64,000 nucleotides of DNA from Microbacterium sp. cf046 (GTDB taxonomy: Bacteria > Actinomycetota > Actinomycetes > Actinomycetales > Microbacteriaceae). The notes beneath the pieces were generated by a model that saw nothing but the letters and a program-made list of their open reading frames with translations, was not told the DNA's origin and ran no database searches. The DNA lies in the NCBI RefSeq assembly GCF_900114345.1, contig NZ_FOZJ01000001.1, positions 744,001 to 808,000 on the forward strand. The letters are read 5' to 3'. Shown here in pieces: positions 1-64,000 of this stretch; the stretch's first letter is position 1, and every line of letters begins with the position of its first letter. The translations under genes and the position numbers were made by a program.

Positions 1-1
1 G

Positions 2-298
2 GCCGCGATGCACTCGTACACGCTCTCGTTGCGCTATCGGCTGCGAGACGGCGGTCCGGAGGTCATCGAGATCGCGCCGCCCCTGACGCGGACCGCGCTG
101 CAGCCGGTGAACCTCACCGACGCCCGCGCGATGCCGCTGGATGCGTTCCTCGCAGAGACCCTCGAGGCGCTCGAGGCGGGTGAGCCCGAGGCCTACGTGG
201 CTCGTGCGCGCGAGCGCAGGGACGCGCAGCGGGTCGACGACATCGCGATCACCGGTCGCTTCAACGACCTGATGGCCTCGCCCGTTCAGAACGGGTAG
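2..298 (+). CDS. C-terminal fragment of a DltE-like short-chain dehydrogenase (partial)
   Basis: The reading frame is open to the left window edge, so only the last ~98 codons of a longer gene are visible; an internal ATG at base 8 is not taken as the start. The tail has the look of the C-terminal part of DltE-type SDR oxidoreductases: a substrate-side segment followed by [15 protein letters not shown], a helix of acidic and Arg residues, and a terminal RFNDLM motif. The Gly-rich nucleotide site and Tyr-Lys catalytic pair would lie upstream and cannot be checked. The stop overlaps the 3' end of the convergent aldehyde dehydrogenase by 13 nt. Family assignment rests on recognition of the tail only. 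Confidence 0.6.
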
Positions 299-1767
299 CG
301 ACCGGGCTCGCTGCTCACCGTCATGAGCCGGATCTCGGTGAAGTCCTCGATCGCGTAGTGCCCCGAGCGGCCCCACCCGCTGTCCTTGACCCCGCCGACC
401 GGGAGCGCGGCCTCGCTGGCCATCGTGGGTGCGTTGACGTGCACGATGCCGGCGTCGAATCGCTCCGCGATGTCCCAGCCGCGTGCTCGGTCGGCCGTCA
501 TGATCGACGCGCTGAGGCCATACGGGGTGTTCTGCGCGTCACGGAGTGCGACGTCGAGATCGTCGAACGCCTCGATCACCAGCAGCGGTCCGAACGTCTC
601 GTCGGAGCCGGTCGTGCAGATCGCGTCGGCGGGCACGTGCGCGAGGATCGTGGGCTCGTACACGCGCCCATCGAAGCGGCCACCGGTGACCAGCGTCGCG
701 CCGCGATCGACGGCATCCCTGACGCGCTCGTCGATCTGCTCCACCGCTCGGTCGGTGATCAGCGGCCCGATGACGACATCGGGGTCGGTGGGATCCCCGC
801 TCTTGAGCGCCCGGACGCGGTTCGACAGTCCCGCGACGAATTCGTCGTGAGCGGCCCTGGCGACATAGACCTTGCGCGAATTCATGCAGACCTGGCCCTG
901 GTGCAGGAACGCGCCGAAGGTCACGGCCCTGATGGACTCTTCGATGTCGGCATCCTCGAGGATCACGACCGGGTTGAAACCCCCGAGCTCGAGGACCAGC
1001 CGCTTCAAGGCCCTGCCCGCACGCTCGCCCAGGATGCGGGCCGTCTTGTCCGAGCCGGTGAAGTTGATGCAGCGCACCGCCGGGCTGTCGAAGAACAAGT
1101 CAGCGAGGGCGGGAGCGTCTCCCGGCGCGTTCGTGACCACATTGAAGGACCCGGGAGGAAAGCCGGCCTCCTGCAGGATCTCAGCGTGGATCAATCCCGC
1201 CGACAGCGGGGCCAGCTCCGACGGCTTGATGACTGTCGTGTTGCCGAAGGCCATGGGCAGCAGGAAGGTCCGCCACGCCAGGTAGAACGCTCCGTTCCAC
1301 GGAGTGAAGCCGGCCACCACCCCGAGCGGCTTTCGGGTGACCATCGCCATCCGCCCTGGCGCGTCGCTGCGAAGCACATCTCCGGCAGGCAGATAGGCCC
1401 AGCTGGCGGCCTGGCGCAGCATCGCCGAGGACAGTCGGATCTGGAACGAGGAGAAGGCGCGGCTGGCGCCGCCCTCTAGGGCCATCAGTTGAACGAGCTC
1501 TTCGTGACGACGGTCGACGATGTCCGCAGCGCGAAGGAAGAGCTGCTGCCGTGCGCCCGGGGCGAGGTCGGCCCACGCCGGAAAGGCCGCCGAAGCCGCG
1601 TCGATGGCGGCCCGCATGTCGGCTGTGCTGCCGGCGGCCGCCTCGGCGACGAGTGCATCGTCGAAGGGGTTGCGCACTTCGAACGTCGGGCCGGAGCGAT
1701 CGGTCCAGCCGCCGTCGATGAAGTGCGATGTGACAGTCGGCGTTCCCCGCCCGCGGAAGATGGACAT
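286..1767 (-). CDS. NAD(P)-dependent aldehyde dehydrogenase, vanillin/benzaldehyde dehydrogenase type
   Basis: A full-length ALDH (493 aa) oxidising an aldehyde to its acid in the cytoplasm. The family hallmarks are in order: FTPWN (Asn158, oxyanion hole), KPSE (Lys181, cofactor), FTGS before the Rossmann helix, LELGG with general base Glu260, and GQVCMNS with nucleophile Cys294. Overall the sequence resembles vanillin, salicylaldehyde and benzaldehyde dehydrogenases more than betaine or succinate-semialdehyde enzymes. It is the last gene of a leftward operon after an amidohydrolase (27 nt gap) and an aromatic-type flavin monooxygenase, which supports an aromatic aldehyde as substrate. The ATG is preceded by a GAGC-rich stretch; no better start is seen. 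The exact substrate is inference. Confidence 0.9.
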
Positions 1768-1794
1768 TCTGCTCCTTCGTGAGACGTGCGCAGC

Positions 1795-2748
1795 TCAGAT
1801 GCGCAGCAGCGATTCGGCGTTGCCGTGGGCGATCTTCTCCCGATCGTGCGAGGTCACCGGCGCTGCGCGCAGGTAAGTCGTCGCCGCGCTGCTGTCGCCG
1901 AACGGGTGATCCACGGAGAACATGACCCGGTCGACGCCGAACGCGGCGAGTGCGCACAGCAGCGGGGCATCGGTGTTGTACCCGGAGGTGGTGAGGTACA
2001 GGCTCCGTCGGAGCGTTTCGGCGACGGTGAGGGAGTTGCCGGTGACGACCGGACTGAGCATGCTCTCGATCCGATCGAGATGGAACGGGAGACCCTCGCC
2101 CATGTGGCCGACGATGACCTTCAGATCGGGCAGCTCTTCGAACACCCCTGCCACGACCATCCGAAGCACGTGCATCCCGCACTCCGCGTGCCACCCCCAG
2201 CCCGAGGTCGAGAGGCAGGCGGCGGCATCCGGCGGCAGGCCGGAGAAATACGCCTCCTGCACGACGGGTGGCGCCGGCGCAGGGTGCAGGTAGATCGGCA
2301 TGTTCAGCCGTTCGGCGCATCGCAGGATGGGTCGGACTGACGGGTGGTCGAGGAAGACGCCGTGCGTCTGGCCGTGGATCATGGCGCCTGCGAACCCCAG
2401 CTCCTCCGCGCAGCGCACGAACTCGTCGACGGCCGCGGCCGGATCGGTCATCGGCAGCGAAGCGAACGCGCGGAACCGGCTCGGGTAGCGCGCCACCGTC
2501 GCAGCCAGCCGGTCGTTGAGTTCGCGGCTCCACCGGACCGATGATGCGGGATCGAGATCCTGCACGAAGTAGCCGAGCGCCGACAGCACCTGCATGTCGA
2601 TGCCGGCTTCGTCCATGATCTGCAGGCGGCCCTCGCCCAGGTCATCGAGCTGCGCGGCTCTTCTGCCGGCTCGGGAGCCGAGATCGAGGCCGGCCCGCTC
2701 GACGATGTCGCCGGGCAGCATGTGCTCCTCGATCGCGATGATCTTCAT
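1795..2748 (-). CDS. Metal-dependent amidohydrolase of the aromatic decarboxylase group
   Basis: A 317-aa TIM-barrel protein of the amidohydrolase-2 superfamily, close to the gamma-resorcylate/2,3-dihydroxybenzoate and ACMS decarboxylases. Visible motifs are the N-terminal IEEH (metal Glu and His), YLHPAPAPP (metal His), VGHMGEGLP (His after the core strand) and FSVDHPFGD (metal Asp). These are the positions that bind the divalent metal in the family. The ATG overlaps the monooxygenase stop as ATGA, so translation is coupled. The longer open frame upstream is only a shadow of the monooxygenase. Between a flavin hydroxylase and an aldehyde dehydrogenase, a decarboxylase or hydrolase acting on a hydroxylated aromatic acid is likely; the substrate cannot be read from sequence. 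Confidence 0.85.
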   Translation of the reverse strand: MKIIAIEEHMLPGDIVERAGLDLGSRAGRRAAQLDDLGEGRLQIMDEAGIDMQVLSALGYFVQDLDPASSVRWSRELNDRLAATVARYPSRFRAFASLPMTDPAAAVDEFVRCAEELGFAGAMIHGQTHGVFLDHPSVRPILRCAERLNMPIYLHPAPAPPVVQEAYFSGLPPDAAACLSTSGWGWHAECGMHVLRMVVAGVFEELPDLKVIVGHMGEGLPFHLDRIESMLSPVVTGNSLTVAETLRRSLYLTTSGYNTDAPLLCALAAFGVDRVMFSVDHPFGDSSAATTYLRAAPVTSHDREKIAHGNAESLLRI

Positions 2749-4337
2749 GGGACCATCGCCGAAGCAGAGGCGGGCGGCACCGCGTGCGGAGCCGGGAACC
2801 CTCGCACGGCGGCGTCCCAGACCTCCGTCCAGTCGGCGGGGGCGGCCCCCACCCAGGCGATGTGCTGGTCGGGGCGGACCAGGATCAGCTCGAGGTCCGC
2901 AGTCTCGAGATGCACGACAGGGATGCCGCGCTCCGATGCCTCCGCGAGCAATGGAGTGACGGCGTCCGCGCGACCGATCGCCGTGAAGCAGGGCCCGAGA
3001 AGGTCGTAGATCGCGCGGCCGCGCACGGAGCGGTGCGGAAGCCTGTTTCCGGCCGCGATGAGGGGACGATACTCGGACGATGTCGGTGCCTGGTCGCGCG
3101 ACGTCGGGCCGTAGCCGTACCCGAGAACCAAGCCCGAACTGAAGAACTCCGGCGACTTGAGTCGCCAGATCGCAGGCCCGAGTTCGTCCCGAGCGGCCTC
3201 GAACTCCTCGCCGGAGGTCATCAGGGCAGGGTTGCTCAGATCGGTCGACAGCGAGCTCATATTGGACGATGCCAGCGCGATCGTCTGCTCCTCGATCGGG
3301 CGACGCTCGTCGCCGTAACTGTCCAGGAGGGTGTCCGGAGCCCATCCGGCGTCTACCGCGGCGAGCTTCCACCCGAGGTTGACGGCATCCCCGACGCCGG
3401 TGTTGAAGCCGTGACCGCCCCACGGCGGATTCTGGTGCGCGGCGTCTCCCACGATGAACAGGCGACCGCGGCGATACCGGTCGGCGAGGAGCGACTTCGC
3501 CTGCCATGGGTCGGTCGCGAGGATCTCGACGTCGATGTCGGCGCCGACGAGCGCGCGGACGATCTGCGTCGCGTGTCCGTCGTCATCGACCTGAGATGTT
3601 CCGGTGGAGATCGCCCACCAGGTTCCGGCGTCGTCGAGGGGGCCGACGACCCCGGGAGAGTCGGGATTCAGCACCCAGTAGTGGATCGAAGGCGGGTGCG
3701 GGATCGCACTCGCGAGACGTGTCGATCTGAACGTGATGTTGACGTTCGGCCGCCCGCCAGCGGCACCCTCGTACCGAGCGCCCATCGCCTCCCGCACGAT
3801 GCTGCGGGGTCCGTCGGCGCCCACCACCCAGCGCGCGGCGATCGCGCGACGGTCGCCGTCGGCATTCGCGATGACGACCACCGCATGTTCCGGGCCATCG
3901 GTGACCTCGACCGCCCTCCAGCCGAACAGGAGTCGAACCTCCTCCTTTCGGGCGAGGTCGGCGCGCAGCACCTCCTCGACGATCGGCTGAGTCACCTGCT
4001 GCGCACGCTCGGGTGCGAGGTCCGGCGCGTGGTCGAGTCCGAGGCAGCCGTCGACGTGCGTGATCTCCTGACCGGCCACCGTCTGCACGAAGGTCACCCG
4101 CTGCGACCATTCCGGCTTCAAGGGCGCGGCATCGCGAACCTGCTCCGCGATGCCCCATCGGCGGAAGTGCTCCATCGTCCGCACCGTCGTGGTCTTGGCC
4201 CGTGGCCGCGAGTGGTTCACGACGGTACGCGGTTCGACCACGGTCACCGCAACGCCGTGGAACGCGAGCTCCTCGGCGAGGGACAGTCCGACGGGTCCGC
4301 CGCCGACCACGAGTACGGGCAGTATCTCCTCGGGCAT
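2745..4337 (-). CDS. FAD-dependent aromatic monooxygenase (PheA/TfdB-like)
   Basis: A 530-aa class A flavoprotein hydroxylase. The N-terminal dinucleotide fold has VVGGGPVG (residues 10-17), a DG motif (GADGPRS, ~175) and the GD motif (RLFIVGDAAHQNPP, ~298) with the PWGGHGFNTGVGDA segment that binds FAD. The length and C-terminal thioredoxin-like tail fit the phenol/2,4-dichlorophenol hydroxylase and MhpA/rifampicin monooxygenase group. The start is ATG preceded by CCGGAG nine bases upstream; a much longer open frame has no SD. It is first in an operon with a decarboxylase-like amidohydrolase and an aldehyde dehydrogenase, and divergent from an IclR regulator that is its likely controller. 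Confidence 0.88.
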   Translation of the reverse strand: MPEEILPVLVVGGGPVGLSLAEELAFHGVAVTVVEPRTVVNHSRPRAKTTTVRTMEHFRRWGIAEQVRDAAPLKPEWSQRVTFVQTVAGQEITHVDGCLGLDHAPDLAPERAQQVTQPIVEEVLRADLARKEEVRLLFGWRAVEVTDGPEHAVVVIANADGDRRAIAARWVVGADGPRSIVREAMGARYEGAAGGRPNVNITFRSTRLASAIPHPPSIHYWVLNPDSPGVVGPLDDAGTWWAISTGTSQVDDDGHATQIVRALVGADIDVEILATDPWQAKSLLADRYRRGRLFIVGDAAHQNPPWGGHGFNTGVGDAVNLGWKLAAVDAGWAPDTLLDSYGDERRPIEEQTIALASSNMSSLSTDLSNPALMTSGEEFEAARDELGPAIWRLKSPEFFSSGLVLGYGYGPTSRDQAPTSSEYRPLIAAGNRLPHRSVRGRAIYDLLGPCFTAIGRADAVTPLLAEASERGIPVVHLETADLELILVRPDQHIAWVGAAPADWTEVWDAAVRGFPAPHAVPPASASAMVP

Positions 4338-4440
4338 GTGCAGGCTCCGGTGCTCGGTCTGGTCGTCGTCGACTGTCCGATCATCTCCCTGTGCTCCCTG
4401 GTCGTTGCCGAGACTTTCAATGAATGGCAGGATGGCCCGG

Positions 4441-5247
4441 ATGACGACGACGACGCGCCGTGGCGGCCGCCCCGCCTCCGGCGAACCGGTGCTCGACCGC
4501 GCGTTCCGTCTGCTCGACGCGTTCACCGATGCGGAGACGAGCATGACCTTGACCCGGCTGAGCGATCGTGCCGGCATCCCGCTCAGCTCCACACTTCGGC
4601 TCGCGCAGCACCTGAGCCGGCTGGGGGCCCTCGAGCGCCGGAGCGACGGCACCTTCACGATGGGTCTGCGGATGCTGGAATACGCGGCATTGGCGCCGCG
4701 CGGGCACGGACTGCGTGCGATCGCGCTGCCCTACATGGAGGACCTCCACCGGGCAAGCCGCCAGCACGTGCAGCTCGCTGTGAGGGAGAAGGACGAGGGT
4801 GTCATCGTCGAGCGACTCTCCGCACCCGGCGCCGGCAAGGTCCTCTATCACGTCGGAGCGCGTGTGCCCCTTCATGGCACCGGGCTCGGCCTCGTCCTCC
4901 TCGCGCACAGCCGGCCCGAGTTCCAGGAGTCGTATCTTCAGCGAGAGCTCTTCCTCGAACCCGAGCACATCCCATTGGCCGCGGTCGACCTGCGGACCCA
5001 GTTGCATGAGGTGCGGACGAGCGGGGTCGTCCACATGGCACGCGCGCTGCCGGAACCCGCTGCCTCCGTGGCGGCACCGATCTTCGATCGCTCGGGTGAC
5101 TGCGCGGCGGTCATCTCGGTGGTGGGTGCCGACGGCTCGCTCGATACTCGGATGCTCGAGCCCGCCGTCGTCGCGATCGCGCGCGCGATCTCGCGCGATC
5201 TCGCACGGGGTGGACGTGACCCGCAGGCCGGTCGCTCTCCTGGCTAG
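4441..5247 (+). CDS. IclR family transcriptional regulator
   Basis: A 268-aa regulator. The N-terminal winged helix (VLDRAFRLLDAF, then LSDRAGIPLSSTLRLAQHL) is followed by the IclR effector domain (ending with the AAPIFD...AAVISVVG pattern around residues 190-215). IclR proteins commonly control aromatic catabolism operons as effector-responsive activators or repressors. The gene is divergent from the flavin monooxygenase operon, with about 100 bp between, so that operon is the natural target. Two starts are possible: this ATG or an in-frame ATG seven codons earlier; neither has a strong SD. The terminal TAG of this gene forms part of a TAGGGT box that may be the -10 of the next gene. Confidence 0.85.
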   Translation: MTTTTRRGGRPASGEPVLDRAFRLLDAFTDAETSMTLTRLSDRAGIPLSSTLRLAQHLSRLGALERRSDGTFTMGLRMLEYAALAPRGHGLRAIALPYMEDLHRASRQHVQLAVREKDEGVIVERLSAPGAGKVLYHVGARVPLHGTGLGLVLLAHSRPEFQESYLQRELFLEPEHIPLAAVDLRTQLHEVRTSGVVHMARALPEPAASVAAPIFDRSGDCAAVISVVGADGSLDTRMLEPAVVAIARAISRDLARGGRDPQAGRSPG

Positions 5248-5256
5248 GGTGTGAGC

Positions 5257-6441
5257 ATGCCCCGCTCCGATCCAGCCAGCGAGGTCTTGGAGCTCACGCG
5301 GGGCCTCGTCGCCATCGACTCGGTCAGTCCGAGCCTGGCTCCGGGTGCGCCGGGCGAAGCGGCGATCGCGGCGTTCGCAGCGGACCGACTGGATGCCGCG
5401 GGCTTCGCCGTCCGATGTGTCACGCCTGCGGCGGACCCGCGCCGGGTGAGCGTGATCGCCGTGCGCGACGGTCCCCGCCAGGGCGCGACCGTCGTGCTCA
5501 ACGGCCACCTGGACACGGTCGGCGTGGAAGGGATGGATGATCCGTTCACCGCCCGCGCCGAGGACGACCGGCTCAGCGGCCGCGGCACCAGCGACATGAA
5601 GGGCGGCGTCGCGGGGATCATCGTCGCCGCCGGGCTTCTGGCAGCCGCGGGCGCACCAGGTCGGATCATCGTGACGCTGGTCGCAGACGAGGAGGACGCG
5701 AGCCTCGGCGCGGTCGCGGTCATCGACGACCTGATCGGCGAGGCCACGCGGATGGACGCGTGCCTCATCGCGGAGCCCACCTGGCTCGACCTCGCGGTGG
5801 CGCATCGTGGATACGGCGTCGCAGTGGTCGAGATGGAGGGACGGGCAGCGCACTCGTCGCAGCCCGGCGAGGGCATCGATGCGCTCAAGCCGCTCGGCGA
5901 CCTGCTCGTCGCCGTCGCGGGCCGCGATCACGAGCTGCACGGTGTGCCCGAGCATCCGCTCCTCGCGCACGGGTCACTGATGACGACCGTCGCCCGCGGC
6001 GGCACGGCGGCGTTCACGATCGCCGCGCACGCGGAGGCCGTGATCGAACGCCGCACCCTGCCGGGCGAATCGCCGACGGCAGCGTATGACGACGTGCGTG
6101 CGCTCGTCGATGCCGTGGTCGCCGGTGCTCCAGGCGTGCGCGCACACGTCCGCCCCAAGATCGCGCGCGACGCGTGGGAGATGGATGCCGCGGGTCCGGC
6201 GGCAGCCCTCGCCGAGGCCTTGGCTGCGTCGCTGGCCGCCACCGGCGCTCCACCGCGACGGGTCGGCGCACCGTACTGGATGGAGTCGGCGCTGTGGCAG
6301 GCGGCGGGAGTTCCCACCGTGGTGTGCGGTCCGGCCGGCGGCGGCCTGCATGCCGTCGACGAATGGGTCGACCTCACGCAGCTGCGCCGTTTCCCGGTGG
6401 CGCTCGCAGACGCCGTCGGCAAGTTCCTGGAGGCATCGTGA
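5257..6441 (+). CDS. M20 family metallopeptidase (ArgE/DapE-like deacylase)
   Basis: A 394-aa di-zinc M20 deacylase/peptidase. Metal and catalytic positions are visible: LNGHLDTVG (His84, Asp86), SGRGTSDMKGG (Asp113), VADEEDAS (Glu145/146), CLIAEPT, and the C-terminal GGGLHAVDE (His). This is the pattern of acetylornithine deacetylase/succinyl-diaminopimelate desuccinylase relatives. A GTG two codons upstream is an alternative start. The ATG is chosen because TAGGGT lies exactly six bases upstream, suggesting a leaderless transcript initiated inside the IclR stop region. The stop overlaps the GTG of an amino acid decarboxylase by 4 nt, so the enzyme may liberate an amino acid that its partner decarboxylates; that link is inference. 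Confidence 0.85.
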   Translation: MPRSDPASEVLELTRGLVAIDSVSPSLAPGAPGEAAIAAFAADRLDAAGFAVRCVTPAADPRRVSVIAVRDGPRQGATVVLNGHLDTVGVEGMDDPFTARAEDDRLSGRGTSDMKGGVAGIIVAAGLLAAAGAPGRIIVTLVADEEDASLGAVAVIDDLIGEATRMDACLIAEPTWLDLAVAHRGYGVAVVEMEGRAAHSSQPGEGIDALKPLGDLLVAVAGRDHELHGVPEHPLLAHGSLMTTVARGGTAAFTIAAHAEAVIERRTLPGESPTAAYDDVRALVDAVVAGAPGVRAHVRPKIARDAWEMDAAGPAAALAEALAASLAATGAPPRRVGAPYWMESALWQAAGVPTVVCGPAGGGLHAVDEWVDLTQLRRFPVALADAVGKFLEAS

Positions 6442-7916
6442 CCGATCCGCGCGACCCCCTGAGTCTCGCCGACGACGCGCCGCTCCTTGCGGCGTGGCTG
6501 CGATTCGATGCCGGCGTGCGCGACGGAGGCATCACCCCGTTCACGATTCCGGGCCACAAGCACCGCACCGATCTGGTCGGCGAGGTGATTCGCGGCGACG
6601 TTCCGTTCGTCGGCGGGCTGGACTCGATGAAGCAGAGCGGCGGTGTGCTCGGCGACGCCGAACGGCGGGCCGCAGCGGCGTGGGGCGTCGACTTCGCACG
6701 CCTGTCGGTCGGCGGCTCGACCCACGCCAACCAGGCGGCTGTGCTCGCGCTCGGGCGGCCCGGTCAGTCGGTCGTGATCTCGCGGACTCTGCACCGGTCG
6801 CTGCTGCTCGGCATCGTGTTCGCAGGGTTGCGGCCGGTGTGGGTGCGGCCCGAGATCGACGCCGCCACCGGATTGCCGGGCGCGGTGCCCGTCGCGGCCG
6901 TGCGACACGCGCTCGCCGAGAATCCGGATGCGTGCGGCGTGATCGTCGGCGACCCCTCCTACGTCGGGACGATGTCGGACATCGCGGGCCTCGCGGGCGC
7001 CGCGCACGAGGCCGGCGTGCCGCTCGTGGTGGATGCCGCGTGGGCCGCGTACTTCGGCTTCTCACCGTTCATGCCGCCGCACGCGCTGACGCAGGGCGCG
7101 GATGCGCTCGTGACGAGCGCGCACAAGACCCTCCCGGCGTGGAGCCAGGCGGCGCTGCTGCTCGCGCGCACCACGAGGACCGGCGGGCTCCTGGACGCGG
7201 ACCGCCTGGAGCGCGGATTCGACGCGTCTCAGTCGACGAGCGCGGCGGGCGCGATCCTCGCGAGTACGGATGCGTCTCGCGCCCTGCTCCAGCGTCACGG
7301 AGCCGTACTCGTCGACCGCCTCATCGCGCTGGTGCACTCGGCGCGTGAGCGACTGAGCGCGGTCGGGGGACTCGTCACGCTCACGAGCCGTGGGGCGCAG
7401 CATCCGGATGGATGGCTCGAGGTGGACCCTGCGAAGCTCGTCGTGCTGCTGGCCGGCACCGGAGCCCACGGCCACGACGTGGAGGCGGACCTGCTCGAGA
7501 CGGGCCTGCCGCTGGAGATGGCCGACCGTGACGTGCTCATCCCGATCGTGACGCTCGCCGACGACGAATCCAGCGTCACGAGACTCGTCGAGGCGCTCAT
7601 CTCGTCGATCGAACGGCACCGGGGGGCGCCGCGCCGCATGATGCCGTCGTCGGCGTGGACCGTCGAGTCGGAGTCGGCGCTCGATCCGCGGACGGCGTTC
7701 TTCGCGCCGCACGAGACCGTTCCGGCATCCGCCGCGCCCGGCCGGGTCTGCGCCGAACTGATCGCGCCCTACCCGCCGGGAGTACCGGTGCTCGCTCCGG
7801 GTGAGATCGTCACGGCCGCCGCGATCGATGCGCTGCGCTCGACGCTCGCCGACGGCGGCCGGATCGCCTACGCGGCCGATCCCACGCTCAGGACGATCCA
7901 GGTCGTCTCCCGCTGA
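6438..7916 (+). CDS. PLP-dependent Orn/Lys/Arg decarboxylase family protein
   Basis: A 492-aa fold-type I decarboxylase of the group typified by Bacillus SpeA/YaaO, without the N-terminal wing domain of E. coli CadA. It has PGHKHR (37-42), GGSTHANQA (93-100), SRTLHRS (His119, ring stacking), VVDAAW (Asp199, PLP N1) and SAHKTLPAWSQ with the Schiff-base Lys230, followed by the C-terminal domain with the APYPPGVPVLAPGE signature. Product would be a polyamine precursor such as agmatine, cadaverine or putrescine. GTG start overlaps the M20 stop (GTGA). Which amino acid is used is not evident. Unlike typical genomes, no speB/speE partner is adjacent; the upstream neighbour is a deacylase. Confidence 0.85.
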   Translation: MTDPRDPLSLADDAPLLAAWLRFDAGVRDGGITPFTIPGHKHRTDLVGEVIRGDVPFVGGLDSMKQSGGVLGDAERRAAAAWGVDFARLSVGGSTHANQAAVLALGRPGQSVVISRTLHRSLLLGIVFAGLRPVWVRPEIDAATGLPGAVPVAAVRHALAENPDACGVIVGDPSYVGTMSDIAGLAGAAHEAGVPLVVDAAWAAYFGFSPFMPPHALTQGADALVTSAHKTLPAWSQAALLLARTTRTGGLLDADRLERGFDASQSTSAAGAILASTDASRALLQRHGAVLVDRLIALVHSARERLSAVGGLVTLTSRGAQHPDGWLEVDPAKLVVLLAGTGAHGHDVEADLLETGLPLEMADRDVLIPIVTLADDESSVTRLVEALISSIERHRGAPRRMMPSSAWTVESESALDPRTAFFAPHETVPASAAPGRVCAELIAPYPPGVPVLAPGEIVTAAAIDALRSTLADGGRIAYAADPTLRTIQVVSR

Positions 7917-7944
7917 GCCCACTGCATCCCTCGCGTCGGCGACC

Positions 7945-8922
7945 TCAGGCGGTCTTCGCGATGTCGTGCACCGCCTCTTCGGGCAGTGTCGGCACGACCA
8001 CGACGACGGCATCCTGCACCTTCCAGTCCATCGTCACGATCGCCTCGCGAGCGGCTTCGATCTGCTCGGTGCTGACCTTGTGCCGGCGCGGAACGACGAA
8101 CGCCTCGACGTGGAAGACCTGTCCCATGTCGCGCAGGCGCACCGCTGCCGACCTCACCCAGGGCAGCGCCTCCAGTTCATGCACGATGGCGCCGAGCAGC
8201 GGATGCGGAGCCTTGTCGTCATGTGTGAGGGCGCGCTGGTCCATGAGGTCGAGGATCGCGCTCTTGCAGTTCTTGAAGCCGTCCCACGTGATCCCCAGCG
8301 AGATGAACAGCGCGGCCGCGCCGTCCAGCCACCAGATCCCCAGGCCGACGCCGAGGACCCCGACGATCGATGCGACGTTCGTCGTCCAGTCCGCCTTGGC
8401 CATGTCGGCATCCGCGTAGAGCACTTTGTTGTGCAGCTTCGGGGCGAGCTTGGCCTTGGCATGGCCGTAGAAGAAGGGACCGATGATGATCACGCTCATC
8501 ACCCCCACCATCAGCCAGCCCAACCAGATGGTGTGGCCGAAGAGGGTGACGGTGCCGATCGTCGGATGCTCCTGCTGGACGAGGCTCAGGATCGACTCGA
8601 GGGCGAGGTCGCCCCCGATCACGAGCAGCGCGACCCCGGCGACGAGGTGCCCGATCCCCATCGCGCGATGCAGGCCGTAGGGATGCTTGAGCGTCGGTGG
8701 CCGGCGGATCAGCAGCAGGGCGATCAGGAACGAGATCTGCGGCACGAGCGAGAGCATGTCCTCGATCCAAGCGGTCCTCATGGCCTGCGATCCGCTGACC
8801 ACGAAGGCGATGAGCGTGATCGTCACGATCGTGTAGCCGATCGTGAACCACTCCCAGCGGATCGCCTTCTTCAGAGCCTCCTGCTGCTCGGCGGGAAGGT
8901 CGGTGCGCCCCAAGGTCTTCAC
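7945..8922 (-). CDS. Cation diffusion facilitator (CDF) family transporter
   Basis: A 325-aa inner membrane metal/proton antiporter. About six transmembrane helices lie between residues 25 and 230. The transport-site motifs are in the expected helices: WIEDMLSL in TM2 and DADMAKADWTTN in TM5, the latter a D-x4-D variant where many CDFs have HxxxD, which may shift selectivity toward iron or manganese (inference). Preceding TM3 is HPYGLHR, a usual CDF loop. The C-terminal ~95 residues form the cytosolic dimerisation domain (WVRSAAVRLRDMGQVFHVEAFV). GTG start overlaps the stop of the lipoprotein gene as GTGA, so the two are translationally coupled. Substrate unknown. Confidence 0.85.
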   Translation of the reverse strand: MKTLGRTDLPAEQQEALKKAIRWEWFTIGYTIVTITLIAFVVSGSQAMRTAWIEDMLSLVPQISFLIALLLIRRPPTLKHPYGLHRAMGIGHLVAGVALLVIGGDLALESILSLVQQEHPTIGTVTLFGHTIWLGWLMVGVMSVIIIGPFFYGHAKAKLAPKLHNKVLYADADMAKADWTTNVASIVGVLGVGLGIWWLDGAAALFISLGITWDGFKNCKSAILDLMDQRALTHDDKAPHPLLGAIVHELEALPWVRSAAVRLRDMGQVFHVEAFVVPRRHKVSTEQIEAAREAIVTMDWKVQDAVVVVVPTLPEEAVHDIAKTA

Positions 8923-9392
8923 TGCGAGACCTCGCCGTCGAGAAAGGTCTCCAGCGCGCTGAGGAATCCGTTCTCGCCGAGCGGCACGAACATCACGATC
9001 GGCGCGGCTCCGGAGCCGAGCTGCGGATATCCGCGGGTCACGCCGACCGATACGGTCCACGGCGTCGCTGCGGTCATCCCGCCGATCGCCATGTCGAGCG
9101 TGCCCTGCTCGATGTCGTAGACGAGGTCCTCTTCGCTGCCCACCGTCCACACGGCGCGGGCGTCGTGCTCCTCGGCGAAGCGCTCCACCACGTCGGCGAG
9201 AGGCCCCGACACATCGGCGCCGTCCACCTCGACCAGACCTGCTGCGGGCGATGCTCCGACGCGCAGCTCGCCGCCGGTGATCCGCTCGAGCGTGCCGTCA
9301 GGATCCCGGGGGATCGACGCGCACCCCGCAAGTGCGACGACGCCCGCCAGGGCGATAGCGGCCATCATCGACCGCCTGCCGCGGGCCATCAT
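8919..9392 (-). CDS. Lipoprotein with a shortened solute-binding-protein-like domain
   Basis: A 157-aa predicted lipoprotein. Signal peptide MMARGRRSMMAAIALAGVVALAGC has a lipobox (LAGC) whose Cys would be lipidated. The mature part resembles the front half of family 3 periplasmic binding proteins: GGELRVGASPAA, then a stretch like the LAxxxGxxxxWxxG segment, and DLVYDIEQGTLDMAIGGMTAATPW, equivalent to the 'L..G.vD.aiggmt.T.eR' strand. The second lobe is reduced to ~35 residues, so classical clam-shell binding seems unlikely. Its stop overlaps the CDF transporter start, which suggests a role in metal or ion handling at the membrane. An eight-codon frame with a strong SD overlaps its start. 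No ABC permease is nearby. Confidence 0.72.
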   Translation of the reverse strand: MMARGRRSMMAAIALAGVVALAGCASIPRDPDGTLERITGGELRVGASPAAGLVEVDGADVSGPLADVVERFAEEHDARAVWTVGSEEDLVYDIEQGTLDMAIGGMTAATPWTVSVGVTRGYPQLGSGAAPIVMFVPLGENGFLSALETFLDGEVSQ

Positions 9393-9415
9393 GGCGCCGG
9401 GATCCCCTCGGTCAT
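9389..9415 (-). CDS. Possible 8-codon leader ORF coupled to the lipoprotein gene
   Basis: GGAGG, followed seven bases later by ATG, opens the frame MTEGIPAP and stops at TGA; that TGA overlaps the lipoprotein ATG (ATGA arrangement). The SD here is much better than anything directly ahead of the lipoprotein start. Either this is a real short leader that delivers ribosomes to the lipoprotein gene, or a single-base error separates the true start from the rest of the gene. No amino acid bias suggests attenuation. Confidence 0.35.
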   Translation of the reverse strand: MTEGIPAP

Positions 9416-9522
9416 GGTGGCGCCTCCGTTGCTCGGTCGGCGACAAACCTAGGCGCGCCGGGAGCGGACCGGACCGGGCTTGACCAGTCGGGCGCGCGGC
9501 GCTACGCGTACCCGGGTGCGAC

Positions 9523-10254
9523 TCAGCGGTACTCGGGGTTGGCGTCGAACCCGAAGCGCTCGCCTTCGTTCCACGCCTCGCGCTGATTGCCGTACGCGGG
9601 GATCCCACCCGCATCCTTCAGCATCCGGGCCACGTGCAGGAGGTTCCACGTCATGAACGTCGTGTTGCGATTGGTGAAGTCGTTCTCCGGTCCACCCGAA
9701 CCCGGATCGAGGTAGCTCGGCCCGGGACCGACCTCGCCGATCCATCCGGCGTCCGCCGCCGGCGGGATCGTGAAGCCGATGTGCTGGAGGCTGTAGAGGA
9801 TCGCCATCGCGGCATGCTTCACACCGTCCTCATTGCCGGTGATCACCGCGCCGCCGGCTTTGCCGTAGAAGACGTACTGCCCCTTCTCGTTGAACAGCCC
9901 GCTCATCGCGTAGAGCCGCTCGATCAGATGACGGGTGACCGATGCGTTGTCGCCGAGCCACAGGGGGCCACCGATCACCAGGATGTCGGCGGCGTCGATC
10001 TTGGGCCAGATCTCGTCCGGCCAGGCATCGTTCGCCCATCCGTGCTCCCGCATGTCGGGATACACGCCCGTCGCGACGTCGTGATCGATGAAGCGGATGC
10101 TGTCGACCGTCACTCCCTGATCCCGCATGAGGGCGATGCTCCGGTCCATCAGACCCTGCGTATTGCTGACCTCGGGACTGCGCTTGAGCGTGCAGTTGAT
10201 GAAGACGGCGCGCAGGTCGTCATAAGTTGCGGGCGGGCGTCGCTGCTCGGTCAT
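9523..10254 (-). CDS. Flavodoxin-fold FMN-dependent NAD(P)H oxidoreductase
   Basis: A 243-aa flavodoxin-like protein of the NADPH-dependent FMN reductase group. After a short N-terminus the first strand reads AVFINCTLKRSPEVSNTQGL (phosphate-binding loop), then ADILVIGGPLWLGDNASVTRHLIERL (isoalloxazine loop with the family's GxPxWxG-like pattern) and YGKAGGAVITGNEDGVKHAAMAIL (second flavin loop). These three loops are those that bind FMN in WrbA/iron-sulfur-flavin and related proteins. The C-terminal ~60 residues (NTTFMTWNLLHVARML) form the usual extra helix. Cytosolic; likely reduces quinones or other electrophiles. It stands alone in its strand block, its stop 130 nt from the lipoprotein start. 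Confidence 0.82.
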   Translation of the reverse strand: MTEQRRPPATYDDLRAVFINCTLKRSPEVSNTQGLMDRSIALMRDQGVTVDSIRFIDHDVATGVYPDMREHGWANDAWPDEIWPKIDAADILVIGGPLWLGDNASVTRHLIERLYAMSGLFNEKGQYVFYGKAGGAVITGNEDGVKHAAMAILYSLQHIGFTIPPAADAGWIGEVGPGPSYLDPGSGGPENDFTNRNTTFMTWNLLHVARMLKDAGGIPAYGNQREAWNEGERFGFDANPEYR

Positions 10255-10297
10255 GGGGGCGATCGTACGCCCGGGCGGATGGCCGAGGGCTCGTCCG

Positions 10298-10732
10298 CTA
10301 CGAATCGGTCGCGCGAGGCTCGCAGATCACCACGGGGATCTCCCGAGTGGTCCTGCGCTGGTAGCCGGCGTACCCGCGATACGAGTGGACGATACGCGGC
10401 CAGAGCTCGGCACGCTCGGCGGCCGTCGCTGTGTGCGCCCGCATCGGAATGGTGCGTCCGCCGACGGTCACCTCGACATCCGGATTCGCGACGAGGTTGA
10501 GATACCACGACGGATGCCGCGGGTCGCCGCCCTTGGACGCGACCAGGACGTAGCGGCCGTCCTCGTGCACGGGCGCGGTGAGCATCGCGCTTCGCCGCTC
10601 GCCCGAGGAACGGCCGAGCGTGTGCAGTTCGACGACCGGCATGGACCCGAGCGTCGCGCCGATCCGTCCGCCGGAGATCGTCAGCAGCCCGCGGTGCAGC
10701 CGGTTGATCATGCGGTGGCCGAAGTCGTTCAC
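10298..10732 (-). CDS. Deazaflavin (F420)-dependent nitroreductase family protein
   Basis: A 144-aa split beta-barrel protein of the Ddn/FDOR-B type. Recognisable signatures are VVELHTLGRSSGERRSAML, YVLVASKGGDPRHPSWYLNL and NPDVEVTVGG, the family core that binds F420. Members use reduced F420 to reduce nitro or enone groups, or have unknown roles, so the host probably makes F420. GTG start forms GTGA with the stop of the TetR gene ahead, so regulator and reductase are coupled. The TetR operators upstream would then autoregulate both. A second, unlinked member lies near 47.4 kb. Confidence 0.85.
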   Translation of the reverse strand: MNDFGHRMINRLHRGLLTISGGRIGATLGSMPVVELHTLGRSSGERRSAMLTAPVHEDGRYVLVASKGGDPRHPSWYLNLVANPDVEVTVGGRTIPMRAHTATAAERAELWPRIVHSYRGYAGYQRRTTREIPVVICEPRATDS

Positions 10733-11349
10733 GAGTCGTCGCCTGCTGACGGCGGCGGCGTCGGGGTGACACCGAGCGCGCGCAGCAGATACGCCATGTG
10801 CGAGGTCACATCGATCGTGTTGTCGTACATCCATTGCGTCTGCAGACCGTCGATCGCGGCGAAGACCAACGCGGACACGGCGATCGGGTCTATGTCGCCC
10901 GAGAGCCGGCCGTCGCGCTGCAGCGTCTCGATGGCATCCTGCATGACCTGGCGGATCGCGGTGTAGCGGGCCCGGAGGAACTCATGGGCGATGTGGTCGG
11001 GCTCGGTCGCCTCGCCGGTCACGCGCAGTGAGAGCTGCGTCATCCCGGGCGCGGTGATCTCGTCATGGACGGCGCGGAGGACGCGGTCGGCGAGGTCTGC
11101 CGCGAAGTCGGCGTGCTCGGCGTCGACCTGAACGGCGATCACCTCGTCGCGGCGGCGCAGGATCTCGGCGAAGAGCGCGTCCTTCGAACCGAAGTAGTGC
11201 AGCAGTCCGTTCTGGCTGAGCCCCACCGCGTCGGCCAGGTGCTTGACCGTCGCACTGCCGTAACCGTCGCGGGCGATCACCTCGAGAGCGACATCGAGGA
11301 TCTCGGCGCGCTTGGCCCTGCCCTTCGCGTACGGACCTCGTTGCGCCAT
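10729..11349 (-). CDS. TetR/AcrR family transcriptional regulator
   Basis: A 206-aa regulator. Its HTH lies at residues ~10-55: RAEILDVALEVIARDGYGSATVKHLADAVGLSQNGLLHYFGSKDALF, with the GLLHYFGSK recognition helix end typical of TetR. The ligand-binding half is helical and ends with an ALVFAAIDGLQTQWMYD pattern seen in family C domains. Starts at this ATG or three codons upstream; both overlap a perfect CGCAT-GAT-ATGCG palindrome, so binding there would block its own expression. A second palindrome 39 bp away lies toward the divergent transporter-hydrolase-glycosidase operon. It very likely represses both directions; the inducer may be a product of that operon. Confidence 0.85.
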   Translation of the reverse strand: MAQRGPYAKGRAKRAEILDVALEVIARDGYGSATVKHLADAVGLSQNGLLHYFGSKDALFAEILRRRDEVIAVQVDAEHADFAADLADRVLRAVHDEITAPGMTQLSLRVTGEATEPDHIAHEFLRARYTAIRQVMQDAIETLQRDGRLSGDIDPIAVSALVFAAIDGLQTQWMYDNTIDVTSHMAYLLRALGVTPTPPPSAGDDS

Positions 11350-11353
11350 AAAA

Positions 11354-11414
11354 CGCATGATATGCGGTTTTCCTCTTGCGCGAAGCCAATCCCGCATGAC
11401 ATGCTGTTTTCACC
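11354..11414. promoter_or_regulatory. Twin operator sites of the divergent TetR
   Basis: Two near-identical sites are repeated with a 39-bp period: CGCATGATATGCGGTTTTCC and CGCATGACATGCTGTTTTCA. Each contains a palindrome (CGCAT-GAT-ATGCG and GCATG-A-CATGC) followed by the same GTTTTC tail, so they are both inverted and direct repeats. They sit at the tetR start and toward the MFS gene, the position expected for an autoregulated TetR operator. Binding by this TetR is inferred from position. Confidence 0.65.
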
Positions 11415-11484
11415 CGACACGCGAAAGCGCCGGACATCGCCGTTCTACAGGTGTCGGAGCATCACCGACGATGGGACAGCGCAG

Positions 11485-12936
11485 ATGAGCGAGACCGTGG
11501 CAACCGAGCCGAAATCCGAGGAGACGCCGCGGCGCGGCGTGGTCCTCGAGCCGACCGATCCCGGCACCTCGCCGATCCTGATCAAGGGACCGCTCTCGCG
11601 CCGGTACCTCACCTGGTACACGATCGTCACCCTCGCCATCACGGCGGTCTGGGGTGCGACCAGCATCCTGCTCGCGAATCAGGTGCAGATGCTCGAGTTC
11701 GGGCAGTGGTTCACCGGAGCCGACGCGACCGTCGACCTGCAGCAGCTGACGCTCCTGCAGCAGCAGATCGACGCCGGCACGGCGACCGCGACGGCCGATC
11801 AGACGCGTCAACTCGAACTGCTCGCGAGCTTCGACGCCTCTCGTGCGCAGTCGCTCTCGATCATCGCGTCGATCGGCGTCGTGCTCACGATGCTGATCCA
11901 GCCTCTGGTCGGCCTCGCGTCCGACCGCACGCGCAGCCGGCTCGGCCGCCGCGCCCCCTGGATCCTGTTCGGCACCCTCGCCGGCGCGGTCCTGCTGGTG
12001 GGCGTGCGCTTCGCCCCGACCATCGCGATCCTCGGCCTCCTGTGGATGACCGCGCAGGCGATCCTCAACACGGCATCCGGTCCGCTCGTCGCCACGGTGG
12101 CCGATCGGATGCCGGAGAACCGGCGCGGCACGGCTTCGGCGCTCGGCGGGTTCGGCAACTTCTTCGGCGGTGTGCTGGGCGGAGTCGGTGCGGGCCTGCT
12201 CTTCGCCACCGTCGGCCTGGACATGTACTTCGTCCTGGCGGCGTTCGTCGCATTCGCCGGTCTGATGTTCGTGATCTTCGCCAGGGACGCCTCCTCGAAG
12301 GACCTCGCGGTCGAGAAGCTGCACTGGAAGGAGTTCCTGCTCGGCTTCACCGTGGCCCTGCGCTCGCGCAACTTCCGGTGGGTCTGGGTCGCCCGCATCC
12401 TGCTGACCTTCGGCTATGCCGTCTCGACCGCGCTCGCCCTGTACATGATGCAGAGCTACATCCGCCCCGCGCTGAGCGTCGCCGAAGCCTCCCAGATGGC
12501 CGGACTGCTGGCCCTCGCCGGCGTGCCGTTCATGATCATCGCGGTGCTCGTCGCCGGCAAGCTCTCCGACAAGCTGCAGAAGCGCCGCTCGTTCGTGATC
12601 TTCTCGTCCGCGCTCATGGCGCTGTCGATGCTCATCCCGATCATCTCGCCCACCCTGCCCGCGCTGTTCCTCCAGGCGATCATCGGCGGCATCGCCTTCG
12701 GCACCTATCTGCCGGTCGACCAGGCGCTGTTCATCGACGTGCTGCCCGATCAGAAGTCGGCCGGCCGCGACCTCGGAGTGGCGGCCCTCGGCTCGAACCT
12801 CGGTCAGGCCCTCGGCCCCGCCCTGGCCGGCGCCGTCGTCGCGATCACCGGCGCGTACCTCGGGGTGTGGATCGCCGCGTTCGTGCTCGTGCTGCTCGCC
12901 GCGGTCGCCGTCATCCCGCTGAAGGGCGTCAAGTGA
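11485..12936 (+). CDS. MFS transporter, GPH/SLC45-like sugar or glycoside carrier
   Basis: A 483-aa major facilitator with twelve predicted helices. The loop between TM2 and TM3 reads SDRTRSRLGRRAPWIL, the signature of glycoside-pentoside-hexuronide/SLC45-type carriers rather than drug exporters. Between TM1 and TM2 is an unusual Gln/Thr-rich external insertion of about 60 residues (roughly 65-125). A matching loop DKLQKRRS follows in the second half. ATG is preceded by GGGA ten bases upstream. The stop overlaps the next gene as GTGA, and a GH30 glycosidase follows, so import of a glycoside or a glycosylated natural product is likely. Regulated by the divergent TetR through twin operators. 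Confidence 0.85.
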   Translation: MSETVATEPKSEETPRRGVVLEPTDPGTSPILIKGPLSRRYLTWYTIVTLAITAVWGATSILLANQVQMLEFGQWFTGADATVDLQQLTLLQQQIDAGTATATADQTRQLELLASFDASRAQSLSIIASIGVVLTMLIQPLVGLASDRTRSRLGRRAPWILFGTLAGAVLLVGVRFAPTIAILGLLWMTAQAILNTASGPLVATVADRMPENRRGTASALGGFGNFFGGVLGGVGAGLLFATVGLDMYFVLAAFVAFAGLMFVIFARDASSKDLAVEKLHWKEFLLGFTVALRSRNFRWVWVARILLTFGYAVSTALALYMMQSYIRPALSVAEASQMAGLLALAGVPFMIIAVLVAGKLSDKLQKRRSFVIFSSALMALSMLIPIISPTLPALFLQAIIGGIAFGTYLPVDQALFIDVLPDQKSAGRDLGVAALGSNLGQALGPALAGAVVAITGAYLGVWIAAFVLVLLAAVAVIPLKGVK

Positions 12937-14954
12937 TCGGCCGCGAGGCGCTCGCGCAGATCGCTCCGTCGACGGACTCCGCCGATCCGATGTTCGGTGA
13001 GCCGTTCGTTGACCTCGATGAGCTCCGCGACGCCCCCGTGCCGCACCGGTATGTCCACGGCGGGTTCGCGGGCACCGACACCAGGTTCTCGTTCTACTTC
13101 CCGCCGGCCGAGCGCTACGAGGGCCGATTCTTCCAGCACGCGACGCCCGTACCGCAGAGCGAGAACCTTGCTCAGGAGAACTTCGGGGAATACAACCCGA
13201 TCGCGTTCTCGGTCGACAGCGGCGCGTGCTTCGTCGAGACGAACGGCGGCGGGCCGGATGCCGCGAACCCGTTCTCCGGCATGGACCAGACCATCGGCGC
13301 GTACCGTGCCAACGCCGCCGCGGCTCGATTCGCCCGGCAGGTCGCCCAGGAGATCTTCGGCGAACACCGTGTCTACGGCTATCTCTACGGCGGCAGCGGC
13401 GGCGCGTACCGCACGATCGGGTCTGCCGAGAACACCGAGGGCGTGTGGGACGGGTTCGTGCCGTACGTCCCGGGCAGCCCGATGGCGATCCCGAACGTCT
13501 TCGCGGTGCGGATGCACGCGCAGCGCATCCTGCGGGATGTCTTCCCCGCGATCGTCGACGCCTACGACGTGGGCGGCGATCCCGACGCGCTCGACCTCAC
13601 TCCCGAGCAGGCGGACGCGCTCGCCGAGGTGACGCGCATGGGCTTCCCGCCGCGATCCTGGTTCGGCCACAGGACCATGGGAATGCACGCCTTCAGCGTG
13701 CTGTACCCGGGGATCATCGCCGCCGATCCAGGCTACGCCGAGGATTTCTGGCGCCTCGAGGGCTATCTCGGCGCCGACCCCACGGCATCCGTCCACCGCG
13801 ATCGCGTACAGCTGCCGACGAAGGTCGCCGAGCTGCTTTCCGAAACCAGCACGCGCGGCGAGGATCTGGTGGCCGGCGGGGTCGACGAGTCGTTCCTGCA
13901 CAGCGCCGACGGCGGCACCGAGGCGTCCGCGATCCGGCTGTCCGACATGCCCGACGGATGGATGCTGGGCGCCCAGCTGACGGTCCTCTCCGGCGCCGCG
14001 TCGGGGGCCGTGATCCGGCTGTCCGGTGTCGACGGCGACGTCGTGGCCATCGAACCCGGGCAGGAGGAGACGCTTGCCGGGCTCGCGGTCGGAGACGACG
14101 TCGTCCTGGACAACTCGTCCTTCCTCGCGGCCCAGACCTACCACCGGCACCAGGTCCCCGGACCCGAGTATGCGGTGTGGGATCAGTTCCGCGACGGCGA
14201 CGGCGCTCCGCTGCTCCCGCAGCGGGGGATGCTGCTCGGCCCGATGTTCACCCAGCACGCGGCCGGGTCGGTGCCCACCGGGCGCATCTCGGGCAAGATG
14301 ATCGTCGTCGCGTGCCTGCTCGACCGGGAGGCGTTCCCGTGGCAGGCGGATTGGTACCGCGCTCGGGTCGAGGAGCATCTCGGCGAGACTGCCGATGACG
14401 ACTTCCGGCTCTGGTACATCGACAACGCCCTGCACGGCGACGATGACCCGCAGGAGTTCCCCGCCCGTTCGGTCGCGTACGTCGGAGCACTGGAGGTCGC
14501 GCTCCGTCAGCTGGCGGCGTGGGTCGAGGACGGCGTCGAGCCGTCGCCGACCACGTCGTACGAGATCGTGGACGGTCAGGTCGTCATTCCGGAGACCGCT
14601 CGCGAGCGCGGCGGTGTGCAGCCCGTGGCCACGGTGACGGTCGACGGTGCGATGAGCACCCATGCGCGCGTCGGCGAGCCGGTCACCGTCCGTGCCGAGG
14701 TCGAGGTGCCGGGCGAAGGGATCGTCGTCGAGGTGCTCGATGTCGTGACCGCCGCAGACGGCTCGGAGACGCTGGGCGGTTCGTTCGAGTTCACCCCCGC
14801 ACGCCGGGTCGTGGCCGAGCGGACGATCGTCTTCGCCGAGCCGGGGGCGCACTTCGTCTCCGTCCGCGTCGCCTCGCAGGCGCAGGGGTCGGCATCCGAT
14901 CCGCACGCTCGCGTGAAGAATCTGGCCCGTGCTCGCGTCGTCGTGGAGGGCTGA
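12933..14954 (+). CDS. Large alpha/beta-hydrolase-like protein of unidentified family
   Basis: A 673-aa protein I cannot place in a named family. The N-terminal third leads to YGYLYGGSGGAYRTIG (~151-166), a nucleophile elbow (G-x-S-x-G) of the alpha/beta-hydrolase fold. Candidate acid and base are in VVACLLDREAF (~455) and WYIDNALHGDDD (~495). An all-beta insertion (about 320-395, GWMLGAQLTVLSG...) interrupts the hydrolase core, and the last ~110 residues look like an Ig/PKD-type beta-sandwich. There is no signal peptide, so it should act on imported substrate. Coupled by GTGA to a GPH-type transporter and followed by GH30, it may be an esterase removing an acyl or aglycone group. Function is inference. 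Confidence 0.7.
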   Translation: MIGREALAQIAPSTDSADPMFGEPFVDLDELRDAPVPHRYVHGGFAGTDTRFSFYFPPAERYEGRFFQHATPVPQSENLAQENFGEYNPIAFSVDSGACFVETNGGGPDAANPFSGMDQTIGAYRANAAAARFARQVAQEIFGEHRVYGYLYGGSGGAYRTIGSAENTEGVWDGFVPYVPGSPMAIPNVFAVRMHAQRILRDVFPAIVDAYDVGGDPDALDLTPEQADALAEVTRMGFPPRSWFGHRTMGMHAFSVLYPGIIAADPGYAEDFWRLEGYLGADPTASVHRDRVQLPTKVAELLSETSTRGEDLVAGGVDESFLHSADGGTEASAIRLSDMPDGWMLGAQLTVLSGAASGAVIRLSGVDGDVVAIEPGQEETLAGLAVGDDVVLDNSSFLAAQTYHRHQVPGPEYAVWDQFRDGDGAPLLPQRGMLLGPMFTQHAAGSVPTGRISGKMIVVACLLDREAFPWQADWYRARVEEHLGETADDDFRLWYIDNALHGDDDPQEFPARSVAYVGALEVALRQLAAWVEDGVEPSPTTSYEIVDGQVVIPETARERGGVQPVATVTVDGAMSTHARVGEPVTVRAEVEVPGEGIVVEVLDVVTAADGSETLGGSFEFTPARRVVAERTIVFAEPGAHFVSVRVASQAQGSASDPHARVKNLARARVVVEG

Positions 14955-15002
14955 CGCGACGAAAACCTAGTAACCGCTCGAATTTGAGGATACGGTGAGG
15001 GG

Positions 15003-16427
15003 ATGACCGCCGACGCTCACGCAGACCCCACCGCCGCCCCGATCCGCTGGATCGTCACGACGCAGGATGCCGCGTGGCAGGAGACCGCCGGGCCCGAGCT
15101 CACCCCGCTGACCGACATGCCGAACGTCTTCGTGCAGGTCGACACGCCCCAGCAGCAGATCGAGGGGTTCGGCGCCAGCTTCAACGAGCTCGGCTGGACC
15201 TCGCTCGGAGTGCTGGGCGAGGCGCAGCGCGCGGAGATCTTCCGTGCGCTGTTCGCGCCGGGGGTCGGTGCCGGGCTCTCACTGTGCCGCATGCCGGTCG
15301 GCGCCAACGACTTCTCCCGCGACTGGTACTCGTACGACGAGGTCCCGGATGACTTCGCCCTCGAGCACTTCAGCATCGAGAACGATCTGGAGACGCTCGT
15401 GCCGTTCATCCGGGCCGCTCAGACCGAGCAGCCGGACCTGCGGCTGTGGGCCTCGCCGTGGAGCCCGCCGAGCTGGATGAAGCGCAACGGCCACTACGCC
15501 GGCGCGCTGCCGAACCCCTTCATGAACAGCGTCGAGAACGGACTGCGCCCCGACCAGGTCGGCGAGGAGGGCACCGACATGTTCCTCCTCGACGAGCCGC
15601 ACCTCGAGGCCTACGCACGGTACTTCGGCCGCTTCGTCGACGCGTACCGCGAGCTCGGCATCCCGATCGACATGGTCATGCCGCAGAACGAGTTCAACTC
15701 GCCGCAGGTGTTCCCGAGCTGCACGTGGACCCCCGACGGATTCGCGCAGTTCCTGCGCCACCTCGGGCCGGAGATGCGCTCACGCGGCGTCGACGTGTTC
15801 CTCGGCACGCTCGAGCGTGCGGATGACCGCCTGCTCGGCGACGTGCTGGAGGACGCCTCCGTCGCGGAGTACGTGTCGGGCCTCGGCGTGCAGTGGGAGG
15901 GCAAGCGTGCAGTCGCCGCCCTGCACCGGCTGCACCCGGAGCTGCGGATCTACCAGACCGAGCAGGAGTGCGGCGACGGGCTCAACGACTGGCGCCACGC
16001 GCGCCACGCCTGGTCGCTCATGAAGCAGTTCCTGACGAACGGCGCGAACGCGTACATGTACTGGAACATCTCGCTGCTGGAGGGCGGTCGAAGCCGCTGG
16101 GGCTGGACGCAGAATTCGCTGGTCGTCGTGGATCCGGAAGCCGCGACCTACCGCTGGTCGTACGAGTATCAGGTGCTCAAGCACGTGAGCGCCTTCGTGC
16201 GCCCGGGTGCACGCGCGCTGGAGTGCCTGACGTACTCGGGCTACGCCAACCAGCTCGCATTCCTGAACGAAGACGGCACGATCGTGCTCGTGATCCAGAA
16301 CGACATGAGTGAGGACATGCCGGTGCGGATCATGCTCGGCGACCGCGTGATCACCCCGACGCTGCCCGCGGACTCGTTCAGCACCTTCGTGATTCCGGCT
16401 GCTAGAGACCCTCGGCGATCTGCTTGA
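15003..16427 (+). CDS. Glycoside hydrolase family 30 beta-glycosidase
   Basis: A 474-aa (beta/alpha)8 plus beta-sandwich enzyme of the glucosylceramidase family. Motifs in order: QQIEGFGASFNELGW (50-65, family entry motif), LSLCRMPVGANDFS, LWASPWSPPSWMK (149-160), VMPQNEFN with acid/base Glu230, and IYQTEQECGDG with probable nucleophile Glu320. The C-terminal ~80 residues carry the all-beta accessory domain (FLNEDGTIVLVIQND). No signal peptide, so it works in the cytoplasm on an imported beta-glucoside, xyloside or fucoside. TACGGT lies six bases before ATG, so a separate leaderless transcript is possible besides read-through from the transporter. The 3' end overlaps the convergent arsR gene by 26 nt. 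Confidence 0.9.
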   Translation: MTADAHADPTAAPIRWIVTTQDAAWQETAGPELTPLTDMPNVFVQVDTPQQQIEGFGASFNELGWTSLGVLGEAQRAEIFRALFAPGVGAGLSLCRMPVGANDFSRDWYSYDEVPDDFALEHFSIENDLETLVPFIRAAQTEQPDLRLWASPWSPPSWMKRNGHYAGALPNPFMNSVENGLRPDQVGEEGTDMFLLDEPHLEAYARYFGRFVDAYRELGIPIDMVMPQNEFNSPQVFPSCTWTPDGFAQFLRHLGPEMRSRGVDVFLGTLERADDRLLGDVLEDASVAEYVSGLGVQWEGKRAVAALHRLHPELRIYQTEQECGDGLNDWRHARHAWSLMKQFLTNGANAYMYWNISLLEGGRSRWGWTQNSLVVVDPEAATYRWSYEYQVLKHVSAFVRPGARALECLTYSGYANQLAFLNEDGTIVLVIQNDMSEDMPVRIMLGDRVITPTLPADSFSTFVIPAARDPRRSA

Positions 16428-16719
16428 TCAGTGCGAGACGGCGATCCCACTCGGCGCCGATCTCGTCGAGCCGCCGCGCTGTACTGCTCAGCTGAGACCC
16501 GATGACCCGGTACTGCACCTCTCGGCCGACCTTGACCGATTCGACGACGCCGACCTCCTCCAGCACGGCGAGGTGCTTCGCGATCGCCTGACGACTGACC
16601 GGCAGGCGCCCGGCGAGGGCGGATGCCGAGGCATCGCCCTCGCCGAGTGCCGACAGGATGCTCCACCGGGTCTCGTCGCCCAACGCGGCGAACACCGGAA
16701 CCAGCGTCGCTGCGCTCAC
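16402..16719 (-). CDS. ArsR family winged-helix regulator
   Basis: A 105-aa regulator: PVFAALGDETRWSILSAL, then ALAGRLPVSRQAIAKHLAVLEEVGVVES as the recognition helix and wing, and VQYRVIGSQL. There is no CxC metal motif, so it is not a classical metal sensor. It belongs to the type that pairs with AHSA1/SRPBCC proteins. GTG start overlaps the stop of the SRPBCC gene (GTGA), so the two form one unit with the SRPBCC gene first. Two inverted repeats built on TTGCAC lie upstream of the pair and are probably its operators. The C-terminal tail overlaps the GH30 gene on the other strand. Confidence 0.87.
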   Translation of the reverse strand: MSAATLVPVFAALGDETRWSILSALGEGDASASALAGRLPVSRQAIAKHLAVLEEVGVVESVKVGREVQYRVIGSQLSSTARRLDEIGAEWDRRLALIKQIAEGL

Positions 16720-17195
16720 GAGCCGCTCTCGAGCAGGACGACGAGCTTGTCGAGCTCGTCGTTCCATCCCGTGCGGTGGCTCTCGAGATTCGCGGCCGGG
16801 TCGGAGGTCGTCTCGAATCCGGTCTCCACGACGGTCAGCAGCGTGCCGTCTCCCACCGGTTCTAGGGTGAAGGTGAAGACCGTGGAGTGCTCGTCATCAA
16901 CCTCGGCGGGCAGATGCCCGCTCGCGTCGTCGTTCCCCCACCGATACGAGACCATTCGCGGTGCGTCGATCGCCTCGATGCGCAGCGGCACCGCCCCGTA
17001 GTCGGGGAAGGTCAGCGTGCCGCGCGCGCCTACCCCGGCTCCGTCGAAGGCGGCCTGCCCGAACCACCGCGAGATGTGCTCGGGTTGTGTGACTGCCGAC
17101 CACACCTTCTCCACCGGAGCCGCGATGCTGATGGTGCGGCGCACCGTGAAGGTGCTCGCGTCGACGACGGATGCGTCGTTGCTGATCATGCTCAT
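16716..17195 (-). CDS. SRPBCC (AHSA1-like) domain protein
   Basis: A 159-aa START/Bet v1-fold protein. ISIAAPVEKVWSAVTQPEHISRWFG is the signature opening helix-strand, and WNDELDKLVVLLES the closing helix of the AHSA1 (activator of Hsp90 ATPase homologue 1-like) group. These bind hydrophobic ligands in a central cavity; a shared operon with an ArsR regulator is a common arrangement, where the protein may bind the inducer. The ATG is preceded by GAAGGGA at a good distance. The upstream region holds four TTGCA half-sites. Confidence 0.85.
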   Translation of the reverse strand: MSMISNDASVVDASTFTVRRTISIAAPVEKVWSAVTQPEHISRWFGQAAFDGAGVGARGTLTFPDYGAVPLRIEAIDAPRMVSYRWGNDDASGHLPAEVDDEHSTVFTFTLEPVGDGTLLTVVETGFETTSDPAANLESHRTGWNDELDKLVVLLESGS

Positions 17196-17218
17196 GTCAT
17201 TAATCCCTTCGTCTGATC

Positions 17219-17272
17219 TGCAACTACATGGTTGCACAAAGACTCAGGTTGTGCAACTGAAAAGTTGCACAA
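17219..17272. promoter_or_regulatory. Operator cluster for the SRPBCC-ArsR unit
   Basis: Two inverted repeats share the half-site GTTGCA. One is TGCAAC-6-GTTGCA; the other is perfect with ten-base arms, TTGTGCAACT-GAAA-AGTTGCACAA. They lie 25-80 bp upstream of the SRPBCC start, where an autoregulating ArsR would bind. The perfect repeat also starts 11 nt past the stop of the beta-propeller gene and could fold as its terminator, but it lacks a following T-run in that direction. Confidence 0.65.
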
Positions 17273-17283
17273 TGTCGATGACG

Positions 17284-19248
17284 TCAGGGTTGTACAGGTG
17301 TACTGACGAGCGGCATCCCGATCGGCGCTGCGGCGCCGAGGAACACGACGAGTCCGTCGCCGTACTGATTGCGCGCCTCGGGAACGGTCTTCCAGTTGTT
17401 GGCGAGCCACACGTTGCCGGACGCGTCGATCTGAACCCCCGTGTTGCGCTGCAGGCCGTTGAACGCATAGCCGGACTGCGTCGGTGAGATCTCCGCGCCG
17501 ATCTGGCCGGACGGGCAGGTCTCGACGCGCGCGCCGCACAGGTGCGACAGGCGTTCGCCGAAGAAGTTGGCGACCCAGATGTTGTCGTCCCCGTCGACCG
17601 CGATGCCCCACGGCACGGTCATTCCGGCACCTCCGAACCTCGTGATCGTGCCGTCCGCCGCGACTCGGGCCATGCTGCCGTGCAGCCGGATGTCAGTCGG
17701 GACTTCGAGTTCACCGCCGGGCTCGCAGGGGATCTCGACGACCCCCGAGTTGGAGACCCAGACGTTGCCGAAGCTGTCGCTCGCGACCCCGAGCGGCATG
17801 GGGAGCAGTGATGCGTCGCCGAACGGCGAGTTCGGCAGCGGCTGGCCAGTCGAATCGAAGCCGTACACCTGGGAGGATGCGTTCGCCGTGACGAACACGT
17901 TGCCCTCGGTGTTCTGCGCGACGTCGAAGGCGCTCGGGATCGTGGCGTCGGCGATCGCGAATCCAGAAGGGTCGCCGCCGGGGTAGATGACGACGTTGTC
18001 GTCGCCGCAGTTCGCGATCCAGATGTTCCCGTTCGCATCGGACTTGATGCCCTGGGGCCAGCTGATCGGCCCGTCGAGGAAGCCGTCGTCGGGGGACAGG
18101 GCGGTGCCGTCCGGGGCGAACAGCGACACGCTGTTCGAGGTCGGCTCGATCGGGCAGAACTCCCCGGTGAATCCGAAGTTCGAGACCCAGACGCGCTCCT
18201 GCGCGTCGAGTGAGATGCCGAAGCCGGAGCCGTCCAGCCCGCCTCCCGAGTAGCCGGTCACCGGCTGACCCGGCGCGTAGGGGTCGAGCAGGAACACGTC
18301 CTGTCCGGGGCACACCTTCTTCGGGTTGTTGGACCAGTTCGCGTTCGCGTTCGCCCAGACTCTGCCATGACTGTCGAACGCGAGGTTTCCCGGTCCGTTG
18401 TACTGCCGGCCGTTCCCCCAGAACTTCAGGGCGAGGTACCAGCCCGCGGGCGGCTCGCTTCGCACCGGGCTGTACGCGGGCTTGCGCGGCACCTGGGCCA
18501 TGACCTCGAGCGGGTGGCCCGAGGGGTTCGTCGGAAGCAGCGTCATCGCCTGCCAGGTCGTGGCGGGTCGCACGCCCCACGCGTCGGTCGCGGCATCCAG
18601 GAAGGCCGCGCAGTCGTTGGTCTTCTCCGCGCAGCCGGCGACGATGCTGGCGAGCGAGTTGAAGGTCGCGAGCGCCTCCGTCGACGAGCCGTTCGGAGCG
18701 CCCTGGAAGAACTTCGTGAGCTGGCCGGTGCGAGGGTCGACCATGTTCCGCGGCATCAGCGCCGCGTTCTGCAGGCCGGGTGAGGTGCCGCCGAGCGACC
18801 CGGACACCGCGAACTGGGCCAGCGAGTAGCCCGCAGCGACTGTGGTCAGCTCGTTGATCGCGACGCGTCCCGAGCGGATGTCGCCGAAGGATGCCGCAAG
18901 CTCCACATCCGGGCCGAGCTGACGCTTGCCGGCGATTCCTCCGGTGACCGTCGCGTAGAGCACGGCATCCGCCGGGACCCCCGCGGGAACGGTCATCCGG
19001 AAGGAGCCTGCCGCATCCGTGGCAGCGGACTGGAGCATCGTTGCCGTCCCCGGTGCGTCGCCCGCGAGCATGAGCTGCACCGTGGCGGCCCGAACGGGGC
19101 TGCCGCCCGCCCGCACTGCCCCGGTGAGCTGCTGCGACGAAGGTGGCGCGGCTTCGCGCTCCTGCGAGACCGCCGCGTTCGGGGCCATGAGCGAACCGAC
19201 GAGCACTGATGCTGCGGCGGTGATGACGAGGAGCCTGCTGGCGCGCAC
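17284..19248 (-). CDS. Secreted NHL/SMP-30-like beta-propeller protein
   Basis: A 654-aa exported protein. A Sec signal (VRASRLLVITAAASVLVGSLMAPNAAVSQ) is followed by a carboxypeptidase-regulatory-like beta domain (about 40-130, LTGAVRAGGSPVRAATVQL...). A helical linker with Cys pairs follows, and then from ~300 on a propeller with repeated blades of the form 'DSHGRVWANAN', 'DAQERVWVSNFG', 'DANGNIWIANCG', 'DSFGNVWVSNSG', 'DGDDNIWVANFF', 'DASGNVWLANNW'. Such propellers bind proteins or sugars, or act as lyases and lactonases. The GTG start is supported by AAGGGAT ahead. Exposed Cys residues are fairly many for an actinobacterial exoprotein. Function unknown; no operon partner. Confidence 0.8.
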   Translation of the reverse strand: MRASRLLVITAAASVLVGSLMAPNAAVSQEREAAPPSSQQLTGAVRAGGSPVRAATVQLMLAGDAPGTATMLQSAATDAAGSFRMTVPAGVPADAVLYATVTGGIAGKRQLGPDVELAASFGDIRSGRVAINELTTVAAGYSLAQFAVSGSLGGTSPGLQNAALMPRNMVDPRTGQLTKFFQGAPNGSSTEALATFNSLASIVAGCAEKTNDCAAFLDAATDAWGVRPATTWQAMTLLPTNPSGHPLEVMAQVPRKPAYSPVRSEPPAGWYLALKFWGNGRQYNGPGNLAFDSHGRVWANANANWSNNPKKVCPGQDVFLLDPYAPGQPVTGYSGGGLDGSGFGISLDAQERVWVSNFGFTGEFCPIEPTSNSVSLFAPDGTALSPDDGFLDGPISWPQGIKSDANGNIWIANCGDDNVVIYPGGDPSGFAIADATIPSAFDVAQNTEGNVFVTANASSQVYGFDSTGQPLPNSPFGDASLLPMPLGVASDSFGNVWVSNSGVVEIPCEPGGELEVPTDIRLHGSMARVAADGTITRFGGAGMTVPWGIAVDGDDNIWVANFFGERLSHLCGARVETCPSGQIGAEISPTQSGYAFNGLQRNTGVQIDASGNVWLANNWKTVPEARNQYGDGLVVFLGAAAPIGMPLVSTPVQP

Positions 19249-19435
19249 GGACGATCCCTTCCCCAGCCGTCCGTCGGCCGCCGGCACGGCGCGGACACCC
19301 GCACCGTACACCGCCGTGGCCGCCCGCGGAAGGGGCGCTGCTCATCCTTGCGCGAGCGCTGGCGTGTCGTAGTGTTGCGCTGACGAGCAGGCGTGATCCC
19401 GAGGCGCGGCTCCACCACGAACGAGGAGGTGCGCG

Positions 19436-20137
19436 GTGAGTTCTGTGCCGGTTCCCGCCGATCCTTCGCTGTCGGCCGATCTGCCCGACCCCGATGCGCG
19501 GCGCATGATCGCCCTCATCGTCGGCGTCTCGGCGACCGTGGCATTCGTGATCCTGCGTGTGGTGGTCGCGCTCGGCGGGCATGAGCCTCTTCCCGCGGAT
19601 GTCTGGTGGCACGATCTCATGGTCGCCACGGAGACTGACGTGGGCATCTTCCTCGCGTGGATCCCCGCGGTCGTCGGCGGAACGGTCTGGATGTTCGTGA
19701 TCGTGATCCTGACGGTGGCGATCCTGTTCTGGCGCAAACGGCGCTGGGCGGCAGCCAACCTCGCGATCGCGATCGCCCTGGTCGTGGCGATCGGCGCCCC
19801 GATGGCGGCGATCGTCGCGCGTGTCCGCCCGGATGACTCGCTGGCCGAAACCGTGGCGACCTCGTTCCCGTCCGGGCATACAGCCGTTGCGACCACGTTC
19901 GTGATCACGCTCGGCCTGATGTTCCGGCGGTGGTACATCTGGACATTCGGCGCCGTGTGGGTCGTGTGGATGATGTGGGGACGCACGTACCTGCACGCGC
20001 ACTGGCTGAGTGACGTCATCGCCGGGCTGCTGGAGGGGATCGCGGTCGCCACGCTCGTCTGGTGCGCGGTCGAGGCGGTTCGCGACCGCCGAGCCGCGCG
20101 CCGCGCTCAGAGCGTCGAGTCGTCTCCGACCGGATAG
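19436..20137 (+). CDS. PAP2-family membrane phosphatase
   Basis: A 233-aa integral membrane phosphatase with five or six helices. The three PAP2 motifs are visible: RVRPDD (short form of KxxxxxxRP, ~126), ATSFPSGHTAV (PSGH, ~143-151) and WGRTYLHAHWLSDVIAG (SRxxxxxHxxxD form with catalytic His). The likely substrate is a lipid phosphate such as undecaprenyl diphosphate or phosphatidic acid, with the active site facing outward. The GTG start sits six bases after AGGAGG, an excellent SD. Convergent with the LLM oxidoreductase. Confidence 0.88.
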   Translation: MSSVPVPADPSLSADLPDPDARRMIALIVGVSATVAFVILRVVVALGGHEPLPADVWWHDLMVATETDVGIFLAWIPAVVGGTVWMFVIVILTVAILFWRKRRWAAANLAIAIALVVAIGAPMAAIVARVRPDDSLAETVATSFPSGHTAVATTFVITLGLMFRRWYIWTFGAVWVVWMMWGRTYLHAHWLSDVIAGLLEGIAVATLVWCAVEAVRDRRAARRAQSVESSPTG

Positions 20138-20189
20138 TCCACGAACGCGAAGCGACGACCGTCGGGTGACCCGTGGAGCGGGGGATCCC

Positions 20190-20969
20190 TCAGAGCAGAC
20201 CCGCCGCAGCGCCGATGAACCGCCCGTACTCGTCCAGGGTGTCTGCGGAGGTGATCGCGCGGAGCACGATCTCGTCCGGCCCACGACGGTAGTCGTCCAG
20301 GCGGGCGGCCAGGTCGTGGCGCGCGGCATCCAGCACGGTCTCGCGCGGGTCGATGCCGAGCCGCGCGAAGTTCGCGGCGTAGGACGGGTAGCTCGCGTAC
20401 CGCGCGGTCTCCGTCTCGAGATGCTCGTGGGCCGCCGGATCGACCGCGGTGCGCACGTACAGTGCCACGTGTGCCGATGGGCGGGTTGCGTGCGCGTCGT
20501 CCGCCTGCTCGCGGGCGACTGCAGGGGTCAGCCAGCTCAGCAGCACGCCGTCGGATTCGTCGACCGCACGGTGGCGCATCTTCGGGCCGAGCGCGCCGAT
20601 GACGACTTCGGCGCTCAGTGTCGCCCGCAGCTGGTGGGCGGCGTCCGCGACGAGCTGCAGTGCACCCGTGGAGGCCTGACCCGATCCGATCCCGAGCATG
20701 AGGCGATCCTGGGGGAGCCCGCGCGCAGCGACCTGCGCGGCGATCGCCGGAGCCGTGCGCCGATCGACAGGCAGCACGCCCGTCGCGAGCACGAGCCGAT
20801 CGGTCGTGGCGGCAGCTGCCTCGATCACGGCGAGGGCGTCCGCCCCCGGCGTGTCATTGACCCAGAGCGCGTGGAAGCCGGCGTCCTCGACGAGCGGGGC
20901 GAGGAGCGCGGCGAGCTCCGGCCCGATCGATGCCGCGACTCCGACCGAGACCACCGCTTCGTCTGTCAT
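20190..20969 (-). CDS. LLM-class (luciferase-like) flavin-dependent oxidoreductase
   Basis: A 259-aa TIM-barrel protein. The N-terminal strand SVGVAASIGPELAALLAPLVEDAGFHALWVND and the segments DALAVIEAAAATTDRLVLATGVLPVDRRTAPAIA and PQDRLMLGIGSGQ are classic LLM patterns in the bacterial luciferase/F420-dependent reductase superfamily. It is shorter than the usual 300-350 aa because the insertion region is reduced. FMN or F420 could be the cofactor; the presence of F420-type reductases elsewhere in the window makes F420 reasonable. CATGCT lies six bases before the ATG and GAGGG also precedes it, so the leader status is unclear. Sits just downstream of hxlR on the same strand. Confidence 0.78.
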   Translation of the reverse strand: MTDEAVVSVGVAASIGPELAALLAPLVEDAGFHALWVNDTPGADALAVIEAAAATTDRLVLATGVLPVDRRTAPAIAAQVAARGLPQDRLMLGIGSGQASTGALQLVADAAHQLRATLSAEVVIGALGPKMRHRAVDESDGVLLSWLTPAVAREQADDAHATRPSAHVALYVRTAVDPAAHEHLETETARYASYPSYAANFARLGIDPRETVLDAARHDLAARLDDYRRGPDEIVLRAITSADTLDEYGRFIGAAAGLL

Positions 20970-20997
20970 CCCTCGAGCATGCACCACTGGCGTGCTG

Positions 20998-21477
20998 TCA
21001 GGCGCGGGCGCGCGGAGCCCAGGCGCCGCCGCCACCCGGGGCGATGTCGACGTCGTCGACCGCGACCACGCGCCCGTCCGGCGCCGCGAACACGAGATCG
21101 AGGTGCGTCCCGTCGCGCGCATCGACGACGACCGAACCGGGACCGCTCGCGGCGGGATCGAACCGGTCGTTCCACTGCAGCATCGCCGCGATGACGACGC
21201 GCAGGCCCTGTCCGGCTTCGGTGAGGTGATAGCTCGCGCGCTCGCGGCTGCCGGCCTCGCGGTACGGGCGCTTCTCGAGGATGCCCGAGTCGACGAGGGA
21301 TGCGAGCCGTGCGGAGAGGATGTCGGTCGGCACGCCGAGCGACTCGCGGAACTCCGAGTACCGGCTGCTCCCTCGGAGGGCATCGCGCACGATCAGCAGC
21401 GCCCACTTCTCGCCGATGATGTCGAGCGTGCGGACCACCTGGCATCGAGGTTCTGGGGAGCGGTGGCGCGGACTCAT
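20998..21477 (-). CDS. HxlR family transcriptional regulator
   Basis: A 159-aa winged-helix protein. CQVVRTLDIIGEKWALLIVRDAL and SRYSEFRESLGVPTDILSARLASLVDSGILEKRPY are the HxlR hallmark; the Cys near the N-terminus (residue 11) is the redox-sensing position in YodB/QorR-type members. A C-terminal extension of about 45 residues (VVVDARDGTHLDL...) is longer than minimal HxlR proteins and may bind an effector. TACACT ends six bases before the ATG, so the mRNA is probably leaderless. It is divergent from an MFS transporter with an ACTT-N9-AAGT palindrome between the two. Control of the transporter is expected. Confidence 0.87.
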   Translation of the reverse strand: MSPRHRSPEPRCQVVRTLDIIGEKWALLIVRDALRGSSRYSEFRESLGVPTDILSARLASLVDSGILEKRPYREAGSRERASYHLTEAGQGLRVVIAAMLQWNDRFDPAASGPGSVVVDARDGTHLDLVFAAPDGRVVAVDDVDIAPGGGGAWAPRARA

Positions 21478-21483
21478 GAGACC

Positions 21484-21529
21484 AGTGTATCCGATCTGAC
21501 TTTGAAAAACCAAGTGAGATGCGTATGCT
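21484..21529. promoter_or_regulatory. Back-to-back leaderless promoters with an HxlR operator
   Basis: Leftward: TACACT, then six bases, then the hxlR ATG. Rightward: TTGAAA, a 16-bp spacer, TATGCT, then six bases and the MFS ATG. Both -10 boxes imply transcription starting at or next to the start codon. The palindrome ACTT-N9-AAGT (21499-21515) covers the rightward -35 and matches the short, spaced form of HxlR operators, so repression by occlusion is likely. Confidence 0.65.
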
Positions 21530-21535
21530 GACGCC

Positions 21536-22777
21536 ATGACATCCGTGATCGAGTCGACAGCCTCCCCACGCCCGGCCCGCCGACCCGGACTCGGATCCCG
21601 AGGCACGTTCTGGTCCGCGGCCGCGGTCCTCGCGCTCTGCCTGTGGTCCAGCGGCGCGCCGAGCGTGCTGTATCCGCTCTACGCCGACCGATGGACCCTC
21701 ACCCCGGCCGTGACGACCGCCGTGTTCGGCACCTACCCGCTCGCGCTGATCGTGGCGCTGGTGCTGTTCGGCGGGCTTTCGGATGCCGTCGGCCGACGCC
21801 GCGCGATGCTGATCGGCGTCGCGCTCATCGCGTCGAGCGCGATCGTCTTCGCGCTCGCACCCTCGGTGGGCTTCCTGTTCGCTGGGCGGGTGCTGCAGGG
21901 CGTGGGCACAGGCATCGCTCTCGGGGCGGCGAGCGCTGCGCTGGTCGAGCACAACGTCTCGTCCAACCCGCGGTTCGCCAGCTCGATGGCGACCGTCGCG
22001 ACCTCCACCGGGCTCACGCTCGCGCTGATCGTGTCGGGCGCGCTTGCACAGCTCGTCCCTCTCCCGCTGGTGATCAGCTACCTGGTGCTGCTCGTGCTGG
22101 GTGCCGGCACCCTCGCCGCCCTGTGGGCGACGCCCGACGACCGACCCGCGCAGGGCGCCCGGTGGCGGCCGCAGCCCCTGCGGGTTCCGCGCGGCATCCG
22201 TCGCACCTTCGCGATCGCGACCCTCTCGGTGTCGATCGCGTACTGCGTCGGCGCGATCTTCCTCTCCCTGGGCGCCCAGATGGTGCGGCAGTTCGCTGCG
22301 ACGACCGACATGCTCGTGGTCGGCGTGCTCCTCGGGACGTCCTCCCTCGCGATCGGCGCCACCGCGCTGCTGCTCGCTCGAGTGCCCGCGCACGTCGCCG
22401 TCTGGACGGGGGCGATCCTGTCGATCGGAAGCCTCGGTCTCATGGCCGCGGTCGCGGCCACCGGCTCGATCGCCCTGTTCCTGGTGTGGTGCCTGCTCGG
22501 CGGCGTCGCCTATTCGTTCGCGTTCACCGGAGGGCTCGGACTGATCAACCGCGCGGCGCCGGCCCAGCACCGCGGTGCGACGCTCTCGGTGCTGTACCTT
22601 TTCGCCTACCTGCTCCAGGCGCTGACCGCGATCGGCGCCGGCGCGCTCGCCACGGCGGTCGGGCTCGGGCCGGCGGTCGACATCATGGCGCCGGTGCTCG
22701 GTCTGCTCTGCGCGGCGGTGCTGGTCATATCGATCATCGACGTCGCGCTGGTCCGCCGGGTGGCCGAAGCGGTCTGA
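21536..22777 (+). CDS. MFS drug-efflux-type transporter
   Basis: A 413-aa major facilitator of twelve helices (DHA1-like). The A motif after TM2 reads GGLSDAVGRRRAMLIG and motif C-like GRVLQGVGTGIALGAASAAL follows in TM4-5, both typical of efflux carriers. The mirrored second half has QMVRQFAATTDMLVVGVLLG and GLINRAAPAQHRGATLS. No periplasmic insertion. Expression appears leaderless from the promoter shared with hxlR, whose product would repress it. Role in export of a toxic, probably redox-active or electrophilic compound is inferred from the HxlR pairing. Confidence 0.87.
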   Translation: MTSVIESTASPRPARRPGLGSRGTFWSAAAVLALCLWSSGAPSVLYPLYADRWTLTPAVTTAVFGTYPLALIVALVLFGGLSDAVGRRRAMLIGVALIASSAIVFALAPSVGFLFAGRVLQGVGTGIALGAASAALVEHNVSSNPRFASSMATVATSTGLTLALIVSGALAQLVPLPLVISYLVLLVLGAGTLAALWATPDDRPAQGARWRPQPLRVPRGIRRTFAIATLSVSIAYCVGAIFLSLGAQMVRQFAATTDMLVVGVLLGTSSLAIGATALLLARVPAHVAVWTGAILSIGSLGLMAAVAATGSIALFLVWCLLGGVAYSFAFTGGLGLINRAAPAQHRGATLSVLYLFAYLLQALTAIGAGALATAVGLGPAVDIMAPVLGLLCAAVLVISIIDVALVRRVAEAV

Positions 22778-22793
22778 ACGCCACCACCAGCGC

Positions 22794-22854
22794 GTTCATC
22801 CGTCACCTGTGCACGGGATCGGCGCAGATGGGCGTACCCAGGTGACGGATGAAC
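22794..22854. repeat. Perfect 16-bp inverted repeat in an intergenic gap
   Basis: GTTCATCCGTCACCTG is followed 29 bases later by its exact reverse complement. It starts 17 nt past the MFS stop and ends 81 nt before the NTF2-like gene. There is no T-run after either arm, so it is not an obvious intrinsic terminator; the long stem and 29-nt loop resemble a REP/MITE-like unit or an mRNA-end stabiliser. No second copy was noticed in the window. Confidence 0.7.
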
Positions 22855-22935
22855 CGACCGGATGTGCCCTACCCGTAGGGGCCCTGCGGGTCTAGCCTGT
22901 GATCGCCGAGATTCGAGCACTCAAGCGAGGCTGAC

Positions 22936-23310
22936 ATGGCAACCACGAACGAAGCCGTCATCGAGCGACTGATCGCCTGCATCAACGACCGCGACATCGC
23001 CGTCATGGACGAGCTGTTCCATGACGACGCCACGATGGACTGGCCGCAGTCCAGGGAGCGCGTCCGAGGCGCCGCCAACCGGCGGGCGATCTACAGCTCC
23101 TTCCCCCAGCTGCCGACGATCACCCCGCACCGGATGCTGAGCGCGGGCGACCTGGTGATCGCCGAGGCGACCCTCGACTACGGAGGGCCCACGTACGAGA
23201 CGGTCTTCATCTTCGAGCTGCGCGACGGGAGGATCGCGAAGGAGACCGCCTACTGGAGCGAGGCGTTCGAGGCGCCGGAGTGGCGATCGGAGTGGGTCGA
23301 GAAGTACTGA
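22936..23310 (+). CDS. NTF2-like/SnoaL-type fold protein
   Basis: A 124-aa alpha+beta cone protein: NEAVIERLIACINDRDIAVMDELFHDDATMDWP is the standard opening helix pair and first strand. It ends with DYGGPTYETVFIFELRDGRIAKETAYW, the strand pair with the common polar pocket. Such proteins may act as isomerases, cyclases or binding proteins; no catalytic set is clear. Preceded by GAGGCTGAC ahead of the ATG. It is convergent with a TetR gene with no gap between their stops, so the two have separate control. Confidence 0.78.
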   Translation: MATTNEAVIERLIACINDRDIAVMDELFHDDATMDWPQSRERVRGAANRRAIYSSFPQLPTITPHRMLSAGDLVIAEATLDYGGPTYETVFIFELRDGRIAKETAYWSEAFEAPEWRSEWVEKY

Positions 23311-23988
23311 TCACCTCGTGCGGGCGGCGGCATCCACTCCGCGCATCACCTGGCCGAGCGCGGTCGCGTACTGCTCGTCGCTTCCGTAGTGGGCGAGCTC
23401 GCCTGCCACCGAGAGCGTGCGCGGAAACCGGTCGGCGGGCAGCATGGCCAGAGCGCCGGCCAGCGCCGCCTCCGGATCGACCGTTCCCCGCGTCGCGTCC
23501 CGCGCCGCGCTGAACGCGAACCAGCCGTAGTTGAGGGCGAGGATGCCGCAGAACGTGGCGACCGCCCGAGCGCCGTCGATTCCGCCGCGCGCGAGGATCG
23601 ACAGCGCTGCCTCGCCGATCACAGTCGCGTTGATTCCGGGGTTCGAATGGGTGAACAGCGGCACGATCGCCCACGGGTGAGCGGCGAGCACGGCGCGATG
23701 CGCGGTGGCGAACGCTGAGAGGTCGACGAGCCAGTCATCCGTCGGCGGCCGGAGGTCGATGCGGCCGAGCACCCGGTCGAGCATGGCGTCGACCAGGTCG
23801 TCCTTCGTGGCGAAGTAGCGGTACAGCGCCATCGGCGATGCGCCCATCTCGGTCGCCACGGCACGCATCGTCAGCGCGTCGAAGCCCTCGCGGGCGACGT
23901 GCTCGGCGGCGCGGAGGATCTCATCGGCGCTCACCGAACTGCGCCCGCGGCGCGGACGGGGGTTCGGGGCGGGCTTGTCTGCGGCCAT
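23311..23988 (-). CDS. TetR family regulator with TetR_C-type ligand domain
   Basis: A 225-aa regulator: ILRAAEHVAREGFDALTMRAVATEMGASPMALYRYFATKDDLVDAMLDRVLG is the HTH and its following helix. The C-terminal half (VDLSAFATAHRAVLAAHPWAIVPLF...) matches the TetR_C group that includes the tetracycline and antibiotic-pump repressors. The start is the ATG; a GTG four codons upstream is too close to the GAAGGGAA SD. A GTAC-AAC-GTAC repeat lies about 45 bp upstream. The TetR near 43 kb is of the same subtype and has the same kind of site. The target is not obvious; the divergent neighbour is the histidine kinase operon. Confidence 0.85.
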   Translation of the reverse strand: MAADKPAPNPRPRRGRSSVSADEILRAAEHVAREGFDALTMRAVATEMGASPMALYRYFATKDDLVDAMLDRVLGRIDLRPPTDDWLVDLSAFATAHRAVLAAHPWAIVPLFTHSNPGINATVIGEAALSILARGGIDGARAVATFCGILALNYGWFAFSAARDATRGTVDPEAALAGALAMLPADRFPRTLSVAGELAHYGSDEQYATALGQVMRGVDAAARTR

Positions 23989-24029
23989 GATCGCGGTCAC
24001 TTCCCTTCGTCCGCGCGTGGAGCGAACTC

Positions 24030-24043
24030 ACGTACAACGTACA
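24030..24043. promoter_or_regulatory. Candidate TetR operator (GTAC-N3-GTAC)
   Basis: ACGTACAACGTACA contains GTAC-AAC-GTAC, a palindromic arrangement lying between the tetR start and the divergent kinase operon. It overlaps a possible -10 (TAATGT on the minus strand). The same spaced GTAC pair is repeated three times at the other TetR gene of this subtype in the window. Binding is inferred. Confidence 0.45.
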
Positions 24044-24147
24044 TTATCGGTTGCGGGAGCGCCGCCCGGCCTATTGCGCGGCCCAAAACCCGCGAGGACA
24101 ATGAGGGCTGAATTTCGCAGACGGGGCCGGTCTCTGGAAGGGAGACC

Positions 24148-26424
24148 ATGGACGACGGGCGCGGTCAGCAGGTCAGCGAGGAGGACTACTGGAGCCTCCA
24201 GCGGGACTACACCGACGCCACCGAGCAGTTCGCCGCCATGAACGAGGTGCTGACCGCCCTCGGGCGCTCCTCGTCAGATCCGGATGCAGTCTTCGACACG
24301 ATCATCGCGAGCGTGCGCCGGCTCTGCCGCTGCGAAGGGGCCGCGATCTTCCTCATCGAGGACGGGCAGTTCGCCCTCTCGTCATCGGACGGCTTCTCCG
24401 ACGAGTACGTGACCCATGTCGCCGAGCACCCGTTCCAGCTCGACCGGGCCTCGCTCCTCGGCAGGGTCACACAGGATCGCGAGATCCATCAGATCCCCGA
24501 TGTGCTCACCGATCCGGAATACGGGCGCCAGGACGTCCAGCGCATCGTGCAGTTCCACACGTCGCTGGCGGCCCCGATGCTCCTGGACGACGAGGTGGTC
24601 GGGGCGTTCTCACTCGTGCGGACGGCGGTCGATCCGTTCGACGATCGCGAGCAGGCCCTGGTGGGCGCATTCGCCGCGCAGGCCGCCGTCGTGGTCCGCA
24701 ATGTGCACCTGGTGCGAGAACTCGAATCGCGCGGCCGCGAGCTCAGCCGCAAGGTCGATCAGCTCGAGGCGCTGAGCGAGGTGGGCGGGCTGGTGAGCTC
24801 GAGCCTCGTGCTGGACGAGGTGCTCTCGAACATCATCATGAACGCCGTGCGATTCTCGGGCTGCGACGGCGGCTCGATCATGGAGTACGTCGAGGACGAG
24901 CGACGGTTCGCGGTGCGCAGCGCCTATGCGAGCAGCCCGGAGCTGCTCGCGAAGCTGCGGACGATCAGGGTCGATCTGGAGAGCACGCTCGTGGGCCGCT
25001 CGGCGATGGAGGGTCACCCGATCGCGGTCGCCGACCTCGCCACGGTCGAGCTCGACCCTCACCTGCAGCTGCTGTACGACGACGGCTGGCGGTCGATCAT
25101 CGCGGTGCCCGTGCTGCACGGCGAGCGGATCATCGGCGCACTCGTCGTGCGGCGCCGGACGACGGGAGAGTTCTCGGCCGAGACCGTCGAGTTCCTCGAG
25201 ACCTTCGCCGGGCAGTCGGCGCTCGCCGTCTGGAACGCCCAGCTGTTCCGGGAGCTCGAGACCAAGAGCGCGGAGCTCCAGGTCGTCAGCCAGCACAAGT
25301 CCGAGTTCCTGGCCAGCATGTCGCACGAACTGCGCACTCCGCTCAACGCCGTGATCGGCTTCTCCGAAGTGCTCCTGGAGCGGATGTTCGGCGAGCTGAA
25401 CGACCGCCAGGACGAGTACCTCCGCGACATCCTGAGCTCCGGCAAGCACCTGCTGAACCTCCTGAACGACATCCTCGATCTGTCGAAGGTCGAGGCGGGC
25501 CGCATGGAGCTCGAGCCCTCGACGTTCTCGCTCCGAGGCGCGATCGAGTACACGATGTCGATGGTGCGCGAACGCGCCGCCGGTCACGGCATCGATGTCG
25601 CGCTCGAGATCGATCCCGAGCTGGACACGATCGAATCGGACGAGCTGCGGTTCAAGCAGGTGCTGCTGAATCTGCTGAGCAACGCCGTGAAGTTCACGCC
25701 CGACGGCGGCCATGTGCAGGTCGCGGCGCACCGCCGCGGGGGCGAGATCGCGGTGACGGTCGCTGACGACGGGATCGGCATCCCGCCGGAAGACCGCGAG
25801 CGGATCTTCGAGTCGTTCCAGCAGGGTCGCCGCGGCGCGCAGAGCGAGGAGGGCACCGGGCTCGGGCTCACGCTGTGCCGGCGCATCGTGGCGCTGCTGG
25901 GCGGGTCGATGTGGCTCGAGACGGAGCTCGGCGTGGGCAGCACGTTCGGGTTCACGGTGCCGCTGGATGCCGCGGCCGCGCAAGCTGCGACCCGGCCGGG
26001 CGCCGAGGCCGGCCTTCCGGTCGTGGTCGTCGTGGAAGACGATCGTGCGTCGCTCGACCTCATGACGGCGTACCTCGAAGGGCTGGGCGTCCGGGTGGCG
26101 CTGGCGCGCGACGGCAAGGAGGGGCTCGAGCTGATCCGCACCCTCTCGCCGGCCGCAGTCGTGCTCGACATCCGCCTTCCCGGACTCGACGGCTGGGAGG
26201 TCCTCAGCCGCGTGCGTGCCGATGACGTCACGCGCGCGGTCCCTGTGATCGTCGTCTCGATCCTCGACGAGAAGCACCGCGGCATGTCGATGGGCGCGGC
26301 CGAGTATCTCGTCAAACCGGTCGCGCGAGACGCCCTCGTGGGCGCCCTGCACCGCGTCGGAGCCCTGCCGTCGGCAACGCCCGACGCCGATCGCGACCCC
26401 GTCGCGCCTCAGGGGGTGGTGTGA
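24148..26424 (+). CDS. Cytosolic hybrid sensor histidine kinase (GAF-GAF-HisKA-HATPase-REC)
   Basis: A 758-aa soluble kinase with no transmembrane segment. GAF1 covers about 30-190 and GAF2 about 210-365. HisKA follows with ASMSHELRTPLN, phospho-acceptor His393. The HATPase has the N box LLNLLSNAVKFTP (~510), G1 DDGIGIPP (~541) and G2 GTGLGLTL (~570). A C-terminal receiver has acceptor Asp674 (VVLDIRLPGLDG) and switch Lys in YLVKPV. The SD GGAAGGGAG precedes ATG. Its stop overlaps the start of a stand-alone receiver gene, which is followed by a receiver-cyclase and an ATP-grasp ligase, all coupled. The signal could be a small molecule, redox or light-bound tetrapyrrole in the GAF domains; no chromophore Cys motif is clear. 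Confidence 0.93.
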   Translation: MDDGRGQQVSEEDYWSLQRDYTDATEQFAAMNEVLTALGRSSSDPDAVFDTIIASVRRLCRCEGAAIFLIEDGQFALSSSDGFSDEYVTHVAEHPFQLDRASLLGRVTQDREIHQIPDVLTDPEYGRQDVQRIVQFHTSLAAPMLLDDEVVGAFSLVRTAVDPFDDREQALVGAFAAQAAVVVRNVHLVRELESRGRELSRKVDQLEALSEVGGLVSSSLVLDEVLSNIIMNAVRFSGCDGGSIMEYVEDERRFAVRSAYASSPELLAKLRTIRVDLESTLVGRSAMEGHPIAVADLATVELDPHLQLLYDDGWRSIIAVPVLHGERIIGALVVRRRTTGEFSAETVEFLETFAGQSALAVWNAQLFRELETKSAELQVVSQHKSEFLASMSHELRTPLNAVIGFSEVLLERMFGELNDRQDEYLRDILSSGKHLLNLLNDILDLSKVEAGRMELEPSTFSLRGAIEYTMSMVRERAAGHGIDVALEIDPELDTIESDELRFKQVLLNLLSNAVKFTPDGGHVQVAAHRRGGEIAVTVADDGIGIPPEDRERIFESFQQGRRGAQSEEGTGLGLTLCRRIVALLGGSMWLETELGVGSTFGFTVPLDAAAAQAATRPGAEAGLPVVVVVEDDRASLDLMTAYLEGLGVRVALARDGKEGLELIRTLSPAAVVLDIRLPGLDGWEVLSRVRADDVTRAVPVIVVSILDEKHRGMSMGAAEYLVKPVARDALVGALHRVGALPSATPDADRDPVAPQGVV

Positions 26425-26813
26425 TGTCGGCCGGCCGCATCCTCGTCGTGGAGGACAACCCGCTCAACCTCAAGCTCGTCCGCGACGTGCTCACCGTCTC
26501 GGGCTACGAGGTGGTCGCCGCTCCCTCGGGTGAGGAGGGCGTGAGCCTCGCGCAGACCTGCGAGCCCGACCTCGTGCTGATGGACATCCAGCTGCCCGGC
26601 ATCGACGGCTACGAAGCGCTGCGGATGCTGCGCGAGAACCGCGGCCTCGACGCGGTCCCGGTCGTCGCGCTCACCGCGTTCGCCATGCGGGAGGACCGCG
26701 AGCGCGCGTCGAGCGCGGGATTCGACGGATACCTCGGCAAGCCGATCAGCGTGCGAGACCTGGCGCTGCAGGTGAGCGGGTTCCTCAGGGACGGGCGCGT
26801 CGATGCCTCCTGA
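26424..26813 (+). CDS. Stand-alone response regulator receiver protein (DivK/CheY-like)
   Basis: A 129-aa single receiver domain with no output domain. The acidic pair VEDN (Glu10, Asp11), acceptor Asp54 in VLMDIQLPG, the Thr in VVALTAFAM, and the Lys in YLGKPIS are all in place. It fits the DivK-like class that passes phosphate or regulates a kinase by contact. ATG overlaps the kinase stop by one base; a GTG one codon earlier would give the GTGA arrangement. The stop lies 11 nt inside the following receiver-cyclase gene. In this operon it probably relays phosphate between the hybrid kinase and the cyclase. Confidence 0.92.
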   Translation: MSAGRILVVEDNPLNLKLVRDVLTVSGYEVVAAPSGEEGVSLAQTCEPDLVLMDIQLPGIDGYEALRMLRENRGLDAVPVVALTAFAMREDRERASSAGFDGYLGKPISVRDLALQVSGFLRDGRVDAS

Positions 26814-27954
26814 AACCTCTTCGAATGAGCAGGTCACGATTCTGGCGGTCGACGACCTGCCGCAGAACCTCCGCCTGCTCGACGCGGTCCTCAGTCCGCG
26901 GGGATACCGGGTGCTCACCGCGACCTCCGGCGAGGAGGCGCTCGCGATGCTGCCGGCATCCGGCGTCGATCTGGTGCTGCTCGACATCCTGATGCCGGGG
27001 ATGGACGGCTACGAGGTGTGCCGCCGGATCCGCAGCACACCGGGCCTGGAGTTCCTCCCGGTGGTGATGATCACCGCCAGCGGCGACCAGGAGAAGATCC
27101 GTGCGATCGAAGCGGGGGCAGATGACTTCGTGAGCAAGCCGCTCAACCAGGGCGAGCTGCTCGCACGGGTCGCCTCGCTCGCCCGGGTGAAGCGCTACCA
27201 GGACACGATCGAGCGGCAGTCCTCCGAACTGGCCGAGTGGAACACCGAGCTCGAGGCGCGGGTGCAGGCGCAGGTGGATGAGTTGCAGCGGGTCAATCGG
27301 CTCCGCAGGTTCCTGTCGCCGCAGCTGGTCGACGTGATCATCGACTCCGGCGACGAGGCCTTCCTCGCCAGCCACCGGCGCGAGATCGTCGTGCTCTTCT
27401 GCGATCTGCGCGGATTCACTCCGTTCGCTGAATCGAGCGAGCCCGAAGAGGTGATGGGCGTGCTGTCGGAGTACCACACCGCGCTCGGCGAGCTGATCTA
27501 CCGGTACGAGGGCACCCTCGAGCGGTTCACCGGCGATGGGCTCATGGTGTTCTTCAACGATCCGCTGCCTGTCGACGACGCCGCCGATCGGGCCGTCACC
27601 ATGGCGGTCGCGATGCGCGACCGGGTCGCCGAGCTCGCGGCCGGCTGGAGTCGGCGCGGTCATGATCTCGGATTCGGGATCGGCATCGCCCAGGGCTTCG
27701 CGACGCTCGGCCGGATCGGTTTCGAGGGGCGCTTCGACTACGCGGCGATCGGCAGCGTCACGAATCTGGCGGCACGGCTGTGCGGCGAGGCGGCATCGGG
27801 ACAGGTGCTCGTCGCGCAGCGCGTGTTCTCGGCCACCGAAGGCCTCGCGATCGGCGAGCCGGTCGGCGAGCTCGATCTGCGCGGGTTCAGCAGGCCCATC
27901 CGGGCTTTCGATGTGACCGGCATCGACCAATCGAAGGCGAAGGTCATCCCATGA
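26803..27954 (+). CDS. Response regulator with class III nucleotide cyclase output domain
   Basis: A 383-aa protein. The receiver (10-125) has VDD, acceptor Asp61 (VLLDILMPGMDG) and Lys in FVSKPL. A coiled coil follows at ~128-170 (RYQDTIERQSSELAEWNTELEAR...), then the cyclase at ~175-370. Metal-binding Asp residues are in LFCDLRGFT and FTGDGLMVFF, and the Asn-Arg transition-state pair in VTNLAARL. The position that is usually the adenine-recognising Lys is Arg in LERFTGDG, and no canonical Asp partner is seen, so the nucleotide made is uncertain. Phosphorylation of the receiver would control dimerisation through the coiled coil. Its stop overlaps the ATP-grasp gene (ATGA). Confidence 0.9.
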   Translation: MPPETSSNEQVTILAVDDLPQNLRLLDAVLSPRGYRVLTATSGEEALAMLPASGVDLVLLDILMPGMDGYEVCRRIRSTPGLEFLPVVMITASGDQEKIRAIEAGADDFVSKPLNQGELLARVASLARVKRYQDTIERQSSELAEWNTELEARVQAQVDELQRVNRLRRFLSPQLVDVIIDSGDEAFLASHRREIVVLFCDLRGFTPFAESSEPEEVMGVLSEYHTALGELIYRYEGTLERFTGDGLMVFFNDPLPVDDAADRAVTMAVAMRDRVAELAAGWSRRGHDLGFGIGIAQGFATLGRIGFEGRFDYAAIGSVTNLAARLCGEAASGQVLVAQRVFSATEGLAIGEPVGELDLRGFSRPIRAFDVTGIDQSKAKVIP

Positions 27955-29528
27955 CGACAATCGAGACGGCCGAGGCCGTCGCCACCCTCTCGGACCTCGA
28001 CGACGCCGAGCGGATCGCGAGATTCCAGCTGCTGCAGGACCGGATGCCGTCGGTCTGGGACTCCATGAAGCACGAACTCGATGACGAATCGGTCGTGGTG
28101 ATCCCCTCCGTCACGCCGAGCGCCACGACCGGGAGCGGCAGCACCACCCAGGCGTACGAGGAGCGGTTCCTCTTCCTGCTCCTGCTGCTGCGCCAGCCCC
28201 GGCTGCGGATGATCTACGTCACCTCGATGCCGATCGACCCGAGGATCGTGGAGTACTACCTGGCGCTGCTGCCGGGCGTCATCCCGAGCCACGCGCTCGC
28301 CCGGCTGACCCTGATGTCGGTGGGCGACGCCTCGGTGCGGCCCCTCAGCGTCAAACTGCTCGAGCGCCCCCAGCTGCTCGCGCGCATCGCGGAACGCATC
28401 CCGAACCGCTCGCGCAGCCACCTGATCCCCTACAACACGACCGACCTGGAGCGCGACATCGCCGTGACGCTCGGCATCCCGATGTACGGGGCGGATCCGC
28501 GGCTCGCGCCGCTCGGCACCAAGACCGGGTGCCGTCGCCTGTTCGGCGAGGTGGGCGTGGTCTACCCGCTCGGCATCGAAGACCTGCACAGCCTCGACGA
28601 CGTGGCGGAAGCGATCGACGGGATGCTCGAGACCAGGCCGACCATGGGCCAGGTGATCGTGAAGCTGAACGACGGGGTGTCCGGAACGGGCAACGCGCTC
28701 GTCGAACTGGCAGGGATCGGGGAGGTCCCCGCCGCGGAGCGACGCGCGGCGATCCTGGAGCGGGTCAGGGCGATGCAGTTCGAATCGCCCAGCATCCCGT
28801 TCGACTGGTACGTCGACAAGCTCGCCTCCGACGGCGGCATCGTCGAGGAGCGCATCGTCGGCGAGGACCTGCTCAGCCCGAGTGTGCAGCTTCGGGTGCG
28901 ACCCGACGGCAGCGTGGAGCTGCTCTCGACGCACGACCAGCTGCTCGGCGGCAAGAGCGGGCAGAGCTACCTCGGCTGCACCTTCCCCGCGGACCCGGCG
29001 TACTCGCGCCTGATCAGCGAGCCCGGAATGGCGATCGGGCAGCGCCTCGCGCGGGAGGGCGTGATCGGCCGGTTCGCCGTGGACTTCGTGGTCGTCCGGG
29101 ATGCCGAGGGCCGTTGGTCTGCGTACGCGATCGAGCTGAACCTGCGCAAGGGCGGCACGACGCATCCGTTCCTCACGCTGCAGTTCCTGACCGATGGCAC
29201 CTATGATGCGGAGTCCGGACGCTTCGTGACCCGCGAGGGCGATGAGAAGCACCTCGTCGCGACCGATCACCTCGAGGCCGACGAGCTGCGAGCGCTGTCG
29301 GTCGGAGACCTGTTCGACGCCGTCGCCAGGCACGGCCTGCACTTCGATCAGTCGCGGCAGGCGGGCATCGTCTTCCACATGATCAGCTGCCTCACCGAGC
29401 ACGGGCGCGTCGGCATGACGGCGGTCGGCGACACCCCCGAGCAGGCGATGGAGCTGTACGAGCGCGCACAGCGCGTGCTGCTCGACGAAGCCCGTGCCGC
29501 CCGCCGCGAGAACCCGCTGCCCGACTGA
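27951..29528 (+). CDS. ATP-grasp ligase, peptide ligase PGM1-related
   Basis: A 525-aa protein resembling the carboxylate-amine ligases named after PGM1 of pheganomycin biosynthesis. N-terminal ~190 residues form a Rossmann-like part with LLLLLRQPRLRMIYVTSMPID and NRSRSHLIPYNTTDLERDIAVTLGIPMYG. The ATP-grasp core has MGQVIVKLNDGVSGTGNALV (P-loop-like glycine strand), an EERIVGED strand, LSPSVQLRVRPDG and metal ligands in AIELNLRKGGTTHP. PGM1 joins amino acids to peptide carboxyls; the substrates here are unknown. It is translationally coupled to the cyclase, so a ligase reaction seems to be an output or partner of this signalling operon. Only 9 nt separate its end from the convergent transsulfuration gene. 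Confidence 0.85.
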   Translation: MTTIETAEAVATLSDLDDAERIARFQLLQDRMPSVWDSMKHELDDESVVVIPSVTPSATTGSGSTTQAYEERFLFLLLLLRQPRLRMIYVTSMPIDPRIVEYYLALLPGVIPSHALARLTLMSVGDASVRPLSVKLLERPQLLARIAERIPNRSRSHLIPYNTTDLERDIAVTLGIPMYGADPRLAPLGTKTGCRRLFGEVGVVYPLGIEDLHSLDDVAEAIDGMLETRPTMGQVIVKLNDGVSGTGNALVELAGIGEVPAAERRAAILERVRAMQFESPSIPFDWYVDKLASDGGIVEERIVGEDLLSPSVQLRVRPDGSVELLSTHDQLLGGKSGQSYLGCTFPADPAYSRLISEPGMAIGQRLAREGVIGRFAVDFVVVRDAEGRWSAYAIELNLRKGGTTHPFLTLQFLTDGTYDAESGRFVTREGDEKHLVATDHLEADELRALSVGDLFDAVARHGLHFDQSRQAGIVFHMISCLTEHGRVGMTAVGDTPEQAMELYERAQRVLLDEARAARRENPLPD

Positions 29529-29537
29529 TCGGGCGTC

Positions 29538-30698
29538 TCACAGCTTGTCGAGCGCGCGTTCGAGGTCGGCCAGCAGGTCGTCGACGCTCTCGATGCCGAC
29601 CGAGAGACGCACGACCTCTTCCGGGACGGCGAGCTCGGTGCCACGCACCGAGGCATGGGTCATCTCGTCGGGATGGTTGACGAGCGACTCCACGCCGCCG
29701 AGCGATTCGGCCAGCTGGAACAGCCTGGTCGACTCCGCGAACTTCCGCGCCGCCTTGCCGTCCGCGAGGGCGAGCGAGACGATGCCGCCGAAGGCCGACA
29801 TCTGGCGGGCGGCGAGCTCGTGCCCCGGGTGCGACTTCAGCCCCGGATAGTACACACGCGCGACGCGGTCGTGGCCCTCCAGGAAGTCCGCGACGGCCGT
29901 CGCGTTCTCACTGTGACGCTGCATGCGGATGCCGAGGGTCTTGATCCCGCGGGTGGTGAGCCACGCGTCGAGGGGTCCGGAGACGGCGCCGGCCGCGAAC
30001 TGCAGGAATCGCGCGCCCTCCGCCACCTTGTCGTCGTCGATCACCAGTGCGCCGCCGACGACGTCCGAGTGGCCGCCGAGGTACTTGGTCGCGGAGTGGA
30101 CGACGACGTCGGCGCCCAGGCCCAGGGGCTGCTGCAGCGCCGGGGAGGCGAACGTGTTATCGACCACGACCAGGGCGCCGGCATCCTTCCCCAATCGCGC
30201 CAGGCCCGCGATGTCGGTGATCCGCAGCAGGGGATTGCTCGGCGTCTCGACCCACAGGATCCGCGCCGGGCGCTCTTCGAGGGCGGCGGCGACCGCATCC
30301 AGATCGCTCATGTCGACGATGCGCAGTCCGACTCCCCACGGGCCGAGGATCCGCGCGATCAGCCGATAGGTGCCCCCGTAGACGTCGTTGCCGAGCAGCA
30401 CCTCGTCGCCCGGTCCGAGGACCGAGCGCAGCAGCGCGTCCTCGGCGGCCAGACCGGACGAGAACGAGAGTCCGTGCTTTCCGCCCTCGATCGCGGCGAG
30501 CTGGGTTTCCAGGGCGGTGCGCGTCGGGTTGCCGCTGCGCCCGTACTCGTAGCCCTGTCGAAGACCGCCTATGCCGTCCTGGGCATATGTCGTGGAGAAG
30601 TGCACGGGCGGGATGACCGCGCCCGTCGTCGGGTCGAATGCCTGGCCGGCGTGCACCGCGAGGCTGTCGAACCCGTGCGCCGGGATGTGGGCGGTCAT
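29538..30698 (-). CDS. metB: Cystathionine gamma-synthase/gamma-lyase (Cys/Met PLP enzyme)
   Basis: A 386-aa fold-type I enzyme. Motifs: TTYAQDG, YEYGRSGNPTR (Tyr and Arg contacting PLP phosphate from the neighbour subunit), SSGLAAEDALL, VVDNTFASPALQQPL and SATKYLGGHSD with the Schiff-base Lys, then the C-terminal SLGGVESLVNHP. Actinobacterial proteins annotated MetB often act as cystathionine gamma-lyase. Here the gene is coupled (ATGA) behind a cystathionine beta-synthase, and a Cys-rich leader lies upstream, so the reverse transsulfuration direction (cysteine from homocysteine) is favoured. The symbol reflects family naming, not proven direction. Confidence 0.9.
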   Translation of the reverse strand: MTAHIPAHGFDSLAVHAGQAFDPTTGAVIPPVHFSTTYAQDGIGGLRQGYEYGRSGNPTRTALETQLAAIEGGKHGLSFSSGLAAEDALLRSVLGPGDEVLLGNDVYGGTYRLIARILGPWGVGLRIVDMSDLDAVAAALEERPARILWVETPSNPLLRITDIAGLARLGKDAGALVVVDNTFASPALQQPLGLGADVVVHSATKYLGGHSDVVGGALVIDDDKVAEGARFLQFAAGAVSGPLDAWLTTRGIKTLGIRMQRHSENATAVADFLEGHDRVARVYYPGLKSHPGHELAARQMSAFGGIVSLALADGKAARKFAESTRLFQLAESLGGVESLVNHPDEMTHASVRGTELAVPEEVVRLSVGIESVDDLLADLERALDKL

Positions 30699-31720
30699 GC
30701 GCTGCTCCTCGAGCTCGTGCTCTTCGTCGTGTCGGTTTCGGGCATCGGGTCGGGTGCCGGTGGATCGACGTCGAACCCGCGCTGCCGCATCCAGTCGTCG
30801 TTGAAGATCTTGCTGACGTACGAGCGTCCGTGATCGGGAAGCAGCACGACCACAACGGCCTCCTCGGGAAGGTCGCGTGCCGTGCGCAGCGCGCCCACGA
30901 CCGCCATCCCGCTCGAACCGCCGACGAGCAGGCCCTCTTCGCGCGCGAGCCGGCGGGTCATCGCGAACGCCTCCGCATCCCCGACCCGCTGGTATTCGTG
31001 AACGACGGTGGGGTCGAACGTCTCGGGCCAGAAGTCCTCGCCGACGCCCTCGACCGCGTATCCGTGGATCGGGCCGCCCGAGTAGATCGAGCCCTCGGGG
31101 TCGACTCCGATGACCCGCACGGTGTCCTGCGAGAGCTCCCGCAGGTAGCGGCCGGTGCCGGTGATGGTGCCACCGGTGCCGATGCCGGCGACGAAGTGCG
31201 TGACGAGGCCGTCGGTGTCGCGCCAGATCTCCGGACCGGTGGTCTCGAAGTGGCCGCGCGGGCCGTTCTGGTTCGCGAACTGGTTCGGCTTGAACGCACC
31301 GGGGATCTCCCGTGCCAGCCGGTCGGAGACGCTGTAATAGGAGCGCGGGTCGTCTGGTTCGACGTGCGTCTCGGTCACGACGACTTCGGCGCCGTACGCC
31401 CGCAGCACGTCGACCTTCTCGCCCGCGAACTTGTCGGGCACGACGAAGATCATCCGGTAGCCGCGCTGGAGTGCCACGAGGGCCAGCCCGACTCCGGTGT
31501 TGCCGCTGGTCGGCTCGACGATCGTGCCGCCGGGGCGGAGCAGCCCGTCGCGCTCCGCGGCATCGACGATGATCCGCGCGATGCGGTCCTTCGCCGAGCC
31601 GCCGGGATTGAAGTACTCGACCTTGGCGAGCACGGTGGCGCGGATGCCGGTGGTGACGTGGTTCAGTCGAACGAGGGGGGTGTTGCCGACCAGATCGGCA
31701 ACGCTGTTGGCGTATCGCAC
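30695..31720 (-). CDS. cbs: Cystathionine beta-synthase
   Basis: A 341-aa fold-type II PLP enzyme. NTPLVRLN opens the domain, FNPGGSAKDR carries the Schiff-base Lys, and PTSGNTGVGLA plus GIGTGGTITGTG bind substrate carboxylate and PLP phosphate. An EGVGEDFWPETFDP segment and a C-terminal VVLLPDHGRSYVSKIFND follow, both more CBS- than CysK-like. There are no C-terminal regulatory CBS domains, unlike the human enzyme. The GTG at the start of VRYANSVADLVGN is chosen; the open frame continues upstream through the leader region. Makes cystathionine from homocysteine and serine. A Cys-rich leader peptide and a hairpin upstream suggest attenuation by cysteine. Confidence 0.9.
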   Translation of the reverse strand: MRYANSVADLVGNTPLVRLNHVTTGIRATVLAKVEYFNPGGSAKDRIARIIVDAAERDGLLRPGGTIVEPTSGNTGVGLALVALQRGYRMIFVVPDKFAGEKVDVLRAYGAEVVVTETHVEPDDPRSYYSVSDRLAREIPGAFKPNQFANQNGPRGHFETTGPEIWRDTDGLVTHFVAGIGTGGTITGTGRYLRELSQDTVRVIGVDPEGSIYSGGPIHGYAVEGVGEDFWPETFDPTVVHEYQRVGDAEAFAMTRRLAREEGLLVGGSSGMAVVGALRTARDLPEEAVVVVLLPDHGRSYVSKIFNDDWMRQRGFDVDPPAPDPMPETDTTKSTSSRSSA

Positions 31721-31741
31721 GGTGGTGTCCTGTAGGGAAAG

Positions 31742-31762
31742 GCCGCGCGTCAGAGGCGCGGC
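31742..31762 (-). terminator. Attenuator-like hairpin ahead of cbs
   Basis: Read leftward, GCCGCGC-CTCTGAC-GCGCGGC forms a 7-bp GC stem with a 7-nt loop, followed by CCTTTCCC, and ends about 20 nt before the cbs GTG. It lies between the Cys-rich leader ORF and cbs, the position of a transcription attenuator. The T-run is weak, so it could also act at the level of translation. A competing antiterminator was not proven by eye. Confidence 0.45.
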
Positions 31763-31797
31763 AGCTGTCGGGGGTCGTCGAGGCGAGTGCGAGGCAC

Positions 31798-31824
31798 TCA
31801 GCGACAACAACGACAGGTCAGCAC
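31798..31824 (-). CDS. Leaderless Cys-rich leader peptide MLTCRCCR
   Basis: GTG CTG ACC TGT CGT TGT TGT CGC TGA encodes eight residues with three Cys, two of them consecutive, and uses TGT for each. TACGCT ends six bases before the GTG, so transcription should begin at the start codon. Short polycysteine leaderless frames are known in mycobacteria to sense cysteinyl-tRNA and attenuate downstream sulfur genes. Here it lies 77 nt ahead of cbs-metB, with a GC hairpin between. This frame is too short for ordinary gene callers. Confidence 0.75.
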   Translation of the reverse strand: MLTCRCCR

Positions 31825-31830
31825 GGATTC

Positions 31831-31836
31831 AGCGTA
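31831..31836 (-). promoter_or_regulatory. -10 box (TACGCT) of the cbs-metB transcript
   Basis: TACGCT on the minus strand ends six bases ahead of the leader-peptide GTG, giving a start site at or next to the G. No convincing -35 is present, which is common for actinobacterial promoters of this sort. Confidence 0.5.
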
Positions 31837-31880
31837 GCCGCTTCGCCGGGATGCCGCGACCTCGCCCGATCCGGGACGAC

Positions 31881-32822
31881 TCAGACGTCGATCCAGGCCG
31901 AGCGCGGGGGAGTCAGCTCGGCCAGTTCGGCCCACAGCTCCTCCGGAATCGGGTGCGCGGCGAGGGCGATCGTCTGCTCGATGCGCTCGGGCGTCGAGAC
32001 GCCGACCACGGTGGAGGCGATGCGCGGGTCGCGGAGGGAGAACTGCAGGGCGGCTGCCGCGAGCGGCACGCCGTGACGCTCGCAGGCCTGCTGCATGAGG
32101 AGGGCGGCCGCCTGCGCGTCGCCGGCCTCGCGGTAGGCGTACCGCCCGCTGGCGGCCGGACCCTTGGCCAGCATCCCGCCGCCATAGGGCGCGGCGTTGA
32201 GCACGCCGATCCCGAGGTCGTGGGCCGCCGCGATCAGCTCCTCGGCGGAGCGATCCAGCAGCGTGTACCGATTGTGGGTGAGCACCACGTCGAAGACGCC
32301 GGTCTCGACGAGGGGCCGCAGCACGCTGAGGGATCCGCCGGCGACGCCGATGAAGTCGACCAGTCCCGAGTCCTTGAGCTCCTGCAGCGCCTCGACGGGC
32401 CCGCCCGGTGCGACGGATGCTTCGTACCCGATGCGCTCGGGGTCGTGGAGGTGCAGCAGCGGGACGCGGTCGAGCCCCAGGCGCTCGAGGCTCTCGCGGT
32501 AGGACTCGCGCACGCGGGCGCCGCCGAAGTCGGTGGACCCGAACCGCGGGTCGACCTTCGTGGCCAGGACGTAGTCGGCGGGCAGGCCGCCCGCTTTGCG
32601 AAGGGCCGCGCCGATGCGGAGCTCGGACTCGCCGTGCTCGCCGTAGCCGTTGGAGGTGTCCAGGAACCGCACCGGGCTGTCCAGCGCCGCACGGACCGTC
32701 GCGACGGCGCGGTCGTCGTCGACCTCGTAGCCGTACAGGAAGCGGAAGTTCGCGAGCGGGCTCGTGCCGAAGCAGAGCTCGGTGACCCGCAGGCCGGTGC
32801 GTCCGAGTACGCGCGTGTTCAT
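31881..32822 (-). CDS. Aldo/keto reductase (D-threo-aldose/L-fucose dehydrogenase-like)
   Basis: A 313-aa NADP(H)-dependent TIM-barrel enzyme. The catalytic tetrad is visible: FLDTSNGYG (Asp and Tyr), YVLATKVDPR (Lys) and LLHLHDPER (His). The long Gly-rich N-terminus ELCFGTSPLANFRFLYGYEVDDDRA matches the pyridoxal/D-threo-aldose dehydrogenase branch of the family, as does the FIGVAGGSLSVLRPLVETG segment. ATG overlaps the coaBC stop (ATGA), so it is co-translated with CoA synthesis genes. A link to pantothenate or to sugar oxidation cannot be decided. Confidence 0.85.
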   Translation of the reverse strand: MNTRVLGRTGLRVTELCFGTSPLANFRFLYGYEVDDDRAVATVRAALDSPVRFLDTSNGYGEHGESELRIGAALRKAGGLPADYVLATKVDPRFGSTDFGGARVRESYRESLERLGLDRVPLLHLHDPERIGYEASVAPGGPVEALQELKDSGLVDFIGVAGGSLSVLRPLVETGVFDVVLTHNRYTLLDRSAEELIAAAHDLGIGVLNAAPYGGGMLAKGPAASGRYAYREAGDAQAAALLMQQACERHGVPLAAAALQFSLRDPRIASTVVGVSTPERIEQTIALAAHPIPEELWAELAELTPPRSAWIDV

Positions 32823-34024
32823 CGGCTTGCCACCGCATCCCACAGCGCATCGGCGACCTCGCGCTTGGTGCCGCTGACGGTGGCGATCACCTCGTCGTGG
32901 GCGCCGATGAAGGTGAGGGTGTTGTCGGCTGATTCGAAGCCCTTCTGCCAGCCGACCTCGTTGACGGCGAGGATGTCGACGCCTTTGCGGCGGCGCTTGC
33001 GCCGAGCTCGTTCGAGCAGGGCGGCGGCATCCGTCTCCGTCTCGGCGGCGAAGCCGACGATGATCTGCCCGTCCCGCCGATCGCGCACCAGCGCGGCGAG
33101 GATGTCGGCGGTCTCGACCAGTCGCAGCGTGAGCTCGCCGCCGGTCTCCTCCTTCGCGAGCTTGCGCTCGGACGCCTCTGCGACGCGGTAGTCGGCCACC
33201 GCTGCGGCCATCACGACGATGTCGGCGTCGGCCGCCCGGGTGCTCACCTCTGCGGCCAACTCCGCCGCGGAGCCGGCCAGGGCGACGTCGACCCGCGGGT
33301 GCGCGCGGGCTTCGGCGAGTACGTCCGTGTCGGTGTGCGCGGCGATCAGGGTCACCCGCGCTCCGCGGTCGGCGGCGGCGAGCGCCACCGCGACCCCCTG
33401 CCTGCCGCTGGAACGGTTGCCGATGTAGCGAACCGGGTCGATCGGCTCGCGTGTGCCGCCTGCGGTGACCACCACGCGGCGGCCGGCCAGATCGTCGCGG
33501 GGGGAGAGCAGCGCGGTGACGAAAGCGTGCAGCTGCTCGGGCTCGGTCATCCGCCCGGGTCCGACGTCGCCGCCGGTGAGCGGACCGTCCTCGGGGCCGA
33601 CGAGATGGACGCCGCGGCCGCGAAGGACCTCGACGTTGTGCTCCGTCGCGGGATGCCGCCACATCTCGGTGTGCATCGCCGGCGCCACGACGACCGGTGC
33701 CGTGGTCGCCAGTAGGCTCGTACCCAGCAGGTCGTCGGCGAGTCCGGCGGCCATCTTCGCGAGGAAGTTCGCCGTCGCGGGCGCGACGATCACCAGATCG
33801 GCGGCCTGCCCGAGAGCGACATGGCGGACCTTCGCGACGTCGTCGTGGACAGAGGTGGTGACCGGATTGCGACTGATGGCTTCCCAGGTCGGAATGCCGA
33901 CGAACCTCACGGCGTCTTCGGTGGGGATGACGTGCACCTCGTGACCGTCCAGCACCAGCAGCCGCACGAGCTGCACGGTCTTGTAGGCGGCGATCCCGCC
34001 CGTCACTCCGACGATGACGTACAC
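32819..34024 (-). CDS. coaBC: Bifunctional phosphopantothenoylcysteine decarboxylase/phosphopantothenate-cysteine ligase
   Basis: A 401-aa CoA biosynthesis enzyme. The CoaC flavoprotein half (1-180) has VGVTGGIAAYKTVQLVRLL, VRHVALGQAADLVIVAPATANFLAK (active-site His and Asn) and APAMHTEMW. The CoaB half starts at GRRVVVTAGGTREPID, with RYIGNRSSGRQG (catalytic Asn), AAAVADYRV and ERKLAKE (CTP-binding Lys), and VNEVGWQKGFESADN. It converts phosphopantothenate and cysteine to 4'-phosphopantetheine using CTP and FMN. Complete, with ATG start. Divergent from an NRDE gene; the following aldo/keto reductase overlaps its stop. Confidence 0.95.
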   Translation of the reverse strand: MYVIVGVTGGIAAYKTVQLVRLLVLDGHEVHVIPTEDAVRFVGIPTWEAISRNPVTTSVHDDVAKVRHVALGQAADLVIVAPATANFLAKMAAGLADDLLGTSLLATTAPVVVAPAMHTEMWRHPATEHNVEVLRGRGVHLVGPEDGPLTGGDVGPGRMTEPEQLHAFVTALLSPRDDLAGRRVVVTAGGTREPIDPVRYIGNRSSGRQGVAVALAAADRGARVTLIAAHTDTDVLAEARAHPRVDVALAGSAAELAAEVSTRAADADIVVMAAAVADYRVAEASERKLAKEETGGELTLRLVETADILAALVRDRRDGQIIVGFAAETETDAAALLERARRKRRRKGVDILAVNEVGWQKGFESADNTLTFIGAHDEVIATVSGTKREVADALWDAVASR

Positions 34025-34089
34025 GCGTCGATTCTGGCAGACGTGCGGGATGCCGCGCGGGGCGGCGCCGGATCGGGGAGGGCTGCCTG

Positions 34090-34812
34090 ATGTGCACGGT
34101 GATCATCACCGTCCCGTCTGACGGGTCGCAGCCGGTGCGGCTGCTCGCCGTGCGCGATGAGGATCCGGGGCGCGCCTGGAATCGGCTTGGTGCCTGGTGG
34201 CCGGACGAGTACCCCGGCGTGGTCGGCATCCGCGATGCTCGCGCCGGAGGGGCATGGCTCGCCGCCGCACCCGGTGAGCGACGGCTCGCGGTGCTGCTGA
34301 ACCGGCACGACCTGTCGGACCGCCCCGACCATGCGGTGCAGACCAGGGGGAGCGTCGCGCTCGAATCGGTGGCCGGCCGCTCGCCGGGCGCCCAGCCGCC
34401 GACCCGCGGGTTCAACCTCGTCGAGGTGACCGCCCACACCGCGCGGGTGGTCTCGTGGAACGGCGTCGAGTCCTGGACCGTCGAGCTCTCCCCCGGCACG
34501 CACATGATCGCGCACGACGACGTCGACGACCCCGCGACCGCGCGCATCACCACGTGGCTGCCCGAGTTCCGCGCCGCCGCTTCGCGGTTGCCGGACGACG
34601 CCGCGTGGTGGAACGCATGGCTGCCGGTCATCGAGCGAAGCGCGGATCTGCCCGGTGACGATCCCGCAGCGATCATCCGACGTCAGAGCTTCGAGGGCAT
34701 CCCGTCGTACTCGCTGCTGATGTGCGTGGCGACCGTGGGCGAGGACGGCCTCGAGGTGCTCGATGCGCCGTTCACGACGCCGGGGGAGTGGACGCCCGAG
34801 CCGCTCGGCTGA
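34090..34812 (+). CDS. NRDE (TANGO2-like) family protein
   Basis: A 240-aa protein opening with MCTVIITVPSDG and LLAVRDEDPGRAWNRLGAWWP, a variant of the N-R-D-E motif that names the family, then GGAWLAAAPGERRLAVLLNRHD. The Cys at position 2 is conserved as a possible N-terminal nucleophile after Met removal. TANGO2 homologues have been linked to haem or lipid trafficking and to Golgi organisation in eukaryotes; the bacterial role is unknown. GGGGAGG lies ten bases before the ATG. It is the only rightward gene here and stands opposite coaBC. Confidence 0.85.
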   Translation: MCTVIITVPSDGSQPVRLLAVRDEDPGRAWNRLGAWWPDEYPGVVGIRDARAGGAWLAAAPGERRLAVLLNRHDLSDRPDHAVQTRGSVALESVAGRSPGAQPPTRGFNLVEVTAHTARVVSWNGVESWTVELSPGTHMIAHDDVDDPATARITTWLPEFRAAASRLPDDAAWWNAWLPVIERSADLPGDDPAAIIRRQSFEGIPSYSLLMCVATVGEDGLEVLDAPFTTPGEWTPEPLG

Positions 34813-34869
34813 CCATCGGTCGGAGAATCCCGTCCACGTCGAGGGCGGCTCGTCCGGCCTGGCAGCCGC

Positions 34870-35565
34870 TCACCCGTAGACGAGATATGCGCCGGGTTTG
34901 TCCGGCTCTCTCAACTCGAAATGCACGTGCAGACCTGCGCCGTCGAGCAGCTGCACCTGCTGCTCGAATTGCTCGTTCGTCACATACCCGTTCCGCGTGA
35001 ACCCCCACTGATCCTGCAACCACGACCGAACGGCGGCCAGGAGCCGGGAGTCGATCCCTGACGGGATCCGCGATGCGCGAACCCAGAAGTAGACGACCGC
35101 ATCCACATCCGCCCACACCGCGTCTTCGACCGCAGGCGTCACCGTTGCCCGGCTGAGGAACGTGGCCGTCGTCGGGAAGATGTAGACGCATCCGAGACTT
35201 TCGGCGCTCGCCGGGTCCAGTACCGCGAAGGTGAAGGCGCGACGCTCCGCGTGACGTCGCTCCAGGTCGGCCAGGTCTTCAGCGTTCGCCTCCACGGTGA
35301 AGTCGTCAGCCGGCCACGAAGACTGCTCCCACAGACGCAGGTCCGCACGCGTCTCCACGACGGCTTCGAAATCACGCTCAGCGTCAGCGACCTCGATCGG
35401 CCGGAGGAGGAACTCGTCGCCGTGCAGGGACTCCGGGACGGCGCATCCCGGATCGGTGAACGGATTCGGGCGCCGTTGCGCGACAGGTGGGTCGGGGGTC
35501 GCACGAATCGAGCGACTGGTGACATCCGTGATCGACCGGGGCCCGCCATCCTTGCGTCGCGACAT
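34870..35565 (-). CDS. GNAT family N-acetyltransferase
   Basis: A 231-aa protein. Residues ~45-100 (LHGDEFLLRPIEVADAERDFEAVVETRADLRLWE) are the usual opening strand and helices, and FAVLDPASAESLGCVYIFP is the central beta-hairpin. The acetyl-CoA-binding R/Q-x-x-G-x-G/A loop is not clear; SRIPSGIDSRLLAAVRSWL takes its place, so activity is uncertain. The first 40 residues are Arg/Pro-rich and may not be translated: a later start near VPESLHGDEF is possible. Divergent from the serine-hydrolase lipoprotein gene. Substrate unknown. Confidence 0.65.
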   Translation of the reverse strand: MSRRKDGGPRSITDVTSRSIRATPDPPVAQRRPNPFTDPGCAVPESLHGDEFLLRPIEVADAERDFEAVVETRADLRLWEQSSWPADDFTVEANAEDLADLERRHAERRAFTFAVLDPASAESLGCVYIFPTTATFLSRATVTPAVEDAVWADVDAVVYFWVRASRIPSGIDSRLLAAVRSWLQDQWGFTRNGYVTNEQFEQQVQLLDGAGLHVHFELREPDKPGAYLVYG

Positions 35566-35637
35566 GCGTCAATTGTCCCGCTGTCATCGCAGGCACAGAG
35601 CGTCGAAGCGAGGACGGCCGAACGCTACAGTTCCCTC

Positions 35638-36840
35638 ATGAGAATGCTGGGGGTCTTCGTCCTGGCCGTGCTGGTACTCGCCGGCTGCACGGCCGAGCCG
35701 GCACCATCGCCGACGACGACTTCATCTCCTGCCCCGGCAACCGCAGGCGAGTGCCCTGCGGGAACGAGCCTGCGCGACGAGCTGTGTCTCTCCGACGACA
35801 CCATCGCAGACGAGCTCAGCGGCATTCTGCATTCGCAGTTCACCGACGCCCAGCTGAACGCGGTGATTGCGGGCGTCTGGCACGACGGCGAGCCTGTGCT
35901 GGTCGGCGCGCTCGGCGAGTCGATGACCGGTGTGCCGGCCACCGCCGATATGCACCATCTGCTCGGCAATCTCTCCACACCGATGTTCACAACCGTGGTC
36001 ATGCAGCAGGTCGAGGCCGGTGCGCTGTCGCTGGACGATCCGCTCTCGACCTGGTTTCCCGACCTTCCGGCGGCCGACCAGGTAACGATCGACATGCTGC
36101 TGCATCACACCAGCGGCTACCCGCACTATACGGAGATCCAGTCCTTTCTGGATCGGCTCTGGGAGGACCCCTTCCAGCAGTGGGACATTCAGGACCTTGT
36201 CGACATCGGCGTGGCAGGCGGACCGGTGTTCACGCCCGGCACCGACTGGCTGTTCTCCGACACGAACACCCTCATCCTCCAGCAGGTGATCGAGGAAGTG
36301 ACCGGGCGCTCCGCCGGCGAACTGCTGCAGGAGGACATCTTCGACCCGCTCGGCATGGACGATTCGACTGCCGCGTTCGACGCGAACTGGCCGTCACCCG
36401 TGCTCCACGGCTACAGCGATGAGCGCGGCGTCTGGGAGGACGTGACCCATTGGAGCCCGACGTGGACGTACACCGCAGGCGGCGTCGGCGCCGATCAGGA
36501 GGACGTGAGGGTGTTCCTGGATGCCCTCGGCGAGGGCTCGCTGCTGAGCCCCGAGTTCCATGACCTGCAGTTCGCACCGAGCACCGCGGGCCTCGGGCCG
36601 TGGACCGATGAGCAGTACTGGGCGATGGGCTTCCTGAACCTGGACGGCTGGGTGTTCCTCAACCCGGGCCTCTCGGGCTACTACGGCGCCGGCGGTACCA
36701 TCCCGGCCGAGGGCTGGACCATGGTCGTCTACACGACCGCCAGCCAAGCCGGTGACCAGTCCGCTCCGACCGCGACTGACATCTTCCGGCAGTTCACCGC
36801 CGTCGTGACACCGGAGCATTCGCTCGCGAAGGCTGGGTGA
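35638..36840 (+). CDS. Lipoprotein of the beta-lactamase/serine hydrolase family, catalytic residues replaced
   Basis: A 400-aa lipoprotein (MRMLGVFVLAVLVLAGC, lipobox LAGC). The fold is clearly that of class C beta-lactamase/DD-peptidases: VEAGALSLDDPLSTWFPDL and IDMLLHHTSGYPHY, then GMDDSTAAF. The motif that should hold SxxK reads GNLSTPMFT, putting Asn and Thr where the nucleophile Ser and general-base Lys belong. The second motif (YxN) is FSD and the HxG/KTG motif is YYGAGG. It is therefore probably not a hydrolase but a binding or regulatory relative. TACAGT sits six bases before ATG, suggesting a leaderless mRNA. Outer face of the cell membrane; no operon partner. Confidence 0.8.
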   Translation: MRMLGVFVLAVLVLAGCTAEPAPSPTTTSSPAPATAGECPAGTSLRDELCLSDDTIADELSGILHSQFTDAQLNAVIAGVWHDGEPVLVGALGESMTGVPATADMHHLLGNLSTPMFTTVVMQQVEAGALSLDDPLSTWFPDLPAADQVTIDMLLHHTSGYPHYTEIQSFLDRLWEDPFQQWDIQDLVDIGVAGGPVFTPGTDWLFSDTNTLILQQVIEEVTGRSAGELLQEDIFDPLGMDDSTAAFDANWPSPVLHGYSDERGVWEDVTHWSPTWTYTAGGVGADQEDVRVFLDALGEGSLLSPEFHDLQFAPSTAGLGPWTDEQYWAMGFLNLDGWVFLNPGLSGYYGAGGTIPAEGWTMVVYTTASQAGDQSAPTATDIFRQFTAVVTPEHSLAKAG

Positions 36841-36888
36841 GCAGCGCCGGATCACGGACGGCAGCCGCTGACACGCAATAATGCTGAT

Positions 36889-37161
36889 ATGACCTCTCCT
36901 TCTGTCGAACGGCGCTCGAACCCGGCTGCCTGGGCCGCGTTCTGGTTCGGGCTCGCCGGCCTCGTTCTCATGCCCATTCCGCTGTTCATCGGGCTGATCG
37001 TCGGCGGTGCACTCTCCGTCGTCGCCGCGATCTTCGCTGTGATCGGCCTCTTCAAGGGCCTCGCGCGCAACGGAAAGGGCATCGCGCCCGTCGTGTTCGC
37101 AGCGATCTTCATCGCTCTCACGTGGGCCGGCATCTCGGTCGGCGGCGGCACCGTCTGGTAG
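36889..37161 (+). CDS. Small membrane protein, DUF4190-like
   Basis: A 90-aa protein with two or three helices: AAFWFGLAGLVLMPIPLFIGLIVGGALSVVAAIFAVIGL, then a basic loop LARNGKGIAP and VVFAAIFIALTWAGISVG. The alternation of helix, GLFKGLARNGKG loop and helix is that of the DUF4190 family common in actinobacteria. AATAAT ends six bases before the ATG, so it may be leaderless. A second protein of similar design lies about 2 kb downstream. Function unknown. Confidence 0.7.
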   Translation: MTSPSVERRSNPAAWAAFWFGLAGLVLMPIPLFIGLIVGGALSVVAAIFAVIGLFKGLARNGKGIAPVVFAAIFIALTWAGISVGGGTVW

Positions 37162-37216
37162 GTCCCCGACCGTCACCCATCAGGCCACCTTTCGCACGCC
37201 GCGCATCGGTGGTCGA

Positions 37217-37885
37217 ATGTGGCGCATGGGTGCAACTCGCCGCGGTTCGTTGACGGATCGGTCGAGACCGTGGCGGATGCTGCTCGCGTTGCTCGGTGGA
37301 TTGTGGGCCGCGCTGACGCTGCCGCTCACAGCGACCGCGTTCGGCTCCACGCAGTGGGTGTGGGTCTTCGACTCCTCCGTCTACGTCGCCGCCCGGCAAT
37401 GGGCGAACGACCCCTATGTCGTCTTCGGAGCACTGGCAAGCCTCTCGTTCCTCGCGATCGGCATCGCCCTCCTGCCCGACCTGTGTCGAGCCCGATGGGG
37501 CGGAACGGTGATGGCGTGGCTGGTCATCGCCGGCGCGCCGGTGACCGCGCTGAGCTACCTCAATACATCGGAGAGCGCCCCGTTCCACTTCCTCTGGGGC
37601 GCGGAGTTCTACATCCTGGTGGCCATTGGCGCCAGTGGAATCGCCGCCGCCATCTCCGCCGGGCCGCATTGGGGGATCGGGGTGCGAAGCCTGCTCGGGA
37701 TGACCTTCGTCGTCGTTCTGGTCGGAACACTCGCGCTTGGCTACTACCCGCACGGCAGCCTCGTGGTCCTCGCCGTCGAGGCGGTCGTGCTCATTGCTGC
37801 GGCACCGCGCGATGCCGCGTTCGCGGAAGGCTCGGCATCAGAGCGAGACGTTGCCCTGCAGACGGATTCGCCGGCGTCATCGTGA
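37217..37885 (+). CDS. Polytopic membrane protein of unknown function
   Basis: A 222-aa protein with about six helices (roughly 20-42, 68-86, 97-115, 126-146, 157-177, 182-197) and an Asp/Glu/Ser-rich cytosolic tail. Trp-rich external loop TQWVWVFDSSVYVAARQWANDP is distinctive. I do not recognise a family. Start could be this ATG or MGATRRGS three codons later; neither has a good SD. Neighbours are other small membrane proteins and lipoproteins without clear partners. Confidence 0.65.
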   Translation: MWRMGATRRGSLTDRSRPWRMLLALLGGLWAALTLPLTATAFGSTQWVWVFDSSVYVAARQWANDPYVVFGALASLSFLAIGIALLPDLCRARWGGTVMAWLVIAGAPVTALSYLNTSESAPFHFLWGAEFYILVAIGASGIAAAISAGPHWGIGVRSLLGMTFVVVLVGTLALGYYPHGSLVVLAVEAVVLIAAAPRDAAFAEGSASERDVALQTDSPASS

Positions 37886-37993
37886 CTCGGTCCGCGAGGA
37901 GCCCCCGCTGAGGCGTTAACCGGCCTGCGTGCCGGAGTGCCGCCCGCGATGCGAAGTCTTGCCGCGGTTCTCCTGGGGGTGAACAATGCGGCC

Positions 37994-38845
37994 ATGCGCG
38001 CACCGTCGGATCGCCGGGCCCCAGTGCGGGGAGCACAGCGAATGTCTGCCGCTCTGGGCGCGATCCTGTTCGCGGGGTCGTGCCTTGCGGCGTGCTCCGC
38101 GAATGCTGAATCCGCCGCGCCGACCGGCACGACGCCGGTCGAGCCGTCGGTTGCGCGCACGTCGCCGACCGGTACCGTTGCGCCGTTCCTCGTGCCTGAC
38201 TTCGATGGCCCAGCGCCGCAGCCCGTGAAGGCCGGTACGGCGCACGTTCTCGAGAACCCGAACCCGGGAGCGTCCGACTTCAAGAGTGTCGAGTACACCG
38301 TTCCACCCGGGTGGGAGATCGGTGACGTGTACATCGGCAAGAATCTCGGCCAGACGGGCGAGGTTGCGATCAGCTTCTGGACGCCGGCAGGCGTCTACTC
38401 CGATCCGTGCCGGCGAACCACAGACCTGAGTCCGATCGACCTCGCAGACCACACCCATACCGATGGCGGCGACCTCATCCTCATGAGCTATCCGCAGATC
38501 GGGCTTTCGGCGCAGGACGGCCGTGCGGCCACAGAGGCTCGTTCGGTGATCGTCGACGATCCTTCTGAGGACGAGGGGATCATCGCGCTTCGACTCGAGC
38601 TGACCGTGCCCGCCGATCTCGACCTCGCGTCGTGCGATGAGGGGGTCTACGTCGCCTGGCCGGGAACCCGCACGGGCGAGCGGCCGAGCGACAACCACAT
38701 CCCGGGGCAGACGGACATCATCTACCAGGTCGATGTCGACCTGGGCCCCCTGGTCATCGACGCGTCGTTCCGGCCCGACTCCTCGCCGGAGGACATCGAA
38801 GAGCTCTACGCGGTGCTCGGATCAATCGTCATGGACCGCTACTGA
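37994..38845 (+). CDS. Predicted lipoprotein of unknown function
   Basis: A 283-aa protein. A basic n-region (MRAPSDRRAPVRGAQR), hydrophobic core and lipobox CLAAC make a lipoprotein signal. An ATG sixteen codons later (MSAALGAILF) has the better SD (GGGGAG nine bases ahead) but would leave an uncharged n-region. The mature part is a Thr/Pro-rich spacer, then beta-rich sequence (FKSVEYTVPPGWEIGDVYIGKN, AISFWTPAGVYSDPC) with two Cys residues in the folded part, probably a disulfide. No known domain was recognised. It faces the outside of the membrane. Confidence 0.65.
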   Translation: MRAPSDRRAPVRGAQRMSAALGAILFAGSCLAACSANAESAAPTGTTPVEPSVARTSPTGTVAPFLVPDFDGPAPQPVKAGTAHVLENPNPGASDFKSVEYTVPPGWEIGDVYIGKNLGQTGEVAISFWTPAGVYSDPCRRTTDLSPIDLADHTHTDGGDLILMSYPQIGLSAQDGRAATEARSVIVDDPSEDEGIIALRLELTVPADLDLASCDEGVYVAWPGTRTGERPSDNHIPGQTDIIYQVDVDLGPLVIDASFRPDSSPEDIEELYAVLGSIVMDRY

Positions 38846-38950
38846 CTCACGGGTTCTCGTCTGCGCCGCGGACTGCGTCGCTGAGCGACCCTCTTCTGCA
38901 CCGATGCAGTGACCGCTAGGGTTTGGCCGACCCACGAATCGAGGCGTATC

Positions 38951-39214
38951 GTGACCCAGCCTTCCTCCTCCGCCGGCGCCAAGGTGAACTGGCTGGCCAT
39001 CATCGCGCTCGTGATCGGCGCAGTGAGCATCTTCTTCAACCCCTACCTGCTGGTGTCCGCGATCGCGATCGTGCTGGGCATCGTCGCCCTGATCAGCGCG
39101 CGCAGGGCAGGCGATCAGCGGTCGTACCAACTCGTCGCCATCCTGGGCATCGTGGCTGGAGCAATCGGCGCACTGCTCGTGATCGTCAGCAACACGATCA
39201 GCGCATCGCTGTAG
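38951..39214 (+). CDS. Small membrane protein, DUF4190-like paralogue
   Basis: An 87-aa protein: NWLAIIALVIGAVSIFFNPYLLVSAIAIVLGIVALISARRAGDQR, then QLVAILGIVAGAIGALLVIV. Like the 90-aa protein about 2 kb upstream, it has two hydrophobic hairpins around a basic loop. GTG start follows GAGGCGTATC; a TAGGGT box 30 bp upstream may be its -10. Function unknown. Confidence 0.7.
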   Translation: MTQPSSSAGAKVNWLAIIALVIGAVSIFFNPYLLVSAIAIVLGIVALISARRAGDQRSYQLVAILGIVAGAIGALLVIVSNTISASL

Positions 39215-39291
39215 CGGCCGACCGAAGCGCGCACGCAGACGGGCGGCAGCCGCTGCAGGGTTGTCCATGCCGCGGGGCTACGTTGGGTTGC

Positions 39292-39687
39292 GTGCCCTTC
39301 GCTCTCGCGCTCACCGTCCTCCTCGGGTTGTTGACCCTCCTCCAGCTGGCGCTCATCTTCGGCGCACCGCTCGGCGCATTCGCATGGGGTGGCCAGCATC
39401 GAGTGCTGCCCGCACGACTGCGGATCGGCAGCGCGGTGTCGATCCTCATCTACGCGCTGATCGTCGTCATCGCGTGGGATCGCGTCGGCGCCATCGACCT
39501 GTTCGACGGGTTGTTCTCCGAGGTCGCGATGTGGGTGATCTTCGCGTACTTCACGCTCGGCATCGCGATGAACGCGATCTCGCGCAGCAAACCGGAGCGC
39601 TACACGATGGTGCCGATGTCGATCGCCCTCGCAGGGCTGTCGTTCCTCATCGCGATGGGATTCGGCGAGCTCGCGACGGCGATCTGA
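39292..39687 (+). CDS. Four-helix membrane protein of unknown function
   Basis: A 131-aa protein with helices near 3-24, 38-58, 72-91 and 104-124 and short loops; the first loop has GAFAWGGQHRVLPARLRIGSA, a pattern seen in uncharacterised actinobacterial membrane proteins. GTG lies seven bases after TACGTT, the leaderless spacing found at other genes here. No partner gene. Confidence 0.65.
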   Translation: MPFALALTVLLGLLTLLQLALIFGAPLGAFAWGGQHRVLPARLRIGSAVSILIYALIVVIAWDRVGAIDLFDGLFSEVAMWVIFAYFTLGIAMNAISRSKPERYTMVPMSIALAGLSFLIAMGFGELATAI

Positions 39688-39794
39688 TTCGATCCCTGGG
39701 TGCACCCAGCGTGGCTCGGATCGGCATCCCCCTTCCACACGAGTCCGCGCACGAGCAATATGAGTGCGTTGGCAACGAACATTGAGGGGTAAGC

Positions 39795-40001
39795 ATGAGC
39801 GTCTATCGAGTCATCGACGTCATCGGAACGAGTGCCTCGTCCTGGGAGGAGGCGGCCCGAGAAGCGATCAACACAGCCGCGGGATCGCTGCACGACCTCC
39901 GCGTTGCCGAAGTGACGAAGCAGGACGTCGTGGTCGGCGACGATGGGAGTCTCATCTTCAGGGCGCGGATCCAGCTGTCGTTCAAGTACGCACCGGAGTA
40001 G
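39795..40001 (+). CDS. Dodecin family flavin-binding protein
   Basis: A 68-aa protein matching dodecin: YRVIDVIGTSASSWEEAAREAINTAAGSLHDLRVAEV, then the last strands IFRARIQLSFKY. Dodecins form hollow dodecamers that store riboflavin/FMN or CoA. The usual aromatic flavin stacker (Trp36 in halobacteria, within the W-x-E stretch) appears as SSWEEAA at the conserved position. GAGGGG precedes the ATG by six bases. Stands alone. Confidence 0.9.
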   Translation: MSVYRVIDVIGTSASSWEEAAREAINTAAGSLHDLRVAEVTKQDVVVGDDGSLIFRARIQLSFKYAPE

Positions 40002-40084
40002 GCCGATCCTCTCTCGCCCGGGACTGCACGGTCCGACCAGCGTCGAACCAGCGGGTCGAGAGGAACCCACATCGATTTCGCGGG

Positions 40085-40501
40085 TCACTCGGCCCGGTCA
40101 TTCGGCGGCTTGTAGAGCTCTTGAACCGCCTGGTCGATGTCGTCGTCGCGCTCCTCGACCGGTTCCAGGTACAGGCGCATGTGAACAATCAAGTCGTCCG
40201 CTTCACGCAGGATCACGACTCCGCGCATCGCGAACGGGGACCCATCCGCGTGCCGGCCGCGCCAGTCCCACTCGCCCCATTCGACATTGCCGTCGATCGA
40301 GGACGCCACGAGTTCCGCAGCGAAGTCCGGCACGCCCTCGAACACAGACGTCCAGTTCGCACGAACCTGAGCCTGCCCGCTGAACCCACGAGTCGGGTGC
40401 AGCGGCTGGTAGCTCTCGTACGAGTCCGCGAACAGCGATGCCATGCGGTCGGGATCGTGAGAGTTCATCGCATCTCTCAAGCGCTCGAGCATGCCGCCCA
40501 T
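40085..40501 (-). CDS. SnoaL/NTF2-like protein
   Basis: A 138-aa protein. MLERLRDAMNSHDPDRMASLFADSYESYQPLHPTRGFSGQAQVRANW is the NTF2-like opening, and GEWDWRGRHADGSPFAMRGVVILR the central strands that line the pocket; VHMRLYLEPVEE closes the fold. Start may be this ATG or the next Met three codons on. Unlinked to any pathway gene. It is one of three such folds in the window. Confidence 0.78.
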   Translation of the reverse strand: MGGMLERLRDAMNSHDPDRMASLFADSYESYQPLHPTRGFSGQAQVRANWTSVFEGVPDFAAELVASSIDGNVEWGEWDWRGRHADGSPFAMRGVVILREADDLIVHMRLYLEPVEERDDDIDQAVQELYKPPNDRAE

Positions 40502-40574
40502 GGCTCACACGGTAGACCGCACCGCAATGGTGCGATAGTCCGCACGATTGACAGACCCGGTCGGCGCGGCCGAC

Positions 40575-41759
40575 CTACCACAGGGCCGCCAGGGTGATGA
40601 CGAGCATCGCCCCGGTGATGATGGGCCAGTAGAGGATGCGCGGCCAGGCGTTGCCGTACTTGAACAGCCCGAGGTGGGGCCTCGCGACCAGCAGCACCGA
40701 GTTCATGGCGACGGCGACGATCGCGAAGTAGGTGATGACGTGCAGGCCCTCGAGATAGACGAGGCTGGGCCAGCGCACCTCGTTCCTCAGCGCGTTCTGG
40801 GAGACGAGCACCGCGAAGACGTATGCGGCGCAGGTGAACAGAACCGCGCCCGGCCGCACACCGAACTGATCGAGCCGTTTCTGGTTGCGTCCGATCACCA
40901 TGACGATGACGAACAGCTGCAACAGGATGATGAACGGCGCGATCCCCTGCGAGAAGAGTGGTCCGAGGAGGTATCGCTCGGCGTTGATGTTGAAGTACAG
41001 CTCCGGCTTCGGGACGAAGGTGTAGTCCTGGATGCCGAAGTCTGCGTTGTAGGTGGCGAGCCGATAGCCGAAGAAGCTCTCTTCGATCTTCCAGTTCTCC
41101 AGCACCACGATGGGGTCGACACCCGGAAGCGTCGTCGGGTTCGTATCCACGTACGCGTCGAGGTCGGGCACCAGGAACACGTTGTCTTCGAAGTCGACCG
41201 ACCACATCCGCAACCAGAGCTCCTGCCGGTCGAGCGGGTAGTCGCTGTAGTCGAACTGCTCGCGCAATGTGGTCTTGAAGTTCCACCCGACCAGCACCTC
41301 GTCGCCCTGCACGGCCTCGTAGACCTTCGAGAAGTTGGTGGTCTCCGCCTCGGGGAAGACCACGCCCCGGTCGATGTCCTCGCGGTCGAGCGGGTAGAGC
41401 TGCCACATGTACCCCGCCACCTGCAGGGTGTAGGGCCCCTTGAACTCGAGCGACTGGATCATGAGGCCGGTCGGGATGTATGTGGGCTCCTCGGCGTCGG
41501 GGCCGGTGTCGACGTTCGCGTCGTTGAATGCGTCCACTTGAGCCTGTGTGGTGACGCGGGTCTCGTCGGGCGCATCCTCGTACGGCACCGACTGGTAGCC
41601 GACCCAGACGGTGGCGATGACGAAGATGCACAGGACGGAGAACACAGCGGCGAGCCAGCCGGCGACAGTCATCCATGCCGGCCGCGGCGGTTCCGGCGGC
41701 GCCTCGTCGACGTCGCCTCCCGGTGGCGGCTTCTCAGCTGCCGTGACCGCTTTGGCCAT
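40575..41759 (-). CDS. Pentameric ligand-gated ion channel-like membrane protein
   Basis: A 394-aa protein. A cytosolic Pro-rich N-terminus leads to one helix (30-53). An external domain of about 210 residues carries TLREQFDYSDYPLDRQELWLRMW (162-186), like the beta6-beta7 'YPFDxQ' signature of Cys-loop/pLGIC receptors, without the two Cys as in bacterial members. Four helices follow at ~271-290, 304-323, 335-358 and 375-394. The pre-M1 sequence YFNINAERYLLGPLFSQGIAPF has the Arg and Pro of the pLGIC M1 entry. The extra N-terminal anchor is unusual. Known relatives (GLIC, ELIC) are proton- or ligand-gated. Not proven; M2 has few small polar residues. Confidence 0.6.
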   Translation of the reverse strand: MAKAVTAAEKPPPGGDVDEAPPEPPRPAWMTVAGWLAAVFSVLCIFVIATVWVGYQSVPYEDAPDETRVTTQAQVDAFNDANVDTGPDAEEPTYIPTGLMIQSLEFKGPYTLQVAGYMWQLYPLDREDIDRGVVFPEAETTNFSKVYEAVQGDEVLVGWNFKTTLREQFDYSDYPLDRQELWLRMWSVDFEDNVFLVPDLDAYVDTNPTTLPGVDPIVVLENWKIEESFFGYRLATYNADFGIQDYTFVPKPELYFNINAERYLLGPLFSQGIAPFIILLQLFVIVMVIGRNQKRLDQFGVRPGAVLFTCAAYVFAVLVSQNALRNEVRWPSLVYLEGLHVITYFAIVAVAMNSVLLVARPHLGLFKYGNAWPRILYWPIITGAMLVITLAALW

Positions 41760-41865
41760 GACCCTTGTTATACCCGATGAGAGCGGCTCGCGCGCTCAGG
41801 GAGGTGGTCCCAGACCGCTTGATGGCGGCGGGCCCGTGCCGGTTCCAGCATGTGAGGATGTCGGT

Positions 41866-42732
41866 ATGGTGACCTCCTCGGCCTCCCCCCTGATCTCCGT
41901 GGACGAGCTGCGGGCTCGCCTCGAGGCCGGTGACGGCATCCGCCTGCTCGATGTGCGGTACCGGCTCGAGCAGAACGACGGCCGACCCGGCCATCTCGCG
42001 GGCCATCTTCCCGGTGCGGTGTATGTCGACATGGACACGGAACTCGCCACGCTCGGCGATCCGTCCGAGGGGCGGCATCCGGTTCCATCTCGAGCCGTGC
42101 TCCAGGATGCCGCGCGCCGGTGGGGCCTCAACATCGGTGACGCGGTCGTCGTCTACGACGACTATCGTTCGGTGTCGGCCGCGCGCGCGTGGTGGTTGCT
42201 CACCCGTTCCGGGGTCGACGACGTGCGCGTGTTGGACGGCGGCTTGTCGGCGTGGGCGGCGGCGGGACTCCCGCTCGAGGAGGGCCATGTCGTGCCCGCG
42301 CGCGGATCGATCGAACTCGAGGAGCTGAGCGGAGGCGTCGCGACGATCGATGATGCCGGATCCTGGCCGGCGCGGGGCGTTCTGCTCGACGTTCGCGCGT
42401 CCGAGCGCTACCGAGGTGAGGCCGAGCCGTATGACCCGATCGCGGGGCACATCCCCGGAGCCGTCAACCTGCCCGCCGGGGCCTACCTGAACGGCGCGAA
42501 CTTCGCGGAGTCCGGAGCGATTCGCGCAGCACTCGCCGGTGCCGGCGTGACAGATGATTCACCCGTCGCCGCCTATTGCGGCTCGGGGCTGACGGCCGCG
42601 CACCTTGCGCTCGCGGGCGCGGTCGCGGGTGTCGATATCGCCGTGTTCCCCGGCTCGTGGAGCCAGTGGTGCAACACGCCCGGTCGTCCTGTCGCGACGG
42701 GACCGACGCCGAGCGGCGACATAGCCGGGTAG
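41866..42732 (+). CDS. Thiosulfate/3-mercaptopyruvate sulfurtransferase (rhodanese tandem)
   Basis: A 288-aa protein with two rhodanese domains. The inactive first domain has LLDVRYRL and GHLPGAVYVDMDTELA; the second has LLDVRASERYRGE, GHIPGAVNLP and the active loop AAYCGSGLTAA with the persulfide-forming Cys. The loop Cys-Gly-Ser-Gly fits the mercaptopyruvate sulfurtransferase/rhodanese family; the exact donor is uncertain. GAGGA lies nine bases before the ATG. It moves sulfane sulfur to cyanide or thiols in the cytoplasm. Divergent from the channel-like gene. Confidence 0.9.
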   Translation: MVTSSASPLISVDELRARLEAGDGIRLLDVRYRLEQNDGRPGHLAGHLPGAVYVDMDTELATLGDPSEGRHPVPSRAVLQDAARRWGLNIGDAVVVYDDYRSVSAARAWWLLTRSGVDDVRVLDGGLSAWAAAGLPLEEGHVVPARGSIELEELSGGVATIDDAGSWPARGVLLDVRASERYRGEAEPYDPIAGHIPGAVNLPAGAYLNGANFAESGAIRAALAGAGVTDDSPVAAYCGSGLTAAHLALAGAVAGVDIAVFPGSWSQWCNTPGRPVATGPTPSGDIAG

Positions 42733-42828
42733 GCCACGAGGACGACCACGGGCTGTGGGAAGGCGCACGCGCGCACGGTGACGACTGACGGCGGTGCAAG
42801 CGGGTCACGCGACGCTTGGTGAGTGTCG

Positions 42829-43503
42829 CTATGGGGTGGCTCTGAGGGGCTCGAGGGCGGCGAGGACGAGGTCGATGCCGAAGGCGAACTCCTCGGCTGG
42901 GTCATAACCGGCAGCCATCAGCGCCGCGGCCGACTCGTTGAGGTACGGGAACTCGTCGGGAGGAAGCTGGGGCAGGTAGACGTCTGCGGTCAGGTCGGCG
43001 AGCTCATCGGCGGTGTCGAACGGCAGGCTTGCCGCCTGCAGGGCGTGACCGTAGACATAGCTGTCGAGCAACCAGTTGGCGTGCGTCGCCATCAAGACGG
43101 AGAAGCCGGCCCTCCGCAGGCAGGCGGTGACCGCTTCGTGGTGGCGCAGGTTCGCCGGCCCCGGAGATGTCCGCGACTCCATCAGGCCGATCGCCCATGG
43201 GTGGCGTGCGAGAACCTGCCGGGCGGATGCCGCCCGCTGTCGCATCGCCGACTGCCAGTCCGTCTCTTCGCGCGGGAGTTCGATCTCGCCGAACACGCTG
43301 TCGATCATGGCGTCCAGCAACTCCTCCTTGCTCGCCACGTAGTAGTACAGCGACATCGCGCCCGCGCCGAGCACCCCTGCCAGCCGTCGCATGCTCAGCC
43401 CATCGACCCCCCCGCGGTCGGCGAGCCGGACCGCCTCGTCGACGACCCGCTGCTTGCTCAGCCCCGCGTCTGAGCCGACCTGGCGTTCTTCGCTCGCTGG
43501 CAT
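42829..43503 (-). CDS. TetR family regulator with TetR_C-type ligand domain
   Basis: A 224-aa regulator: VVDEAVRLADRGGVDGLSMRRLAGVLGAGAMSLYYYVASKEELLDAMIDSVFG forms the HTH and next helix, with RHPWAIGLME and LRRAGFSVLMATHANWLLDSYVYG in the ligand domain, the TetR_C subtype. ATG is three bases past GGAGG. Its promoter region holds a perfect 16-bp palindrome inside a GTACAGYGTAC array. It is divergent from a quinone-oxidoreductase-like gene and a DUF6326 membrane protein, which it should repress along with itself. Confidence 0.87.
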   Translation of the reverse strand: MPASEERQVGSDAGLSKQRVVDEAVRLADRGGVDGLSMRRLAGVLGAGAMSLYYYVASKEELLDAMIDSVFGEIELPREETDWQSAMRQRAASARQVLARHPWAIGLMESRTSPGPANLRHHEAVTACLRRAGFSVLMATHANWLLDSYVYGHALQAASLPFDTADELADLTADVYLPQLPPDEFPYLNESAAALMAAGYDPAEEFAFGIDLVLAALEPLRATP

Positions 43504-43528
43504 GGGCCTCCTCGCTTGCTCGAACGGC

Positions 43529-43581
43529 TTGACAATCGTACAGCGTACTATGCATAGTACAGTGTACGACGTACAGTGTAC
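43529..43581. promoter_or_regulatory. Promoter and GTAC operator array of the TetR/oxidoreductase pair
   Basis: TTGACA (43529-43534) with CATAGT 18 bp on gives a good rightward promoter. Over it lie three GTACAGYGTAC units (43538, 43557, 43571) and the perfect palindrome GTACTATGCATAGTAC (43545-43560) that covers the -10. The array is placed to block both divergent genes. The TetR of the same subtype near 23.9 kb has a single GTAC-N3-GTAC site. Confidence 0.68.
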
Positions 43582-43621
43582 GAGTCAGCGAGACGCGCGG
43601 CTCGGACGTGAGGAGGCTTCT

Positions 43622-44662
43622 GTGGGAATCGAACAGCGATCGCCTGGCGCCGCACGACCGGTGTCTGGAGCGAGTCCGGCCGCGGCGGCGACGATGCGCG
43701 CCGCCGTCCAGCATCGCTACGGCCCGCCGTCCGTGCTCGAGTCGTCCGAGGTCGGCATCCCGCTGCCGGGTCGACGCGACGTGCTCGTCCACATCGGCGC
43801 GGCCTCCGTGCATCCTGGCGACTACTTCGTCATGACCGGTGAGCCGTACATGGTGCGCTTGGTGTTCGGGCTCCGCCGGCCGCGCCACGGCATCCCAGGC
43901 AGGGATCTCGCCGGCGTGGTTGCAGCGGTCGGGAAGGATGTCACCGCGCTGCGTCCCGGAGACGAAGTGTTCGGGTGGAGCACGACGGGGACGCTCGCGG
44001 ACTACGCCTGCGTCCCGGCGGAAAACCTCGTGCCCGTGCCCGCCAACGTGTCGGTCGTGGACGCGGCAGCGGTGCCCACGTCCGCCCTGGCTGCGTTGCA
44101 GGCATTGCGCAAGATCGCGAACGTTCAACCGGGCCAGACCGTGCTTGTCACTGGCGCGTCAGGCGGCGTGGGCTCCTTCGCGGTACAGATCGCGAAGGCG
44201 TTCGGCGCCGAGGTGACGGGTGTATGCAGCACCGGCAACGTCGAGTTGGTCCACTCACTCGGCGCCGACCATGTCATCGACTACACGAGAACCGACTTCG
44301 CCCGCGCCGCGAAGCGCTACGACGTCATCCTGGACAACGTGGAAGCCCAGCCGCTCGCGGCTGCGCGACGAGCACTGACGCCGACCGGCACCCTGATCCC
44401 CAACAGCGGCCGCGGCGGCCGCTGGCTCGGCCCGCTCGGTCGGATCGTCGTAGCACGCCTGCTGTCCGGGTTCACCCGCCAGCGGCTGAGGCCCTTCGCT
44501 TCGATCGAGAAGCGTCAGGACCTGCTGACTCTGGCCGACATGCTCGCGAGCGGGCAGGTCACGCCTGTCATCGATCGGACCTACCCGCTCGATGAGGCAG
44601 CCGACGCCCTCTGCTACGTCGCAGCCGGGCACACTCGCGGGAAGGTCGTGATCGCCATCTGA
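43622..44662 (+). CDS. Zinc-independent MDR oxidoreductase (quinone oxidoreductase-like)
   Basis: A 346-aa medium-chain dehydrogenase. From residue 25 on: MRAAVQHRYGPPSVLE, VHIGAASVHPGDY, GIPGRDLAGVVAAVG, then the Rossmann loop VTGASGGVGSFAVQIAKAFGAEV. Cys-based zinc sites are absent, as in QOR/NADPH:quinone reductase. The GTG lies five bases after a perfect AGGAGG; an ATG 24 codons later has no SD. The TetR and its operators lie directly upstream, so expression is probably induced by an electrophile or drug. A DUF6326 gene follows in the same direction. Substrate unknown. Confidence 0.88.
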   Translation: MGIEQRSPGAARPVSGASPAAAATMRAAVQHRYGPPSVLESSEVGIPLPGRRDVLVHIGAASVHPGDYFVMTGEPYMVRLVFGLRRPRHGIPGRDLAGVVAAVGKDVTALRPGDEVFGWSTTGTLADYACVPAENLVPVPANVSVVDAAAVPTSALAALQALRKIANVQPGQTVLVTGASGGVGSFAVQIAKAFGAEVTGVCSTGNVELVHSLGADHVIDYTRTDFARAAKRYDVILDNVEAQPLAAARRALTPTGTLIPNSGRGGRWLGPLGRIVVARLLSGFTRQRLRPFASIEKRQDLLTLADMLASGQVTPVIDRTYPLDEAADALCYVAAGHTRGKVVIAI

Positions 44663-44757
44663 CGAACGGACCGACGAGAACGACTCACCCGTGCGAGTGC
44701 ACGCCAAGACCTGCCGCCAGTCCGGCGGACAAACCGATCCTCTCGAAAGAAGAACCG

Positions 44758-45246
44758 ATGACCAACCGAACGAAGACCCCGAACCCGCTCGACAACCCGC
44801 CGGTGCCCGTGCAGGCCAAGCTCGCCGCCGCCTGGACCAGCTTCATGTTCCTCTACATCTACGTCGACTTCTTCAATCTCTACAAGCCCGGCGTCGTCGA
44901 CGGCATCCTGAATGGGCTCGTCTGGAGATTCGAAGTCAGCTCGACGCTGTTGACCTTCATGCTCGCGTCCGTGGCGATCCCGGCACTGATGGTGATGCTC
45001 TCCATGACGCTGCCCGCCCGAGCGAACCGCGCCACGAACCTCGTCGTGGCATCGCTCTACATCCCCTACTCGCTGTTCAACGCGGCAGGGGCGTCCTGGG
45101 AATGGACCTTCTTCTACGGCCTCTCCATCGGCATCGAAGTGCTGCTCCTGGCCTTCATCCTCCGCTCCGCCTGGACCTGGCCCCGGACCGTCGCCGTTCC
45201 TGCCGACGGCGCGACGACCGATCTTCGGCAGGGGCTTCGGCTGTAG
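44758..45246 (+). CDS. DUF6326-type four-helix membrane protein
   Basis: A 162-aa protein. After a Pro-rich N-terminus, PVQAKLAAAWTSFMFLYIYVDFFNLYKPG is the motif of this family, with helices near 24-40, 60-80, 90-108 and 117-138. GAAAGAAGA precedes the ATG. It lies 95 nt past the oxidoreductase on the same strand, so it may be part of the TetR-controlled transcript. Function of the family is unknown. Confidence 0.75.
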   Translation: MTNRTKTPNPLDNPPVPVQAKLAAAWTSFMFLYIYVDFFNLYKPGVVDGILNGLVWRFEVSSTLLTFMLASVAIPALMVMLSMTLPARANRATNLVVASLYIPYSLFNAAGASWEWTFFYGLSIGIEVLLLAFILRSAWTWPRTVAVPADGATTDLRQGLRL

Positions 45247-45362
45247 GTCTGCAGCGGGGCCCGCTGACGAGGCATCTCGCTGGCGTGGCCGGATGCGCAG
45301 TCGCGGGGGTGCAGCACGTTCCGGCTGCACTCCTCGACCTGCGCGTCAGCTGACGACGGGCG

Positions 45363-45872
45363 TCAGGGTGATGGTGTCGGGTCCGCGGCTTCGACCTGAG
45401 GAGCGACCGCGTCGACTTCGGCGACCGCCTCGTCGCTCGGGCTCAGCACGTGCGTGTCGCCACCGAGCTCGGTGAGCTTGTTCATGACCCCCGCCGCTGC
45501 GGAGGACTTCACCAGGGCTCCGACAGCCGCCTGGCCGTTGTCCAATGCGGCCGAGAGGCGCTCACGCTCGTCGCTGTCGATTCCCAGCCCCTTGTGATGC
45601 AAGGCACCGATCAGGCCGCCGCCGATGGCCCCGGCCAGCAGGCCCACGGGGGTCAGCGCGGCGAGGATCACACCGATGCCGGCACCCTTGCCCCAGCTTC
45701 GACGACCCATCTTCTGGGTCTTGACCTTGCCGTTCTCGTCCAGGACGAGCACACCGATCGCATTCAACTTCACGTCGTCGTCGAGCTTGTCCCACTCTTT
45801 GAGGGATTGGGCAGCAGCGTCCGCCGCTGCTTCATTCGGAAAGATCGCCAATACGACCTGCTTCTCGCCCAT
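45363..45872 (-). CDS. DUF1269-like glycine-zipper general stress protein
   Basis: A 169-aa protein. VVLAIFPNEAAADAAAQSLKEWDKLDD opens a ferredoxin-like domain. A glycine-rich hydrophobic stretch follows (~60-95, WGKGAGIGVILAALTPVGLLAGAIGGGLIGAL), then a helical region and an acidic tail. This layout is that of DUF1269/YflT-like proteins linked to stress or membrane association. GGAGA lies six bases before the ATG. Not in an operon with the acetyltransferase upstream (130 nt gap). Confidence 0.75.
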   Translation of the reverse strand: MGEKQVVLAIFPNEAAADAAAQSLKEWDKLDDDVKLNAIGVLVLDENGKVKTQKMGRRSWGKGAGIGVILAALTPVGLLAGAIGGGLIGALHHKGLGIDSDERERLSAALDNGQAAVGALVKSSAAAGVMNKLTELGGDTHVLSPSDEAVAEVDAVAPQVEAADPTPSP

Positions 45873-46002
45873 CGGGTTCTCCTGTCTCGTGCGCTCGCAG
45901 CGCACTCGCAGAATGACCCACGGCCAGTTTCGCGTCAAGGGGTGCGGCGTGCGGCGGCCGCTCGATCCGGTTCGTTCCGGCGGTGCCCGCGGGCCCGGTA
46001 GG

Positions 46003-46608
46003 TCAAGCCGCCGGCGTCGTGAGATCCGAATCGGCCTGTGCCGCTTGCCACTGATCCCGGGTGACTGCGTATTCGACGGCGCCCAACTCACTGCCGTCAC
46101 GGTCGTCGTCGTCTTCGTAGAAGGTGCGGATGTACTCAAGGCCCGCCGAGCGCATGGTCGCCCGGGATCGTTCGTTCACCGTCAGGGTGAGGGCGAAGAC
46201 GCGGTGCATGTCGAGGTCCTGGAAAGCGTGGCGCAGCATCTCGCGTGAACCCTCGGTCGCCAGCCCCTTGCCCCAGTGCCGCCGCAGCAGCCGGTAGCCC
46301 AGCTCGGCCTCGCCCGGGACGAGAGCCTCCTCTCCCCACCCGGCCGGCTGCAGCAGCCACCAGCCGACGAACTCGTCCTCGACGAAGCCGACCCAGAAGC
46401 CGAGTCCCGCCACGGGCTCCGCCGTCGCCAGCCGGAGTCCGTGAGCCTTCTCGACCTGGGCGCGGGTGCGACCGTCGCCGGTCAGGTAGCGCATCACCTC
46501 TGGGTCGGAGTCCAACTCCACCTCGAGTTCCAGATGCTCATCGCCTAAGGGGATCAGTCGGATTCGGTCTGTCTGCAACGTCGCCTGAGACACAGAGCAA
46601 TCATGCAC
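46003..46608 (-). CDS. GNAT acetyltransferase (RimJ/RimL type)
   Basis: A 201-aa protein. ATLQTDRIRLIPLGDEHLELEVELDSDPEVMRYL opens it in the RimJ/L manner, and RLLRRHWGKGLATEGSREMLRHAFQDL contains the R-R-x-W-G-K-G-L-A acetyl-CoA pyrophosphate loop; VNERSRATMRSAGLEYIR is the usual continuation. N-terminal or small-molecule acetylation is likely. The start is ambiguous (TTG, GTG, or a GTG five codons later). Divergent from the GyrI-like gene by 35 nt. Confidence 0.82.
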   Translation of the reverse strand: MHDCSVSQATLQTDRIRLIPLGDEHLELEVELDSDPEVMRYLTGDGRTRAQVEKAHGLRLATAEPVAGLGFWVGFVEDEFVGWWLLQPAGWGEEALVPGEAELGYRLLRRHWGKGLATEGSREMLRHAFQDLDMHRVFALTLTVNERSRATMRSAGLEYIRTFYEDDDDRDGSELGAVEYAVTRDQWQAAQADSDLTTPAA

Positions 46609-46643
46609 CAACTCAGGGAGGGCACCCTGCCAGACTGGGCGTC

Positions 46644-47150
46644 GTGGCCGCTGAGCATGTCGATGTCGTCGACGGACCCGCCGTCCGTGATCGACCCGAG
46701 ACGCCGACTCTCGGCATCCGTGAGGTCGTGCCGTTCCGCACGATGCTGGCTGAGCGCGATCGGCTCCTGGCGGAGCTGATCACATGGCTCCGCGTCCACG
46801 GCGCAGGCGACTCCGGTCCCTTCTTCCTTCGACTGCACGTCGTGGACATGGCAGCACTGATGGACATCGAGGTGGGCGTCGTGGGAACGGCGGATGCCGA
46901 GGACGAACGAGTGAAGCGGGGATGGCTTCCGGAAGGCCGGTATGCGGAGCTCGACTATCGAGCGACGTCGCTGAGCGCCAACCGGATGCTCCTCGCGTGG
47001 GCCGGCGACCAGGGACTCACGATCGACTCGTGGTCCACGCCCAGTGGTGAGCAGTTCGCCGCGCGACGCGAGATCTACATCACCGATCCCCGACTCGAGC
47101 CCAGGAGGAAGCAGTGGGTCGTCCGGCTCGCGTTCCTCCTCCGCCCCTGA
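46644..47150 (+). CDS. GyrI-like effector-binding domain protein
   Basis: A 168-aa stand-alone GyrI-like/BmrR C-terminal fold. VAAEHVDVVDGPAVRDRPETPTLGIREVVPFRTML is the opening strand pair, DSGPFFLRLHVVDMAALMDIEVGVVG the central motif, and EGRYAELDYRATSLSANRMLLAW follows. These domains bind hydrophobic drugs in MerR-type regulators; without an HTH it may titrate or hydrolyse a ligand. CAGACT lies seven bases before the GTG, in line with leaderless starts. No operon. Confidence 0.75.
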   Translation: MAAEHVDVVDGPAVRDRPETPTLGIREVVPFRTMLAERDRLLAELITWLRVHGAGDSGPFFLRLHVVDMAALMDIEVGVVGTADAEDERVKRGWLPEGRYAELDYRATSLSANRMLLAWAGDQGLTIDSWSTPSGEQFAARREIYITDPRLEPRRKQWVVRLAFLLRP

Positions 47151-47229
47151 GCCGCCACGGCGTTGCGCCGAGGTCTCCGTCGCGGGTCCAAAGGTCGACC
47201 GCTTCGGCAGCTCTGACTGGTCGAGACGG

Positions 47230-47679
47230 TCACTCCTTGATCGTGACGATTCGGAACACCGGGAAGTCCGGAGCGATCTCAAGAAGCCGCTCGTCCGACG
47301 CGGAGGCGTCGACGTTCTCGAAGAATCTGCCGACCTCCCACGCCCACGCCCTGAGATACGCGCGCAGAATCGGCGGCTTCTCCTGGTCGGCAACCTCCAC
47401 GGCGTGGAACTGCTCCGTTCTGCGCCCGCTTGCCAGCCGCCCCTCACCCGACACTCTGATGTTCCGCACCCACTGGGTGTGCCCGCGCGGCGAGACCAGA
47501 TAGCGATCCCCACCGACCCGGAGAGGATTGACCGGCGTCGAGCGCCACTCGCCACTGGAACGACCTCGCACAGACAGCACACGACTTCCAGCGAACGGCA
47601 GACCGATCTTCGTCAGCCACCCGATCGCTCCATTGAAGACCGAATCGATCCCGGATGGTCTGACATAGCGCGCGCCCAC
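47230..47679 (-). CDS. Deazaflavin (F420)-dependent nitroreductase family protein
   Basis: A 149-aa Ddn-like split-barrel protein: VRPSGIDSVFNGAIGWLTKIGLP, then VLSVRGRSSGEWRSTPVNPLRVGGDRYLVSPRGHTQWVRNIRVSGEGRL, the family core with the SGEWRSTPV phosphate contact. CAGGATGACAGG ahead of this GTG is a usable SD; a GTG six codons upstream is the alternative. It shares the fold with the reductase at 10.3 kb but is only distantly similar. Hydride transfer from F420H2 to small molecules is likely. Confidence 0.85.
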   Translation of the reverse strand: MGARYVRPSGIDSVFNGAIGWLTKIGLPFAGSRVLSVRGRSSGEWRSTPVNPLRVGGDRYLVSPRGHTQWVRNIRVSGEGRLASGRRTEQFHAVEVADQEKPPILRAYLRAWAWEVGRFFENVDASASDERLLEIAPDFPVFRIVTIKE

Positions 47680-47823
47680 CCTGTCATCCTGCCGCACGCC
47701 GTCGCCCGCTCACGGGCGTCAATCCTCGACGCCGCCGACGCCGCGGCTCGGTGACTCCAGGTGTTTCAGCCCGTGAGGAGGCCGGCAAACCCGCCGACTC
47801 GCAATGCTCCGGCCCCGCCCCGC

Positions 47824-48246
47824 TCAAGAAGTCAGGGGGATGACCCCGAGTTGCCGGTAGAGCCCGTACCGGTCGTATTCCACCCAGTCCTCGGCGAACT
47901 TCCCGTCAGCGAAACGGGCGATGATGATGACGGTCCACTCGACTTCCTTGCCCGACGCGGCGATCCCCGCCCAGTCACCCCGCTGCACCCCGCGCCAGCG
48001 ACCCCGCCACACAGCGCGGTCGTTCGAGAAGAACAGATCATCGAGGGTGTACCTGATCTCCGGAAAGGCGGCGAAGAAGTCCGTCATCCCTGATCTCCAC
48101 GCGTCAAGGCCGCGCAACGTCTGCTGCCCCATCCAGTGGGACGTCAGGTTCTCCAACCAGTACGACTCGAGGTCGTCGAGCTCGTGTCTGTTGAATACAG
48201 CCTCGATGTAGTCGCGAACAAACGTCTCCCGCGTTGGTGCTGGCAC
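47824..48246 (-). CDS. SnoaL-like ester cyclase family protein
   Basis: A 140-aa NTF2-fold protein: RETFVRDYIEAVFNRHELDDLESYWLENLTSHWMG, then GLDAWRSGMTDFFAAFPEIRYTLDDLFFSNDRAVWRGRWRGVQRGDWAGI, the SnoaL-like pattern with His and Asp in the pocket (WHGTHxGxF class). GAGGAGA lies about eight bases before this GTG. Possible polyketide cyclase-like or unknown activity. No linked pathway. Confidence 0.82.
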   Translation of the reverse strand: MPAPTRETFVRDYIEAVFNRHELDDLESYWLENLTSHWMGQQTLRGLDAWRSGMTDFFAAFPEIRYTLDDLFFSNDRAVWRGRWRGVQRGDWAGIAASGKEVEWTVIIIARFADGKFAEDWVEYDRYGLYRQLGVIPLTS

Positions 48247-48366
48247 GGCACGGTCTCCTCACACGTCGAGCGACGACGGCCGAACTGCCGTCTCACCTAT
48301 GAGACTGAACGCGGCGCGGGATCAAGTCAACGCATGGGATCGGCGAGCGGGGACGGATGGCTCGAT

Positions 48367-48936
48367 TCAGGCGGAGCGAGCGAGCAGTTCTGTCGTCGCG
48401 TCCCAGAGTCTGGCCTCGCGCACCGTGTCTTGAGCGAATGGTTCGACCGAGCGCTGCTTCGTCTTGACGACGAAGTCCCCGCCATCGAGGTGTGCCCACT
48501 CCTCGTCCAGAGCGAGGGCTGCCAGGACAGGGCCGGATTTGCGTGGCGAAGAGACTCCGGGAAAGCGCTCCAACAACCGGCCGATCCGTTGCACGTTCTC
48601 GCCGTGCTCCCTCGACAGTCCGGTGCCGGGCGTGAACCCGGGTTCGAACACGGAAACGTTGATGCCTGCGGGAACGCGGGGTTGAAGTTCGTGCGCGTAA
48701 TGAGGATCGCGAGTTTCGAGTTCGAGTACGCGACGCCCGCGGCGCGCGCGGTGGGCTCGATGTCCGCCGGTGCGGGCTGGGCAAGTTCCAGGGGGTCCTT
48801 CCAGACCGCTTCCGGGACACCGAGCATGCGCCGCGGAGTATTGAGGTAGTAGGTGTTCGAGCCGAGGAATCCCGTTGGCGATCTTCCGCGTGTCCGATGT
48901 CACCACCACCGTCACCCACCGCCACTCCGGCGGCAA
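48367..48936 (-). pseudogene. Decayed short-chain dehydrogenase with two frameshifts
   Basis: Three pieces of one SDR are read in two frames. VVVTSDTRKIANG is followed, after one extra base near 48,869, by NTYYLNTPRRMLGVPEAVWKDP...VAYSNSKLAIL, containing the catalytic YxxxK. After a one-base loss near 48,705 comes YAHELQPRVPAGINVSVFEPGFTPGTG to the stop. The N-terminal TGxxxGxG half is missing, so it cannot bind cofactor. Part of the upstream 30 bp may be a relic of the true N-terminus (MTSSTARLIVAAG in a third frame). Confidence 0.75.
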
Positions 48937-49064
48937 CGATCAGTCGAGCTGTCGAACTTGTCATGATGACCTCCTCCGGTCCGGAAGGGCGCTTGAGGGC
49001 TACTCTGCCCTGCGCGCGCTGAAGCCCTGCTGAACGCGGGACGCTCCCCTCGCGCGGATGCGCC

Positions 49065-49922
49065 CTAGGCGCGCGGGCGCGGCCGGGCGAGTGGCATCAG
49101 GGCCGACATGGCCCACCGCGGCATCCGGAACATCGGACGGTCCTTGCCGAGCGCATCGATCGCCGACATCTCCGCGACGGTGAGCTCGAAGTCGAACACG
49201 TCGATGTTCGCCGCGATGTGCGCGGGGTCAGTCGACTTCGGAATGGCGACGAAACCGCGCTGAACGTGCCAGCGCAGAATGATCTGCACGGGCGACTTCG
49301 CGTGGCTGCTCGCTGCGGCGAGCACTACGGGCTCACCGAGAAGACTCTTCGATCCGTGGCCGAGCGGATACCACGCCTCGGCCACGATGTCGTGCGACGA
49401 CAGGTAGGGGAGCAGGTCGGGCTGCTGCCAGTACGGGTGCAGTTCGACCTGGTTCAGCACGGGCGTGATCCGCGCCTTCGGAAGGAGGGCATCGAGGTCG
49501 GTCACGGCGAAGTTGCTGACGCCGATCGACCGGACGGTTCCTTCGTCCACTGCCTCTTCCATTGCCTTCCACGCACCGGTGACGTCGCCGACGGGCTGGT
49601 GCAGGAGCAGCAGGTCCACATACCCGCCATCGAGCCGTTCCACCGCCTCGCCGATCGCGACGCGGGCCTTCTCGTGGGGGTAGGCCGACGGCCACAGCTT
49701 GGTGGTGAGGAAGATCTCTTCGCGAGGCACCCCCGAAGCGCGGATGCCGCGTCCGACGGCACGTTCGTTGCGATAGGCGATCGCCGTGTCGATGAGACGG
49801 TAGCCCGTCTCCAGCGCTGACTTGACGCTGGCCTCGCACTCCGCGATGTCGGAGATCAGGTAGACGCCCAGGCCGATCTGCGGCATCCGGAGACCATTCG
49901 AGAGCGGAACGCTGGTCGTCAT
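49065..49922 (-). CDS. Aldo/keto reductase (2,5-diketo-D-gluconate reductase-like)
   Basis: A 285-aa enzyme with the full tetrad: YRLIDTAIAYRNE (Asp, Tyr), IFLTTKLWPS (Lys) and YVDLLLLHQPVGD (His). VSNFAVTDLDALLPKARITPVLNQVELHPYWQQPDLLPYLSSHDI is the AKR signature 2 and its following helix, and VAIPKSTDPAHIAANIDVFDFEL signature 3. It reduces sugars or aldehydes with NADPH. GTG three codons upstream is an alternative start. Monocistronic. Confidence 0.9.
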   Translation of the reverse strand: MTTSVPLSNGLRMPQIGLGVYLISDIAECEASVKSALETGYRLIDTAIAYRNERAVGRGIRASGVPREEIFLTTKLWPSAYPHEKARVAIGEAVERLDGGYVDLLLLHQPVGDVTGAWKAMEEAVDEGTVRSIGVSNFAVTDLDALLPKARITPVLNQVELHPYWQQPDLLPYLSSHDIVAEAWYPLGHGSKSLLGEPVVLAAASSHAKSPVQIILRWHVQRGFVAIPKSTDPAHIAANIDVFDFELTVAEMSAIDALGKDRPMFRMPRWAMSALMPLARPRPRA

Positions 49923-50011
49923 GATTGCCACCCTCCGGCTGGGTCTTGCGCCACGGCCCCATTGTGCGCGCGATCAGGACGTTCCGACAGATCGATCGGT
50001 CGCCGCGGTGG

Positions 50012-50843
50012 TCAGGCGCCGAATCGCCGCTGCAGATCGGCGTAGCCGACGGCACCGTCGAGAAAGCTCAGGGTGCCGGTGTCCAGGAGTTCTCGGCCCG
50101 CGCGCTCGAGTCCGCTGAGTGCGGCTCGGGCAAGACTCGCGCCCACGCTGACCCGCCTGACGCCGAGCGAGAAGAGCGTGGGCGCATCGATGACGTTCGC
50201 GGTCAGCCCGGCGACGATGTTGAGCGGGGCGGGGATGGATGCCGCGAGCCGGCGGATCGTGTCCGCGTCATTCACCCCGGGCACGAAGATGCAGTCGGCC
50301 CCTGCTTCGACGTAGCGCAGCGCTCGTTCGACGGTCTGCTCGAACAGATCCCCGGTGGCGCTCGAAAAGTACGTGTCGGTCCTCGCGTTCAGGACGAAGG
50401 TGCCCGCCGGCGCTGCCGCGCGGGGCGGCGGCCAGTCGATCTGCGGCCTCATCGATCTCGAACAGCACGCCCCCGACGGCATCCTCGAGGTTGGCACCGA
50501 CCACGCCGAGTTCGAGGACTCGTGCAACCACACGACCGACGTCCTCCGGTCCGTCGCCGTATCCGGATTCAAGGTCCGCACTCACCGGCGCGCGCACCGC
50601 ACGGACGATGCGGTCGAGACACTCGAGCATGGTCTCCAGGCCCAGCGCCCCGCCGTCGGGAACCCCCGAGGACCACGCGATGCCCGCGCTGGTCGTCGCA
50701 ATGGCCGGGAAACCGACCCCTTCGAGGATGCGGGCGGACCCGGCATCCCACGCGTTGGGAATGACGAAACCCGGGCCGGCATGCATCGCGAGGAAATCGG
50801 CGCCGCGGTCGATGGACGCTGTCTCGTCATCTCGTGTCGGCAC
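50012..50843 (-). pseudogene. PEP mutase/isocitrate lyase family protein, one-base frameshift
   Basis: Two reading frames together give one complete enzyme of about 276 aa. The first has FVIPNAWDAGSARILEG, TTSAGIAWSSG, SADLESGYGDGP (Mg-binding Asp and catalytic region) and GANLEDAVGG; the second continues as AAPAGTFVLNARTDTYF to the end. The switch lies at a GGGG run (50422-50425): one base fewer restores a single frame reading RLAAARAAAPAG. The gene is otherwise intact, so recent mutation or a sequencing error is likely. The normal product would cleave or mutate a C-P or C-C bond of a 2-oxo or methylisocitrate-like substrate. Confidence 0.78.
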
Positions 50844-50891
50844 GCCTGTATTAAGTGCGCACACCACGGTCCAGGTCAAGAGCGCCCGGAT

Positions 50892-51698
50892 CTAGGTCGC
50901 TGACACTCCGTGCGCTCCGAGGACCGTGGTTGCGAGCGCGCCGGCCGTCACCGCCGCGGTCAAGGCAGCTCGAGGATCGTCGCCGAGAGCGATCCGAGCC
51001 GCCAGCGTGCCGGCGAACGCATCACCCGCTCCGGTGGTGTCGACCACCGCGACCGGGGGTGGAGTGGCATCCCAATCGCCCCATCTCGCACCGCGGGCAC
51101 CAAGAGTCACGCAGGCTCCCGCGGGCCGCCCGAGCAGCGCATGCTCGTGCTCGTTGACGATCACGACATCCGCAAGCTGCAGCAGCGGTGCGGAGCCCGC
51201 GACCACCGGTGAGGCGTTGAGGATCGCGCGCGCTCCGATCGCACGAGCACGCCGGAGCGCGGCCTCGGCGCACTCGAGGGGGATCTCCAGCTGGACCAGC
51301 ACCACCGACGTCTCATGCGGGATGCCGTCCACCACGTCGTCCGGGGTGAGCAGCCCGTTCGCGCCGGCGATGACGACGATGCTGTTCTCTCCGTCCGCGG
51401 CAACGGTGACGATCGCGCGCCCTGTCACCCCGCCGGCGATCACCGAGACCGCTGCCAGGTCGACGTCCGCCGCGCGCAGCGACCTCCGGCACACGTCTCC
51501 GGCATGGTCGTGCCCGACCGCGGCCACCAGCCCGACGCCGGCCCCGGCGCGGGACGCAGCGATGGCCTGATTCGCACCTTTGCCGCCCGGCCGCTCGCTT
51601 CCGTCGTCGCCCGCGACCGTCTCGCCGGGTTTCGGGTGGCGGACGACCCGAACCGTCGTATCGAGGTTCACCGACCCCACCACGACCACTGAGCTCAC
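50892..51698 (-). CDS. PfkB-family carbohydrate kinase (ribokinase-like)
   Basis: A 268-aa kinase: [42 protein letters not shown] (PfkB signature 1, with the sugar-binding GGKGAN), NGLLTPDDV, and [18 protein letters not shown] (signature 2, catalytic Asp). The lid strand [23 protein letters not shown] is that of ribokinase more than fructokinase. GTG overlaps the ThuA-like stop (GTGA), the last gene of a five-gene leftward operon. It should phosphorylate the sugar released by the upstream hydrolases, such as ribose or a close pentose; that is inference. Confidence 0.9.
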
Positions 51699-52444
51699 TC
51701 GGCGATGCTCTCATCCTGGAACCAGCCACGGGGGCGGTTCGAGACCTGCGGCAGGGCTCGTTCAACGCGCGGCTTCGCCCACTCCGCGGCATTGGCCAGA
51801 ACGCGATGGATGTCGGCGCGATGGTAGATCGGATAGTTCTGGTCGCCTGGGCTGAAGTAGAAGATGCGTCCCAGACCGCGACGGTACGTCAGCCCCGAGC
51901 GGAACACCTCACCGCCGCTGAAGCTGCTGATGAAGACGAGCTCGTCCGGCGGTGGCACGTCGAAGAACTCGCCGTAGGTCTCGTGCTCGGGCAGCACCAG
52001 CGGGTCGGGGACGCCCACGGTGATGGGGTGCCCTGGGGCGACGCTCCACACCGTCTCGCGGTCCCCGTCGTTGCGCCATCGGAGCGAGCAGGTCGTGCCC
52101 ATCAGCCGGATGAAGATCCGCGAGAAGTGGCCGGAGTGCAGCACGACGAGCCCCATGCCGGACAGCACGTGCTGCGCGACGCGGTCGACGATCGCCCCGT
52201 CGACGGCATCGTGCGCGCGGTGACCCCACCAGAACAGCACGTCAGTCTCAGCCAGCGTCGCTTCGCTCAGGCCATGCTCGGGCTGCTCGAGGGTCGCAGC
52301 AGTCATGGAAGCGTCCGGCAGCAGCTGCTGGACGCCGTTGATGATCGCGCCGTGGATGCCGTCGGGATACAGCTCCGCGATCTCGGGCTGTTCGCGCTCG
52401 TGGACGTTCTCATTCCAGACGGTGATGCGCAGGGGCTCGGTCAC
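51695..52444 (-). CDS. ThuA-like trehalose-utilisation domain protein
   Basis: A 249-aa flavodoxin/class-I-glutamine-amidotransferase-like domain. [29 protein letters not shown] opens it, and [44 protein letters not shown] carries the HSGH segment at the nucleophile-elbow position. [36 protein letters not shown] is the ThuA tail. Such proteins sit in disaccharide catabolism clusters, oxidising or isomerising sugars in an unclear way. GTG start overlaps the GH63-like stop, and its own stop overlaps the kinase. Confidence 0.85.
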
Positions 52445-53733
52445 AGCACCTCTCCTTTGGCGTGCAGGCGTTCGTAGAGGTCCAGGCTCAGAGCGGCGGT
52501 CCAGCTGAAGCGCAGCGTACCGCGGGGCTCGCCGCTGTGCGGATCGACATACTCCGGGAAATCGTGGTCGAGTCCGAGGTCGGCCATCTGGCTCGCGAGC
52601 CCGCGCGCCGCATCCGCGAATCCCCGCTCGTGCAGCGCCTCGGCGATGAGCCATGCGGTGTTGAACCACGAGGGGCCGCGCCAGTATCGAGCGGAGTCGA
52701 ACGTCGGCGCGGTCAGGTCGTGACTGGGCACCAGGGCGATGGCGCCGAGACCGAAATGCTCGGAAGACAGCGTCTCGAGCAGTCGGTCGGTGTGCGGGAG
52801 GGCGGGCACGAGGAGGGGGATGAGCCCGGAGATCGTACGGAACCGCTGCTTTCTGCCCGCGACGACGTCGTTTGCGACATAGCAGCCGAGCTCCTCGTCC
52901 CACAGGCTTTCGAGGGCGTCCGAGAGTTCCACGGCACGACGGCGATGGTGCTCGGCATCCGCGCCCAGCAGCTCGGCGATCGTGGCCATCGCCCACTCGG
53001 AGCGGATGAGCAGGGCATGGGTGGCAGGGTCCTCGAGCACGAACGGGTAGCCGGCGTCCTGGTCGTCGCAGTCGTGGTCGCGGTACCGCGCGGCCAGGTA
53101 GAGGTATTTGCCGTACTCCGCGTTGGAGGGACGATGGCTCGCGTCCGCATGATCGAGGTCGGGTCTGGGGATGTCGCTCCCGAACGACGCATCTACCGCG
53201 GCGAGCGGTGCGTCCCAGAACGGGGAGTTGTCCATGCCGCTCTCCCACGGGTGCACGATGTGCACCAGCCCCGATGGGCCGATGCGGCGCTTCTCGAGGT
53301 ACTCGTGCCAGCCCAGGAGCCGCTTGTAGGACCGCGCGAGGAACCGGCGTCGGTCGGACTCGGCGGGGTCGGACTGGTGGACCAGCAGCGTCGCGAGCGC
53401 GTGATTCGGGGGCTGGATGAGCCCGGCGGTCGGCACCGCCGGGCTGCCGGGGATGCGCTCGCTGTGCCAGAACGAGGCGCCGGGGGAGTACTGCACGTCG
53501 AGCCGCGGGTTGAACACGATCTGCGGCAGCCGCCCATCGGCCCATTGCGCGCTGAAGATCGCATCGAGCTCCTGCTGGGCCCGCCGCGGCGAGATGTGCC
53601 GCAGCCCGATCGCGATGAACGCGGAGTCCCAGCTCCACTGGTGGGGGTACAGGCCGGCGGCCGGGACGGTGTACGTCCCCCGCCAGTTCTCGGCGAGCAC
53701 GCGGGTCGCCGCCATCAGCGCGCGGTCGCTCAC
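52441..53733 (-). CDS. GH63-type hydrolase, glucosylglycerate/mannosylglycerate hydrolase-like
   Basis: A 430-aa (alpha/alpha)6 barrel enzyme of MGH1-like/GH63 class. Signature stretches are [58 protein letters not shown] (catalytic Asp in GMDNSP), [27 protein letters not shown] and [14 protein letters not shown] (probable base Glu). These match glucosylglycerate hydrolase of Mycobacterium and its relatives in order and spacing. No signal peptide, so it acts on imported or made compounds. GTG start overlaps the isomerase stop. The aglycone in this operon need not be glycerate. Confidence 0.88.
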
Positions 53734-54527
53734 AGGTATCGCCTGAGCAGTGGCGGCACGGATGGGAGCACCTCTTCGGCGGGGCCGGAGAGCCTGCTCT
53801 CGACCGCGATCGCGCCGTCGTACCCGATCGCCTGAACGGTCGCCCCGAACAGGGCCCAGTCGATGTGGCCGGCACCTGGCTCGAGCCGGTTGGAGTCGCT
53901 TGCCTGGATGTGGCCGATGTAGGGTCCTGCGGCGATCAGCGCGGCTGCCGGATCGGCCTCTTCGATGTTCATGTGATAGGTGTCGGCGGCGATCCGAACG
54001 CTGTCGAGTCCGACGAGCCGGATCAGCCCTACGGCATCAGCGAGCGTGTTGACCATGTGGTCCTCGTAGCGATTGAGCGGCTCGAGGAAGAGGGCGACGC
54101 CCTCTGCGGCCGCCACCTCACCCAAGGTCCGCAGCGAGTCGACCATCACCGCCGTGTCCTCCTCGGACGAGCGCGGTGGTTCGAACGGCGGAAGCCGGCG
54201 GGAGAACATCCCCCAAGACGCAGGTGTCATCGCCCCGCGACCGCCGAGCGCCGCGATCACACGCAGCTGGTCGGCCATCTGCTCGACAGCATCCCGCCGC
54301 AGATCGTCGTCGAAGGCCCCGATGAAGTGGCTCATCTCGACGCAGACGGTAGGCGTGTTCACTCCGCTCGCCACCGCGCGGCGCAGGTCCGGGAGGCGCG
54401 CGGCGAACGCGCCGTCGCCCTGCGCTCGCAGCTCGATTCCATCGAAGCCCCAGGACTGCGCGAGCTCCCACTTCTGTTCCAGGGTTTCGCCCCAGAGCAC
54501 CTGCTCCTGCACGCAGACCGCGTTCAT
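53730..54527 (-). CDS. Sugar phosphate isomerase/epimerase (AP endonuclease-2 type TIM barrel)
   Basis: A 265-aa protein. [25 protein letters not shown]-like second strand, [28 protein letters not shown] (metal Glu), [15 protein letters not shown] (metal Asp and His), [20 protein letters not shown] (His and Asp) and IAVESRLSG (Glu) are all present. That is the metal-binding set of IolE/IolH, xylose isomerase-like and hydroxypyruvate isomerase-like enzymes. It overlaps the dehydrogenase stop (ATGA) and the GH63-like start (GTGA). It probably converts the oxidised sugar intermediate; the substrate is unknown. Confidence 0.88.
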
Positions 54528-55567
54528 CGCGTGCCACCCATGTCGATGACGACCTGCAGGGCGTCGCGAGGATTCTCGTCGAGCATTCGATACACGTCAG
54601 CGGCCTCGTCGAGCTGGACCGTGCTGCTGATCAGCGAGAGTGCATCGATCCTGCCGGCGGCGGCAAGTCCGATCACCGTGCTGTTGAGGCGATAGCGGTC
54701 CCACCGGTGGCTGACGGATGGCGCAGGGCCCGAGATCTGCGAGCAGACGAGCTGAACGCGGTTGTGGTGGAACTCCTCGCCGAGGCGAAGGCCGACGGCA
54801 TCCCCCTGCAGGAATCCGGCGGCGACGACGCGCGAGTTGTACGCGACAGACCGGATCGCCTCGTGCAGGGCACGGGCATTGCCGCTGATCTCGATCGCGA
54901 CGTCCGCGCCGCGACCGCGTGTGAGTTCGCGGATCGTCTCGGCGACGGCATCGGACGGATCGAGTGCCACCTCGGCGCCGAGTCGCAGCGCAAGCTCCCG
55001 CCTCGATGCGATGCCGTCGACGGCGATCACGCGCGCGCCGTTGAGGCGGGCGAGCTGCGCGACCAGCTGGCCTGGCACGCCGAGCCCGAAGACCGCCACC
55101 CATTCGCCGACGTGGATGTCGGCATCGATCACGGCGTTCAGCGCCACCGCGCCGATGTGCGAGAAGATGCCCACCCGCGGGTCGGCGTCGGCCGGCAGCA
55201 CCCGGTCGGCCGCCGACGCAGCCGTGAGCACAGCGGAAGTCCGGTGTCCCCACGTGCCCCACACGCGGTCGCCGATCTCGACCTCGGACACGCCGTCGGC
55301 GACCTCGACGATCTCGCCGACTTCTTCGTATCCGAGCGTCGTCACCGGGAATGCGGGCTCGGCCGCACCGTCTGCGAACAGGCGCGACTCGGCGTTCCAG
55401 TGCTTCGTGACGTGCGGGCTCGTTCCCCGATACGCGGTCAGCTCGGTGCCCGCCGATATGCCGGAGAACAGAGTGCGCACACGCACTTCGCCCGCACTGA
55501 GCCCTGGTTCGGGGTCGTCGACGACCGAGACCGTCCGTGCTTCGGGAAACGTGATGCGCAAGCCCAT
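54524..55567 (-). CDS. Medium-chain dehydrogenase lacking canonical zinc ligands
   Basis: A 347-aa MDR enzyme. VRVRTLFSGISAGTELTAYRG replaces the usual Cys zinc ligand by Ile-Ser, and GYEEVGEIVEVADGV replaces GHE. The Rossmann part VFGLGVPGQLVAQLARLNGARVIAVDGIASR has GxGxxG. It resembles BchC-type and 'sorbitol dehydrogenase-like' proteins found in sugar clusters, often oxidising a hydroxyl of a glycoside. AAGGAT precedes the ATG. It is first in the leftward operon and divergent from the solute-binding protein gene, so it shares the AT-rich control region. Confidence 0.85.
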   Translation of the reverse strand: MGLRITFPEARTVSVVDDPEPGLSAGEVRVRTLFSGISAGTELTAYRGTSPHVTKHWNAESRLFADGAAEPAFPVTTLGYEEVGEIVEVADGVSEVEIGDRVWGTWGHRTSAVLTAASAADRVLPADADPRVGIFSHIGAVALNAVIDADIHVGEWVAVFGLGVPGQLVAQLARLNGARVIAVDGIASRRELALRLGAEVALDPSDAVAETIRELTRGRGADVAIEISGNARALHEAIRSVAYNSRVVAAGFLQGDAVGLRLGEEFHHNRVQLVCSQISGPAPSVSHRWDRYRLNSTVIGLAAAGRIDALSLISSTVQLDEAADVYRMLDENPRDALQVVIDMGGTR

Positions 55568-55831
55568 CGGCCCATCCTTTCTCATCGTGTCGACGGCAAC
55601 CATATGCCTACAGTGACGCGATAGACAAGTGTTCTTCCAGAAATCAGACATAAATAGATCGCTGAATCAAAGGTCAAATCTGTGGATTATTGGAGTTAGG
55701 TCTTGTGGCGATACATAAATCAGTGCTTCAATGTCGCAAGCGCTCCAGGTCGTGGATCCGAGTCGATGATGACCAGGCAGTGCTCCGCCCGCAGCGGCGG
55801 AACCTCGATCCCGCTACCGAAAAGAGAGACC
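55568..55831. promoter_or_regulatory. AT-rich divergent control region of the carbohydrate locus
   Basis: About 160 bp here are far richer in A/T than the rest. Rightward, TTGGAG-16-TACATA (55690-55717) could serve the solute-binding operon with a ~105-nt leader. Leftward, TTGACC (55677-55672) with TATTTATG about 15-17 bp on could serve the dehydrogenase operon. ACATAAAT occurs twice (55648, 55713) and TTCT-N3-AGAA once (55632), possible operator elements for the ROK regulator. The remaining bases hold no gene. Confidence 0.5.
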
Positions 55832-57214
55832 ATGCGCAAAGTCCGCGCAGGCGTCGTAGTCGCCTTCACTGCCACCGCCCTGATCCTGTCCGGCTGTTCC
55901 GCCGGCGGCGGGGAGACCGACGAGAAGATCCTGATCTGGACCGTCGAAGACACCGCGGAGCGCGTCGAGGCGCAGCAGGCGATCCTCGATGCATACTCGG
56001 AAGAAAGCGGCGCCGAGATCGAGCTGGTCGCGATCGCCGAGGATCAGCTGGCCACCGTGCTCGCCTCGGCGGCGGCATCCGACCAGCTGCCCGATGCGAT
56101 CGGTGCCGTCTCGCTGAATGCCCTGAATCAGCTCGACACCGACGGTGTCGTCGACTCCGAGGCCGCTCAGGCCATCGTGGACTCCCTGGGCGCCGACACC
56201 TTCTCACCGCGCGCCCTCGAGCTGACCCAGAACGCGGACGGCGCCCAGATCGGCGTGCCGAGCGACGGATGGGCGCAGCTGCTCTTCTACCGGACGGATC
56301 TGTTCGACGCGGCGGGCCTCGATACTCCGACCACGTACGACACGATCGCCGAGGCTGCGACCACGCTGCAGTCCCCCGAGGTCGCCGGCATCGTCGCGGC
56401 GACGGCGCCGGCCGACTCGTTCACGTCGCAGACGTTCGAGCATTTCGCGCTGGCGAACGACTGCCAGCTGGTGGACGACTCGGGTGAGGTCACGCTCGAC
56501 AGCCCGGAATGCGTCGAGGCCATCGACTTCTACACGAACCTGATCAAGGACGGCTCCGTCGCCGGAAACCAGGATGCCGACACCACGCGAGCGACGTACT
56601 TCAGCGGCGGTGCGGCGATGATCGTCTGGTCGTCCTTCCTGCTCGATGAGCTCGCGGGCCTGCGCAACGACGCCCTGCCGACCTGCCCCGAGTGCACGGA
56701 CCCGGCGTTCCTGGCCGAGAACACCGGCATCGTCAGCGCCATCGAAGGACCCGACGGCAGCGAGCCTGCCTCGTTCGGTGAGATCGTCTCGTGGTCGGTG
56801 ATGACGGGAGCCTCCGAAGGCACCCAGGACCTCATCGAGTACATGATGGACGGCGGCTACTCGGACTGGCTCGCGATCGCCCCCGAGGGCAAGATCCCCA
56901 CCCGCCTCGGCACCGCCGATGAGCCGGCGACGTTCACCGACGCGTGGAAGGGCCTGGAGGTCGGCGTCGACACGAAGGCGCTGCTGTCCGACATCTACGG
57001 CGAGGAGGTGCTGGCGGGTCTCGTCGAGGCGCCGAACTCGTTCAACCGCTGGGGCCTCCCGCAGGGTCAGGGAGCGCTCGCCGGTGCAGTCGGCGGACAG
57101 TTCGTGCTCCCCGGGGTGCTGTCGGAGACCATCAACTCGGGCCTGAGCGCCGAGGACGGCGCGAAGCAGGCCGCCGAGCAGGCCAACGCCATCAAGGGAG
57201 ACCTGGGCCTCTAG
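55832..57214 (+). CDS. Extracellular sugar-binding lipoprotein (ABC family 1 SBP)
   Basis: A 460-aa solute-binding lipoprotein: signal MRKVRAGVVVAFTATALILSGC with lipobox LSGC. The mature part starts ILIWTVEDTAERVEAQQAILDAYSEESG and continues with QLPDAIGAVSLNALNQLDTDGVVD, GVPSDGWAQLLFYRTDLFDAAGLDTPTTYD and MIVWSSFLLDELAG, the order typical of CUT1-type oligosaccharide binders. Four Cys residues (two in TCPEC and others) could form disulfides. AAAAGAGAG precedes the ATG. It feeds the two permeases downstream, separated by a strong hairpin. No ATPase is encoded, so a shared MsiK-type one is assumed. Confidence 0.93.
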   Translation: MRKVRAGVVVAFTATALILSGCSAGGGETDEKILIWTVEDTAERVEAQQAILDAYSEESGAEIELVAIAEDQLATVLASAAASDQLPDAIGAVSLNALNQLDTDGVVDSEAAQAIVDSLGADTFSPRALELTQNADGAQIGVPSDGWAQLLFYRTDLFDAAGLDTPTTYDTIAEAATTLQSPEVAGIVAATAPADSFTSQTFEHFALANDCQLVDDSGEVTLDSPECVEAIDFYTNLIKDGSVAGNQDADTTRATYFSGGAAMIVWSSFLLDELAGLRNDALPTCPECTDPAFLAENTGIVSAIEGPDGSEPASFGEIVSWSVMTGASEGTQDLIEYMMDGGYSDWLAIAPEGKIPTRLGTADEPATFTDAWKGLEVGVDTKALLSDIYGEEVLAGLVEAPNSFNRWGLPQGQGALAGAVGGQFVLPGVLSETINSGLSAEDGAKQAAEQANAIKGDLGL

Positions 57215-57221
57215 CCGAGGA

Positions 57222-57255
57222 GTGTGGTGCCTGGGCTCGCGCCCGGGCACCACAC
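57222..57255 (+). repeat. 15-bp stem-loop between binding protein and permease genes
   Basis: GTGTGGTGCCTGGGC-TCGC-GCCCGGGCACCACAC pairs over 15 bp with one G-U and a four-base loop. It sits 7 nt past the stop of the binding-protein gene and 10 nt before the permease ATG and overlaps the region of its SD. No T-run follows. Such hairpins often protect the 5' mRNA and lower expression of the permeases. Confidence 0.72.
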
Positions 57256-57265
57256 ACGGGAGCAC

Positions 57266-58288
57266 ATGATGACAACGGACACGAACCTCCAGCCCGCCGC
57301 TGCCGGCGCGGCATCGTCCCCTCCGTCGGGGGGAAAGCCGACGCGACCGAAGCGCCGGCTCACCCTGACCCAGCACGACGCGCGCACCGGCCTCCTGCTG
57401 ATGAGCCCCACGCTCATCATCGTGGTCGCGGTGGTGGTGGTGCCGCTCATCTGGTCGGTGCTGCTGGCCTTCCAGCACGTGAAGCTCATCCAGATCGGCA
57501 CGGTCAATCCGTTCGGCAACTTCACGCTCGACAACTTCAAGGTCGTGTTCTCCAACGGAGCACTGTGGACGAGCCTCTGGACGACGATCCAGTACACGAT
57601 CGGATCCGTCGTCCTGGTGATCGTCTTCGGACTCATCGCGGCGATCGTCGTGCGTCGTCCGTTCCGCGGTCGCACGCTCGTCCGGGCCGCGTTCCTCCTG
57701 CCCTACGTCGCCCCGGTCGTGGCCGTCACCTTCGTCTGGCGGGTGATGCTGAACCCCGAGTTCGGCATCGTGAACCAGTTCGGCCAGAACGTGCTCGGCT
57801 GGGCTGAGCCGATCCCGTTCCTCTCGCAGGCGACCGGGACCTGGGACCTGCTGGGACTCGAGATCCCGGTGCCCACCGCGCTGCTGACCGTGATCGCGTT
57901 CGAGGGATGGCGCTACTTCCCGTTCGCCTTCCTCTTCATCATGGCCCGGCTCGAGGCACTCTCGACCGAGCCCGAGGAGGCCGCGCTCGTGGACGGCGCC
58001 GGCCCATGGCAGACATTCCGCTACATCATCTGGCCGCAGCTGATTCCGGTGATCGGAGTGCTCGCAGTGCTCCGCACGATATGGACGTTCAACGAATTCG
58101 ACGACATCTTCCTGCTCACCGGCGGTGCCGCAGGCACGCAGGTGGCGAGCGTCCGGATCTTCGATCTGCTCACGATCCAGCGCAATGTCGGCGCGGCTTC
58201 GGCGATGTCGGTCGTGCTCGCGGTGCTGCTCATTCTGATGCTCGCGTTCTATGTCCTGATGATGCGTCGCAGGGGAGAGAAAGTATGA
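57266..58288 (+). CDS. Sugar ABC transporter permease (MalF-like)
   Basis: A 340-aa permease with six helices and a Lys/Arg-rich, Pro-rich cytosolic N-terminus. The EAA loop is present: EPEEAALVDGAGPWQTFRYIIWPQL, with EAAxxDGA contacting the ATPase. LLPYVAPVVAVTFVWRVMLNPEFGIVN and LAVLRTIWTFNEFDDIFLLTGG are typical of MalF/CUT1. Two ATGs in a row; the first follows GGGAG by six bases. Partner is the next gene, overlapping by 4 nt. Confidence 0.92.
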   Translation: MMTTDTNLQPAAAGAASSPPSGGKPTRPKRRLTLTQHDARTGLLLMSPTLIIVVAVVVVPLIWSVLLAFQHVKLIQIGTVNPFGNFTLDNFKVVFSNGALWTSLWTTIQYTIGSVVLVIVFGLIAAIVVRRPFRGRTLVRAAFLLPYVAPVVAVTFVWRVMLNPEFGIVNQFGQNVLGWAEPIPFLSQATGTWDLLGLEIPVPTALLTVIAFEGWRYFPFAFLFIMARLEALSTEPEEAALVDGAGPWQTFRYIIWPQLIPVIGVLAVLRTIWTFNEFDDIFLLTGGAAGTQVASVRIFDLLTIQRNVGAASAMSVVLAVLLILMLAFYVLMMRRRGEKV

Positions 58289-59220
58289 CCACCACGGCCT
58301 CCATCGTCGCGGCTGAGGAAGCCATCATCCACAGCCCGAAGCGGCGCCGGCGTGCGCCGGGCTCGGGCAGGCAGCGGGCGCTGCTGGGAACGCTGCGATG
58401 GGTCACGATCTCGCTCTACCTCATCGCGGTCCTCCTGCCGTTCGCCTACATGGCGATGCTGTCGGTGCGTCCGATCGAGAGCCTGCTGCGCAACCCGGAT
58501 CAATTCCTGCCGGCGTGGAATGAGCTCACGTTCGACACGTATCGCACGGTGCTCGCTCCGGTCTCCGACGGCGGCCAAGGATTCCTGACCTTCCTCGGCA
58601 ACAGTGCGATCGTGGCGATCTCGTCAGTCATCCTGGCGCTGCTCATCGCGATCCCGGGCTCCTACGCCATCGCGCGCCTGCCGTTCTTCGGTCGTCGCCA
58701 GGTGAGCGCGCTGTTCCTCGCGACCTACCTGTTCCCCGCGATCGTCATCGCCATCCCGCTGTTCGTGATCTTCACGCGCATGGGGCTGCGAGGATCCCTG
58801 CTCGGGCTCGTGCTCGTCTACACCGCGCAGACCGTGCCGGTGGCGATCTACATGATGCGCAACTACTTCGAGACCGTGCCCGAATCGATCGAGGAGGCGG
58901 GCCTCATGGACGGCCTCTCGCGCATCGGGGTGCTGCGGCGCATCACGATCCGTCTGGCGACGCCGTCGATCATGGCGACCGGGCTGTTCGTGTTCATGAT
59001 CGCGTGGAACGAGTTCCTGTTCGCGCTGCTCTTCCTGGTCGACCGCCGCCCGCTCTGGACGGTCTCGCTGGGGCTCGCGCAGCTTTCGGGGAGCATCGAG
59101 GTGCCGACTACAGTTCTGATGGCAGGTTCCGTGGTGCTGACACTCCCGATCATCATTCTGTTCTTCCTCACCGAACGGCTGCTCACGGGCGGGCTCACCG
59201 CGGGCGCGGAGAAGGGATGA
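58285..59220 (+). CDS. Sugar ABC transporter permease (MalG-like)
   Basis: A 311-aa permease of six helices. PESIEEAGLMDGLSRIGVLRRITIRLATPSI is the EAA loop, and SLYLIAVLLPFAYMAMLSVRPIESL opens TM1 in MalG manner. ATG overlaps the stop of MalF-like gene (ATGA) and its stop overlaps the ROK gene (ATGA). It forms the channel with the preceding subunit. Confidence 0.92.
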   Translation: MTTTASIVAAEEAIIHSPKRRRRAPGSGRQRALLGTLRWVTISLYLIAVLLPFAYMAMLSVRPIESLLRNPDQFLPAWNELTFDTYRTVLAPVSDGGQGFLTFLGNSAIVAISSVILALLIAIPGSYAIARLPFFGRRQVSALFLATYLFPAIVIAIPLFVIFTRMGLRGSLLGLVLVYTAQTVPVAIYMMRNYFETVPESIEEAGLMDGLSRIGVLRRITIRLATPSIMATGLFVFMIAWNEFLFALLFLVDRRPLWTVSLGLAQLSGSIEVPTTVLMAGSVVLTLPIIILFFLTERLLTGGLTAGAEKG

Positions 59221-60404
59221 CGGTGACGGCTCTCACAGGCAGCGCGACGGCGGGCGAGATCCTCGAGCTGGTGCGATCCGGACGCGCTCGCACCCGGCGC
59301 GAAGTGCAGGAGCTCACCGGCCTGTCGCGGTCGACGCTGTCACTGCGGATGTCGCAGCTGCTGGCCGCCGGGTACCTGCGGGAGTCCGGCCAGGCCGCCG
59401 CGACGACGGGTCGGCCGGCACGGATCCTCACGTTCGACGAGGCGCGGCAGATCGTGCTGTCTGTCGACATCGGCGCCACCCACGCAAAGCTCGCGGTGTT
59501 GGATGCCGGCAGCACGGTGTTGATGGAGGCTCAGGCCGAGATCGACATCAGCGCACCGCCGGAGCTCACTCTGCGCAGCCTCGCGAGGCGGCTGACCGAG
59601 CTGCTCACGCGGTCGGAGCGGACCCTGTCTGCGGTGGCAGGCGTAGGAGTCGGCATCCCGGCCCCCGTGCGGTTCTCGACGCAGCGCCCCAACAATCCGC
59701 CGCTCATGCGGGCGTGGCACGACTTCCCGATCGCGGAGACGCTGGAGTCGCTCCTGGGCGTCCCGGTCTTCGTCGACAACGACGCCAACCTGATGGGTCT
59801 CGGCGAAGCCAGGGACCGCTACCCTGACTCACCCAGCGTGCTGTTCGTGAAGGTCGGCACCGGAATCGGCGCCGGCGTGATCCTGCACGGTCAGCCCGAG
59901 CGGGGGATCGCTGGCGGCGCCGGCGACATCGGCCACATCCGCATCGTCGACGGCGCGGCTGCACACCTCTGCACCTGCGGCGCGGTGGGCTGCCTCGCCA
60001 CGGAGGCGAGCGGCGGGGCGATCGTCCGGATGCTGCGCGAGGAGGGGCGCGATGTGCGCTCTGCGGGCGACGTCAATCGCCTCGTCAACGCCGGCGACCC
60101 GCGCGCCATCGAACTCACGCAGCGGGCCGGGCGCCTGCTCGGCGACGTCCTGGCGACATCGGTCGCACTCCTCAACCCGGCCGTGCTCGTCATCGGCGGA
60201 GTGATGGCCGATCCCGGCACCGTCCTCGTCGACAGCGTGCGGGATCGTGTCTATGAGCGCACCGTGCCGATGTCGACCAGGGAGCTGTTCATCACCGCGA
60301 GCTCGCTCGGCGCCGACGCCGCCATCCAGGGCGCCAGGCACATGGTCATCGATCAGACCTTCTCGGCAGCTGCCGTGGACAGCCGGCTGCAGTTGGCCAG
60401 CTGA
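59217..60404 (+). CDS. ROK family transcriptional regulator
   Basis: A 395-aa NagC/XylR-type protein. An N-terminal winged helix (EILELVRSGRARTRREVQELTGLSRSTLSLRMSQLL) precedes the ROK sugar kinase fold: VLSVDIGATHAKLAVLD, GVGIPAPV, VFVDNDANLMGLGEA, VKVGTGIGAGVIL and GDIGHIRIVDG. The zinc site is CTCGAVGC, as in ROK regulators, with catalytic Asp of DND kept. It likely senses the imported sugar and controls the divergent operons. Coupled to the permease (ATGA) and followed by the ADP-ribosylglycohydrolase-family gene with a one-base overlap. Confidence 0.92.
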   Translation: MTVTALTGSATAGEILELVRSGRARTRREVQELTGLSRSTLSLRMSQLLAAGYLRESGQAAATTGRPARILTFDEARQIVLSVDIGATHAKLAVLDAGSTVLMEAQAEIDISAPPELTLRSLARRLTELLTRSERTLSAVAGVGVGIPAPVRFSTQRPNNPPLMRAWHDFPIAETLESLLGVPVFVDNDANLMGLGEARDRYPDSPSVLFVKVGTGIGAGVILHGQPERGIAGGAGDIGHIRIVDGAAAHLCTCGAVGCLATEASGGAIVRMLREEGRDVRSAGDVNRLVNAGDPRAIELTQRAGRLLGDVLATSVALLNPAVLVIGGVMADPGTVLVDSVRDRVYERTVPMSTRELFITASSLGADAAIQGARHMVIDQTFSAAAVDSRLQLAS

Positions 60405-61789
60405 TGCTCCACGATCCCCTTCTCCCATCTCAACTGGCCGCCTACGAGCTCTTGCAGCGCGATGAGTCCGGCTTCGATGTCGCTCGATTCGTCGACGGCG
60501 CCATCCGGCCGGATGAGTACGACCCGCCCGAGCCGGAGCTCCTGCTCGCGCAGCTCGAATCCACCGCCAGGAGACCGGGCTGGCCATACATCGAGCCCGA
60601 GTCCCTCGACGACATCCTCCCGGCCTCGCCCTCTGAGCCGATTCCGCCGCTCCCCGCGTACGACCGCTATCTCGGCGCCTGGCTCGGCCGGATCGCCGGG
60701 TGCAATCTCGGCAAGCCCATCGAGGAGGGCCGGATCTGGACGAGCGCGCGCATCCGCGAGTACCTCGAACGCGCCGCGAGCTACCCGCTGCGCGACTACA
60801 TCCCGGTCCTCGATCCGATGCCCGAAGGCTTCGAGCTTCGAGACAACTGGCCCGAGACGACCCGCGGGAATGTGGACGGGTCAGCACGCGATGACGACAT
60901 CGACTACCCGATCCTCGGACTGCTTCTGCTGGAGCAGCGCGGAGCGGAGTTGACGACAGCCGACGTCGCGGAAGGATGGTTGGCCTACCTTCCATACGCC
61001 CGGGTCTACACCGCCGAGCGCGCCACCTACGTGAATCTCCTTCACGGCATCCCCGCGGATGCTGCGGGCGAGCACCGCAACCCCTGGCGCGAGTGGGTCG
61101 GCGCCCTCATCCGAGGTGACGTATTCGGCTGGACCCACCCTGGGCGTCCGATCGCGGCTGCGCGCCTGGCGTACCGCGATGCACGGCTCTCGCATCGGGC
61201 GAACGGCGTCTACGGAGAGATGTGGAGCGCCGCCCTCACGGCATCCGCCCTCGTCGAGCGGAACGTGGAGCCGGTGCTCGAACGTTCGATGGCCGTCGTG
61301 CCCGCCGGCTCCCGGCTCGCCGAGGCAATCGACCTCGTGCGCGGGCTGCACCGGTCCGGTGCGACCTGGGACGACGCGCTGGATGAGATCAAGACGCAGT
61401 ACGGCCACTATGAGTGGGTGCACACGATCGGCAACGCCGCACTGATCACGGCGGGGCTGCTCTGGTCGGAGGGTGACTTCGCGACCGGAGTCGGCAACAC
61501 CGTCCAGGGAGGATGGGACACCGACTCGAACGGTGCCACGGTCGGATCGGTGCTCGGCGCGCTGCTCGGCGCCGACGCGCTGCCGGCGCAGTTCGTCCAG
61601 CCGCTCGACGACCGCACACGATCGGCGGTGTTCGGCTTCGACCACTCGCGCATCAGCGCCCTCGCCGAACGCACCCGATCCCTTGCCGCACGCTTCGCCG
61701 GCGACGCCGGCGACGACGACGCGCACGCTCGAGCGCCGCTAGCATCGCGACATGAACCGTCTTGGCCCGGAGAGCGCGTGGGATCCTGA
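60404..61789 (+). CDS. ADP-ribosylglycohydrolase (DraG) family protein
   Basis: A 461-aa all-alpha Mg-dependent hydrolase. Its family marks are LGAWLGRIAGCNLGKPIEEGR (90-110), GSARDDDIDYPILGLLLLE (acidic cluster 163-165, the Mg site) and TVQGGWDTDSNGATVGSVLGALLGA (DTD 372-374, second Mg site). An N-terminal ~85-residue extension precedes the DraG core. The DraG fold also includes enzymes that release ribose or other sugars from small glycosides, often in ABC transport clusters with PfkB kinases as here. Role in N-glycoside or nucleoside-like cleavage is inference. The stop lies 38 nt inside the next gene. Confidence 0.88.
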   Translation: MLHDPLLPSQLAAYELLQRDESGFDVARFVDGAIRPDEYDPPEPELLLAQLESTARRPGWPYIEPESLDDILPASPSEPIPPLPAYDRYLGAWLGRIAGCNLGKPIEEGRIWTSARIREYLERAASYPLRDYIPVLDPMPEGFELRDNWPETTRGNVDGSARDDDIDYPILGLLLLEQRGAELTTADVAEGWLAYLPYARVYTAERATYVNLLHGIPADAAGEHRNPWREWVGALIRGDVFGWTHPGRPIAAARLAYRDARLSHRANGVYGEMWSAALTASALVERNVEPVLERSMAVVPAGSRLAEAIDLVRGLHRSGATWDDALDEIKTQYGHYEWVHTIGNAALITAGLLWSEGDFATGVGNTVQGGWDTDSNGATVGSVLGALLGADALPAQFVQPLDDRTRSAVFGFDHSRISALAERTRSLAARFAGDAGDDDAHARAPLASRHEPSWPGERVGS

Positions 61790-62966
61790 CGTCGAGCGCT
61801 GGACGACGAGGCGGGGCCTGTGGCGTGCGACCGCGATCTTCTTCCGCGCTGTGCTCCTCGCGTGCGTTATCGCGGCCCTTGCCACACTCGTCCTCGGCTA
61901 CGGCGATGAACGGATGGCGGAGTTCGCGCAGTTCGCGCCGGTGCTTCTCTCTGCGATCGGGGCGCCGTTCGCGTTGAGCGCCGACCCGGTGCTGCCGGCG
62001 CTGATCGCCGTGCTCATCACCCTCGTGGTCGGCCAGGGCGCCGCGACCGAGTCGCGCTTCCTGCTCTGGGCAGCCGGTGCCAGCGCGACCCTCGGCGTTG
62101 CGTGGGCGCTGCTGGCATCACTCACGCTCTTCGACGAGGCAGCTCGTCTGCTGCCTGAAGTGCTCGCGATGGTGGCGGCCTGTGCCGCGATGGCGTTCGT
62201 CGTCTTGATTCTCGGGGCGGTGATCACGGGCTTTTCGCCATTTGTCATTGACAAGCGCGAGCAGCAATTGACCGTTTCCGCTCGGACACTCAAGGAGGAG
62301 CTGAGCTCGCTCCAGGACCGAGTCGGTGTCCTGGCGCACGACGAGAAAGCAGCGGATCCGTCCTCGCCTCCGGCATCGATCAATATCGCCCGGTCGTTCG
62401 GGTCCGTCGGGCTCTGGTATCTCGCGTCGCCCCTGATCGCCTTCGCCCTGTCCATGGTCGTCCTTCAGCCCGTGACACCACAGCAGACGACCGCGAACCT
62501 CTACTTCGCGCTGCTGATCGCGTTCTTCTCCGTCGCCGTGCTCGCGTGCCTGCACGCAACAGTCCACCTGGCTTCGATCGCCACACGCAATGGCGGCGTG
62601 GTCCTCGCGATCGGGCTCTTCATTTCGGCATGCGTCACAGTCCTGTATGCCAGCGCGCTGGGTTCGCTGGCCGGTGCCGAGCGCGGCGGTACGGTCATCG
62701 CGCTCGCGCTGTCGGCGATCGTCGTCGTCGCCTGGATCACAACGGTGCTCTTCCTCTGCATCGGAACAACCCGGCTGATCCCAGGGTTCGGTCGCTCGGT
62801 CGCGCGCGTCACGTTCGCGACGCACGCACTCCGGCTCGCGTGGATCCACCGGGAAGCCACGCGAATCGCCGCGCTCAATCGCCAGCCGGCCGCGGGCCTT
62901 GGCCTGGTCACCAGATCCCGGACGCCGCGAACGAGACTGCGCCGGAGTCGGGGACTCGGCCGCTGA
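61752..62966 (+). CDS. Polytopic membrane protein of unknown function
   Basis: A 404-aa protein with about nine or ten helices, separated in the middle by a hydrophilic coiled segment (KREQQLTVSARTLKEELSSLQDRVGVLAHDEKAADPSSP, ~172-213) and ending in an Arg-rich tail. I do not recognise a family. It begins 38 nt inside the ADP-ribosylglycohydrolase gene, but TAGCAT lies exactly six bases before its ATG, so it may have its own leaderless promoter rather than belong to the sugar operon. Confidence 0.75.
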   Translation: MNRLGPESAWDPDVERWTTRRGLWRATAIFFRAVLLACVIAALATLVLGYGDERMAEFAQFAPVLLSAIGAPFALSADPVLPALIAVLITLVVGQGAATESRFLLWAAGASATLGVAWALLASLTLFDEAARLLPEVLAMVAACAAMAFVVLILGAVITGFSPFVIDKREQQLTVSARTLKEELSSLQDRVGVLAHDEKAADPSSPPASINIARSFGSVGLWYLASPLIAFALSMVVLQPVTPQQTTANLYFALLIAFFSVAVLACLHATVHLASIATRNGGVVLAIGLFISACVTVLYASALGSLAGAERGGTVIALALSAIVVVAWITTVLFLCIGTTRLIPGFGRSVARVTFATHALRLAWIHREATRIAALNRQPAAGLGLVTRSRTPRTRLRRSRGLGR

Positions 62967-63761
62967 TCAGCGGGCGGCTGACTCCACTGCTGCGCGCGCC
63001 GCGCCGACCAGTACGGCGTCGAGCTCCGGCCCGGTGCAGTCGTGCCCGGCCCCGGCGATCTCCACTAGGCGTGCCCGGGGAAGGAGTCGGCACAGCTCCA
63101 GAGAGGCGCTTCGCGGACTGCGGGCGTCCTCCGTGCCACGAACGATGAGAGTCTCCGTCCGGATCGTCGGCAAAGCCGGGCGGAGGTCTTGCGCCATCAC
63201 AGGCAGCAGCGCCGTCGTGGTGGTGGGTCGCCAGTCGTCAAGGAGGCTTCGGGCGTGCGCGCGACGCTCCGCGTCGGCATCCGCCGCGAAGACGGAATCG
63301 AGGAACGCGTCTGCCCACTCGTCCGCAGGGTGCTCGATCGTGTACCGTACCGCCGCGATGCGCTCTGCAAGCGCGTCGGCCGAGAGCGACCCGCCCCAGC
63401 CGGCGTATGCGCCGACGAGGACCAGCCGGCCCACAGACGTGGGATGGTCGCGTGCGAGGAGCAGGGCGATCGTCGACCCGAGCGAGAAGCCTGCGACTGC
63501 GGGCTTTCGCAGTCCGAGGGCCGTGATGAACCCGGATGCTGCGCCTGCCCAGTCTGCGTCGACCCATCCGCTGGGAACATCTGCGGATTCACCGCACCCG
63601 GGGGCATCCCACGCGATCACATCGACGTGCGGGCTGAGCCGCTCGAGTTCTTCGGTCCAGACCCGGGAGTCTTCGAACGCTCCGTGAAAGAGGACGAGTG
63701 GCGCGCCCGTCCCGCGCCGCCGGTAGGCGATGCGCACTCCGTCGACCATGACTTCGGGCAT
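62967..63761 (-). CDS. Alpha/beta hydrolase
   Basis: A 264-aa hydrolase. MVDGVRIAYRRRGTGAPLVLFHGAFEDSRVW carries the HGxxxD-like oxyanion segment, VAGFSLGSTIALLLARDHP the nucleophile elbow (Ser in GFSLGS), LIVRGTEDARSP the acid strand and VEIAGAGHDCTGPEL the catalytic His. A lid of about 65 residues is at ~135-200. This ATG or one seven codons earlier (MEAYGRK) may be the start; GGAGG lies 14 bases ahead of this one. Esterase, lipase or C-C hydrolase; substrate unknown. It overlaps nothing; the next gene upstream is cut by the window edge. Confidence 0.85.
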   Translation of the reverse strand: MPEVMVDGVRIAYRRRGTGAPLVLFHGAFEDSRVWTEELERLSPHVDVIAWDAPGCGESADVPSGWVDADWAGAASGFITALGLRKPAVAGFSLGSTIALLLARDHPTSVGRLVLVGAYAGWGGSLSADALAERIAAVRYTIEHPADEWADAFLDSVFAADADAERRAHARSLLDDWRPTTTTALLPVMAQDLRPALPTIRTETLIVRGTEDARSPRSASLELCRLLPRARLVEIAGAGHDCTGPELDAVLVGAARAAVESAAR

Positions 63762-63837
63762 CTTGCGACCGTACGCCTCCATCCCAGTCCGGGGCGGCTC
63801 GCGCGTCCACCCCGCACTTCGGCGCGGGCTGAGTCCT

Positions 63838-64000
63838 TCAGCGGCGCACGTAGTCGTCGAGTTCGATTGCGTTCGATGCCGCGGTGATGCGCTTGGTCGC
63901 GCGGGCGATCGTCGCTTCGACATCACTGCCGGATAACTCCACGGTGCCCTTGCCGAGGTTCTCAGTCATGAGTCTCGCCGACTCGACGGCGAGCGCCTGG
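63838..64000 (-). CDS. C-terminal fragment of an unidentified gene (partial)
   Basis: A frame open from the right edge ends at TGA and gives about 53 residues: QALAVESARLMTENLGKG...EATIARATKRITAASNAIELDDYVRR. It is helical and charged, and codon use fits real coding sequence. The family cannot be named from this tail. It precedes the alpha/beta hydrolase on the same strand, with a gap of about 75 nt. Confidence 0.55.
   Translation of the reverse strand, partial: QALAVESARLMTENLGKGTVELSGSDVEATIARATKRITAASNAIELDDYVRR

Follow-up and report, generated by a model that had tools for sequence, protein, structure and literature searches.

The window, the whole 64,000-nucleotide stretch that was analysed from the 3.99-Mb source genome of Microbacterium sp. 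cf046, contains a cbs-metB operon on its minus strand. The cbs gene (30695 to 31720, GTG start at 31720) is preceded by the Shine-Dalgarno (SD) sequence AGGA (31728 to 31731) and encodes a PLP enzyme whose closest relative of solved structure is M. tuberculosis Rv1077. Its top curated model was cystathionine beta-synthase, with a score of 484 bits (below the cut-off of 510) and an alignment that stops at position 323 of the 457 model positions. The window protein is a short form, consisting of the PALP domain only, without C-terminal CBS domains. The metB gene (29538 to 30698, minus strand) overlaps the cbs stop (30698/30695); its product belongs to the cystathionine gamma-synthase/gamma-lyase family and matched the cystathionine gamma-synthase model with 633 bits, above the cut-off of 513. 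Because that model is the one matched and further members of the family are encoded elsewhere in the genome, we only infer whether MetB acts as a synthase or a lyase in the cell. The same genome also encodes cysE and two cysK genes, so reverse transsulfuration would provide a second route to cysteine. In our Microbacterium sample, cysE was matched in 149 of 149 genomes at E <= 0.001, with 144 over the cut-off. Beside metB, between 27738 and 29528, long overlapping frames occupy both strands, and the plus-strand frame at 27780 to 29528 resembles what we take to be an ATP-grasp-type ligase.

Upstream of cbs, the initial annotation had described a TACGCT-N6-GTG motif opening the eight-codon frame MLTCRCCR, followed by a GC hairpin. 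Both can be read directly on the minus strand. The -10 box TACGCT (31831 to 31836) lies 6 bases ahead of an upstream open reading frame (uORF; 31798 to 31824) that starts with the GTG at 31824 and ends with the TGA at 31798, so that box and frame together span 31836 to 31798. The codons are GTG CTG ACC TGT CGT TGT TGT CGC TGA, with TGT at all three Cys positions (codons 4, 6 and 7), and the uORF stop is separated from cbs by 77 bases. Judged from the -10/start architecture alone, the uORF is presumably leaderless. The arms of the hairpin, GCCGCGC and GCGCGGC, lie at 31762 to 31756 and 31748 to 31742. A 14-letter pattern had a second match in the same genome.

Conservation of the Cys-rich frame

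We scanned cbs upstream regions with a strict rule (TANNNT, 5 to 8 bases, RTG, then 4 to 30 codons containing CC or CxC) and with a relaxed rule that also admits Cys frames lacking a correctly spaced TANNNT box. As controls, the strict rule was applied to the opposite strand of cbs upstream regions and to the inside of the cbs gene, giving no match over 149 loci in either case, and to the opposite strand of 22 further loci from an order-wide sample, again giving no match. Among the 149 Microbacterium genomes, cbs was found at E <= 1e-80 in 113 genomes and 114 places. Our counts omit G030 (contig edge), G101 (a second cbs copy, 52% identical) and L359, a long-form locus with only 4 upstream bases; G034, a partial cbs with the frame MSLTCRCRR, was kept outside the short-form set.

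Of the 90 Microbacterium cbs genes read first, 76 had a Cys frame upstream, all 76 of them short-form, and 14 had none. With three later loci (L222 to L224), the frame was found at 79 of 79 short-form cbs genes, while the strict rule detected none at the 31 long-form loci with enough upstream sequence. The 76 short-form proteins, read to their ends, have 317 to 404 residues, and all 79 short forms contain PALP; the 32 long-form proteins have 454 to 489 residues from the match start, with PALP in 32 and a CBS domain in 31. Downstream of cbs, metB was present at 30 of 30 short-form loci and later at 20 of 20 (17 long, 3 short). One short form, L222 of genome G085 (cbs at 1501 to 2880), has 460 residues, the leader peptide MQTCRCCR and the only CBS-domain match in the set, a weak one (20.3 bits, below the cut-off); it is possibly an intermediate between the two forms.

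We dropped one set of candidates from the relaxed scans, SSSxxCCR-type frames at 11 of the 31 long-form loci. Nine of these were re-read (L212 and L214 were left out) and proved to be an alternative frame of a coding stretch, which we take from its translation to be a sugar ABC-transporter permease. The idea that the uORF substitutes for lost CBS domains was also rejected: other Microbacteriaceae genera carry the frame before long-form cbs genes, and the split between short and long forms is therefore a lineage pattern.

Every one of the 76 uORFs has a TANNNT box, 6 bases from the start in 57 and 7 bases in 19; where several starts were possible, the one with a box was preferred. Most uORFs are eight to eleven codons long, each of the 76 has 2 to 5 Cys codons, and the commonest peptide, MLTCRCCR, accounts for 30 of the 76. 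Of their 244 Cys codons, 227 are TGT, compared with 4 of 47 in the window genes, a crude reference made up of long GC3-rich frames standing in for genes. This preference could stem from slow decoding, from RNA pairing or from both. Among individual variants, the L224 frame (MFPTCHCCL) is not preceded by a TANNNT box where one is expected and the L082 frame (MHSCRSSCR) has two separate Cys codons outside the CC/CxC rule. In addition, a subgroup of four loci (L027, L048, L053 and L056) carries MLTLRCCRR or MLTLRCCRL about 110 bases before cbs. Here, CTT replaces the first Cys codon and one codon has been added, giving a natural two-Cys variant.

Beyond the genus, the strict rule detected the frame at 22 of 49 other Microbacteriaceae cbs loci, in 12 genera; the relaxed rule added 6 loci, for 28 of 49 in 16 genera, and 21 loci had no Cys frame in either scan. 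The peptides have diverged (MSTVKSCCCCR, MFVIPSCCRR, MNISRSCCRR, MFVNPCCRR at L235 and others), and most finish with Cys and Arg codons. In the order-wide sample, 6 of 22 loci carry a frame, two in Microbacteriaceae and four across two other families, and one of the loci without it, L308, has none within its 212 upstream bases; both this sample and the 49 family loci are part of longer match lists. A further set of 80 named loci, with genomes that partly overlap the genus sample, included 19 Microbacterium-like loci, all with the frame (17 by the strict rule and 2 by eye), and three Bifidobacterium loci, also all with it (MTYFSCCCCR, MINRSCCCR and MFNFSCCCCR). No frame was detected by the strict rule at the remaining 58.

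The initial annotation had made its proposal depend on conservation of the Cys codons in relatives. Our scans bear this out: Microbacterium retains the codons, and what other genera retain is mainly the Cys codons and the -10 spacing. The observation is real and conserved. In a cbs tree, the short-form genes of Microbacterium and Bifidobacterium form one clade (100/89), with L222 outside it; this clade is the only part of the tree that we use. The tree lacks other Microbacteriaceae genera, and its bootstrap support is unsettled. On this evidence, the leaders of the two genera may share ancestry. One locus in the tree, L155, groups with Arthrobacter although its contig is labelled Vibrio cholerae strain 35D, and it is probably a contaminated assembly.

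Structure and specificity of the leader RNA

The window leader folds with -49.4 kcal/mol (z -3.94) and is more stable than all 200 of its dinucleotide shuffles. Its elements, all on the minus strand, are a long-range pairing, P0, and two hairpins. In P0a, CUGUCG within the uORF (31811 to 31816) pairs with CGACAG (31765 to 31770), and in P0b, GUUGUCG, also within the uORF (31802 to 31808), pairs with CGACGAC (31774 to 31780). P1 (31785 to 31799) lies across the uORF stop codon, and P2, the GC hairpin (31742 to 31762), lies ahead of the SD and is followed by CUUUCCC, which is no real U-run. P1 and P2 occupy these positions in most Microbacterium leaders.

Across the 76 Microbacterium leaders, the P0 helices were paired in 83 to 97% of alignment cells, P1 in 66% and the P2 core in 82%, with the two outer pairs of P2 at only 53%. 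Changes on both sides of a pair were found in 5 of 6 P1 pairs and 5 of 5 P2 core pairs. The whole structure was 78% paired, compared with 33 to 44% for slid versions, and its number of pairs with two-sided changes was equalled or exceeded in 21 of 500 shuffles. P0 alone, in 40 leaders, was paired in 91% of cells versus 28 to 69% when slid. Double changes in P0 are few, and covariation is thin, because its uORF arm is almost fixed by coding. The duplex between a leader's own uORF and its own spacer was matched or beaten in 14 of 20,000 permutations, a test that kinship among the leaders weakens. As a set, leaders outside Microbacterium formed P0 no better than shuffles (5 of 33 at p <= 0.05, mean z -0.65). 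RNAalifold gave no useful fold on alignment A1, and Rfam gave no match in the window at gathering score.

We then masked leader bases in silico. Masking bases 1 to 22 or more abolished P0, while P1 persisted until 28 or more bases were masked. P2 remained folded under every uORF mask tried, at 0.89 to 0.99 in the window leader, so no switch was seen at P2.

We used 40 of the 76 leaders to train a covariance model of uORF and P0 (R1) and searched it against the 149 genomes with filters that drop weak matches. It returned 103 rows at E <= 0.1. The 77 best rows and one lower-ranked row, 78 altogether, sit immediately ahead of cbs on the same strand, and the first row elsewhere has an E value of 0.0016. 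R1 thereby found 78 of the 80 frame-bearing cbs places, 40 of these leaders being its training set. In the genome of the window it has a single match, and the 1.5 kb upstream of the cysK-cysE cluster contain no Cys frame. This suggests that the homocysteine-to-cysteine step, and not the cysK route, is under Cys-codon control in this genome. The initial annotation had proposed that Cys-tRNA governs the making of cysteine from homocysteine, and the presence of the frame before cbs-metB, with none before cysK-cysE, fits a sequence-based proposal of this kind.

A model for cysteine-responsive control and its rivals

Taking the sequence evidence together, we consider that the leader probably controls the cbs-metB operon as a Cys-tRNA-responsive leader-peptide attenuator. 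As the architecture would have it, transcription starts at or adjoining the GTG, and 70S ribosomes load at the extreme 5' end and read MLTCRCCR. When Cys-tRNA is ample, the ribosome would complete the uORF and depart, and the freed rare UGU codons would pair with the segment about 18 to 33 bases past the stop to form P0, with P1 and P2 around it, keeping cbs low. When Cys-tRNA is scarce, the ribosome would wait on UGU and cover the 5' arm of P0. With P0 blocked, cbs-metB would be expressed and cysteine made from homocysteine. We infer the stalling and its direction. That Cys-tRNA is sensed at the uORF seems to us quite likely. The output is the least certain step of the model: easier translation of cbs is our tentative choice, favored over Rho-dependent termination or message decay because published work describes the mycobacterial relatives as translation attenuators.

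Hiding of the SD was not clearly supported. The SD is unpaired with a value of 0.38 when the leader is free and 0.40 with the uORF masked; in a second folding window, masking raised it from 0.35 to 0.48. The leaders' own SDs were no more closed than those of shuffled leaders (0.35 versus 0.34). Pairing between uORF and SD was strong in certain lineages only and was not species-specific, with 7,598 of 20,000 permutations as good. SD accessibility, shuffles and permutations together leave SD sequestration with weak support.

The composition of the leader raises a different output, in which Rho would load on the C-rich, G-poor spacer ahead of cbs, with uORF translation or P0 deciding its access. 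Spacers average 48% C and 23% G, C exceeds G in all 76 leaders, no U-run terminator is present, and Rho was suggested in 2005 for cys and cbs leaders (Seliverstov et al., PMC1262725, in the passages on these leaders). The C-minus-G value of the window leader is 0.247, which only one of the 25 upstream regions used as controls in the window matched, and it is this departure from the other 24 that keeps Rho-dependent attenuation in consideration, though as an unlikely alternative. Against it, the cbs upstream regions of other Microbacteriaceae are far less C-skewed (mean 0.067, 49 loci), and a ribosome that stalls and opens P0 would expose the C-rich segment rather than hide it, so that the sign of regulation comes out wrong unless an extra step is added. 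Classical transcription attenuation, in which P2 would serve as the intrinsic terminator, could claim a strong GC hairpin whose core pairs have all changed on both sides. Yet only 1 of 76 leaders has a TTTT in the 45 bases that precede cbs, and without a U-run after it P2 is no ordinary terminator. Moreover, P2 is insensitive to uORF masking, and neither an alternative fold abolishing it nor a mutually exclusive antiterminator was seen under any uORF mask. We regard this explanation as unsupported and very improbable.

Alternatively, the frame might set message stability or re-initiation, with a ribosome that stays at the start of the leaderless message protecting it or with P1 and P2 blocking ribosomes that have terminated. 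The position of the frame at the presumed 5' end, and of P1 on the stop and P2 before the SD in most Microbacterium leaders, would suit such a role; it leaves the pairing of the Cys codons in P0 unexplained, and we rate it as distinctly unlikely. The short frame could also be a nonregulatory by-product of a conserved promoter or RNA sequence. Part of the uORF doubles as an arm of P0, and within Microbacterium the need to pair could be enough to keep it conserved, but diverged genera retain a Cys-rich frame with other codons around it and the same -10 spacing, and the controls gave zero. This makes a by-product exceedingly improbable. One further reading keeps the Cys-tRNA-responsive attenuator and makes the UGU codons themselves the switch: these rare codons would be retained because their block forms an arm of P0, which a ribosome awaiting Cys-tRNA keeps open, and P0 would set cbs expression with neither a terminator nor SD hiding, by way of access for Rho, decay from the 5' end or a standby site, in an arrangement that is old in Microbacteriaceae and Bifidobacterium. 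We hold this version to be possible but rather doubtful; if true, it would add a third kind of output to those of amino-acid attenuation.

Relation to known cysteine leaders

Placement of a Cys leader at cbs is not new. The relevant passages of Seliverstov et al. (2005, PMC1262725) predict a Cys leader peptide for cbs of Bifidobacterium longum and others for cys operons of Mycobacterium and Propionibacterium acnes, and describe no obvious terminators in these leaders, suggesting Rho. The B. longum leader described there resembles that of Microbacterium in its short frame, its Cys codons near the stop and its lack of an obvious terminator. The three Bifidobacterium loci studied here, which do not include B. 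longum itself, share with Microbacterium a Cys-run frame ahead of the orthologous cbs and a TANNNT box seven bases upstream; they differ in their peptides and in the distance from stop to cbs, about 300 bases compared with 77 in the window. The 2005 account is a prediction, and its passages on these leaders contain neither the leaderless architecture nor P0 and P2 as described here for Microbacterium. A literature search for leaders of this type, whether at cbs or in Microbacterium, returned none naming them, a search that would also miss the 2005 paper.

The statement in the initial annotation that leaderless polycysteine frames are known at mycobacterial sulfur genes agrees with the literature. 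Shell et al. (2015, PMC4633059) reported leaderless Cys-rich uORFs in mycobacteria, and the targets given in the passages concerned are cysA2, Rv0485 and nirA, with cbs not named. Canestrari et al. (2020) described leaderless polycysteine sORF attenuators of mycobacteria that are cysteine-dependent according to papers citing the work, and the descriptions available in such papers call them translation attenuators. The Microbacterium leaders share with these sORFs several conserved Cys codons and a position before sulfur genes (cbs-metB), and the architecture predicts that they would likewise have a leaderless start. In contrast to the mycobacterial sORFs, they have cbs as their target, a frame of mostly eight to eleven codons, and UGU codons inside a foldable helix. 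Given the B. longum prediction and the mycobacterial attenuators, we assign the Microbacterium cbs leader to this known type, as a deeply conserved branch that had been little described. A similar principle is seen in the LEU element of leuA in Actinobacteria, where, in the description given in PMC1262725, a run of amino-acid codons also pairs with downstream RNA; there the amino acid is leucine and the codon run pairs with the SD, a pairing not clearly supported in Microbacterium.

The Microbacterium leader would make cysteine attenuation testable in that genus. The tens of Microbacterium leaders, together with diverged ones from 16 other Microbacteriaceae genera, form a comparative set that could help work out the output step of leaderless polycysteine attenuators. 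Among the diverged leaders, four loci from three genera (L263 to L266) carry MINTRLCCCCL and similar Cys frames followed by a hairpin on the TAG stop. A downstream ACAACA-type segment appears complementary to their UGU run, and this pairing beats nearly all shuffles only in L263 and L264.
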